This document shows positions 1-35,931 of a DNA stretch of 35,931 nt, piece after piece. The stretch's first letter is position 1. The number at the start of each line of letters is the position of its first letter. The notes beneath the pieces are model-generated. The model saw only the letters and a list, made by a program, of their open reading frames with translations, made no database searches and was not told the origin of the DNA. Position numbers and translations under genes: made by a program. Origin of the DNA: Actinomycetota bacterium (lineage in GTDB: Bacteria > Actinomycetota > Thermoleophilia > Gaiellales > Gaiellaceae); contig VAXU01000179.1 of the NCBI GenBank assembly GCA_005885125.1, forward strand, positions 1 to 35,931, in the 5' to 3' direction.

Positions 1-59
1 TGGGCATCTCTGGTTCCAAACGGAGAACCGGCGAAGATAGTTCCCTCCAGCCGCCCCAC

Positions 60-65
60 TAGACT
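60..65 (+). promoter_or_regulatory. Putative -10 box (TAGACT) of recO
   Basis: TAGACT lies 9 nt before the recO ATG. It fits the TAnnnT-N6-9-start pattern seen before many genes here. I see no convincing -35 element. Confidence 0.35.
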
Positions 66-74
66 GGAAGCGCC

Positions 75-821
75 ATGGCCGGCCGCCCGTACAGGACTGA
101 AGCGGTCGTGCTGCGCTCCTTTCGGCTCGGCGAAGCGGACCGTGTCCTCCACCTGTACACCCTCGACCGGGGCCGGGTCGGGGCAGTCGCCAAGGGAATC
201 CGGAAGACGATGTCGCGCTTCGGGGCGCGGCTCGAGCCGCTCTCCCACGTCGAAGCTCTGCTCCATCAGGGATCTGGAGAGCTCCAGACCGTCACCGGCG
301 TCGAACTGATTCGATCGCACCACAGCGCGCGCGAAGATCGGTACCGACTCGGCGTTGGGCTCGTCGGTGCCGAGGCGATGCTCCGCTTGTTCACGGAACA
401 GGAGCGGAACCCGCGCGCGTTCGAGGCGCTAACACGGTTTCTCGATTTGCTGGACGACGTGCCGGTACGGGCAGCTCGGCCTTCGCTCGACCCGCTCGTG
501 CTCTCCTTCCAGCTGAAGCTGCTCTGGCTGTCGGGCTATCTCCCGCACTTGACGAGCTGCGCCGAGTGCGGCGCGACAGAGCAGGCGCTCGTCGGCTACT
601 CGGCGCGTGCCGGCGGCGCGGTCTGCGGCGCCTGCTCGGAGGGTGCACTCGTGCTGTCGGAGTCAGGGATTGCAGGGGCGGAGTCGTTGCTGATCCGGCC
701 GCTCGCGGAGGCAGGCGACGTCGGCCTCGGCGACCGATCAGCCCGCGACGCGCTCGCGGTGATTACCGCGGCCTACGAGTACTTCGGAAACTTCCGCCTG
801 CGCGCGCTGCGCAGCGCGTGA
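75..821 (+). CDS. recO: DNA repair protein RecO
   Basis: RecO acts in the cytoplasm in RecF-pathway recombinational repair: it binds DNA, anneals strands and, with RecR, helps load RecA onto SSB-coated DNA. The 248-aa length matches the family. The N-terminal OB-fold part (about residues 1-80) contains the typical YRTEAVVL start and LDRGRVGAVAKG stretch. A CxxC...CxxC zinc knuckle is visible at Cys162/165 and Cys184/187, followed by the helical C-terminal part ending FGNFRLRALRS. ATG 75 follows a TAGACT box at 60-65 by 9 nt, consistent with a short or absent leader. The gene looks intact, and a hairpin follows at 865-882. The family call is from motif recognition and is firm. Confidence 0.95.
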   Translation: MAGRPYRTEAVVLRSFRLGEADRVLHLYTLDRGRVGAVAKGIRKTMSRFGARLEPLSHVEALLHQGSGELQTVTGVELIRSHHSAREDRYRLGVGLVGAEAMLRLFTEQERNPRAFEALTRFLDLLDDVPVRAARPSLDPLVLSFQLKLLWLSGYLPHLTSCAECGATEQALVGYSARAGGAVCGACSEGALVLSESGIAGAESLLIRPLAEAGDVGLGDRSARDALAVITAAYEYFGNFRLRALRSA

Positions 822-864
822 TCAGCGGGAACACCGGGCTCTCTACCAGGTACACGCGCGCGCG

Positions 865-882
865 CCCCACCCAAGGGTGGGG
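865..882 (+). terminator. Candidate hairpin terminator after recO
   Basis: CCCCACC and GGTGGGG flank a CAAG loop, giving a 7-bp GC-only stem 44 nt after the recO stop codon. There is no T-tract, so it would be an atypical terminator. It lies between recO and the GNAT remnant, where a transcription boundary is plausible. Confidence 0.4.
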
Positions 883-1038
883 GTGACGCCCACCGCCCTC
901 TTGTGATCGACGATACCGGCTTTGGACGCACACGTCTGTGTCACCTTCGCACCGATTTCAGCGCAGCCGCGGGCGGAGGACCCGCAGCGTTCCGCTTCGA
1001 CAGATCGTCGTCCCCAGCGGTCCTGCGAGACTCCGTGC

Positions 1039-1348
1039 GTGCGCCGCGAGCTCCAGGACGGTCTCGTGCTCGACGACGACCCCGCCCGCGTCGACATCGA
1101 TGCCGTCCACGACTTCCTCGCGAATGAGTCCTACGCAAAGGGCCGGCCGCGCGAGGTTGTCGAGCGCCTCGTGCGCGAGGCGGGACGGATCGTCGGCCTG
1201 TACGACGCCGAGTGGCAGATCGGGTTTCGAGAACGGGCCGTACGCCAACCTCCGCTGGAGCCTGCACACGAAGGACGCGCATGGCCTCTACCGGCGTTTC
1301 GGCTTCGCCGAACCTTCCGAGCGTGTGCTGGAACGGACGCCGGTGTGA
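1039..1348 (+). pseudogene. GNAT acetyltransferase remnant with internal deletion and frame change
   Basis: From GTG 1039, one frame reads RRELQDGLVLDDDPARVD through VVERLVREAGRIVGLYDA to about position 1225, like the N-terminal third of a GNAT-family N-acetyltransferase. At about 1221-1231 the similarity jumps to the next frame. There it reads ENGPYANLRWSLHTKDAHG, then LYRRFGFAEPSERVLER, the typical GNAT C-terminus, ending at TGA 1346-1348. The central block expected between them is absent: the beta-strands and the R/QxxGxG/A acetyl-CoA loop, roughly 40 codons. The product cannot be a functional enzyme as read. The stop overlaps the GTG of the lipoprotein gene (GTGA). Family assignment is from remembered consensus; the two-frame split is directly visible. 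Confidence 0.75.
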
Positions 1349-1791
1349 AGGCCGCGGCTCTCGTGCTCGGCGCGCTCGTCGTGGCCGGCTGCGGCGGCGG
1401 ATCCGGACGGCTCTCCAGGCACGAGCTCGCGTCCCGTGCGTCGAAGATCTGCATCGATCAGGCCAAGACGATCGCGCAGATCCCGCGTGGTCCTTCCAAT
1501 CCGGTCAATGCGGCGGGCTATTTGGGCGCAGTGCTCTCTGTGTTCGAGGAAGGCGTCAAGGAGTTCCACAAGCTCAAGCCGCCGCAGGACGAGGCCGCCG
1601 CGTACCGGGCGTTCCTCCGCGAGCTCGATCGGAACGCTGACATCCTGCGGATGCTGCGCGCGGCAGCGGCGGCGAAGCAGCTACAGGCATACGTGAGGGG
1701 CCAAGCGGATCTCCATCGTTCGCGCCTCCGCCTTGACACGCTCCAGCGGCGGCTCGCCTTTACGGGCTGCGCGGGGCCGGGCCCGGGCTAG
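1345..1791 (+). CDS. Small putative lipoprotein
   Basis: Starting at GTG 1345, the 148-aa product begins MKAAALVLGALVVAGC, a short lipoprotein signal peptide with lipobox LVVAGC and Cys16 as the acylated residue. The mature part is largely alpha-helical and charged, with further Cys in KICIDQ and FTGC. This predicts a protein tethered to the outer face of the membrane. I do not recognise a family; similar small lipoproteins are common in Thermoleophilia-like genomes (impression only). The start overlaps the GNAT remnant's stop by 4 nt, suggesting translational coupling in the ancestral state. Its 3' end overlaps the convergent glycoside hydrolase gene by 32 bp. Confidence 0.7.
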   Translation: MKAAALVLGALVVAGCGGGSGRLSRHELASRASKICIDQAKTIAQIPRGPSNPVNAAGYLGAVLSVFEEGVKEFHKLKPPQDEAAAYRAFLRELDRNADILRMLRAAAAAKQLQAYVRGQADLHRSRLRLDTLQRRLAFTGCAGPGPG

Positions 1792-2893
1792 GCGGCGGCG
1801 CGCCGGCGACCTTCGAGCAATCCACCTTCTTCCGCGCGATCGTCGAGACGACGTCCCGGAACGCGAGAAAGGACGGCTTGCGCGTCCCGTTCGTGTAGAG
1901 CACGCCCGACTGCCAGCCGACGAGCCGGTGCTCGTCGATCAGCTCGAAGTTGAAGAACGCGCCGACGGCCGGCTGGCAGTACGCGAGGTAGACGGCGTCG
2001 CGCAATTGGGCGGCCTGCGATGTGCCGTCGCCGATCGGCGGGATGACGAACGGATCGTTCTCGCGGCCGGTGTAGAGATAGCGAAGCAGCGGCGGAACCG
2101 CGGTCTGAAACCCGTCCTCGAGGTACCAGAGCGTCGGCCACTCGGCGCTCGGCAGAGGCTGTCCGGTGAACTGGAACGCCTGCGTGAGCGCATCCACGAG
2201 CGTCGCGTAGTCGCCCTCGCCGATCGTGCCGGTCGACGGATGGGGGACCCACGGGAACTCGGACGCCGTCTCGGGGTACGGGTTGTGCCCGAACGTGTCG
2301 ACGATCGGGCGCACGCGACCCGAGTCGCGGTACGCCTCGCCGAGCGAAAGGATGAAGCCGGCCGGGTCGTAGTGCGAGGCCGTCGAGTCGATCACGTTCA
2401 CTCGGTGCCGGAGGCGGTGGAGCATGTCCCAGCACCTGGCGAGCAGCTTCTCGTACGCGAGTGCTCCCGCGCTACTCGGCCAGTAGCGCGGCGAGTTTGC
2501 CTCGTTCCAGATCACGACGCCCGCGATCTTCGGAATGACCGCGAGCACGTGATGCACGTACGAGCAGTACTGACTGCGCGCCACGGCGTCGACCGGCGCC
2601 TCCGACGCCGGGCCGTACACGGCGATGACGATCTCCTGCCCGAGGACGATTGCCTTCGCCGCGCGGCTTAGGTAGATCTGGGAAACGGGCCGCGGCCGGA
2701 GCTCGCCCCGGCGCCAGGGGATCGTGATCCGCGTCGTCCGCACGCCGAGGTCATGCTGGACTCCGACAACGCCGTTCGGCCGCGTCATCCACTTGAGCGT
2801 GTCGTCGTCGAACCCGAGGCGTAGGTTCGGGGACGCCGACGCAGCCGGTGCCAGCGCGAGAACGGCGAGAACGGCGGGGACGAGTCGTGACAC
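1760..2893 (-). CDS. Secreted clan-A-like glycoside hydrolase
   Basis: The 377-aa product has a Sec signal peptide (about 1-20, cleavage after ASA). Its TIM-barrel-like sequence contains GVVIWNEAN with Asn130-Glu131, the acid/base signature of clan GH-A hydrolases (GH5/GH39-like). LWYLEDGF with Glu259 is a candidate nucleophile at the position expected on strand 7. HNPYPE near residue 203 fits a substrate-cleft strand. The substrate is unknown. The C-terminal tail is Pro-rich (PPPSPGPAP). The start is GTG 2893; the stop overlaps the lipoprotein gene by 32 bp. It lies 85 bp downstream of glyS on the same strand. The exact GH family cannot be fixed by eye. Confidence 0.75.
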   Translation of the reverse strand: MSRLVPAVLAVLALAPAASASPNLRLGFDDDTLKWMTRPNGVVGVQHDLGVRTTRITIPWRRGELRPRPVSQIYLSRAAKAIVLGQEIVIAVYGPASEAPVDAVARSQYCSYVHHVLAVIPKIAGVVIWNEANSPRYWPSSAGALAYEKLLARCWDMLHRLRHRVNVIDSTASHYDPAGFILSLGEAYRDSGRVRPIVDTFGHNPYPETASEFPWVPHPSTGTIGEGDYATLVDALTQAFQFTGQPLPSAEWPTLWYLEDGFQTAVPPLLRYLYTGRENDPFVIPPIGDGTSQAAQLRDAVYLAYCQPAVGAFFNFELIDEHRLVGWQSGVLYTNGTRKPSFLAFRDVVSTIARKKVDCSKVAGAPPPSPGPAPRSP

Positions 2894-2978
2894 AGAAAGA
2901 AGGCGCAGAGGGGAGGGTGATCCTCTTTCGGCGGCTCGGCCGCGTCAAGAGAGACCTCGCACGGGGGATCCGGATGGA

Positions 2979-4355
2979 CTATCCAGGCTTGGGCGTGTGC
3001 CACGGACGCTCGAGCGCGTCGTCGAGCCACTCGCGCACGCCGTCGATCGGCAGCCGCTCCTGCGCGAGCGAGTCGCGGTCCCGGACGGTGACGGTGTCGT
3101 CCGCGAGCGTCTGCTCGTCGATCGTGAACGCGAACGGCGTCCCGATCTCGTCCTGGCGGCGGTAGCGCCGGCCGATCGCTCCGTTGTCGTCGTACTCGAC
3201 GATGTGACGGCGGCGGAGCCCCTCGTACAGCGCCCGGGCCTTCGTGACCATCCTCTCGTCCTTCGCGATCAGGGGGAGGACTGCGGCCTTTACCGGCGCA
3301 ATCTGCGGATGGAAACGCAGGACCGTCCGTTGTCGCCCGGCGACGTCCTCCTCGTCGTAGGCGTCGACGAGGAACGCCAGGAAAGCGCGATCGGCTCCTC
3401 CTGCGGGCTCGATCACGTGCGGGACGTAACGCTCGCCTGTCGCGCTGTCGACGAACTCGAGCTTCGCCCCGGAGTGCTCCGTGTGCTGCGTCAGATCGAA
3501 GGAGCCGCGGTTTGCAATCCCTTCGAGCTCGGACCAGCCGAACGGGAGGAGGTACTCGATGTCGCTGGTCGCGCTCGAGTAGTGCGAGAGCTCGTCGGCT
3601 TCGTGCGGGCGTATGCGCAAGTGACTCTCACGGATGCCGTAGCGGGTGTACCAGTCGAACCGCTCCTTGACCCAGTACTCGTACCACTGGTCCGCCTTAT
3701 CCGGCGGCACGAAGTACTCCATCTCCATCTGCTCGAACTCGCGCGTTCGAAAGAGGAAGTTGCCGGGCGTGATCTCGTTGCGGAACGACTTGCCGATCTG
3801 CGCGATGCCGAACGGCGGTTTACGCCGGGCGAGCTGGAGGACGTTCTTGAAATTGACGAAGATGCCCTGCGCCGTCTCGGGTCGAAGGTAGGCGGCCACC
3901 CCGGTCTCCTCGACCGCGCCGAGGCGCGTCTCGAGCATCAGGTTGAACTGACGGGCCTCGGTGAGATCGCACTCGGGCGTCCCACCGGGGTGCTTGCTCG
4001 GCTTGCGGCCACAGTGCTCCTCCTCGAGCTTGTCGGCGCGGAACCGGAGCTTGCAAGTCCTGCAATCCACGAGCGGGTCGGTGAAGCCGGCAACGTGGCC
4101 TGAGGCCTCCCAGACGGACGGATTGAGGATGATCGCCGAATCGAGCGCGACGATGTCGTCCCGCTCCTGGACCATCGCCTCCAGCCAGCGCGCCTTGACG
4201 TTGTTCTTTGCGAGGACGCCGTAGTGCCCGTAGTCGTACGCCGAGCCGAGGCCCCCGTAGATCTCCGAACTGGGAAAGACGAACCCGCGGCGGCGGGCGA
4301 GCGAGACGATCTTGTCCATCGTCACGGTGTCCGCGCGCGGCTCGGTCTCGGCCAT
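2979..4355 (-). CDS. glyS: Glycyl-tRNA synthetase, single-chain alpha2 type
   Basis: This class II synthetase charges tRNA-Gly with glycine. The 458-aa length fits the bacterial/archaeal homodimeric type, not the alpha/beta form. The N-terminus has FVFPSSEIYGGLGSAYDYGHYG. A metal-binding insertion follows with CRTC near residues 98-101 and later HCG and PEC. RPETAQGIFVNF is conserved, motif 2 is GKSFRNEITPGNFLFRTREF, and motif 3 is near GGADRAFLAFL. The C-terminal anticodon-binding domain starts around HPQIAPVKAAVLPLI. It looks intact. Start ATG 4355 is preceded by TAGAGT-CCCGGG, a -10 box only 6 nt away, so the transcript is probably leaderless. I see no T-box leader. Confidence 0.97.
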   Translation of the reverse strand: MAETEPRADTVTMDKIVSLARRRGFVFPSSEIYGGLGSAYDYGHYGVLAKNNVKARWLEAMVQERDDIVALDSAIILNPSVWEASGHVAGFTDPLVDCRTCKLRFRADKLEEEHCGRKPSKHPGGTPECDLTEARQFNLMLETRLGAVEETGVAAYLRPETAQGIFVNFKNVLQLARRKPPFGIAQIGKSFRNEITPGNFLFRTREFEQMEMEYFVPPDKADQWYEYWVKERFDWYTRYGIRESHLRIRPHEADELSHYSSATSDIEYLLPFGWSELEGIANRGSFDLTQHTEHSGAKLEFVDSATGERYVPHVIEPAGGADRAFLAFLVDAYDEEDVAGRQRTVLRFHPQIAPVKAAVLPLIAKDERMVTKARALYEGLRRRHIVEYDDNGAIGRRYRRQDEIGTPFAFTIDEQTLADDTVTVRDRDSLAQERLPIDGVREWLDDALERPWHTPKPG

Positions 4356-4361
4356 CCCGGG

Positions 4362-4367
4362 ACTCTA
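4362..4367 (-). promoter_or_regulatory. Putative -10 box (TAGAGT) of glyS
   Basis: On the minus strand TAGAGT is followed by CCCGGG and then the glyS ATG. The 6-nt spacing would put the transcription start on the start codon. Confidence 0.45.
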
Positions 4368-4394
4368 GGGATTTTCTGCGCAGCGTCCTGCGAG

Positions 4395-4676
4395 CTAGGC
4401 GGACGGCTCCACCGGCTCGAACGCGGAGCAGGCGAGGTGCATACGTTCGATCCCCCGGCCGCTGATCTCGCAGAACGCGTACTGCTCGACGAGGTACCAC
4501 GCGCCCTCCTCGAACGAGCGGAGGCGATACGAGAGGCGGACCTTTCCGGCGACGGGCTCGACCTGCGACTCGACGAGCTCGAGCGGATCCGCATCGCCGA
4601 ACCACGCCGCGAGCTGCGACGCGGCATCGCGTGCGCCCGTCCGCTCCCGGAGTGGATTCGGCGCGCCAGGCTGCAA
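4395..4676 (-). CDS. NTF2/SnoaL-like small protein, N-terminus probably incomplete
   Basis: The 93 residues from TTG 4676 resemble the C-terminal two thirds of actinobacterial nuclear-transport-factor-2-like proteins: AAWFGDADPLELVES, then YRLRSFEEGAWYLVEQYAF, then a closing HLACSAFEPVEP. Family members are usually about 120-150 aa and start with a helix and strand missing here. The same frame stays open upstream across the divergent ppsR start but offers no convincing initiation site before it. Either a non-canonical start overlapping ppsR is used or the 5' end has been lost. It is a small alpha+beta barrel of unknown ligand, 39 bp upstream of glyS on the same strand. Confidence 0.5.
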   Translation of the reverse strand: MQPGAPNPLRERTGARDAASQLAAWFGDADPLELVESQVEPVAGKVRLSYRLRSFEEGAWYLVEQYAFCEISGRGIERMHLACSAFEPVEPSA

Positions 4677-4705
4677 CAGGGTGCGCGTCGGTACGCTCCG
4701 CGCCG

Positions 4706-5545
4706 ATGGCGACGCATCCTCCAGTCGAGCTCCACATCGTCTCCGACTCGACCGGCGAGACTGCAGCTCGGCTCGTGCACGCGCTCGAGGCGCAGTTTCC
4801 GGACCAGGAGTTCGAGGAGGTACGCCATCCGCGTGTCGAGTCCGTCGACGAGCTAGAGGTGGCGGTGCTCAGCGCGCGCGGCCGTCCGGCGGTCGTGATC
4901 TACACGCTCGTCGATCCCGAGATGCGGGACGCGATGCGTCGTCTCTGCCGTCGCGCGCGCGTGCACTACTGCGACCTGCTCGGCCACCCGATCGACGCGG
5001 TCGCTCGCGTTTCCGGGCAGGCCGCGCGCATGACGCCGGGGTCTCCGGCGCCGCTCAATCCCGCGTACTTCCGGCGGATCGAGGCGATGGAGTTCGCCGT
5101 CAAGTACGACGACGGCGTCGGCGCCGGCCTGGACGAGGCCGACATCGTCCTCGTCGGCGTCTCGCGCACGTCGAAGACGCCGCTCTCGATCTACCTCGGC
5201 TACCTCGGCCACAAGGTGGCGAACGTGCCGGTCGTCAAGGGAATCGATCCGCCGAAGGATCTGTGGGAGATCAATCCAGCGAAGGTCGTCGGCCTGACGA
5301 TCGACGCGGAGCGGCTTGTGGAGATCCGTCGCGGCCGGCTGCGCAACCTGGGCGCCCGCAACCGTCAGTACGCCGAGCTGCTGGAGATCTACGAGGAGCT
5401 CGAGCAGGCGTCCGCGATCCACCGGCGGCTCGGGTGTCCCGTGATCGACATCTCGGAGCTGTCGATCGAGGAGACCGCGCAGCGGATTCTGCGGACGGTC
5501 GAGTCGCGGAAGGCGGAGGCGGCCGCCGCCCACGCCCGCGCGTGA
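4706..5545 (+). CDS. ppsR: Pyruvate, phosphate dikinase regulatory protein (PPSR family)
   Basis: This bifunctional regulator (DUF299) uses ADP to phosphorylate, and phosphate to dephosphorylate, the active-site Thr next to the catalytic His of PPDK, switching it off and on. The 279-aa product starts MATHPPVELHIVSDSTGETA, the conserved family N-terminus. It has the P-loop-like GVSRTSKTP at residues 151-159 and then SIYLGYLGHKVANVPVVKG. ATG 4706 is chosen because homology begins there; the frame is open further upstream. The likely target, ppdK, lies 2.5 kb downstream and is interrupted in this sequence. A PEP synthase target would be an alternative, but local linkage favours PPDK. Confidence 0.93.
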   Translation: MATHPPVELHIVSDSTGETAARLVHALEAQFPDQEFEEVRHPRVESVDELEVAVLSARGRPAVVIYTLVDPEMRDAMRRLCRRARVHYCDLLGHPIDAVARVSGQAARMTPGSPAPLNPAYFRRIEAMEFAVKYDDGVGAGLDEADIVLVGVSRTSKTPLSIYLGYLGHKVANVPVVKGIDPPKDLWEINPAKVVGLTIDAERLVEIRRGRLRNLGARNRQYAELLEIYEELEQASAIHRRLGCPVIDISELSIEETAQRILRTVESRKAEAAAAHARA

Positions 5546-5715
5546 AGCCGAAGCCTCCGGTCCCGTTGTGGCGCTGGCTCCTCTGGTGGGCCGCTCTCGG
5601 CCTCGGCCTGATCATCTTCTACGTACTGCTGACCCCGATCTGGGTGGGCCTCAGGTGGGCGGCCTGGATCGCCGAGTTCCGAGCACGACGTCGACGGCCT
5701 CCCCCTTTGGGGTGA
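5542..5715 (+). CDS. Small single-span membrane protein
   Basis: From GTG 5542, which overlaps the ppsR stop (GTGA), a 57-aa product is predicted. It has a basic/proline N-terminus (KPKPPVP), a hydrophobic Trp-rich span WRWLLWWAALGLGLIIFYVL and an Arg-rich tail (FRARRRRPPP). The layout suggests one transmembrane helix in the inner membrane. No family is recognised. The 4-nt overlap suggests co-translation with ppsR. Confidence 0.55.
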   Translation: MKPKPPVPLWRWLLWWAALGLGLIIFYVLLTPIWVGLRWAAWIAEFRARRRRPPPLG

Positions 5716-5758
5716 CGGTGCGCGTGAAACATGATCGCCTCATCACTCTTTCTGATGA

Positions 5759-5776
5759 CGCGTTCTCTAGAACGCG
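5759..5776. promoter_or_regulatory. Perfect 18-bp palindrome, candidate operator
   Basis: CGCGTTCT-CT-AGAACGCG is an 8-bp perfect inverted repeat with a 2-bp centre. It lies 15 bp before TATAGT (5791-5796), a plausible -10 box for the secreted protease gene, so it would overlap the -35 region. The regulator is unknown. It does not match the GAAC-N4-GTTC LexA form. Confidence 0.45.
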
Positions 5777-5841
5777 CGTTGCCTCGTGCCTATAGTGAGT
5801 ACGCGGTTCCGAGGACAGTGCGGACATGAAAGGGGATTCGC

Positions 5842-6726
5842 TTGCGTAGAACGCTTGCGCTGGTTGCGCTCGCGGCCGGGCTCCTGACGCTGGGGGCGTC
5901 GCCGGCCGGTGCGATCACCGGGAACTATCAGCAGGACTTCGTCCATTCGTACGTCGGCCTGATCGCCTTCTACGACTCGGCCGGAAAGTTCACGCACCGC
6001 TGCTCGGGCTCGCTGATCGCGCCGAGCGTCTTCCTGACGGCCGGACACTGCACCGACGCCACGACGGGGGCGACGCAAGCGCGGATCTGGTTCGAGCAGG
6101 ACGCCGGCGTCGGATTCGACCCGGCCACCGGAACGCCGGCGCCGAGCGGCTATCCCGTCTCCGGCGGCGTCACGTCGCACACGCTGTACAACTACGGTTT
6201 CGCGAACTTCGCCGGTTTCCCGAACACCCACGACGTCGGGCTGGTGATCCTCGACTCCCCGATCTCGCAGTCGAAGTACGCGTCGCAGTTCACCTCGTTC
6301 CCCGCGCTTGCCGCAGCCGGCTCACTCGACGGTCTCGCAACGCAACGCGGGCAGCAGGACGTCACGTTCACCATCAGCGGCTACGGGCTCTCGCTGGTGA
6401 ATCCGGTCAAGCTCGTCTCGTTCCGAGAGCGGCTGACCGCCACCGAGAAGCTGAACAATCTCGGAAACCATCTCACGGGCGGCTACAACATCCAGACGTC
6501 CGCCAGCCCGGGAAACGATCGCGGCGGGACATGCAGCGGCGACTCGGGCGGTCCGCTCCTGTACAGCTCGACGAACACGATCGTCGCCGTCAACTCGTTT
6601 GGGCTGAACGCGAACTGCCGCGGCAACGACTTCATGTACCGCGTCGACCAGCAGCCGGTCCTCGACTGGATTCTCGCGCATTCGCCCGCGGGCGAGCGCG
6701 GCCTCATCCAGATCGCCTCGCTGTAG
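5842..6726 (+). CDS. Secreted trypsin-like serine protease (S1 family)
   Basis: The 294-aa product has a Sec signal peptide (about 1-24, ending SPAGA). The chymotrypsin-fold triad is complete: His69 in LTAGHC, Asp131 in THDVGL and Ser235 in CSGDSGGPLL. Cys54/Cys70 sit where the conserved disulfide would form. It should be an exported peptidase. The start is TTG 5842, supported by a strong AAAGGGG ribosome-binding site about 8 nt upstream. Unlike many neighbours it has a real 5' leader: TATAGT at 5791-5796 may be the -10, with a palindrome just before it at 5759-5776. A hairpin terminator follows. Confidence 0.9.
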   Translation: MRRTLALVALAAGLLTLGASPAGAITGNYQQDFVHSYVGLIAFYDSAGKFTHRCSGSLIAPSVFLTAGHCTDATTGATQARIWFEQDAGVGFDPATGTPAPSGYPVSGGVTSHTLYNYGFANFAGFPNTHDVGLVILDSPISQSKYASQFTSFPALAAAGSLDGLATQRGQQDVTFTISGYGLSLVNPVKLVSFRERLTATEKLNNLGNHLTGGYNIQTSASPGNDRGGTCSGDSGGPLLYSSTNTIVAVNSFGLNANCRGNDFMYRVDQQPVLDWILAHSPAGERGLIQIASL

Positions 6727-6735
6727 AGAGAGACT

Positions 6736-6764
6736 GAGAGCGGTCCCGGCAACGGGCCGCTCTC
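6736..6764 (+). terminator. Hairpin terminator after the S1 protease
   Basis: GAGAGCGG (6736-6743), a bulged T, then CCCG-GCAA-CGGG, then CCGCTCTC (6757-6764) form a 12-bp stem capped by a GNRA (GCAA) tetraloop. It begins 9 nt after the protease stop. There is no poly-T. The stem ends exactly where the TACCCT box of the next gene begins. Confidence 0.6.
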
Positions 6765-6770
6765 TACCCT
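6765..6770 (+). promoter_or_regulatory. Putative -10 box (TACCCT) of the GrpB-family gene
   Basis: TACCCT is followed by 8 nt and then ATG 6779. It directly abuts the preceding hairpin, so terminator and promoter are packed back to back. Confidence 0.35.
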
Positions 6771-6778
6771 ACGGCCGG

Positions 6779-7345
6779 ATGAGCCGTCCGGAGATCGTCC
6801 CGTACTCGCAGCATTGGCCGGCCGCGTTCAGCGCCGTGGCGAGGCGAATTCGCGACGCGCTCGGGCCGGCTGCGCTGCGGATCGACCACATCGGCTCGAC
6901 CGCCGTGCCGCGGCTCCCGGCCAAGAACGTGATCGACATCCAGGTTTCCGTCGGCGATCTCGGTGCGGCCGACGCGCTGGCCGCAGCGGGTTTCCGTCCG
7001 TTCGGTGACATCCGCGGCGACCACCGCCCGCCGGGAGACCGGAGTCCCGACGCGCAGTGGGCCAAGCGGTTCTTCTCCGAGCCCGTCGACGAGCGGAGAG
7101 CGAACGTCCACGTCCGCGTCGACGGCAGCGCGAATCAACGGTACGCACTGCTGTTTCGCGACTATCTCCGTGCGCATCCGGCGACGGCCGAGGCGTACGG
7201 GGAGCTCAAGATGCGCCTCGCCGCGCACATGCCCGACACGGCAACCTACGCCGAGGTGAAGGACCCGGCAGTCGACCTGATCGCGCTCGCGGCGGAGGAG
7301 TGGGCGGCCGCGAGCGGCTGGCAACCCGGGCCGAGCGACGGCTAG
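6779..7345 (+). CDS. GrpB/UPF0157 family protein
   Basis: The 188-aa protein belongs to the GrpB (UPF0157) family, which has a nucleotidyltransferase-like fold and no firmly established reaction. Family landmarks: IVPYSQHWPAAF near the N-terminus, IDHIGSTAVPRLPAKNVID at about residues 35-53, then QWAKRFF and VHVRVDGSANQRYALLFRDYLR. Length and order are typical and the gene looks intact. Its TAG stop shares the palindromic CTAG (7342-7345) with the stop of the convergent peptidase E gene. Confidence 0.85.
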   Translation: MSRPEIVPYSQHWPAAFSAVARRIRDALGPAALRIDHIGSTAVPRLPAKNVIDIQVSVGDLGAADALAAAGFRPFGDIRGDHRPPGDRSPDAQWAKRFFSEPVDERRANVHVRVDGSANQRYALLFRDYLRAHPATAEAYGELKMRLAAHMPDTATYAEVKDPAVDLIALAAEEWAAASGWQPGPSDG

Positions 7346-7995
7346 TAGAGCCTGCGCACGTCGAGCGGGACCTCGCCGTCGGCCTCTACTCGATATGCAC
7401 CTGCTCCATCACGCGACGTCACGACCTCGGCGAGCTCCGTCCCCTCGAAACGGATTGCGACGTCGTCGTCGATCGCGATTCCGGGCGGAAAGCCGTCGCG
7501 CACGAGCCCCGCGTAGCGCGGCCGGCGCAGCTCTTCGCCGTCGTAGTGCGGACACGCACTGCCCGGCAGAAACCCGAGGCCGTCCCGCATCCCCTCGAGC
7601 TGCGGACCGAACGAATCGGTCACAGCAGCCTCGAACCAGCAGATCGCGCCGGCGCTCCAGCCCGTGAGGAGGACGCCGTTCTCCCACGCCTCACGCAACA
7701 CCTCGTCGAAGCCGTGCGTGCGCCAGATCGCAAGCGCGTTCGCCGTGTTCCCGCCGGTCACGAAGATGACGTCGTGGCTCAGCGCCAGTCGCCGCAGGTC
7801 CTCGGGCGGATAGGGAAAGAAGTGCAGGTGCGTCATCTCGGCACGCCCGTGCAGGCGCTCGTACCACGAGACCGTGGAGGCGGGGTCCTCCATGCCCGGG
7901 GTCGGCACGTACAGAACCCGCCGACCCGAAGCGAGCCCGAGCGCGTAGTCGAGGAGCGTGTCGTCGGGGAGGCCGCTCATCGCGAGGATCTGCAT
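7342..7995 (-). CDS. Peptidase E-like (S51 family) protein
   Basis: S51 enzymes such as dipeptidase E and cyanophycinase use a Ser-His pair in a class-I-amidotransferase-like fold to cleave Asp-Xaa or related bonds. The 217-aa product has the nucleophile elbow GWSAGA with Ser114, the preceding FVTGGNTANAL strand-loop (around 79-88), and ACPHYDGEE with a candidate catalytic His. It lacks a signal peptide and should be cytoplasmic. The substrate could be an Asp-dipeptide or another acidic peptide and cannot be told from sequence. Start ATG 7995 follows CATACT by 7 nt. It is convergent with the GrpB gene through a shared CTAG stop. Confidence 0.85.
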   Translation of the reverse strand: MQILAMSGLPDDTLLDYALGLASGRRVLYVPTPGMEDPASTVSWYERLHGRAEMTHLHFFPYPPEDLRRLALSHDVIFVTGGNTANALAIWRTHGFDEVLREAWENGVLLTGWSAGAICWFEAAVTDSFGPQLEGMRDGLGFLPGSACPHYDGEELRRPRYAGLVRDGFPPGIAIDDDVAIRFEGTELAEVVTSRDGAGAYRVEADGEVPLDVRRLY

Positions 7996-8039
7996 AAACC
8001 CGAGTATGCAGGGAGTTTGTGAGAGGATGCCGCGTCGAG

Positions 8040-10463
8040 TGGCAGGTCACCGATACGTGTACGACTTCCGGGGTTCACGATCACGACGGACGCGTGTCGC
8101 ACGTACATAGCAAACGGGAAAATGCTCCCGGACGGCCTCGAAGAGGAGATCGACGCGCACGTTCGCTCCCTCGAGGAGAAGACCGGCAAGCGATTCGGGG
8201 ACACGAGCGACCCGCTCCTCGTCTCCGTCCGCTCCGGAGCCGCCGTCTCGATGCCCGGGATGATGGACACGATCCTCAACCTCGGCCTCAACGACGACGC
8301 GACCGACGGGCTCGCGCGCCGCACCGGCAACCCGCGCTTCGCCAGCGACTCCTACCGGCGACTGATCCAGATGTACGGGGAAGTCGTTGAGGGCATTCCG
8401 GCACACAAGTTCGAGGAAACCTTGACGAACGCCAAGCTCGAGCGTGGAGCCCAGCACGACACCGAGCTCGACCAGTCTGACCTGACCGGTCTGATCGGTC
8501 TGTACAAGTCGATGTTTGTACAGGAGGTCGGACACGAGTTTCCGGCGGATGCGCGCGAGCAGCTGACCCGCGCGATCAAGGCCGTTTTCGACTCGTGGGA
8601 CTCACCGCGCGCGCAGGTGTATCGGCGCACCTACGGGATCCCCGACGATCTGGGCACGGCCGTCAACGTCGTGCAGATGGTGTTCGGGAACAAAGGAGAC
8701 GAGTCCGGAACCGGCGTCGCTTTCACACGCGATCCCTCCACCGGAGAACACGGTCTCTACGGCGAGTTCCTCCCGAACGCGCAGGGCGAGGACGTCGTCG
8801 CCGGGATCCGTACGCCGGAGCCGCTCGCGCGCATGGAGCAGGTCCTCCCGCAAGCGTACGAGCAGCTGCTCGAGACGATGCGCCGGCTCGAGCAGCACTA
8901 TCGCGACATGCAGGACATCGAGTTCACGGTCGAGGACAACGATCTGTACCTGCTGCAGACGCGCTCCGCGAAGCGGACCGCGGCAGCGTCCGTGAAGGCA
9001 GCGGTGGACATGGTCGAGGAGGGCCTGATCTCGCCCGAGGAGGCGATCGCGCGCATCGATCCGGTGCAGCTCGACCAGCTGCTGCACCCGATGCTCGACC
9101 CGACGGCGACGTGGGAGGTGGCCGCGAGGGGACTGAACGCGTCTCCGGGTGCCGCGTCCGGACGGATCGTGCTCGACGCGGACACGGCCGAGCAGCGCGG
9201 CAAAGGCGGCGAGAGCGTCATCCTCGTCCGCTGGGAGACGACGCCCGACGACATCCACGGGTTGATCCAGGCAGCGGGCGTCCTAACGGCGCACGGCGGC
9301 ATGACGTCGCACGCGGCCGTGGTCGCCCGCGGCATGGGCAAGCCGTGCGTGGCCGGGTGCGATGCGCTCACGATCGACATGAACACGCGGACGATCACGC
9401 TCGCCGGTCGAGAGCTGAGCGAGGGTGACATCCTGACGATCGACGGCGGGACGGGCTCCGTCATCGTCGGCGAGGTCCCGCTCGTGCCACCGCGGGTGAA
9501 CGATGATCTCGAGACGATCCTCGAGTGGGGCGACGAACACCGCCGCCTGAAGGTTCGCGCGAACGCGGACACACCGGAAGACGCGGCCAAGGCTCGCGAG
9601 TTCGGCGCGCAGGGAATCGGTCTCTGCCGCACCGAACACATGTTCATGGCGCAGGACCGGCTGCCCGTCGTCCAGGACATGATCATGGCCGAGGACGAAA
9701 AGGGCCGGCGCGCGGCGCTCGAGCAGCTGCTGCCGATGCAGCAGAGCGACTTCGAAGGGATCTTCGAGGCGATGGCCGGACTGCCCGTGACGATCCGACT
9801 CCTCGACCCGCCGCTGCACGAGTTCCTGCCGGACGAGGAGCACGCGAAGGACGGCAGGTGCGCGCGATCGTCCGCGCGGCGCGTGCGGTCGACGAGCGGA
9901 CGGGCGAGGCGCCGCTCGTCGAGATCATGCATCCGCTCGTCGGGTTCGAGGAGGAGCTACGGCGGCTGCGCGAGCTCACCGTTCGCGTCGCGGACGAGGA
10001 GGCGCCGGACGTCGACTACCTGTGCGGGACGATGATCGAGCTCCCGCGCGCATGCGTCCGTGCGGACGAGATCGCCGAGCAGGCCGATTTCTTCTCCTTC
10101 GGGACGAACGATCTCACGCAGACGGCGCTCGGCTTCTCACGTGACGACGCCGAGGGGAAGTTCCTCACGGCGTATCTCGAGGACGGCGTGCTCGAGCAGA
10201 ACCCGTTCGAGACGCTCGACGTCGGCGGCGTCGGCGACCTGATGCGGATCGCGGTCGAGCGCGGCCGCAGAACGAAGCCCGAGCTCAAGCTCGGCATCTG
10301 CGGCGAGCACGGAGGCGAGCCGAAGAGCGTCGCGTTCTGCCACGAGCTCGGCCTGGACTACGTGTCGTGCTCGCCGTACCGCGTCCCACTCGCGCGACTC
10401 GCGGCCGCGCAGGCCGCGCTCGCTGGAGCCGACACGGCCGAATATGCAGCGACGGGCGGATAG
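8040..10463 (+). pseudogene. ppdK: Pyruvate, phosphate dikinase, interrupted by two internal deletions
   Basis: PPDK interconverts pyruvate + ATP + Pi and PEP + AMP + PPi. Three frame segments make up the gene. (1) GTG 8040 reads AGHRYVYDF, the true N-terminus. (2) After a jump at about 8068 the next frame reads PGFTITTDACRTYIANGK and runs to about 9855. It includes VSVRSGAAVSMPGMMDT and GGMTSHAAVVARGMGKPC, with the phospho-His and its neighbouring regulatory Thr. (3) At about 9855, after DEEHAKDG, similarity moves to the frame reading RQVRAIVRAARAV, through CGTMIELPRA and FFSFGTNDLTQTALGFSRDD, to the stop at 10463. Missing are the N-terminal GGKGAN ATP-binding block (about 30-35 codons) and the NPMLGxRGCRLG block (about 30 codons or more). 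As read, the enzyme is dead. The missing blocks are inferred from the family consensus. Confidence 0.85.
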
Positions 10464-10467
10464 TCCG

Positions 10468-10656
10468 GTGCCGAAGTACGACGTCATGGTCGACGGCGAG
10501 CGCATGGTGCGTGTGAAGTCCGACGACGAGGTGCGCACCTGGCTCGCGAACTATCGGGAAGAACACCAGGAAGACGATCCGGAAGCAACCCACGTCCAGA
10601 TCGTCCACCTGCGCTTCGCGGGCGGCTCGCTCGTTCCACGCGAGCGGTTCTTCTAG
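10468..10656 (+). CDS. Small conserved-looking hypothetical protein
   Basis: From GTG 10468, 4 nt after the ppdK stop, a 62-aa acidic/basic soluble protein is encoded. It starts PKYDVMVDGERMVRVKSDDE and ends VHLRFAGGSLVPRERFF, a pattern of two beta-strands around a helix. An in-frame ATG at 10444 would overlap ppdK and add 8 residues. I do not recognise a family. Tight spacing implies co-transcription with ppdK. Confidence 0.6.
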   Translation: MPKYDVMVDGERMVRVKSDDEVRTWLANYREEHQEDDPEATHVQIVHLRFAGGSLVPRERFF

Positions 10657-10666
10657 GCGGCGCCGG

Positions 10667-11416
10667 CTAGGCGCGAATCACCACAGGCGTCCCGAGCGGG
10701 ACGGTGCGCATCAGGTAGCGGAGCTCAGCGTCCGGCGCGTGCACACACCCGGCCGAAACCGCTCGGCCGAAGTCGCCCGGCGACAGCGTTCCGTGGATCG
10801 CAATCCGATTGCCGCCCGTCCAGCCGGCCGGCAGGTTCGGCTGCGTCGCCGACAGTGCGAGGATGCAGCAGCCGTAGTAGGCGCTGTACGCGGGGCCGTC
10901 GAGCTTGTCGGTGACGGCGAAGCGCCCCGTCGGAGTCGGCGAGCCGGGGCGACCGACGCCGACCGAGAACCGGCGCACCGTCGTGCCGTCACGACGAACG
11001 ACGAGCGTGCGACTGGAGAGATCCACCTCGAGCTCGAGCCGCGTGCGCGAGTAGTGGACGCCGCCGGCGCGCGCGTCGATCCAGCCGAGGCGGCCGTTGC
11101 CGAGGGTGGGGTCCGTCACCGCGAGCCACCGGCCGCGGCGCGTGGTGACGATGCCGAGCGCGCGCGGGGAGCCGAACGGCGTCGTCGAACCGAGGCGCTC
11201 GAGGACGCGTCCGAACGGCCTGCCGCGAAGCTCGACGACCGAGCCCGGCCGCACGCTCGCAATCAGATTGGCGGGCGGCGGCGTGTCGACCCGCATCCAG
11301 TCGTTCGTTCCGCCCCCGTTCATGGCAATGCGGCCGAACGCGGTCGAAGCCGGAAGCGCGCACGCGCCGATGAAGGCGAGGACGAGCGTTGAGAGAGTGA
11401 GCGACCGCCGACCCAC
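10667..11416 (-). CDS. Secreted L,D-transpeptidase (YkuD family)
   Basis: L,D-transpeptidases form 3-3 crosslinks in peptidoglycan or attach proteins to it, working outside the membrane with a catalytic Cys. The 249-aa product has an N-terminal signal (TLVLAFIGACALPASTAFG). An SH3-like part covers about 50-115. The YkuD domain shows GVGRPGSPTPTGRFAVTDK, IAIHGT with His208, and SAGCVH with Cys224 and His226, giving the canonical HGx...SxGC[VI][HR] signature. GTG 11416 is the likely start. It lies 59 bp downstream of the DUF421 gene on the same strand, so the two may be co-transcribed. Confidence 0.92.
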   Translation of the reverse strand: MGRRSLTLSTLVLAFIGACALPASTAFGRIAMNGGGTNDWMRVDTPPPANLIASVRPGSVVELRGRPFGRVLERLGSTTPFGSPRALGIVTTRRGRWLAVTDPTLGNGRLGWIDARAGGVHYSRTRLELEVDLSSRTLVVRRDGTTVRRFSVGVGRPGSPTPTGRFAVTDKLDGPAYSAYYGCCILALSATQPNLPAGWTGGNRIAIHGTLSPGDFGRAVSAGCVHAPDAELRYLMRTVPLGTPVVIRA

Positions 11417-11475
11417 AGAGCACGGATCGGCAGCGCGGCCGGCTCAGGCTTTCCCTCGAAGGAGTGACGGCAGGA

Positions 11476-12006
11476 CTAGCCGAGTCGCTGCTCGATGCGT
11501 TGGAGCGCGGCCATCACGTCCTCGATGTCGGGCTTCGGCTTCGGTTGCGCGTTGAAGGCGCCCTCCGGCTCGAGGTCGACGCGTTCGACGTCGTCGAGCT
11601 CCATCCCCTCGCGGCGGAGGCCGGACACGAGCTCCTGTCGTGTCATCAGTTCGTGCTCGAGGTTCCGCTCGTTGACCTGACCATTCTCATACAGAACGGT
11701 CCCGGTGCCCTGGAGGAGCCAGGCGAGCCAGCGTCTGCGATACGCGAGGCGCAGAAGCAGATAGTTCCCCGAGATCAGGATCGCCGCGCCGAGCAGTCCG
11801 CCCGGGAGGGACGTCTCGTTGCCGATGATCGCGTTCTGCACGACATTCGAGAGCAGGAGCAGGACGACGAGGTCGAGCGTGTTGAGCTGCGCGAGCTGGC
11901 GTTTGCCGGCGAGGCGCAGCAGCACCAGGAGGCCGAGGTAGACGACCAGCGTCCGGATCGCCTTGTCCCACCAGGGCAGGCCGAGATGAATGAGGTCGTG
12001 GGTCAC
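11476..12006 (-). CDS. DUF421 (YetF-like) membrane protein
   Basis: The 176-aa product from GTG 12006 has three hydrophobic helices: about RTLVVYLGLLVLLRLAG, LDLVVLLLLSNVVQNAIIG and LLGAAILISGNYLLLRLAY. A cytoplasmic domain follows with VLYENGQVNERNLEHELMTR and LRREGMELDDVERVDLEPEG. This order is the DUF421/YetF family, inner-membrane proteins of unknown biochemical role. The open frame continues upstream to 12459, but that part lies antisense to ybhB, carries no family similarity, and homology begins at the chosen GTG. The upstream region is shared with the divergent ybhB start. Confidence 0.85.
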   Translation of the reverse strand: MTHDLIHLGLPWWDKAIRTLVVYLGLLVLLRLAGKRQLAQLNTLDLVVLLLLSNVVQNAIIGNETSLPGGLLGAAILISGNYLLLRLAYRRRWLAWLLQGTGTVLYENGQVNERNLEHELMTRQELVSGLRREGMELDDVERVDLEPEGAFNAQPKPKPDIEDVMAALQRIEQRLG

Positions 12007-12030
12007 ACAGTCGGATTCGCCGTCCGCGGC

Positions 12031-12036
12031 TAGATT
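12031..12036 (+). promoter_or_regulatory. Putative -10 box (TAGATT) of ybhB
   Basis: TAGATT-CCGGCC-GTG places a -10-like hexamer exactly 6 nt before the ybhB start, implying leaderless initiation. Confidence 0.4.
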
Positions 12037-12042
12037 CCGGCC

Positions 12043-12501
12043 GTGCACGTTCTCGCGGCACTCCTGGCGCTCGTGAGCCCGGCATTCCACGCGGGCGCGC
12101 GCATCCCGGTTCGCTACACGTGTACCGGCGCGAGCCTGTCCCCGCCGCTCCGATGGACGGCGCCTCCGCGCGGGACTCGCTCTTTTGCATTGCTCGTGGA
12201 CGATCCCGACGCGCCTGGGCGCACGTTCACGCACTGGACGCTGTGGAACCTGCCTGCCACGAGGCGCTCGCTTCCCGCCGGCTTCAGGTGGAAGTGGCAG
12301 GGCCGCAACGACGGGGGCTCGATCGGGTATACGGGCCCGTGTCCACCGCCGGGATCGAGGCACCGCTACGTGTTCACGCTGTACGCGGTCGACCGCATGC
12401 TCGCGCTTCCGCGTGGCGCGTCCCCGTCGCGCGTGATCGCGGTACTCATCGGCGGTCACGTCCGGGCGAGCGCGACGCTGGTCGGCGTCTACTCGCGCTG
12501 A
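12043..12501 (+). CDS. YbhB/YbcL (PEBP/RKIP-like) family protein
   Basis: The 152-aa protein is a bacterial member of the phosphatidylethanolamine-binding protein family. Signature pieces are IPVRYTCTGASLSPPLRW, the LLVDDPDAPGRTFTHW anion-pocket loop, LPAG..W and IGYTGPCPPPG, then HRYVFTLYAVD. The first ten residues (MHVLAALLAL) are hydrophobic, so a short signal or anchor is possible, but no clear cleavage site is seen. No physiological ligand is established for bacterial members. GTG 12043 is chosen because homology and the -10 box fit. The 3' end overlaps the convergent NYN gene by 13 bp. Confidence 0.88.
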   Translation: MHVLAALLALVSPAFHAGARIPVRYTCTGASLSPPLRWTAPPRGTRSFALLVDDPDAPGRTFTHWTLWNLPATRRSLPAGFRWKWQGRNDGGSIGYTGPCPPPGSRHRYVFTLYAVDRMLALPRGASPSRVIAVLIGGHVRASATLVGVYSR

Positions 12502-12788
12502 GCCCGCAGCTCGCGCGCGAAAGATCCGCCGCCGATGATCCGCTCAGCGTCGTCGCGCACACGCTCCCGCAGTTCCCGGTCGGAGGTGACGACCCAAAGC
12601 GGCGGCTCGAGCTCCGCAACCTCGCGTGCGATGCGGTCGTCGGCGGACTCCCTTCCTTCCCAGACGACGACGACCTCGTGACCGTGCGCGTCGCCCCATG
12701 CGCGCGCGAGCTCTTCGAGCTCGTCCTTCGGGATGTTCGGCCACACCGAACGGCGGACGTTCTCCGCATCGACGAGGACGGTGGCCAC
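12489..12788 (-). CDS. NYN/PIN-like RNase-fold protein (YacP-related)
   Basis: The 99-aa product from GTG 12788 starts ATVLVDAENVRRSVWP, with Asp7 and Asn10 as expected for the NYN/PIN metal-binding fold. It continues with ESADDRIAREVAE (Asp50/51) and WVVTSDRELRERV (Asp70). These acidic positions match the four-acid nuclease pocket, so an RNase role is inferred. Family members such as YacP are longer (about 160-170 aa); here the loop before ESADD is short. It is the last gene of a minus-strand set after the rhomboid and GH26-like genes, with 23 bp to the latter. Upstream in-frame starts are possible. Confidence 0.7.
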   Translation of the reverse strand: MATVLVDAENVRRSVWPNIPKDELEELARAWGDAHGHEVVVVWEGRESADDRIAREVAELEPPLWVVTSDRELRERVRDDAERIIGGGSFARELRAQRE

Positions 12789-12811
12789 GCGGTGGAGCGT
12801 CACCGGCGCCG

Positions 12812-13762
12812 CTAGCCGCCGAGCGGAACGATCAGGCGGCGATAGGCGGCGCGGGCGCGCGGCTTCGAGGCGAGGTCGAACAGGCTGCCGGCCTTGCCGT
12901 TGTAGAACGAGAGCATCTCGACGCGGCGGTGCGTGCGAACGAACGACGCCATCCGCGACACGAATCCCGGATCGTCGATGCCGCGCATGCCCCACTCGGG
13001 GAAGGCGAATCCCTTGCGGGGGTGGGCCCGGTAGAAGCGTTCGATCGCAGCCCAGTCGACGGAGCCGAGGTCATACGGGTCGTCGCCGACGACGTCGACG
13101 AACGCGTCGCCGGGGTAGTACCTCGCCGGTTGGTTCCCGGGCACTTGCGGATCGCCGTGCGCCTGCGCGCCCCAGACGACGCGCAGCTGCGGGAACGGAT
13201 TGACCGCGAGGTCGGAACGGACGCCGGGCAGGCCGAGCCGGCTCAACCGCACGTTCAACTCCGCGGCAGTGCCCCCGTGGAGCAGCAGGTACATCCGCGC
13301 GAACGCTTTGCGGAAGGCCGCAGTCGAGTAGGAAGGGCCCTTCGACCGCCCGTCGCGCGTGTATGCGCACCACGGATTCCACCAGCCGGTCATCTCCCCG
13401 AGCGGCCGAACGTAGAAGACCTGGCGTCCCGCGCGGGCGATCGCCGCGTTGAACGCGATCAGGTACGCGTCACCGGCGCCACGCGCGATCTGCAACGGCG
13501 TCAGCACGCTCGTCTTCGAGGGCCAGCGGAACGTCGTGATCGTGACGAGCGGCGCAGTGCCGAGCTTCGGGAAGATCCGGTCGAACGACGAGCCCCAGGT
13601 CTGACCCTGGCCCCAGCCGAGGTACATGTGCGAGCTCGAGCTGCGCTGGCCGGTCAGGGAGGCGAACCGGGCGCCGTCGCCTGCCACGCCCAGCAGCGGG
13701 CGTGCCGAGGCACTTGGCGCCAACGCGAGCGCCACGATCGATGCGACGAGAGCCTGCTTCAC
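12812..13762 (-). CDS. Secreted GH26-like glycoside hydrolase
   Basis: The 316-aa product has a Sec signal peptide (1-20, ending SASA). Its barrel has features of GH26: FYVRPLGEMTGWWNPW with Glu123 as candidate acid/base, and GFAFPEWG with Glu256 as candidate nucleophile. Conserved aromatic residues (WGQGQTWG, WGAQAHGDP) surround them. GH26 enzymes cleave beta-mannans and some beta-glucans; the substrate here is unknown. The start is GTG 13762; the nearby TAGAGGGG could serve as ribosome-binding site or -10 box. It sits 38 bp downstream of the rhomboid gene on the same strand. Confidence 0.75.
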   Translation of the reverse strand: MKQALVASIVALALAPSASARPLLGVAGDGARFASLTGQRSSSSHMYLGWGQGQTWGSSFDRIFPKLGTAPLVTITTFRWPSKTSVLTPLQIARGAGDAYLIAFNAAIARAGRQVFYVRPLGEMTGWWNPWCAYTRDGRSKGPSYSTAAFRKAFARMYLLLHGGTAAELNVRLSRLGLPGVRSDLAVNPFPQLRVVWGAQAHGDPQVPGNQPARYYPGDAFVDVVGDDPYDLGSVDWAAIERFYRAHPRKGFAFPEWGMRGIDDPGFVSRMASFVRTHRRVEMLSFYNGKAGSLFDLASKPRARAAYRRLIVPLGG

Positions 13763-13800
13763 GACCCCTCTATCGGCAAGTAGCCGGAAAATTGGAACGC

Positions 13801-14694
13801 TCAGGCGTGAATCTCGTAGCCCTTCGCCTTCCAGTAGGCGATCAGGATGCTGGCCACGCCGACCAGGACCATGCTCGCAATCCCGGCGAAGCCAGGCCTG
13901 CCGTACGCGGCGCCGACGCGGCCGAGACGCGTCAGCCCCAGGGCACAGAGCGCCCCGCCGATCAGTCCCCCGATGTGGCCGCCAATGGAGATGCTCGAGA
14001 TCGAGAACGTGAATACGAGGTTGAGGACGATCACCCCGAGCGCGCTGCCACCGAACACGTAGTCGCGCTGCCGCTCGAGGACGAAGCCCGCTCCGAGAAT
14101 CCCGAAGATCGCACCCGAGGCGCCCACGGTCGGCTTGAGTGGATCGAGCAACAGAGCGCCGGCCGAGCCTGCAAGCCCGGAGACCAGATAGAGCAGCAGG
14201 AACTTTCCCGAGCCGATGCGCTCCTCGAGCAGGGAGCCGAACCAGTAGAGCGCGACCATGTTCAGCAGCAGGTGGAACGGCCCGTAGTGCAGGAAAGCGG
14301 CTGTGATCAGCCGCCAGTAGTCGCCTTGCGCGACACCGATCAGATGACCGTGGGTGTCAACGGTGTGACCTGCGATGAGCACGCCCTTCTCGTAGATCGT
14401 GCTGTGAACCCCGTTGACGCCCCCGCCCGTTGCGAGCTCGGCGACGTAGACCGCGACGTTCAGGGCGATCAGGGCCCGCGTCACCTTGGCGCCGACGCCC
14501 TCGAAAGCGGCGCGCTGTACACCGCGGGTCACGCGCTGGACGCCCTGCGCGCGGCCCGAGTGCTCCGGGCAGCGGATCCCGACCGGAGCCATCGTCATGC
14601 ATTCCGTGCAGATCGGACGGCCGCACTCCGAGCAGGAGAGCCCGGTGACGCGGTCCGGGTGGCGGTAGCAGGTCTTCTCGGCGAACTCGGCCAT
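13801..14694 (-). CDS. Rhomboid intramembrane serine protease with N-terminal zinc-binding motif
   Basis: The 297-aa protein starts at ATG 14694 (MAEFAEKTCYRHPDRVTG). Residues 9-45 form a B-box-like Cys/His cluster: CYRHP, CSECGRPIC, EC, RCPEH. Six or more transmembrane helices follow. Rhomboid signatures are HYGPFHLLLNMVALYWFG, the nucleophile in GASGAIFGILG (Ser193), and SIGGHIGGLIGGAL with His240, the Ser-His dyad. It cleaves membrane-spanning substrates within the bilayer; the substrates are unknown. The open frame extends 34 codons upstream over the divergent comB start, but homology begins at Met 14694. Confidence 0.92.
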   Translation of the reverse strand: MAEFAEKTCYRHPDRVTGLSCSECGRPICTECMTMAPVGIRCPEHSGRAQGVQRVTRGVQRAAFEGVGAKVTRALIALNVAVYVAELATGGGVNGVHSTIYEKGVLIAGHTVDTHGHLIGVAQGDYWRLITAAFLHYGPFHLLLNMVALYWFGSLLEERIGSGKFLLLYLVSGLAGSAGALLLDPLKPTVGASGAIFGILGAGFVLERQRDYVFGGSALGVIVLNLVFTFSISSISIGGHIGGLIGGALCALGLTRLGRVGAAYGRPGFAGIASMVLVGVASILIAYWKAKGYEIHA

Positions 14695-14703
14695 CGGCCC
14701 AAG

Positions 14704-14709
14704 TAGCGT
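14704..14709 (+). promoter_or_regulatory. Putative -10 box (TAGCGT) of comB
   Basis: TAGCGT lies 7 nt before GTG 14717 in the 22-bp gap between the divergent rhomboid and comB genes. The gap must hold both start regions. Confidence 0.35.
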
Positions 14710-14716
14710 ACTCACG

Positions 14717-15397
14717 GTGCGTGTCGACGTGGCCTTCACACCCGACGAATCGGCCTCCGCGCCGGTCGCGATCGTCGTCGATGTCCTGCGCGCCACGTCG
14801 ACGATCGCCCAGGCGCTCGCGTCCGGCTACGAGCGGATCCTGTGCTGCGCGGAGATCGAGCAGGCGCGGGCGCTGCGACGGGAGATTCCGGATTCCCTTG
14901 TCGGCGGCGAGCGCGACGCCGTGCGAATCGAAGGGTTCGACGTCGGCGCGTCGCCCCGCGAGGTCCTCGAGTCGCGTGCGACGACGCTGATCCTGTCAAC
15001 GACGAACGGGACGCGCGCGATCCTCGCGGCCTCGTCGCGATGCGAGGAGGTGTTGCTCGGGAGCCTGCTCAACCTGGGCGCGGTTGCCGGGGCCGCCCGC
15101 GAGCGTGGGGAGGACGTTGCAATCATCTGCGCCGGGTTCAAAGGTTCGTTCGCGCTCGACGACGCGTACTGCGCCGGGCGGATCGTGCAGCTGCTCGACG
15201 CGAGCCGGGGCGACGCCGCGATCGCAGCCGAGCTCGTTGCGGACGCATTCCCCGACGCCGCTGCGGGGTTGAGCGCGCGCACGTACGGCCCGCCCGGCCT
15301 CGAGGAGGACATCGCGTTCTGCGCGCGCGAAGACATCCTCGACGTCGTTCCCCGTCTCGCCGGGATGGTGGGAGCGGCCGCTGAGATTCGCCGCTAG
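14717..15397 (+). CDS. comB: 2-phosphosulfolactate phosphatase family protein (ComB)
   Basis: ComB-family proteins are Mg-dependent phosphatases. The founding archaeal enzyme makes sulfolactate in coenzyme M synthesis, while bacterial homologues have unclear substrates. The 226-aa product has VVDVLRATSTIAQALASG near residues 20-37, LVGGERDAVRIEGFDVGASP, LILSTTNGTRAI (around 91-102), and CAGFKGSFALDDAYCAGRIV, in the family order. It appears intact. Start GTG 14717; the stop shares CTAG (15394-15397) with the convergent M23 peptidase gene. A coenzyme M role is not implied by context. Confidence 0.85.
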   Translation: MRVDVAFTPDESASAPVAIVVDVLRATSTIAQALASGYERILCCAEIEQARALRREIPDSLVGGERDAVRIEGFDVGASPREVLESRATTLILSTTNGTRAILAASSRCEEVLLGSLLNLGAVAGAARERGEDVAIICAGFKGSFALDDAYCAGRIVQLLDASRGDAAIAAELVADAFPDAAAGLSARTYGPPGLEEDIAFCAREDILDVVPRLAGMVGAAAEIRR

Positions 15398-16257
15398 GCG
15401 CCGACGGCGGGGAGAGCGCGCAACGGATCGATCACAGCGCCTCTGATTCGCACCTCGAAATGGAGGTGCGGCCCCGTCGCGTCGCCGGTGGCGCCGACGA
15501 GGCCGATGCGGACTCCCTTGTCGACCAGCACGCCGCGGCGGACGTCGATCCGCGAGAGGTGCGCGTACCACGTGCGCTCGCCTCTGCCGTGTGAGACGAC
15601 GACGAGGAATCCGTAGCCCCCGTCCGCCCAGCCCGCAAAGACGACTTTGCCGGCACGCGCCGCGTACACGGGCGTCGCGGACGGGGCGATGAAGTCGACG
15701 CCGGAGTGGAACTTGTCCCCGCGCGGGCCAAAGCGGTTGCCGAGCGTCGGGATCTGCACGGGCCACGAAAGCGGGAGCGTCGGAGCGGCCGGCTGTGCGG
15801 CGAGCGCGTCGAGCGTGGCGGGCCCGGCGATTCCATCCGCGTGCAGGCCGGCCCAGACCTGGAAGCGGCGCAGCGCGCGTTTCGTGCGCGGCCCGAAGTC
15901 GCCGTCGAAGACGCCGGACGGGAACCCGTGCCACGCAAGCTTGAACTGCAAAGCAGCGACGTCCCAGCCTTGAGTCCCGCGGCGGAGCGGCCGCGAGCCA
16001 AAGGGGTGCCGTCCGAAACGGCCGAGCGCATGCCGCGTCTCCGGGCCGGGGAGGCCGTCGACCGCGATCTGCGCCCTGCGCTGCAGCGTCTTGACTGCTG
16101 TCGTCGTCAAGGGACCGCGGATCCCGTCGATGGCACCCTTGTACAGACCGTGCGCGCGCAGGCCGACCTGGAGCGCTGCAACACCGGCGCTGCTCAGGCC
16201 GCTCGCCGAAGCGGGGAGGAAGAGCGCGACGACAACCAACAGAAGTCCGCTCCGCAT
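15394..16257 (-). CDS. Secreted M23 (LytM) peptidase with two peptidoglycan-binding domains
   Basis: The 287-aa product from ATG 16257 has a signal peptide (MRSGLLLVVVALFLPASASG). Two PG_binding_1 repeats follow at about 25-80 and 95-152 (LQVGLRAHGLYKGAIDG, LQFKLAWHGFPSGVFDGDFG). The C-terminal M23 zinc endopeptidase domain has KFHSGVDF (His184, Asp188), YAHLS (His233) and PHLHFEV (His264/266). It should cut peptide crosslinks in the cell wall. The frame is open for 68 more codons upstream, but the signal peptide fixes the start. The 215-bp upstream region holds a strong RNA hairpin and the divergent imuB SOS promoter. Stop codons of this gene and comB overlap (CTAG). Confidence 0.92.
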   Translation of the reverse strand: MRSGLLLVVVALFLPASASGLSSAGVAALQVGLRAHGLYKGAIDGIRGPLTTTAVKTLQRRAQIAVDGLPGPETRHALGRFGRHPFGSRPLRRGTQGWDVAALQFKLAWHGFPSGVFDGDFGPRTKRALRRFQVWAGLHADGIAGPATLDALAAQPAAPTLPLSWPVQIPTLGNRFGPRGDKFHSGVDFIAPSATPVYAARAGKVVFAGWADGGYGFLVVVSHGRGERTWYAHLSRIDVRRGVLVDKGVRIGLVGATGDATGPHLHFEVRIRGAVIDPLRALPAVGA

Positions 16258-16304
16258 CGCGGAACATGACGACTTCTGTCGGCTTCCTTGGGCAGGCCGC
16301 AGCG

Positions 16305-16331
16305 GCCGACGCCGGCAAAGCCGGCATCGGC
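16305..16331 (-). promoter_or_regulatory. 12-bp hairpin in the leader of the M23 peptidase gene
   Basis: Read on the minus strand, GCCGAUGCCGGC and GCCGGCGUCGGC flank a UUU loop. The single non-Watson-Crick position is a permitted G-U wobble on this strand but a C-A mismatch on the other, so the structure favours RNA made towards the M23 gene. It lies 48 nt before the start codon. No known riboswitch class is recognised. Confidence 0.4.
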
Positions 16332-16430
16332 GGCGATCGCGCAGCGTCTCGCGCGCCTGTTGGGGCAACGCTTCCTTCTCCATCTCCAGTGGGTGGGATT
16401 GACCGCTTTCTGCAGGCGGTTTCGGAATCC

Positions 16431-16459
16431 TTGACACCGAACAGGTGTTCGTGTAGAAC
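16431..16459 (+). promoter_or_regulatory. SOS-type promoter of imuB
   Basis: TTGACA (16431-16436) and TAGAAC (16454-16459) are separated by exactly 17 bp, close to the housekeeping consensus. The spacer holds a perfect CGAAC-N4-GTTCG dyad, and a second GAAC-N4-GTTC dyad overlaps the -10 box and start site. Transcription from this -10 would begin about 7 nt before ATG 16473. TACGTT at 16461-16466, 6 nt from the ATG, is an alternative leaderless -10. Confidence 0.75.
16438..16451. promoter_or_regulatory. LexA box 1 (CGAAC-AGGT-GTTCG)
   Basis: This is a perfect match to the Gram-positive/actinobacterial SOS box form CGAACN4GTTCG. It lies in the spacer of the imuB promoter. LexA binding here would block RNA polymerase. 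Confidence 0.8.
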
Positions 16460-16467
16460 ATACGTTC
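16456..16467. promoter_or_regulatory. LexA box 2 (GAAC-ATAC-GTTC)
   Basis: This is a second GAACN4GTTC dyad whose centre is 17 bp from that of box 1. It overlaps the -10 box and the predicted start site of imuB. Its outer bases (A/C) are weaker than those of box 1. Confidence 0.65.
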
Positions 16468-16472
16468 CCTCC

Positions 16473-17657
16473 ATGATCGCGTCCCTCCTGATCCCCGGGT
16501 TCGAGTTGCGAGCGGCGCTCCGGAAGCAGCCTGGTCTGGCGCTGCGGCCGGCGGCGCTCGCGCCTCTCCCGGGCACTGAGCCGCTTCTGGGCCCCGTTAC
16601 GGCGGCGGCCGAGCGCCGGGGGGTGAGGCCTGGGATGCGGCTGGGGGAGGCGCTCGCGACCTGTCCGGGGCTCGTGCTCGTTGAGCAGGACCCTGCGGCC
16701 GCCGAGCAGGCGTGGGAGGAGATCCTCCGCGCGCTCGAGGACTCCGGCTTCGCCGTCGATCCGGCCGAGCCGGGATGCGTCTACTTCGAGACGCGCGGCG
16801 TCGAGCGGCTGTACGGCGGGCTCGAGCAGGCGTTGAAGCGGGCGCTGGCGGCGGTGGGGTCGGCGTGGGACGCGCGCGTGGGAGCAGCAGAGCGGAAGTT
16901 CGCTGCACTTGCAGCGGCGACGGTCGCACGCGCGGGTCAGGCGTTGATCGTCTCCGACGATCGCGTCCCGGAATTCCTTGCGCCGCTGCCGCTGGAGGTC
17001 GTGCCGATGGATCCGCGCCGCCGCGCCGAGTTGCGCGAGCTCGGGGTGAAAAAGATCGGACAGCTTGCCGGGCTGCCAGGTGGCGCCGTGGCCGAACGTT
17101 TGGGGCCGGACGGCCGGCGCGCCTGGGGCCTGGCGAGAGGCGGGAAGGCAGCGCGCGTGCGCGGGCGCCGCCCGCCTGCAGAGATCGTCGAGGTGTTGGA
17201 GTTCCCCGAGGCGATCGGGAACGAGCTCACTTTGCGGCGTGCGTTCGGCGCGCTGCTCGAGACGCTGCTGGCTCGGCCGGAGCGGGCAGGGCGCTTCGCG
17301 CGCAAGCTCGCGCTGTCCGCCCGGCTGGTCGGCGGCGGCTCGTGGCGGCGGACGGCGACGCTACGCGATCCGACGGCGCAGCCCGCCCGGCTGAAGGCGG
17401 CGCTCGCGCCGAAGCTCGCCGAGCTGCCGGGGCCGGTGGTCGAGCTCCGGCTCGAGCTGATCGAGCTGACGGAACACGACGGACAGCAGCTGGAGCTTCT
17501 ACCCGCCGCGGGGGCGGAGCTCGACGTCCGTCTCAGGGAAGGCCTGCGTCAGGTGCGCGCGAGCACCGGCACGGGCTCGGTCAACCAGGTGGTCGAAGTC
17601 GCGCCGTGGTCGAGGATTCCAGAAGCGCGAGCGCTGTTCGTACCGCGGGACGACTGA
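16473..17657 (+). CDS. imuB: ImuB-like Y-family polymerase homologue (mutasome adaptor)
   Basis: ImuB is a Y-family polymerase relative without catalytic acids. It links the beta clamp to DnaE2 during error-prone bypass after DNA damage. The 394-aa product starts MIASLLIPGFELRAALR and lacks the DxD/DE catalytic residues of active DinB enzymes. It keeps the finger/palm layout: PVTAAAERRGVRPGMRLGEA, CVYFETRGVERLYGGLE, FLAPLPLEVVPMDP, then a helix-hairpin-helix-like LRELGVKKIGQLAGLPGGAV and a little-finger domain with LALSARLVGGGSWRR. It ends VVEVAPWSRIPEARALFVPRDD. It looks intact. Regulation by LexA is predicted from two dyads in its promoter. No imuA gene is seen in the window. Confidence 0.88.
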   Translation: MIASLLIPGFELRAALRKQPGLALRPAALAPLPGTEPLLGPVTAAAERRGVRPGMRLGEALATCPGLVLVEQDPAAAEQAWEEILRALEDSGFAVDPAEPGCVYFETRGVERLYGGLEQALKRALAAVGSAWDARVGAAERKFAALAAATVARAGQALIVSDDRVPEFLAPLPLEVVPMDPRRRAELRELGVKKIGQLAGLPGGAVAERLGPDGRRAWGLARGGKAARVRGRRPPAEIVEVLEFPEAIGNELTLRRAFGALLETLLARPERAGRFARKLALSARLVGGGSWRRTATLRDPTAQPARLKAALAPKLAELPGPVVELRLELIELTEHDGQQLELLPAAGAELDVRLREGLRQVRASTGTGSVNQVVEVAPWSRIPEARALFVPRDD

Positions 17658-17671
17658 CGTCACCGCTTGCG

Positions 17672-17983
17672 GTGCCGCCTCAGGATCGGCGGGCTCTGCC
17701 CGCGCATCCGTCTGAACTGACCGGTCGACGCAATCCGACTCGAGCACGAACGCTGTACCAGCCGCGACCCGCCGTCGTCGACGTGAACTTCGACGGAACG
17801 CCGTGGCAGGTGAACCGTCAGCCGGTCGCGCTCGTCCGCGAAGAGTGGCGCGTGGTCGACCGCTGGTGGACGGAGGAGCCGGTATCGCGGCGCTATTTCG
17901 ACGTCGTGCTGCAGTCAGGGGAGAACGCCGTTGTCTTTCGCGACGAGGAACGAGGCTGCTGGTTCACGCAGCGGGGCGCCTGA
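17672..17983 (+). CDS. DUF6504-like protein following imuB
   Basis: The frame from GTG 17672 encodes 103 aa. Its C-terminal 70 residues read VDVNFDGTPWQVN, then ALVREEWRVVDRWWTEEP, SRRYFDVVLQSGENAVVFRD and CWFTQRGA. This resembles the small DUF6504 domain often found beside or fused to actinobacterial ImuB; its role is unknown. The N-terminal 30 residues are low-complexity and the start is uncertain (GTG 17783 would leave the conserved part only). It starts 14 bp after imuB, so it should share the SOS promoter. A REP-like palindrome begins 4 nt after its stop. Confidence 0.7.
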   Translation: MPPQDRRALPAHPSELTGRRNPTRARTLYQPRPAVVDVNFDGTPWQVNRQPVALVREEWRVVDRWWTEEPVSRRYFDVVLQSGENAVVFRDEERGCWFTQRGA

Positions 17984-17987
17984 AAGC

Positions 17988-18012
17988 GGGTCAGACCTGA
18001 AGGGTCTGACCC
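17988..18012. repeat. REP-like palindrome, copy A
   Basis: GGGTCAGACC-TGAAG-GGTCTGACCC is a perfect 10-bp inverted repeat with a 5-nt loop, between the convergent DUF6504 and TfoX-like genes. It is preceded by AAAGC, as at copy B1, and followed by CCTGG. It could also act as a bidirectional terminator. Confidence 0.8.
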
Positions 18013-18023
18013 CTGGTTGCCTG

Positions 18024-18338
18024 CTAGCCGAGCGCTTGCTTCGCGAGCTTCGCCCATTGCTGCGCATGCGCGAGCGGCACGACGACCCATTCCTGCATCG
18101 GCTTTCGCCGTCCACCGGACGGGTCGAAGAGATGCGCGCCCTTCAGTGCGAGCGCCGATTCGCGCTGCTTCGCGTGCGTCAGCTTGAAGACCATTGCGCT
18201 CTCACCGCGGGAGAAGCCGCCGACCATCTTCCCGCCTCGCTTGATCGCGGGCATGCCCATCATCTGGCCGAGCTGCACGTCGTCGTTCCGCGCGGCGAGA
18301 TCGTCCGCGATGTCGTTGTAGCGGGCTTCAGCGTCCAT
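18024..18338 (-). CDS. TfoX-N-like small protein
   Basis: The 104-aa product reads MDAEARYNDIADDLAARND, GQMMGMPAIKRGGKMVGGF, AMVFKLTHAKQRES and a C-terminal EWVVVPLAHAQQWAKLAKQAL. The order (helix, MMGMP..K..GKM..G strand pair, then a closing helix) is that of the TfoX N-terminal-domain/YjbR-like small proteins. Their function outside competence regulation is unknown. Its ATG overlaps the stop of the upstream bicupin gene (TGATG), so the two are translationally coupled. No DNA-binding motif is visible. Confidence 0.65.
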   Translation of the reverse strand: MDAEARYNDIADDLAARNDDVQLGQMMGMPAIKRGGKMVGGFSRGESAMVFKLTHAKQRESALALKGAHLFDPSGGRRKPMQEWVVVPLAHAQQWAKLAKQALG

Positions 18339-19096
18339 CAGCTCACCCTCCGCAGGAAGTCGTGAAAGCCGCGACTCGGCGCGTGCATGTTCAGCAATCG
18401 TGCCCGATCGGGTCCGGGGTTCGCGAAGGTATGTGCGAAGCCGATCGGCGCGGCGACGAACGAGCCCGGGCCGAGGCGAACGGTCTCGTCTCCCAGCAAG
18501 AACTGCGGCGCGCCCTCCAGGACGTAGAACGAGTCGATGTGATCGTCGTGGGCGTGCGGCTCGGGCCCCTCGAAGCCCGCCTCGAGCTCGAACTCCACGA
18601 GCGTGAGCTCGTCCCGCGCGATTTTGATCGTCGCGACGCGCGTGCTCGCCTCGAGACGCTCACCGTCGCTGGGGCCGAGGAAGACCGCGCCCGTTGCGGG
18701 CGGCCCGGTGCCGGTAGCGGCGTCGAAGCTGTCGAAGCCGCCCTCCTCGCCGCGGTCCCGTTCGCGCAGGTTGTCCGCGAAACCCCCGTCCGGCGTGTGG
18801 AAGTTGAGGAACCGCGCTGGTGCCGTGCTGCGGAACCCATGGACGACTTCCGGCGGCGCGCAGACACACGCCCTCGGCGCAAGCAGCTTCTCCTCGTCGC
18901 GGACGAGAACGGCGAGCTCGCCCTCGAGCACGTAGAACGAATCCGCGTGCCGCCGATGGAAGTGCGGGTCGGCTCCGGGCCGTGCGTCCGGAAAGAACGA
19001 CTCGGTGATGCAGAGCTGTTCGAAGTCGGCCTTGAGCACGATGCGACCGCCGAACAACGCTTCGCCCTCGCCCGGTCCGAGCATGACCCCGTCCAT
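18338..19096 (-). CDS. Two-domain cupin protein
   Basis: The 252-aa protein has two cupin barrels. The first (about 15-110) has PHFHRRHADSFYVLEGELAV and a second motif near PPEVVHGF. The second (about 150-250) has EPHAHDDHIDSFYVLEG and AAPIGFAHTFANPG. Both keep the HxH(x)nE...H metal ligands, so a mononuclear metal site is likely in each. Bicupins include dioxygenases, decarboxylases and isomerases, and no substrate can be assigned. It lacks a signal peptide. It is divergent from dnaE2, and its start region (CATACT, 8 nt before ATG 19096) overlaps a possible dnaE2 ATG at 19108. Confidence 0.85.
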   Translation of the reverse strand: MDGVMLGPGEGEALFGGRIVLKADFEQLCITESFFPDARPGADPHFHRRHADSFYVLEGELAVLVRDEEKLLAPRACVCAPPEVVHGFRSTAPARFLNFHTPDGGFADNLRERDRGEEGGFDSFDAATGTGPPATGAVFLGPSDGERLEASTRVATIKIARDELTLVEFELEAGFEGPEPHAHDDHIDSFYVLEGAPQFLLGDETVRLGPGSFVAAPIGFAHTFANPGPDRARLLNMHAPSRGFHDFLRRVS

Positions 19097-19107
19097 CGCC
19101 GCCGAGT

Positions 19108-22100
19108 ATGACGATCGAGCTTCAGCCGGAGTTCCCTCATCGGACGCGCCGCAAGGAGGCCGCGCAGCAGCCTGTCCGCGGAAGCGGACCAGTGGAAGGG
19201 GTCTGGGGGAACCGGGAGGTTCCCCCAGCGCGGAAGAGAGCGTCGTACGTCGAGTTGCACGCGCACTCGTCGTACTCGTTCCTCGACGGCGCGTCGCTGC
19301 CCGAGGAGCTAGCCGTGCGCGCTGCCGAGCTGGGCTACGACGCGCTCGCGCTCACCGACCATGACGGGCTCTACGGCTCGTTGGAGTTCGCGTACGCGGC
19401 GAAGCACTTCGGCGTGCGTCCGATCACCGGCGCGGAGCTGACGCTCGCCGACCGCTCGCACGTGACGCTGCTCGTCGAGACGCCGACGGGGTACGCGAAC
19501 CTCTGCCGGCTGATCACGGCCGCGCACGCCCATACTCGGCCGCTCGGCCGCGAGGATCCGCAATCCAAACGCGGCGACGCGCCTTGTCCGCGCGTTCGGC
19601 CGCGACCGGTTCTGCGTCGAGCTCCAGCGTCCCTACGAGCGCGGCGACCGGCGGCGGCACACGCTGCTGCGCGAGCTTGCCGAGAGCCTCGGCGTGCAGA
19701 CGGTCGCAACGGGCGACGCGCATGCGCACCATCCGCGCCGTGCACCGCTGCAGGACGTCCTCGTCGCCGTCCGCCACCGCACGTCGCTCGACGGGTGCGA
19801 GGCGGAGCGGCGCGGCAACCACGAGAGCGTCCTGCTCTCGCCGGCGGAAGCCCTGGAGCGCTTCCCCGAGGACCCGGACGCCGTCGCACGGACTGCCGAG
19901 CTCGCGGAGCGCCTGACGTTCGACCTGACGGAGGAGCTCGGCTATCGCTTTCCGGACTTCTCGGACAGCCCCGAGCCGGCGATCGTGCAGCTCGCGAACG
20001 TGTGCGACCGCGCGTTCGTAGACCGCTATCCGCGCGGCCACAAGCTCCGGCGCGAGGCCCGCGTGCGCCTCGACGACGAGCTGAAGCTGATCGACGAGCT
20101 CGGGCTGGCCGGCTTCTTCCTCCTCCACTGGGACGTGCTCGAGCTCGCGCGCGAGTGCGCACTCGAGGTGCGGGGCCCGGGCTCGCCAAGGCACGTGCTG
20201 CCGCCGGGGCGCGGGCGCGGCTCGTCGGTGGGCTCGCTCGTCTGCTACCTGACCGGTCTGTCGCACGTCGACCCCGTCGGCGCGGAGCTCTCGCTCGGCC
20301 GCTTCCTGAACCGCGAGCTCGATGCCGTCCCCGACATCGATCTCGACTTCCCGCGTGACATCCGGGAGAAGCTGATCGTCGCCGTCACCGAGCGCTACGG
20401 CCGAGAGCACGCAGCGCTCGTCGCGTCGTTCGCGACGTACCGCTCACGCGGCGCGATCCGCGACGTCGGCAAGGCGCTCGGCCTGCCGTACGCGGAGCTC
20501 GAGCGGCTGGCGAAGGTGTCCGAGGGCTGGAACGCGAAGCGCATCGGCGAGGAGCTGCTGCTGCTTCCCGACGCCGACCGCAAGCTGCTCTCGCCGCGCT
20601 GGCGTGCGTTCGCCGAGCTGTGTCACGAGATCGCCGGTCTTCCACGCCACATCTCGCAGCATCCGGGCGGGATGGTGATCTCGTCGCGGCCGCTCGTGGA
20701 GCTCGTCCCGGTGCAACCCGCAGCGATGGCGGGGCGGCAGATGTGCCAGTGGGACAAGGACTCGTGCGCCGACGCAGGGTTCCTCAAGATCGATCTGCTC
20801 GGGCTCGGGATGCTGTCCGCGGTCGAGGACTGCGTCGAGCAGATCGCACGGCTCCACGGGGAGCCCATCGACCTCTCGCGCATCCCACTCGACGACCAGG
20901 CCGTGTACGACGACATCCAGCGCGCGGACACAATCGGCGACTTTCAGATCGAGAGCCGCGCGCAGATGCAGTCGCTGCTCAGGACGCGACCGGAGAACCT
21001 CGACGACCTGACGGTGCAAGTGGCGCTCGTCCGCCCGGGCCCGATCCAGGGCAAGGCGGTGCATCCGTACATCGAGCACCGGCACAAGCTGCGCGAAGAT
21101 CCCGGCTTCGTCCCGCCCGTCGACCATCCGTCGCTCGCGGACTGTTTGCGCTCGACGCTCGGCGTCGTCGTCTTCCAGGACCAGGTGCTCGAGGTCGCGA
21201 TCGCGCTCGCGGGCTTCAGCGTGGGGGAGGCGGAAGGGTTGCGCCGCGCGATGAGCAGGAAGCGGAGCCACGACGCGCTGGAGGCGTATCGCGCCCGCTT
21301 CGTCGAGGGCGCGCTGGGCAAGGGCGTCGATGAGGAAACCGCGAACCTCGTGTACGACAAGCTGGTCGGCTTCTCCGGCTTCGGCTTCCCGAAGTCGCAC
21401 GCCGCGGCGTTCGGCCTGCTCGCGTACCAGTCCGCGTGGTTGCGCCACTACTACCCGGCCGAGTTCCTGTGCTCGTTGCTGAACGCGCAGCCGATGGGCT
21501 TCTACCCGCCGGCGACGCTCGTGCGCGACGGCCAGCGGCGCGGCGTCGAGACGCGTCCGCCCGACGTGAACATCAGCGCGGCGAACTGCGTCGTCGAGGG
21601 GGATGCGGTACGGATCGGAATCGAGTACGTCAACGGTGTGGGGGAGGACGAGGCGAACGCCGTGGTCGAAGAGCGCGAGCGCGCCGGCCGCTATCGCTCG
21701 ATCCGCGAGCTCGCGCAACGCACACAGCTCTCCGAGCACGCGCTCGAGACGCTGATCGTCGCCGGCGCGTGCGACTGTTTCTCACAGCCCCGTCGCGCGC
21801 TCCTGTGGGAGCTCGGCATGGTCCCGCGAACGCAGAGCGTGCCGCGCTCGGGCGGCGAGGAGCGCCAGCTCGCGCTGCCGCTCGACCCGACCGCCGCGAC
21901 GCCCGACCTACCCGAGCCGACCGTCTGGGAGCGGATGCTCGCCGACTACCGCACGACGAGTCTGTCCGTCGGCGTCCATCCGATGCAGCTCTTGCGCCGG
22001 CACTTGCCGGGTGACGTTGTCTCGAGCGAGGAGCTCCACGCCACACGCAACCGCTCCACCGTCGCCGTCGCCGGGATGGCGGTCGCCCGCCAGCGGCCTG

Positions 22101-22369
22101 CGACCGCGAACGGTGTCGTCTTCATGCTGATCGAGGACGAATTCGGTCAGGTGAACCTGATCGTCCCTCCGCAGGTGTACGACCGCTACCGAGCGCTCGT
22201 CCGCGGCGAGCCGCTGATCCTGGCTCGCGGCCGCTTCGAGAAGGTCGACCGGAACGAGAACGTCCTCGTTCGCGAGCTCGAGTCGCTCGGCCCGCTTGCG
22301 CGCCGGGTCGCGGACGAGGATGACGTCCACGGCTCGCTTCCCGGCGCGCATCACTTCGGGCACCGCTAA
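19108..22369 (+). pseudogene. dnaE2: Error-prone DNA polymerase III alpha (DnaE2), interrupted in the PHP domain
   Basis: DnaE2 extends past lesions with ImuB. Segment 1 (to about 19540) reads YVELHAHSSYSFLDGASLPEE through LLVETPTGYANLCRLITAAHAHT, the PHP domain N-terminus. The similarity then moves by one frame. Segment 2 (from about 19555) reads NPNAATRLVRAFGRDRFCVELQRP, and continues intact through PDIDLDFPRD (catalytic Asp pair), GFPKSHAAAFGLLAYQSAWLR and an OB-fold, ending VHGSLPGAHHFGHR. About 30-40 codons expected between them, including the LVCLSGC strand, are missing. The start is uncertain: ATG 19108 or GTG 19192, because a 24-nt palindrome lies between any start codon and the PHP domain. 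As read, segment 2 would need an internal start. Deletion size is inferred from the consensus. Confidence 0.85.
19204..19227. repeat. Perfect palindrome at the 5' end of dnaE2
   Basis: TGGGGGAACC-GGGA-GGTTCCCCCA has a 10-bp perfect stem and a 4-nt loop. It lies 19 nt before the first conserved PHP codon, and no start codon is available between them. It may be a REP-like insertion that displaced the native start, or an attenuator in the leader. Its inner GAAC-N6-GTTC does not fit LexA spacing. Confidence 0.6.
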
Positions 22370-22373
22370 ATCG

Positions 22374-22790
22374 TTACTCGAGCGGCTGCACCATCCGGAA
22401 GTGGTTCCCCGACGGGTCGCGGATCCCGGCGTCGATGCCGTACGGCTGCTCCGTCGGCTCCTGCGCGAACTCGACGCCGCGCTTCTTGAGCTCCTCGTAG
22501 CTCGCCCGGCAGTCGTCGGTCGAGAAGAAGAGGCCGCCCGCAGCGCCCTTCGCGAGCAGCGCATGGATCTGGTTCCGGGTTTCCTCTTCGAACACCGGCG
22601 GGCCGGGGACCGCCATCAGGGTGATCGAGACGTCCTGGCCGGGTACGCCGACGCTGAGCCACCGGAAGTTCCCCATCTCGGGGACGGTCACGTCCTCGCG
22701 GAGCTCCATCCCCAGCTTCTCCGTGTAGAAGGCGAGCGCCTCGTCCTGGTCCGTCACCCAGATCTGCGCGTGTGTCAATTGCTTGAGCAT
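22374..22790 (-). CDS. VOC-superfamily (glyoxalase/bleomycin-resistance-like) protein
   Basis: The 138-aa product from ATG 22790 begins MLKQLTHAQIWVTDQDEALAFYTEKLGMEL and has GFRW-like strands, FFSTDDCRASYEELKKRGVEF and a complete C-terminus IRDPSGNHFRMVQPLE. The two beta-alpha-beta-beta-beta modules are typical. Metal-ligand candidates are His8 and the terminal Glu region. Function could be glyoxalase-like detoxification or small-molecule binding. A GGAGGACGAC ribosome-binding site precedes the ATG. It is 37 bp downstream of an AraC-type regulator on the same strand, suggesting a regulator-effector pair. Confidence 0.85.
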   Translation of the reverse strand: MLKQLTHAQIWVTDQDEALAFYTEKLGMELREDVTVPEMGNFRWLSVGVPGQDVSITLMAVPGPPVFEEETRNQIHALLAKGAAGGLFFSTDDCRASYEELKKRGVEFAQEPTEQPYGIDAGIRDPSGNHFRMVQPLE

Positions 22791-22827
22791 GTCGTCCTCC
22801 GTTGTCGTGGAACGGTCAGCCGCGACG

Positions 22828-23259
22828 TTAGCCCTGCCGCGCGGGGCTGTCTTCTCGAAACCTGCTGGACTGCGGGCGCGCATAGGCCTGCAGCACGCAG
22901 GTCGGGATTCGCACGCGGTTGGACGGCGGCGGGTGGGCGGCACGGTAGGCGGTGGGCGAGAGGCCGAAGGTTCGGGTGAAGGTCGTGGTGAACGATCCGA
23001 CGCTGCTCAGCCCGACGCTGAGACAGACGTCCATCACGGTCCGGTCGGTGTTGCGCAGGAACGCCGCCGCGCGCTCGAGCCGACGTGTCAGGAGGTACTG
23101 GTGCGGCGTCTCGCCGAAGGCCCGGCGGAACTCGCGGCTGAAGTGCGCGGGCGACAGGTGGGCGGCGCGGGCGAGCGCGGGCACGTCGAGCGGCTCGCGG
23201 AAGCGGGCGTCGATGAGGTCTTTCGCGCGAAGAAGGTGACGGGCCGGAGGCTGGAACAC
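22828..23259 (-). CDS. AraC-family transcriptional regulator (DNA-binding domain only)
   Basis: The 143-aa product from GTG 23259 consists mainly of the two helix-turn-helix motifs of AraC/XylS regulators. The first is around LARAAHLSPAHFSREFRRAFGETPHQYL; the second is VMDVCLSVGLSSVGSFTTTFTRTFGLSPTAYR, with the typical spacing. There is no effector-binding domain, so it is a short, stand-alone type. Adjacent glyoxalase-like genes are commonly controlled by such regulators, so the VOC gene downstream is the likely target (inference). The start lies 4 bp from the stop of the upstream gene. Confidence 0.88.
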   Translation of the reverse strand: MFQPPARHLLRAKDLIDARFREPLDVPALARAAHLSPAHFSREFRRAFGETPHQYLLTRRLERAAAFLRNTDRTVMDVCLSVGLSSVGSFTTTFTRTFGLSPTAYRAAHPPPSNRVRIPTCVLQAYARPQSSRFREDSPARQG

Positions 23260-23263
23260 GTCC

Positions 23264-23575
23264 CTAGCGGTTCTCGATCTCGAGTGCGAAGCGCGGGAGG
23301 CGCTTGACAACAGCGCGGTTGAATGCGGCCTCGTATTCCTCGGCCGTCTCCTCGTCGAGCGTGCGCGCGAACGTGTCGCGCAGGTCGGCGAGGACCTCCG
23401 TTGCCGTCTCGACGAGGTCGACGTAGTCGCCGTAGCGCTCCTCGGCCTCGTCGCGGTCAGAACGGTTGTACGCCCGCTCGGCGGCGAGGCAGTCCTCGAT
23501 CAGTCCGCGCTGCTCGCGCTCGAACAGGTCGAGCTGTCGTCGAATGACATCCGCAAAGCGGCGGCGGAAGATCAC
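23264..23575 (-). CDS. Hypothetical helical protein
   Basis: The 103-aa product from GTG 23575 is almost wholly alpha-helical and charged: MIFRRRFADVIRRQLDLFEREQ, then AERAYNRSDRDEAEERYGDYVDLV, then a C-terminal FNRAVVKRLPRFALEIENR. It has no signal peptide or membrane span and may form a helical hairpin or coiled coil. No named family is recognised. Its start overlaps the stop of the glycosyltransferase gene by 4 nt (GTGA), implying coupled translation. Confidence 0.65.
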   Translation of the reverse strand: MIFRRRFADVIRRQLDLFEREQRGLIEDCLAAERAYNRSDRDEAEERYGDYVDLVETATEVLADLRDTFARTLDEETAEEYEAAFNRAVVKRLPRFALEIENR

Positions 23576-24618
23576 AGGAGCTCCTCGTACAGCTCGAGAT
23601 GCGCACGTGCGGCGGCGTCCCACGTGAGCTCGGCCCGGGCGCGTCGCGCACCGGCGCGCGCCTCGTCGAGCGCCGCCGGCTCGTCGAGCAGCTCGCGGAT
23701 CGCGTCGGCGAGCGACTCCACGTCGCCCGCGGGCACGACGCGTCCGGCGCCGTAGCGGCGCACGGGCTCGGCGATCCCGCCGACGTCGTACGCGATCGCA
23801 GGCACGCCGGCACCGAGTGCCTGCAAGAGGGCGCCGCTCTGGTCGAGCTCGGGGCGGTACGGAAACAGCGCGACCGTCGCCTGGCTGAACGCGCGCTCCA
23901 CCTCCGCCTGGGAGAGGTACCCCAGTCGCCACTCGGCGCGGTCACCGGCCTTGAGGCGGTACCCGTTCACCTCCTCCATCGGGTCTCCCGCGACGAGCAA
24001 CCGTGCGCCCTCCACGCGATCGAGCGCCGCGATCGCATCCGCAAGCCCTTTGTAGGGGCGGATGACGCCGAAGCAGAGGAGCGTGCGCCCGTCGTCTGCA
24101 CGCGGCGGATCGCTCGGGAAGACCGGATGCGGGATCACCCGCGCATCGACGCCGAGCCCGAGCAGCGTCTCGCGCCCGTGCTCGCTGTGGACGACGACCC
24201 GGTCGAACCGCCCGAGCAGGCGACGCCAGAGCTCGCGCTTCGCGGCCGTTCGCCGCGGCAGGAGGTCGTGCGCGGTGAACACGGACGGCACGCGCGGACG
24301 CAGCAGCCGCCCGTCGAGCTCGGGAGCGGCCAGCCACTGCAGATGGAGGATGTCGGGCTTGCGGAGGAGGAGCGCTGCGGTTCCCGGCACGTGCTCGGCC
24401 GCTTTCAGTGGCAGCCGAAGCCGCGAGCGGAGGAAGAGGCGCGAGCTCAACGGGTAGAACAGCTCGGTGCGGCGATAGCCGGTAGGCGCGGGAACCTCGC
24501 CGAACCGGAAGCGCGACGTGACGAGCTCGACCTCCGCTCCCGCGCGTCCCAACGCTGCCGAGAGCTCGTGGTCGTAGGCGGGAGTGAACGCAGGCGGGTC
24601 TGCAACGACGACACGCAT
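23572..24618 (-). CDS. Family 4-type glycosyltransferase (GT-B)
   Basis: The 348-aa protein from ATG 24618 has a GT-B two-domain layout. The N-terminal domain includes AYDHELSAALGRAGAEVELVTSRF, PDILHLQWLA, FTAHDLLPRR and VVVHSEHGRETLLGLG. The C-terminal nucleotide-sugar domain has LCFGVIRPYKGLADAIAALD, RLLVAGDP, ALFPYRPELDQSGALLQALGAGVPAIAYDVGGIAEPV with the E/Q-rich donor loop, and VPAGDVESLADAI. It is cytoplasmic and transfers a sugar from an activated donor; neither donor nor acceptor is known. An AGGAGG site is 1 nt from the ATG. Its start region is divergent from the endonuclease/exonuclease/phosphatase gene. Confidence 0.88.
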   Translation of the reverse strand: MRVVVADPPAFTPAYDHELSAALGRAGAEVELVTSRFRFGEVPAPTGYRRTELFYPLSSRLFLRSRLRLPLKAAEHVPGTAALLLRKPDILHLQWLAAPELDGRLLRPRVPSVFTAHDLLPRRTAAKRELWRRLLGRFDRVVVHSEHGRETLLGLGVDARVIPHPVFPSDPPRADDGRTLLCFGVIRPYKGLADAIAALDRVEGARLLVAGDPMEEVNGYRLKAGDRAEWRLGYLSQAEVERAFSQATVALFPYRPELDQSGALLQALGAGVPAIAYDVGGIAEPVRRYGAGRVVPAGDVESLADAIRELLDEPAALDEARAGARRARAELTWDAAARAHLELYEELL

Positions 24619-24624
24619 GCCTCC

Positions 24625-24630
24625 TAGAGT
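24625..24630 (+). promoter_or_regulatory. Putative -10 box (TAGAGT), overlapping a reverse TACTCT
   Basis: TAGAGT is 7 nt before TTG 24638 (endonuclease/exonuclease/phosphatase gene). On the other strand TACTCT, covering nearly the same bases, precedes the glycosyltransferase ATG. Divergent -10 boxes therefore appear to overlap within a gap of about 20 bp. Confidence 0.4.
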
Positions 24631-24637
24631 AGAGCGC

Positions 24638-25432
24638 TTGCTCGTCCGAACCTGGAACGTCTTCCACGGGAACGCGAGCCCGCCCGAGCGGCGCGGCTTC
24701 CTCGAGGAGGCGATTCGCCTGGCGGTCGCCGACCGTCCGGACGTCGTCTGTCTGCAGGAGCTGCCCGTGTGGTCGCTGCGACACCTACGCGAATGGAGCA
24801 GGATGATCGCCTTCGCGGACGCCGCGCGACGGCCGATGCTCGGCCCGGTTCCGACGACCGAGAAGATCGGACGTGTGCTCACGGATCTGAATCACGGGCT
24901 GTTCCGCTCGGCGTTCACGGGCCAGGCGAACGCGATGCTCCTCGGGCCCACGCTGGCCGTGGTCGCCCACCAACACGTGATCCTCAACCCATGGAGCTTT
25001 CGCCGCCGGTTCGAGTTCGGCGCCGCCGCGGCGATCGCGTGGGCGAAGGAGCGTCGAGGCTGTCAGGTCGTTCGTCTCCAACGCGACAGTGGGACACTCG
25101 TCGTCGCCAACCTGCACGCTACGAGCAATCACGACAAGCGATTGGCGGACGCCGAGCTCCTGCGCGCCGCCACGTTCGTCGACGGATTCGCGCACCCAGG
25201 TGAACCGGTCGTTCTGGGCGGGGACTTCAACGTCACGCTGCGCAACTCCCGGACGCTTCCGGAGTTGGTCGGGCCCGACTGGGGATTCGAAGGCGCGACG
25301 CCGAACGGAATCGATCACATCCTCGTGCGCGACCTGCAAGCGGGCGCGCCGGCTCGGTGGCCGGTCGAGCGGCGTCGCGTCGCCGGACGCGTCCTTTCCG
25401 ACCACGCGCCGGTCGACCGGGAACTGCAATGA
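24638..25432 (+). CDS. Endonuclease/exonuclease/phosphatase family protein
   Basis: The product (264 aa from TTG 24638) has the Mg-dependent EEP fold signatures: LLVRTWNVFHGN at the start (Asn ligand), PDVVCLQELP with the catalytic Glu, VVANLHATSNHD, VLGGDFNVTLR with the Asp/Asn pair, and LSDHAPVDRE with the terminal Asp-His. Substrates in this family range from DNA and RNA to phospholipids and nucleotides, so the role is open. There is no signal peptide. ATG 24617 is also in frame but would overlap the divergent glycosyltransferase start; homology and the -10 box spacing favour the TTG. It is followed directly by the aminotransferase gene (ATGA overlap). Confidence 0.82.
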   Translation: MLVRTWNVFHGNASPPERRGFLEEAIRLAVADRPDVVCLQELPVWSLRHLREWSRMIAFADAARRPMLGPVPTTEKIGRVLTDLNHGLFRSAFTGQANAMLLGPTLAVVAHQHVILNPWSFRRRFEFGAAAAIAWAKERRGCQVVRLQRDSGTLVVANLHATSNHDKRLADAELLRAATFVDGFAHPGEPVVLGGDFNVTLRNSRTLPELVGPDWGFEGATPNGIDHILVRDLQAGAPARWPVERRRVAGRVLSDHAPVDRELQ

Positions 25433-26511
25433 CGTTCGACGAGGTGCGCACGGCATTTCCGGTGCTGGAGCGCTTTGCGTACCTGAACGCGGGCTCGCTC
25501 GGCCCGATGTCGAGGGCGACGATCGACGCGATGGAGGAACGGAACCGCTTCGACCACGAGCAAGGCCGCAGCGGCAAGGCGTGGATCGACAGCATGCTCG
25601 CGCTCCGCGTGCGCGTGCGTGAGAAGCTGGCCGCGGCGATCGGTGCATCACCGGACCGGTTGGCGCTCACGAGCTCCACGACCGACGGTTGCAACATCGT
25701 GCTCGCAGGCTTCGGCCTTCGGGCCGCCGACGAGGTCGTGACGACCGACGCAGAGCATCCCGGCCTACTCCTGCCATTGCATGTTTCGGGCGCGCGCGTG
25801 CGCGTCGCCGAGGTGACGACGAGGCCGAGCTCCGAGGCAGCGAGTGCGATCCTCGACCAGGTGACCCCGAGGACGAGGCTGATCGCGCTGTCGCACGTTC
25901 TCTGGACGACGGGGCAGGTCATGCCGGTGCACGAGCTGCGACGGGCGACAGGCTTGCCGATGCTCGTCGACGGCGCGCAGTCGGTCGGCGCGATCCCCGT
26001 CGACGTCGGCGAGCTCGACTTCTACACGGTGTCGTGCCAGAAGTGGCTGTGCGGCCCGGAGCCGACGGGCGCGCTGTACGTGCGCGAGCCGGAGGCCCTA
26101 CGCGTTGCGCTGCCGACGTACTTCTCGCAACAGAAGCTCGAGCGGGACGGGACGTTCGTGCCACAGGACGGTGCGAAGCGTTTCGATTTCGGATGGCTCG
26201 CGACGCCCGCGCTCGCAGGGCTCGAGGCGGCACTCGACGGCGCGCCCGCCTGGCGGTTCGACCGCGCGCGCGAGTTGGCGAGGCGTTGTCGCGAGGCGCT
26301 CGCAGCTGCAGGTCACGAGCTCGTAGCGGATGGGGATGCGACGCTCGTCCCGTTCGTCGCGCCGGGCGACCCGGCTGCGGACGCAGCTCGCCTCTACGAC
26401 GCGGGGGTGATCGTGCGGGATCTCCCGGGCACGGGATGGCTGCGCGCGTCGTGCGGCTGGTGGAACAACGAGGAGGACATCGCGCGACTAGCCGGCGCGC
26501 TGCGAACCTAA
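25429..26511 (+). CDS. Class V aminotransferase (SufS/NifS-like fold)
   Basis: The 360-aa PLP enzyme has the class V layout: FAYLNAGSLGPMS at the N-terminus, TSSTTDGCNIVLAG, TTDAEHPGLLLPL with His110 stacking on PLP, MLVDGAQSVGAIPVDV with Asp181, and the Schiff-base Lys205 in TVSCQKWLCGPEPTGALYV. It lacks an obvious active-site Cys loop of desulfurases, so an isopenicillin-N-epimerase-like or other lyase/transaminase activity is as likely as cysteine desulfuration. ATG 25429 overlaps the previous stop by 4 nt, so the pair is coupled. The C-terminus (LPGTGWLRASCGWWNNEED) is complete. REP-like palindromes begin 5 nt after the stop. Confidence 0.85.
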   Translation: MTFDEVRTAFPVLERFAYLNAGSLGPMSRATIDAMEERNRFDHEQGRSGKAWIDSMLALRVRVREKLAAAIGASPDRLALTSSTTDGCNIVLAGFGLRAADEVVTTDAEHPGLLLPLHVSGARVRVAEVTTRPSSEAASAILDQVTPRTRLIALSHVLWTTGQVMPVHELRRATGLPMLVDGAQSVGAIPVDVGELDFYTVSCQKWLCGPEPTGALYVREPEALRVALPTYFSQQKLERDGTFVPQDGAKRFDFGWLATPALAGLEAALDGAPAWRFDRARELARRCREALAAAGHELVADGDATLVPFVAPGDPAADAARLYDAGVIVRDLPGTGWLRASCGWWNNEEDIARLAGALRT

Positions 26512-26515
26512 AAGC

Positions 26516-26542
26516 GGGTCAGACCCCTTCGGGGTCAGACCC
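26516..26542. repeat. REP-like palindrome, copy B1
   Basis: GGGTCAGACCCC-TTC-GGGGTCAGACCC has 12-bp arms with one A-A mismatch, because the right arm carries CAG where CTG is expected. It is preceded by AAAAGC as at copy A and followed by TTGGCAA. It lies just after the aminotransferase stop. Confidence 0.75.
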
Positions 26543-26560
26543 TTGGCAAGTGCATAGGAA

Positions 26561-26585
26561 GGGTCAGACCATCCGGGTCTGACCC
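26561..26585. repeat. REP-like palindrome, copy B2
   Basis: GGGTCAGACC-ATCCG-GGTCTGACCC is a perfect 10-bp inverted repeat. It supplies the stop codon and the last codons of the VOC gene on the minus strand. A further short inverted repeat, CCCTTGG...CCAAGGG, follows within 26583-26608. Confidence 0.8.
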
Positions 26586-26947
26586 TTGGGCCATTGCCAA
26601 GAACCAAGGGTATAGCGCTGGCCCCAGAAGGCGTCCCACGGCTCCTTGTGGGGTGTCGCGCCGGCGTCGAGCAGCTCCCGGTACACCCGGTCGACTTCCG
26701 TCGGCGACTCGCACTGGAACGCGCCGCCGGTGAGGTGGCCGTCCGACGGACGCTTCCACTCCGGATCGAAGGTGCGCATGACCTCTTCGGTGTCGAGCGC
26801 AAAGCGAACGCCTCCGCCCAGCTGCGCCTCGACGTGCGGCTGTTCCTCCGCACCTTCGGGGAACTCCAGCCCGAGCAGGCGGTAGAACGCGACGGAGCGC
26901 GGCATGTCGCTGACGGCGATGCCGAAGAAGTCGAGCCGCGGGGTCAC
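26564..26947 (-). CDS. VOC-superfamily protein with a replaced C-terminus
   Basis: The product (127 aa from GTG 26947) begins TPRLDFFGIAVSDMPRSVAFYRLLGLEFP, continues with FALDTEEVMRTFDPEW, then DRVYRELLDAGATPHKEPWDAFWGQRY. It then ends TLGSWQWPKGQTRMV. Family members normally continue from GQRY into a DPDGNxVDLFAPL strand carrying a metal ligand; that strand is absent. The last residues are encoded inside palindrome copy B2. The protein has probably lost its final strand and may be inactive. Start GTG 26947 overlaps the stop of the upstream HD-domain gene (GTGA). Confidence 0.75.
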   Translation of the reverse strand: MTPRLDFFGIAVSDMPRSVAFYRLLGLEFPEGAEEQPHVEAQLGGGVRFALDTEEVMRTFDPEWKRPSDGHLTGGAFQCESPTEVDRVYRELLDAGATPHKEPWDAFWGQRYTLGSWQWPKGQTRMV

Positions 26948-27525
26948 GACGCTTCCGCGGTCTCCGCCGTGCGAAGCCCGAGCTCGCCGGCGATCGGCTG
27001 CAGCGCCGCGATCACGTTCCGAATGTGCTCGTCGAGATCGATCCCCAACCCTTCCGCCCCGGCGTACACCTCGTCGCGGTGGACGCCGGCCGCGAACGAC
27101 GGTTGCTTCAGCTTCTTCTTGACGGACTTCGGCTCGAGCCCGTCGATCCCCGTCGGCCGCACGAGCCCGCACGCGTGAATGAAGCCGGACAGCTCGTCGC
27201 AGGCGAACAGGGTGCGCTTCAGGAGCGTGTCGCGCGGAAGCGCCAGGTGTTCCGCGTGCGACAGCACGGCCTCGACCACCTCTTCCGGGTAGCCCTCCCG
27301 GCGCAGGATCGGCGCGCCGTCCTGAGGATGCTTGTCGAGCGTCGGATGGATCTCGTAGTCGAAGTCGTGCAGCAGGGCAACGACCCGCCAGAGCTCCTCG
27401 TCCTCGCCGAAGTGGCGTGCGTACCACCCCATCGACGCTTCGACCGCGAGCGCGTGACGCAACAGCGCTTCGCTCTTCGTGTGCTCCGTCAGTGTCTCCC
27501 AGGCGCGCTCGCGAGTAGCTTCCAT
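26944..27525 (-). CDS. HD-domain phosphohydrolase-like protein
   Basis: The 193-aa product from ATG 27525 has an HD fold: LLRHALAVEASMGWYARHFG (His24 helix), VVALLHDFDYE with the His-Asp pair (about 53-54), HPQDGAPILRREGYPEEVVEAVLSHAEH with further metal-ligand His, then LFACDELSGFIHACGLVRPTGIDGL. This resembles the small YqeK/HDIG-type hydrolases acting on nucleotides or similar phosphates; the substrate is unknown. The protein is cytoplasmic and appears complete. It is divergent from murA with only 21 bp between start codons, so their promoters overlap. Confidence 0.82.
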   Translation of the reverse strand: MEATRERAWETLTEHTKSEALLRHALAVEASMGWYARHFGEDEELWRVVALLHDFDYEIHPTLDKHPQDGAPILRREGYPEEVVEAVLSHAEHLALPRDTLLKRTLFACDELSGFIHACGLVRPTGIDGLEPKSVKKKLKQPSFAAGVHRDEVYAGAEGLGIDLDEHIRNVIAALQPIAGELGLRTAETAEAS

Positions 27526-27534
27526 ATGCGCGGG

Positions 27535-27540
27535 TAGGCT
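27535..27540 (+). promoter_or_regulatory. Putative -10 box (TAGGCT) of murA
   Basis: TAGGCT-ACCGCG-ATG places the box 6 nt before the murA start. It sits in the 21-bp gap to the divergent HD-domain gene, whose own start region must overlap it. Confidence 0.4.
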
Positions 27541-27546
27541 ACCGCG

Positions 27547-28851
27547 ATGGCCATGGTCGCGAGCCGCGCTGCGGAGTCCTTCGTCATCGAAGGCGGCCGC
27601 CCCCTGAACGGAACGATCCGTGCTGCAGGCAACAAGAACGGCGCGCTTCCGATCCTCGCCGCGTGCCTCTTGACGGACGAGCCCGTGAAGCTGACGAACG
27701 TCCCGCACATTCGCGACGTCGAGACGATGATGGAGCTGCTCGCCGACCTCGGCGCGGACGTCGACTGGGCCGGGCCGAACGAGATCCGCGTCCAGGCGGG
27801 CTCTCTGACCTCGCACGAGCTCGACGCCGCGCTTGCCAGCCGGATCCGCGCGTCGTTTCTGCTCGCCGGGCCGTTGCTCGCGCGCGCCGGCCGCGCAATC
27901 GTTCCGCCTCCCGGCGGCGACGTGATCGGACGCCGGCGCCTCGATCCGCACATTCATGCGCTGACGGAGCTCGGCGCGGAGATCGAGCTGAACGGTCGCT
28001 ACGAGATGCGAACGGACGGCCTGCGCGGAAAGCACGTCTTCCTGGACGAGGCGAGCGTGATGGCGACCGAGAACGCCGTCATGGCGGCGTCGCTAGCCCG
28101 GGGCGAGACCGTGATCGGCAACGCAGCGTGCGAGCCGCACATCCAGGATCTCTGCCGCTTCCTCGTCGCGCTCGGTGCGCAGATCGAGGGGATCGCATCG
28201 AACGTCCTGCGCATTCAGGGTGTCGAGCGGCTCCGCGGTGGGGAGTGGGCGATTGCGTCCGACCATATCGAGGTGTGCAGCTTCATCGGCCTTGCGGCCG
28301 TCACCCGCGGGGACGTGACGATCGTCGACGTGGCGCGAGAAGACCTGGCCCCGATCGTTCCCACGTTCAAGCGTCTCGGGGTGCGGGTGGAGCTGGGCGA
28401 CCGGTCGCTTCGCGTCCCGCCGGATCAGGAACTCGCGATCCAGGACGATCTCGGCGGGCAGATTCCCAAGATCGAGGACGGGCCGTGGCCTGCGTTTCCC
28501 GCCGACCTGACGTCGATCGCCCTCGCCGTCGCGACGCAGGCGCGCGGGACGATCCTGATCTTCGAGAAGATGTTCGAGAACCGGTTGTTCTTCGTCGACA
28601 AGCTCGTGTCGATGGGCGCGCGCATCATCCTGTGCGACCCGCACCGCGCCGTCGTGACGGGGCCGGCGAAGCTGTTCGGCCAGCAGATGGCGAGCCCGGA
28701 CATCCGCGCGGGCATGGCGATGCTGATCGCGAGCCTCTGTGCGGAGGGCACGTCGACGATCGGAAACGTCGCCGAGATCGATCGCGGCTACGAGCGAATC
28801 GACGAGCGCCTACGCGCGCTCGGCGCGCAGATCGAGCGCGTCGATACCTAG
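27547..28851 (+). CDS. murA: UDP-N-acetylglucosamine 1-carboxyvinyltransferase (MurA), Asp-type active site
   Basis: MurA transfers enolpyruvate from PEP to UDP-GlcNAc, the first committed step of peptidoglycan synthesis in the cytoplasm. The 434-aa product has the two-domain fold signatures: FVIEGGRPLNGTIRAAGNKNGALP (Lys30-Asn31), NVPHIRDVETMMELL, the active-site loop PPPGGDVIGRRRLDPHI, FPADLTSIALAVATQARGTI and QMASPDIRAGMAMLIASL. The loop residue that is Cys115 in E. coli is Asp125 here (GAC 27919-27921), as in mycobacterial and chlamydial enzymes that are insensitive to fosfomycin. Length and order are complete. Its stop shares CTAG (28848-28851) with the convergent subtilase gene. Confidence 0.95.
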   Translation: MAMVASRAAESFVIEGGRPLNGTIRAAGNKNGALPILAACLLTDEPVKLTNVPHIRDVETMMELLADLGADVDWAGPNEIRVQAGSLTSHELDAALASRIRASFLLAGPLLARAGRAIVPPPGGDVIGRRRLDPHIHALTELGAEIELNGRYEMRTDGLRGKHVFLDEASVMATENAVMAASLARGETVIGNAACEPHIQDLCRFLVALGAQIEGIASNVLRIQGVERLRGGEWAIASDHIEVCSFIGLAAVTRGDVTIVDVAREDLAPIVPTFKRLGVRVELGDRSLRVPPDQELAIQDDLGGQIPKIEDGPWPAFPADLTSIALAVATQARGTILIFEKMFENRLFFVDKLVSMGARIILCDPHRAVVTGPAKLFGQQMASPDIRAGMAMLIASLCAEGTSTIGNVAEIDRGYERIDERLRALGAQIERVDT

Positions 28852-30338
28852 AACTTGAACGAGTAGTTCGTCGTCGCCGACACGGCGCCGGTCGCATCGA
28901 GTGCGTCCACGGTGAACGCGTAGCGGTGCCGGCGGCGAACCGTCACCGAGGCCGACGTCGTCGTCGTGTTGTCGACCAGCACACGAGTCTTCCCGCGATC
29001 GATGCGGAGCGAGACGCGATAGCGAGTTGCGGCGGTGCTGAACCACTGGAACCGGAACCGAGTACCCGAGCGCAGGCCGTGCACGACCAGACCGTTCTTC
29101 CCCTGCGCACGGGCGACGGCGCCGGCGGCGTCGAGCACGCCGAACCCCGTCTCCGGATTCCAGGCCCCATGGCCGGAGGCCGTCTCCTTCAGGATCGTCG
29201 CGACTTCGGTGGCGCGCAGGAACGGATTCGCGCCCATGACGAGGGCGGCTGCGCCGACGACTTCGGGCGTGGCGAACGACGTCCCCGAGGAGTAGCCGTA
29301 GAGGCCCGCAGTCGATCCGGGCAGCGTGGCGCGCGGATACTCATCGGGTGAGGAGAGCGACGAAAGTGCACCGAACACGTCCAGGCCGGGGGCGACGAGC
29401 GAGAGCTGCGTCCCGGCATTGGAGAAGAACGCCCGCGAGCCGTCCGATGTCGATGCACCAACCGCGAGGCCTGTGCCGCCGCGGCCCTTCGACCCGGCCG
29501 GCTGCAGCAGAGCGGCCGGGTATTCGATCGGATTCCCCATCGTGTACTCGTTGCCGACGGCAGCGACGATCAGAACGTTGTGCTGGGCGGCGTAGGCAAC
29601 GGCCCGCTGCTCGGTGGCCGAGCTCGTCGGGCCTCCGACGCTCAGGTTGATGACCCGCGCGCCGTGATCCACCGCGTACATGATCCCGTTCGACTCGTCG
29701 AGGTCGGTGAGCGTACCGTCGTCGCGCGTCGCCTTGATGACGAGCAATTGGGCGTCGCCGCCGAAGCCTGCGACCCCGTCGCCGTTTGCGACGGAACCGG
29801 CGGCGAGGGACGAGACGAACGTGCCGTGGCCGTTGACGTCACGAATGTCGGGACCGCCCGTGAAGATGTTGTACGTCCACGGAGATTTCGCGGCCAGATC
29901 CGGCGCCGAGAGGTCCGCGCCCGTGTCGATGACCGCGATCTTCACCGCTCCCGCCGCACGCAGGACTTCGGGCGGAACGGCGTCCTCGTGCGTGGCGGCG
30001 AACTGCCATTCGTAGGGCGTTCCCGCGCTGGTCGTCGGGAAGAGCGCGGGCTCGCTGTAGAAGCTGCGCGACAGCACGCGCTCGACGTAGCGGATGCCGT
30101 CGACCCGGCGCGCCGCCGCGGCGAAGCCGTCGACGCGCGGACGGACTTCCGCCACGCGCAGACGCGGCACGAGACGGACGACTTCTGCACGGCCGCCGGC
30201 GACAGCGCGGGCCAGGTCGGCCTCGGACCGGTAGCCGACCGAGAGCAGCGGACGGTTGGGACGCTGTGCAGCGCTTGCACCCGTGGGGAGCGCGCACGAA
30301 AGCCCCACGGCTGCGAGACAAACGGCAAGGGGTCGCAT
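28848..30338 (-). CDS. Secreted subtilisin-family (S8) serine protease
   Basis: The product (496 aa from ATG 30338) has a signal peptide (MRPLAVCLAAVGLSCALPTGASA), an inhibitor-like prodomain (about 25-105) and a subtilase domain. The triad is Asp138 in IAVIDTGAD, His171 in NGHGTFVSS and Ser354 in SGTSFATPEVVGAAAL, with Asn263 (AVGNEY) as the oxyanion residue. A C-terminal domain of about 100 residues (from LVVHGLRSGTRFRFQW) looks like a beta-sandwich of FN3/PPC type. It should be an exported endopeptidase. Alternative in-frame ATGs lie at 30353 and 30356. The stop overlaps that of murA (CTAG). Confidence 0.9.
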   Translation of the reverse strand: MRPLAVCLAAVGLSCALPTGASAAQRPNRPLLSVGYRSEADLARAVAGGRAEVVRLVPRLRVAEVRPRVDGFAAAARRVDGIRYVERVLSRSFYSEPALFPTTSAGTPYEWQFAATHEDAVPPEVLRAAGAVKIAVIDTGADLSAPDLAAKSPWTYNIFTGGPDIRDVNGHGTFVSSLAAGSVANGDGVAGFGGDAQLLVIKATRDDGTLTDLDESNGIMYAVDHGARVINLSVGGPTSSATEQRAVAYAAQHNVLIVAAVGNEYTMGNPIEYPAALLQPAGSKGRGGTGLAVGASTSDGSRAFFSNAGTQLSLVAPGLDVFGALSSLSSPDEYPRATLPGSTAGLYGYSSGTSFATPEVVGAAALVMGANPFLRATEVATILKETASGHGAWNPETGFGVLDAAGAVARAQGKNGLVVHGLRSGTRFRFQWFSTAATRYRVSLRIDRGKTRVLVDNTTTTSASVTVRRRHRYAFTVDALDATGAVSATTNYSFKF

Positions 30339-30397
30339 GCGATCTGTGTCCATCATCGGCCTGGCCTCGGCTGACCTTAAGGCCTCGAGCCCTCCGG

Positions 30398-30403
30398 TAC
30401 CCT
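30398..30403 (+). promoter_or_regulatory. Putative -10 box (TACCCT) of the hisB-like gene
   Basis: TACCCT lies 8 nt before ATG 30412, repeating the short-leader pattern. Confidence 0.3.
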
Positions 30404-30411
30404 CCGCGACT

Positions 30412-30939
30412 ATGGCGGCTACCGGCCAGGGACGCACGAGCGTGAGGGTCAACGTCACCGGCACGGGCAAGGCCAGCGTCGAGACCGGGATCTCCGTCCT
30501 CGACCACCTCGTCTCCCTGCTCGCGACCTACGCCTCCTTCGACATCGCGCTCGAGGTCGAGCCCGGGAACGCAGACGCCGAGATCGTCGGCGCGGCCCGC
30601 GCTCTCGGGGAGTCCCTAGCCGCGCCGCTCCGGGCCAAGGGCGTGCGCGGCCACGGCGCGGCCATCCTCCCGGCCGACGAGGCCCTCGCCAACGTCGTGC
30701 TGGAGGTCTCGGACCGCCCGGCGGTGTTCTCGAACGTCGACCTCTCCCAGGCGCGGGTGGGCGGGCTTGCGACGGACGTCGCAGCTCGGTTCCTCGACCA
30801 GCTCACCGAGAGCGCCGGACTGACGGTGCACGTCCGCCTGATCGAGGGCAGCGACACGCAGCACGTGCTGGAAGCGATCTTCAAGGCGCTGGGTGTTGCG
30901 CTCGCCGAAGCGTGTCGTCCGCGGAAGGATGGGCAGTGA
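30412..30939 (+). CDS. Imidazoleglycerol-phosphate dehydratase-like protein lacking the HHxxED metal motif
   Basis: The 175-aa product follows the HisB fold order: VETGISVLDHLVSLLATYASFDIALEV, ILPADEALANVVLEVSDRPAVF (compare PMDEAL...DLSGRP), FLDQLTESAGLTVHVRLIEGSDTQHVLEAIFKALGVAL. HisB normally carries D-x-HHxxED and N-x-HHxxE to bind two Mn ions. Here the first motif is absent (GNADAEIVGAARALGESL in its place) and the second is DTQHVLEAIFK, keeping His151, Glu154 and Lys158 but not the first His. His32 and His140 are retained. The N-terminal RxTxET stretch is also missing. Histidine-pathway dehydration is therefore doubtful; it may be a repurposed paralogue. It is coupled to ridA by a GTGA overlap. 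Confidence 0.75.
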   Translation: MAATGQGRTSVRVNVTGTGKASVETGISVLDHLVSLLATYASFDIALEVEPGNADAEIVGAARALGESLAAPLRAKGVRGHGAAILPADEALANVVLEVSDRPAVFSNVDLSQARVGGLATDVAARFLDQLTESAGLTVHVRLIEGSDTQHVLEAIFKALGVALAEACRPRKDGQ

Positions 30940-31334
30940 CGGCCAAGGACGTCGTTCGCACGGAGGCCGCCCCGGCGCCGTTCCAGGGTGCGCCGTACTC
31001 GCAGGCGATCAAGGCGGGTGCGTTCGTGTTCGTGTCCGGCCAGCTCGCGCTCGAACCCGGACACACCGAGCTTCAGGGCGGCTCGATCCAGGAGCAGACG
31101 GAGCAAGTGTTCGCGAACCTGCGCGCGATCCTCGAAGAGGCCGGAAGCAGTCTCGAGCACCTCGTGAAGACGACGGTCTTTCTTCAGAACCTCGACGACT
31201 TCCAGGGGATGAACGAGGTCTACACACGCCATGTCGGCGACCGGCCGCCGGCACGATCGACCGTCGAGGTCGCACGGCTTCCATCCGGCGCGCTCGTCGA
31301 GATCGAAGCGGTCGCGCTGCTCTCGGATTCGTAG
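30936..31334 (+). CDS. ridA: RidA family (reactive enamine/imine deaminase)
   Basis: RidA proteins hydrolyse reactive 2-aminoacrylate-type enamines/imines released by PLP enzymes, as cytoplasmic trimers. The 132-aa product has APYSQAIKAGAFVFVSGQLAL, a QTEQVFANLRAILEEAGSSLEHLVKTTVFLQNLDDFQGMNEVY core, and DRPPARSTVEVARLPSGALVEIEAVAL with the conserved Arg and Glu of the active-site cleft. GTG 30936 overlaps the hisB-like stop and follows a GGAAGGA ribosome-binding site about 8 nt upstream; longer in-frame starts exist but homology begins here. Context suggests the two proteins act on related metabolites. Confidence 0.92.
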   Translation: MTAKDVVRTEAAPAPFQGAPYSQAIKAGAFVFVSGQLALEPGHTELQGGSIQEQTEQVFANLRAILEEAGSSLEHLVKTTVFLQNLDDFQGMNEVYTRHVGDRPPARSTVEVARLPSGALVEIEAVALLSDS

Positions 31335-31340
31335 CCGGCG

Positions 31341-32528
31341 ATGAAGCTCGCGCGTGAGCTGAGCGAGCTCGAGCGCTTCGGGCCGCTGCTCGATGCGCTT
31401 CCCGGGCCTTCGTACCTCGTCGGCGGCACCGTGCGCGACCTGCTGCTGGGACGGCCGCCGAGGTTCGACTTCGATCTCGCGGTGGTCGGAGAAGCCGAGA
31501 GCTACGCGCAGCATCTCGCCGAGCGGCTCGGCGGCCGTGTGACGACCCACGGCCGGTTCGGCACGGCACAGGTGCGCTACGGCACCACGCACATCGATGT
31601 GACGACAGCGCGGACGGAGACGTACGCTGCGCCCGCGGCGCTGCCGGACGTGGCGCCTGCCGAGACGATCGAGGACGATCTTCGGCGACGCGACTTCACG
31701 ATCAATGCGATGGCGATCGCGCTGCCCGACGCCGACCTCATCGATCCGCTCCAGGGCGAGCAGCATCTGCGCGAGAAGCTCGTGCGCGTCCTGCACGAGC
31801 GGTCGTTCGTCGACGATCCCACGCGCATCTTCAGAGCAGCGCGATACGAGACGCGGCTCGGCTTTCGGATGGACCCGAAGACGGAGACCCTCGCGCTGCT
31901 GGCTGCGCCCGACACGCGTCTGCTGTCCGGTGCGCGCATTCGCGAGGAGCTGTTCGCGATCCTCGAGGAGGACGAGCCCGAGCGCACGCTCGCCCGCCTG
32001 CACGCGTTCGGCGTCGACCGGGCCCTCGGGGTCGAGTTTCCGGCCGGGCCGACGGGTCTCCAGGATCGCCTGCGCCGGCTGAACGACGCGTATGGGCTCG
32101 GTTTGCCGCGGTGGCATCTCGGACTGTTGTCCGTGCGGGGCCCCGACGGATGGCTCGACGACCTCAAGGTGATCCGGCGCGTTGCGGACGACGTCCAGGC
32201 TGCGCACCGGGAGGAGCCGTTCCTGCGGGTCGCGCTCGCAGGCGGGGGGCACACGCCCGCCGAGATCGTCGAGGCAGTCGAGCAGAGCGGCCCGGACACG
32301 CCGGTGTACGCACTCGCGTCCGCGGAGTTGCCGGCTCTGCGCCGCTACTTCGAGCGCCTACGCGGCGTGCAGCTCGAAGTCGACGGTGACGATCTGATGG
32401 CGCTCGGGCTCGCCGAGTCGCCGCGGGTCGGCGAGGTGCTCGGGGAGCTCCGCCGGCGGAAGCTGAACGGGGAGCTCCCGAGCCGCGCGGAAGAGCTCGC
32501 CGCGGCGCGGGAGCTGATCACGGAGTGA
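31341..32528 (+). CDS. cca: CCA-adding/poly(A) polymerase family tRNA nucleotidyltransferase
   Basis: This class II nucleotidyltransferase builds or repairs the 3' CCA of tRNAs. The 395-aa product has the head-domain signature YLVGGTVRDLLLGRPPRFDFDLAVVG (GG motif and DxD), TAQVRYGTTHIDVTTARTETY, then DDLRRRDFTINAMAIALPD and the neck LIDPLQGEQHLREKLVRVLHERSFVDDPTRIFRAARYETRLGF. The C-terminal body is helical and less conserved. It lacks an HD domain. It could be an A-adding or CC-adding subtype, which sequence alone does not settle. The stop overlaps the next start (GTGA). Confidence 0.88.
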   Translation: MKLARELSELERFGPLLDALPGPSYLVGGTVRDLLLGRPPRFDFDLAVVGEAESYAQHLAERLGGRVTTHGRFGTAQVRYGTTHIDVTTARTETYAAPAALPDVAPAETIEDDLRRRDFTINAMAIALPDADLIDPLQGEQHLREKLVRVLHERSFVDDPTRIFRAARYETRLGFRMDPKTETLALLAAPDTRLLSGARIREELFAILEEDEPERTLARLHAFGVDRALGVEFPAGPTGLQDRLRRLNDAYGLGLPRWHLGLLSVRGPDGWLDDLKVIRRVADDVQAAHREEPFLRVALAGGGHTPAEIVEAVEQSGPDTPVYALASAELPALRRYFERLRGVQLEVDGDDLMALGLAESPRVGEVLGELRRRKLNGELPSRAEELAAARELITE

Positions 32529-33220
32529 TCCGCTGGGACGGGCCGAGCGGGTACGTCGTCGCCTTCTCGACGCGCCGTGGGGGCGTCAGCACAGGGCCGT
32601 ACTCGTCGCTGAACCTCGGCCTCCTGACCGACGACGACGGCGCGAACGTCGGGGAGAACCGCCGGCGAGTATGCGCGGACGTCGGAACCGATCCGCAACG
32701 ACTCGCGATGAACCGCCAGGTGCACGGCGCGATCGTGAACCGCGCGCGTTCGGGAGAACGCGGCACGCCCGGCGACGGGCTGTGGACCGACGAGCAGCAC
32801 CTCCCAATGCTGAAAGTGACGGCCGACTGCCTCCCGATCGCGCTCGCCCGCACGAACGGCCGCCCCGGGCTCGCGCTGCTTCACGCCGGCAGGCTCGGCC
32901 TGCTCGAGGGGATCGTCGCGGCGGGAGTCGCCGAGCTCGGCGGCAGCGTCGTCGCGATCGTGGGGCCGGGAATCGGGCCGTGCTGCTACGAGGTCGGCGC
33001 AGAGATCCTCGACGTGTACCGAGCTCGGTACGGGGCCACCGTGGTTCGCGGCCGGAACCTCGACATCCGGGCGGCCGCTGAGCAGTCGCTTCGCGATGCC
33101 GGCGTGACATCGATCGAGCACGTGGATCTCTGCACGTCGTGCAATCCCGACAAGTTCTTCTCGCACCGTCGAGACGGGGGCGTGACCGGTCGCCAGGGAG
33201 TGATCGGGTATGTCGCCTGA
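32525..33220 (+). CDS. pgeF: PgeF/YfiH family (multicopper-oxidase-fold purine phosphorylase / peptidoglycan editing factor)
   Basis: The 231-aa product has the family's zinc/active-site residues: His67 in MNRQVHGA, Cys102 in VTADCLPI and His120 in LLHAG. GVSTGPYSSLNLGL is at the N-terminus, and VGPGIGPCCYEVG and DLCTSCNPDKFFSHRRDGGVTGRQG are at the C-terminus. Members act as purine nucleoside phosphorylase/adenosine deaminase-like enzymes and, in E. coli, edit misincorporated peptidoglycan precursors. The usual HAGWRG is HAGRLG here. GTG 32525 overlaps the cca stop by 4 nt. In many actinobacteria this gene follows ftsZ; here ftsZ is replaced by cca. Confidence 0.9.
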   Translation: MIRWDGPSGYVVAFSTRRGGVSTGPYSSLNLGLLTDDDGANVGENRRRVCADVGTDPQRLAMNRQVHGAIVNRARSGERGTPGDGLWTDEQHLPMLKVTADCLPIALARTNGRPGLALLHAGRLGLLEGIVAAGVAELGGSVVAIVGPGIGPCCYEVGAEILDVYRARYGATVVRGRNLDIRAAAEQSLRDAGVTSIEHVDLCTSCNPDKFFSHRRDGGVTGRQGVIGYVA

Positions 33221-33818
33221 GCACGTTCGCGAGCAATACGCGCGCGTGCGCGGCCAGGTGGGACCGGACGTGACGATCGTCGCGGCGACGAAGTACGTGT
33301 CCGTCGCGGACATGGGCGTGCTGGCGGAAGCCGGCGTCGAGGTCGTCGGCGAGAACCGTGCGCAGGATCTCGAGGCGAAGCACGCCGAGTACGGCGACAC
33401 GTTTCGCTGGCACTTCATCGGCCACCTGCAGTCGAACAAGGCGAAGGTGGTGAACAGCATCTGCGAGCTCGTGCACTCGCTCGACTCCGAGTCGGCGGCG
33501 CGACGGCTCTCTGTGCCCGCGCTTGTCGAGGTGAACCTGTCGGGCGAGGCGACGAAGTCCGGCGTCGTTCCGGATGACCTGCCGCGATTTCTCTCCCTGT
33601 ACCGCGACGTGCGAGGCCTGATGACGATGCCGCCCGAGACCGGAGATGCCGAGGCGTCGCGACCGTACTTCCGGCGCCTGGCCGAGCTCGCACGGAAGCA
33701 CGGGCTCGCAGAGTTGTCGATGGGCACGAGCCAGGACTACGGAGTTGCGGCGGAGGAGGGCGCGACGCTCGTCCGGATCGGATCGATCCTGTACGGGACC
33801 GTCAGGCGCCCGGAGTAA
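33210..33818 (+). CDS. yggS: YggS/PLPBP family PLP-binding homeostasis protein
   Basis: This family binds pyridoxal phosphate on a conserved Lys and maintains B6 and amino-acid balance without known catalysis. The 202-aa product has VTIVAATKYV with PLP-binding Lys28, VVGENRAQDLEAKHAEY, RWHFIGHLQSNKAK, VNLSGEATKSGV, GLMTMPPETGD and LSMGTSQDYGVAAEEGATLVRIGSILYG (phosphate-binding loop). It is somewhat shorter than the usual 220-235 aa but all blocks are present. ATG 33210 overlaps the pgeF stop by 11 nt. It sits just before sepF, the usual actinobacterial arrangement. Confidence 0.93.
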   Translation: MSPEHVREQYARVRGQVGPDVTIVAATKYVSVADMGVLAEAGVEVVGENRAQDLEAKHAEYGDTFRWHFIGHLQSNKAKVVNSICELVHSLDSESAARRLSVPALVEVNLSGEATKSGVVPDDLPRFLSLYRDVRGLMTMPPETGDAEASRPYFRRLAELARKHGLAELSMGTSQDYGVAAEEGATLVRIGSILYGTVRRPE

Positions 33819-33831
33819 CATTCCGCTGGAA

Positions 33832-34365
33832 ATGGGCTTCGCGGACGTCTGGAACCGGACGCTCGTCTACTTCGGCATCGCCGAGGAAGACGACTGGGAC
33901 GAGGAGGGCTACGTCACGGACGAGGACGTCCAGCGGACCTATGCGGAGCGCCCGAACGTGCGTCGGCTCGCTCCCCGCCGCCGTGAGCGCGAGTTCGACG
34001 ACTGGACCGATCCCGAGCCGGACGGCGACCGAACGACGGTCATGCGGCAACGCGCACGTGTCGCGGCGGTGCCCGGGCCGTCCTCGGTGCGCGTGCACCT
34101 AGTCATTCCCCGCAGCTTCAACGACGCGCAGCAGATCGCCGACAAGTTCAAGGACGCGATCCCGGTGATCCTGAATCTTCAGAGCTCGGACCAGGATCTC
34201 TCCAAGCGGCTGATCGACTTCGCCAGCGGGCTCACGTACGCGCTCGACGGCGGCATGCAGCGCGTCGCCGACAAGGTGTTCCTGCTCACGCCGCGAAACG
34301 TGGAAGTGTCCGCTGAGCAGCGCGCGCAGCTGCTCGAGCGCGGCGGCTTCTTCAACCAGGCCTAG
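33832..34365 (+). CDS. sepF: Cell division protein SepF
   Basis: SepF anchors FtsZ filaments to the membrane and aligns the Z-ring. The 177-aa product begins MGFADVWNRTLVYFGIAEED, an amphipathic membrane-binding helix. An acidic linker follows (about 20-80), and then the SepF core: VHLVIPRSFNDAQQIADKFKDAIPVILNLQ, ...RLIDFASGLTYALDGGMQRVADKVFLLTPRNVEVS. Length and layout are typical of actinobacteria. It starts 13 nt after the yggS stop. No FtsZ gene is in the window. Confidence 0.95.
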   Translation: MGFADVWNRTLVYFGIAEEDDWDEEGYVTDEDVQRTYAERPNVRRLAPRRREREFDDWTDPEPDGDRTTVMRQRARVAAVPGPSSVRVHLVIPRSFNDAQQIADKFKDAIPVILNLQSSDQDLSKRLIDFASGLTYALDGGMQRVADKVFLLTPRNVEVSAEQRAQLLERGGFFNQA

Positions 34366-34403
34366 AGGCCAGGAAACGTGCTGTTCGAGGCGAACTGACC
34401 CGT

Positions 34404-34709
34404 ATGGGCGGAGTAGCCGTGCTTCTCTACGACTGGGTCAACAGCGTCCAGAGCTTCATCTGGGTCTTCACCACGGTCTACACGCTGCTGATCCTGGCGT
34501 ACATCATCACGTCGTGGGTGCGGCTGCCGTACTCGCCCTGGCTGAACCGGATCCAACGGTTTCTGTACGACGTCTGCGAGCCGTACCTGCGGCTCTTCCG
34601 GCGCATACTCCCGAGCTTCGGCCCGCTCGACCTGTCGCCGGTCGTGGGCGTCGTCTTCCTCGTCCTCATCGGCCGTGTCGCGAGCGCGCTGCTCGGCCGT
34701 CTGCACTGA
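34404..34709 (+). CDS. yggT: YggT family membrane protein
   Basis: The 101-aa protein has two hydrophobic helices, about WVFTTVYTLLILAYIITSWV and LSPVVGVVFLVLIGRVASALL. They flank the conserved YGGT loop RFLYDVCEPYLRLFRRILPSFGPLDLSP. It is an inner-membrane protein of the division/cell-wall cluster, with a reported link to osmotic tolerance and septum formation in other species but no defined biochemical role. ATG 34404 lies 38 nt after sepF. Position between sepF and divIVA matches the standard gene order. Confidence 0.92.
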   Translation: MGGVAVLLYDWVNSVQSFIWVFTTVYTLLILAYIITSWVRLPYSPWLNRIQRFLYDVCEPYLRLFRRILPSFGPLDLSPVVGVVFLVLIGRVASALLGRLH

Positions 34710-34720
34710 AAGGGGAGATC

Positions 34721-35158
34721 ATGGGACTCACACCCGTCGAGATCAGACATCTCCAGCCGGCGAAGACACTCATCCGCGGGTATAGCCGGACCGCCGTCGA
34801 CCACCTGCTCGACGAGATCGTCGTCAGCTTCGAAGACGTGTGGCGGGAGCGTGCCGACTTCGCGGACAAGATCGACCAGCTCGAAGCCGACCTCGTTCGG
34901 TACCGCGAGCTCGAGGCCCTCCTGCGCACGACGCTCGTCTCTGCCGAGAAGTCGGCCGTCACGCTCAAGGAGCAGGCCGGCAAGGAGGCGGACCTGATCG
35001 TCGAAGAAGCGCGGGCGGAGGCCCGCTCGATCACGCGCGGCGCCCGCGCAGATCACGATCGGCTGCTCGCGGAGGTCCGGCGGATGCGATCCCTCCTGCG
35101 CGCGGCGCTCGCCGCCGTCGAGGACGACGCTCCGACGCAGGACGCGGAAGCGGCCTGA
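34721..35158 (+). CDS. divIVA: DivIVA-domain protein
   Basis: The 145-aa product has a DivIVA N-terminal domain: MGLTPVEIRHLQPAKTLIRGYSRTAVDHLLDEIVVSFEDVWRE. The Gly-Tyr-Ser-Arg stretch takes the place of the usual F(R)GYDxxEVDxFL motif. A long coiled coil follows, from about residue 45 to 125. Such proteins sense curved membrane and organise polar growth or septum placement. It is short for an actinobacterial Wag31 and so may be a second, simpler paralogue. An AAGGGGAG ribosome-binding site precedes ATG 34721, which is 11 nt after yggT. Confidence 0.9.
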   Translation: MGLTPVEIRHLQPAKTLIRGYSRTAVDHLLDEIVVSFEDVWRERADFADKIDQLEADLVRYRELEALLRTTLVSAEKSAVTLKEQAGKEADLIVEEARAEARSITRGARADHDRLLAEVRRMRSLLRAALAAVEDDAPTQDAEAA

Positions 35159-35172
35159 ACCGGTCGCCGAGC

Positions 35173-35178
35173 TAGACT
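35173..35178 (+). promoter_or_regulatory. Putative -10 box (TAGACT) of the DUF167 gene
   Basis: TAGACT lies 6 nt before ATG 35185, so a new, possibly leaderless transcript may begin inside the division cluster. No -35 is evident. Confidence 0.4.
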
Positions 35179-35184
35179 TGGCCC

Positions 35185-35472
35185 ATGAATGGGACGCGCT
35201 TGCGTCTGCGCGTGTCGCCCGGTGCGACGCGCGCTGGGGTTGTCGGCCGCCACGGTGAGGGCTGGAAGATCCGCGTTGCCGCGCGGCCGGAGGGCGGCCA
35301 CGCAAACGACGACGTCGTCCGGCTGCTGGCGGACACGCTGTCTGTTTCGCGCGACGCGGTGACGCTCGTTTCAGGGCACGGTGGCCGGGACAAGATCGTT
35401 GAGCTGACGGGGATCGATCCCGATCGCGTCGAGCGCCGCCTGACGGCGGCGGCCCGAAAGGAGCAGCCGTGA
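35185..35472 (+). CDS. DUF167 (YggU) family protein
   Basis: The 95-aa protein has the YggU pattern: RLRLRVSPGATRAGVVGRHGEGWKIRVAARPEGGHANDDVVRLLADTL, then VTLVSGHGGRDKIVELTGID. The usual PxxGxAN motif reads PEGGHAND. The family is small, cytoplasmic and of unknown function, and commonly follows yggT/divIVA. It appears complete. Its stop overlaps the GTG of the next gene (GTGA). Confidence 0.9.
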   Translation: MNGTRLRLRVSPGATRAGVVGRHGEGWKIRVAARPEGGHANDDVVRLLADTLSVSRDAVTLVSGHGGRDKIVELTGIDPDRVERRLTAAARKEQP

Positions 35473-35837
35473 GCGTCATCGATACGGATCGCTTCCGCGA
35501 CGTCTTGCTGCAGGAGCGGCAGCGCGTGAAAGCGGCGATCGACAACCTGCACGAGGAGAACCCGGGATCGATCGGCGACGAGACCGGTGAGGACGCCGTG
35601 TACGACAACCACCTCGCCGACACCGCGACGGTGACGTACGACCGGGAGCTGGATTACACGCTCGAGGAGAACTCCGAGCACGTCCTGGCTGAGATCGAGG
35701 CTGCGTTGAAGCGCATCGACGACGGTACGTACGGCGTCTGCACGAACTGTGGAGAGCCAATTGCCGTCGAGCGGCTCGAGGCGCGGCCCTGGGCGACGCT
35801 CTGCATCGACTGCAAGCGACAGCGCGAGGGTCGGTGA
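35469..35837 (+). CDS. DksA/TraR-type zinc finger protein
   Basis: The 122-aa product has an N-terminal coiled-coil-like helix (FRDVLLQERQRVKAAIDNLHEE), a middle acidic stretch with DETGEDAVYDNHLADTATVTYDRE, and a C-terminal C4 zinc finger GVCTNCGEPIAVERL...TLCIDCKRQ. This matches the DksA/TraR family, members of which bind RNA polymerase through the secondary channel and adjust rRNA and stress transcription. The actinobacterial branch is less well characterised and the acidic tip should be compared with E. coli DksA. The start is GTG 35469, overlapping the DUF167 stop. Confidence 0.88.
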   Translation: MSVIDTDRFRDVLLQERQRVKAAIDNLHEENPGSIGDETGEDAVYDNHLADTATVTYDRELDYTLEENSEHVLAEIEAALKRIDDGTYGVCTNCGEPIAVERLEARPWATLCIDCKRQREGR

Positions 35838-35874
35838 CACGCTACGCGTCCGAGTGTCGCCGTAGTTACGCCCG

Positions 35875-35931
35875 ATGATTCCGGCAGGAGACCCCGCGAG
35901 AGCTGCAAGGGATCTCGTGGATGACACCGGT
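35875..35931 (+). CDS. Start of a further gene, cut by the window edge
   Basis: ATG 35875 is preceded by TAGTTA-CGCCCG (35863-35874), the same -10-to-start spacing seen elsewhere. The frame stays open to the end of the window (19 codons: MIPAGDPARAARDLVDDTG). Too little remains to name it. Confidence 0.35.
   Translation, partial: MIPAGDPARAARDLVDDTG

Follow-up and report, generated by a model that had tools for sequence, protein, structure and literature searches.

The window analyzed here, a stretch of 35,931 nucleotides of contig VAXU01000179.1 from a Gaiellaceae assembly (GCA_005885125.1), carries a gene for a HisB-like protein whose end runs into the start of ridA. For this pseudo-imidazoleglycerol-phosphate dehydratase (pseudo-IGPD) we use the name HisBp. 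The features of the locus are as follows, with positions counted in the window.

27547..28851, plus strand: murA, upstream border of the slot, present in 61 of the 63 loci compared
28848..30339, minus strand: S8 (subtilisin-like) protease with a signal peptide, read from its translation; outside the unit, with a homologue in 19 of 63 loci
30412..30939, plus strand: HisBp gene, 175 aa, ATG start, identified from profile matches, alignment and an AlphaFold model
30574..30591, plus strand: site of the lost HHTxED metal motif, codons 55-60, DAEIVG in the alignment
30829..30831, plus strand: codon 140, His equivalent to the metal ligand H145 of Arabidopsis IGPD2, in 63 of 63 copies
30859..30864, plus strand: codons 150-151, QH at the second HHxxE site; 150 is never His, 151 (H170 equivalent) is His in 63 of 63
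30883..30885, plus strand: codon 158, Lys equivalent to the phosphate-binding K177, Lys in 62 of 63 copies
30936..30939, plus strand: four-base GTGA overlap, read from the sequence, of the HisBp stop (TGA) and the ridA start (GTG); ATGA or GTGA in relatives
30936..31334, plus strand: ridA, archetypal Rid family (TIGR00004, 151.9 bits against a cut-off of 106.25)
31341..32528, plus strand: PcnB/CCA-adding enzyme-like gene, named from its translation, downstream border of the slot

The divergent S8 protease sits between murA and HisBp in the window, so that a separate promoter for HisBp and ridA is probably located in the short stretch just ahead of 30412. The four-base overlap with an intact ridA is as the original prediction described it, and the start position of HisBp and the kind of overlap are the same in its close relatives.

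The IGPD fold that had been read from the letters of this open reading frame is borne out by both profile and structure. Pfam IGPD spans the whole protein (102.6 bits against a cut-off of 27), and the AlphaFold model (pLDDT 90.7, pTM 0.87) shows the IGPD fold in its entirety, matching IGPD 8qax with a TM of 0.88, a Z of 25.9 and 32% identity in a structure search, in which Z against IGPD structures ranged from 21.7 to 25.9. Weak Foldseek/VIA matches of the model to ribosomal proteins and YicC (Z <8) were left aside. None of the NCBIfam HisB equivalog cut-offs is reached: the best score is 115.4 against 231, and the lowest cut-off, 189, compares with a score of 103.5. Set against IGPD/HisB (PF00475, EC 4.2.1.19; 4mu0, 2f1d, 8qax), HisBp shares the complete fold, DEAL and the His of LHV, and retains the second His and the Lys of HHxxEAxFK, but is without HHxxED, the first His of the second HHxxE, the catalytic Glu, R99 and the STKG tail, and is unlinked to histidine synthesis.

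In Arabidopsis IGPD2, Mn1 is bound by H47, H74, H169 and E173 (PMC4509728) and Mn2 by H73, E77, H145 and H170 (PMC4509728, Table 2), while E21 is the base and Q51, H55, R99 and K177 form the phosphate site (PMC4509728). We tabulated the residues of 63 full-length HisBp copies by this numbering. The absence of HHxxED, of the first His of the second HHxxE (QHVLE in the window) and of the RxTxET Glu, noted earlier for 30412-30939, is seen in the alignment, and the loss of metal residues extends to the orthologues: the equivalents of H73, H74 and H169 are missing from 63 of 63 copies, neither His position of HHTxED holds a His in any of them, and none has an intact HHxxED. The full set of eight Mn ligands (H47, H73, H74, E77, H145, H169, H170 and E173) is thus absent from HisBp, with only H145 and H170 invariant; E77 is lost in 58 of 63 copies, and H47 is kept in 49 and E173 in 38. 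The first-His position of HHxxED is Glu or Asp in 49 of 63. The catalytic E21 is a Gln in the window, and nine of the 63 copies have Glu in the matching column, which falls in a loosely aligned N-terminal part. R99 is lost in 58 of 63 copies and the STKG tail in all, such that the substrate phosphate site and C-loop (R99, K177, STKG) are not present as a set; the Glu of DEAL (E90 in the window) is kept in 62. Half of the old IGPD pocket, comprising H140, H151, K158 and E90, is still present in HisBp.

HisBp is a family-wide feature. Among 60 related genomes searched, most members of family f1 (Gaiellaceae) have a short IGPD homologue, and several also have a second, canonical HisB. A scan of GTDB contigs found HisBp at 67 other Gaiellaceae-type loci with 47-94% identity, below which identity falls to 37% or less and all matches are ordinary HisB with HHxxED. 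Similarly, when 299 genomes of the class were scanned with a HisBp profile, all matches of at least 196 bits lay in f1; the next reached at most 160 bits and were mostly from other families, and the 13 of these that were read all carry HHTVED or HHTTED and are canonical HisB. HisBp sequences form one clade in the tree (100/100 support). The pair with ridA is not a chance arrangement, because the same pair occurs at 67 related loci. Two complete Gaiellaceae loci lie on contigs titled Acidobacteriota and Burkholderiales (L089, L131), probably from misnamed bins, and one close relative (G006, loci L054/L138) has a frameshifted HisB-like gene, which reflects genuine decay or a fault in the assembly.

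The distribution of HisBp was compared with that of the histidine pathway in 33 Gaiellaceae genomes, 28 of them HisBp carriers, with a match threshold of 30 bits for HisA/HisF. Eleven genomes have HisBp together with HisA/HisF, HisD and a canonical HisB; 17 have HisBp with no canonical HisB and no HisA/HisF match above 30 bits, and among these HisD occurs in just three, and no HisG is present. The pathway without HisBp is seen in three genomes, and in two both are missing. The 17 carriers without the pathway include the window's genome (77% complete) and others of 94-97% completeness. HisBp and the his pathway are thus distributed independently, and HisBp does not serve histidine synthesis, because 17 of its 28 carriers, the window's genome included, are without HisG, HisA/HisF and canonical HisB. 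Many Gaiellaceae (G000, G106, G079, G090, G179 and others), some of them 94-97% complete, are without HisG, HisA/HisF and canonical HisB; judged by gene content, such genomes are histidine auxotrophs, and close relatives have the whole pathway. Literature searches on auxotrophy in Gaiella or Gaiellales returned nothing. In the Gaiellaceae genome G018 (L066, reverse complement 2194-3798) a single open frame of 534 aa joins the canonical HisB to HisC, and long open frames around other Gaiellaceae canonical HisB copies suggest the same fusion.

Two explanations that would deprive HisBp of a new role can be weighed against these data. That the genome relies on HisBp as its active HisB, with an unusual set of ligands, is barely credible: the window's genome (77% complete) does have no other hisB or IGPD match, but it has no HisG, HisA, HisF or HisD either, and 11 relatives carry a canonical HisB as well. 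With the pathway genes missing we rejected this reading; the expectation of a canonical hisB elsewhere in the genome holds for those relatives and fails for the window's own genome. A decaying relic without function at the protein level, or a mere leader bringing ribosomes to ridA, would accord with the history of the slot, with losses in some genomes and with the frameshifted copy in G006. Against it, pairwise dN/dS of HisBp among nine genus-level relatives is 0.06-0.31, as low as that of MurA and RidA, 13 columns do not vary across 56 copies whose identity to the window is 46-92%, the fold is well predicted, and a leader would not need its protein sequence. We consider it very improbable and rejected decay on dN/dS and conservation, in agreement with the original prediction of a maintained HisB homologue with an altered function.

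The origin of HisBp can be approached through what occupies the murA-ridA slot elsewhere. Another family of the class, f5 (L202, L203, L204), has the gene order aminotransferase-murA-HisG-HisD-HisB-HisH-HisA-HisF-ridA-pcnB-yfiH-yggS-sepF, in which the HisA call was inferred from the weaker of two matches to a HisF query, and a HisZ-like gene was read between murA and HisG in L202. In sister family f2, hisD is the only his gene between murA and ridA (L214 2081-3235, L215 3724-4854), and its known catalytic residues look intact by reading. Gaiellaceae without HisBp have murA and ridA about 15-145 bases apart. The slot of sister family f3 holds no HisB, with a peptidase-like gene in two genomes (DmpA/P1-type by reading; L211 2431-3561, L212 2491-3669) and an unrelated open reading frame in a third; a slot insert common to f3 and the HisBp loci was therefore rejected, as the f3 content is unrelated to HisB. 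HisB of other Thermoleophilia families (for example L193 in G061 and L190 in G139), which in f5 lies in the same murA-ridA slot, shares the segments N-x-D-L, GG-x-x-T-D and LHxRL with HisBp, most clearly in L190, but unlike HisBp it has intact metal sites and an intact his operon around it. That HisBp arose recently by duplication of the canonical HisB of its own family is weakly rejected (p-AU 0.024). Grouping HisBp with all order-level canonical HisBs stays compatible (p-AU 0.35), so that descent from the slot's his operon, the simplest history, rests on synteny, which the tree neither contradicts nor proves.

The same slot bears on the relation to RidA, an ordinary member of its family (TIGR00004, PF01042) whose sole oddity found is its neighbor. 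Its active-site residues, Y17, N88, R105 and E120 in RidA numbering, are kept in 32 of 32 loci for Y, N and R and in 29 of 32 for E. The original prediction had ridA follow HisBp, and at 67 of 67 loci it is indeed the next gene, in many cases overlapping by four bases. The two genes are never more than 170 bases apart in 63 loci, and gaps of more than 400 bases occur upstream of HisBp in 22 of 61 loci and downstream of RidA in 19 of 58, counts in which the events are not independent. RidA is a trimer, and IGPD without its metal is trimeric in several species. These observations would suit a single functional unit, such as a pair of associated trimers, with HisBp placing RidA on an imine or enamine intermediate or regulating its action there. 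However, the adjacency is explicable by descent, because in f5 the slot upstream of ridA is filled by a complete his operon, and the link to ridA is at least partly an inherited position. Several Gaiellaceae keep RidA without HisBp; in the RidA tree the HisBp-bearing loci form one clade that includes two loci without HisBp, which are probably secondary losses. Nor did we find co-variation of HisBp and RidA beyond their common species history: the partial correlation of their distances is 0.08, lower than the values with YggS or SepF. The claim that the neighborhood reveals the two genes working together is thus not upheld, and literature searches on HisB with RidA found nothing. A complex with RidA draws no support from co-variation, and we regard the functional unit as unlikely.

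A new one-metal enzyme is another candidate, in which the two retained His and the acid at the first-His position of HHxxED would make up a two-His-one-carboxylate site. In its favor, both His are invariant while H47 and E173 drift, and in IGPD both bind the same Mn (PMC4509728), one of them from a neighboring subunit (PMC10978614). The acid, however, is missing from 14 of 63 copies, its position is at the beginning of a helix, a place where acidic residues are frequent, and no conserved catalytic base replaces E21, which leaves such an enzyme distinctly improbable. We give only slightly more credence to HisBp as a previously undescribed IGPD-fold class, a pseudo-IGPD or single-metal enzyme with a non-histidine function that would sit trimer-on-trimer with RidA, and think it rather improbable.

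Instead, we propose, with reasonable though far from full confidence, that HisBp is a pseudo-IGPD and the last survivor of an ancestral murA-ridA his operon, now a non-catalytic, trimeric ligand-binding protein coupled to RidA. The predicted fold, the residues lost and retained, the conservation and selection, the independence from the his pathway and the synteny of the slot are the observations on which this proposal is built. An ancestral his operon would have stood between murA and ridA, its HisB degenerating into HisBp as the other his genes of the slot were lost in Gaiellaceae, where the remaining histidine synthesis would run from a separate his operon. Because the first metal half-site and the catalytic Glu are gone, HisBp is expected to be unable to dehydrate imidazoleglycerol phosphate. 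Without bridging Mn sites it would also stay a trimer and not form a 24-mer cage. Removal of Mn yields inactive trimers of IGPD from several species, but one plant enzyme keeps its assembly in the presence of EDTA (PMC10978614); a trimer is by this analogy the expected state of HisBp, not a certain one. The retained half pocket, with its two invariant His, phosphate Lys and DEAL Glu, may bind a small anionic or imidazole-like metabolite, and translational coupling would have HisBp made together with RidA, with selection keeping it for a non-histidine role. As far as sequence can tell, a non-catalytic trimeric ligand-binder is the most likely nature of the protein.

The established picture of HisB is of a 24-mer enzyme, bridged by metal and serving a single purpose, and the open literature searched yielded no paper on a conserved metal-less HisB or a HisB pseudoenzyme. 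HisBp genes should not be annotated as hisB or counted as evidence of histidine synthesis. Across the Gaiellaceae a pseudo-IGPD is strongly selected, including in species without histidine-synthesis genes, and its origin in an eroded his operon can still be seen; HisBp is as such a clean natural case of a dispensable pathway enzyme kept for another purpose.
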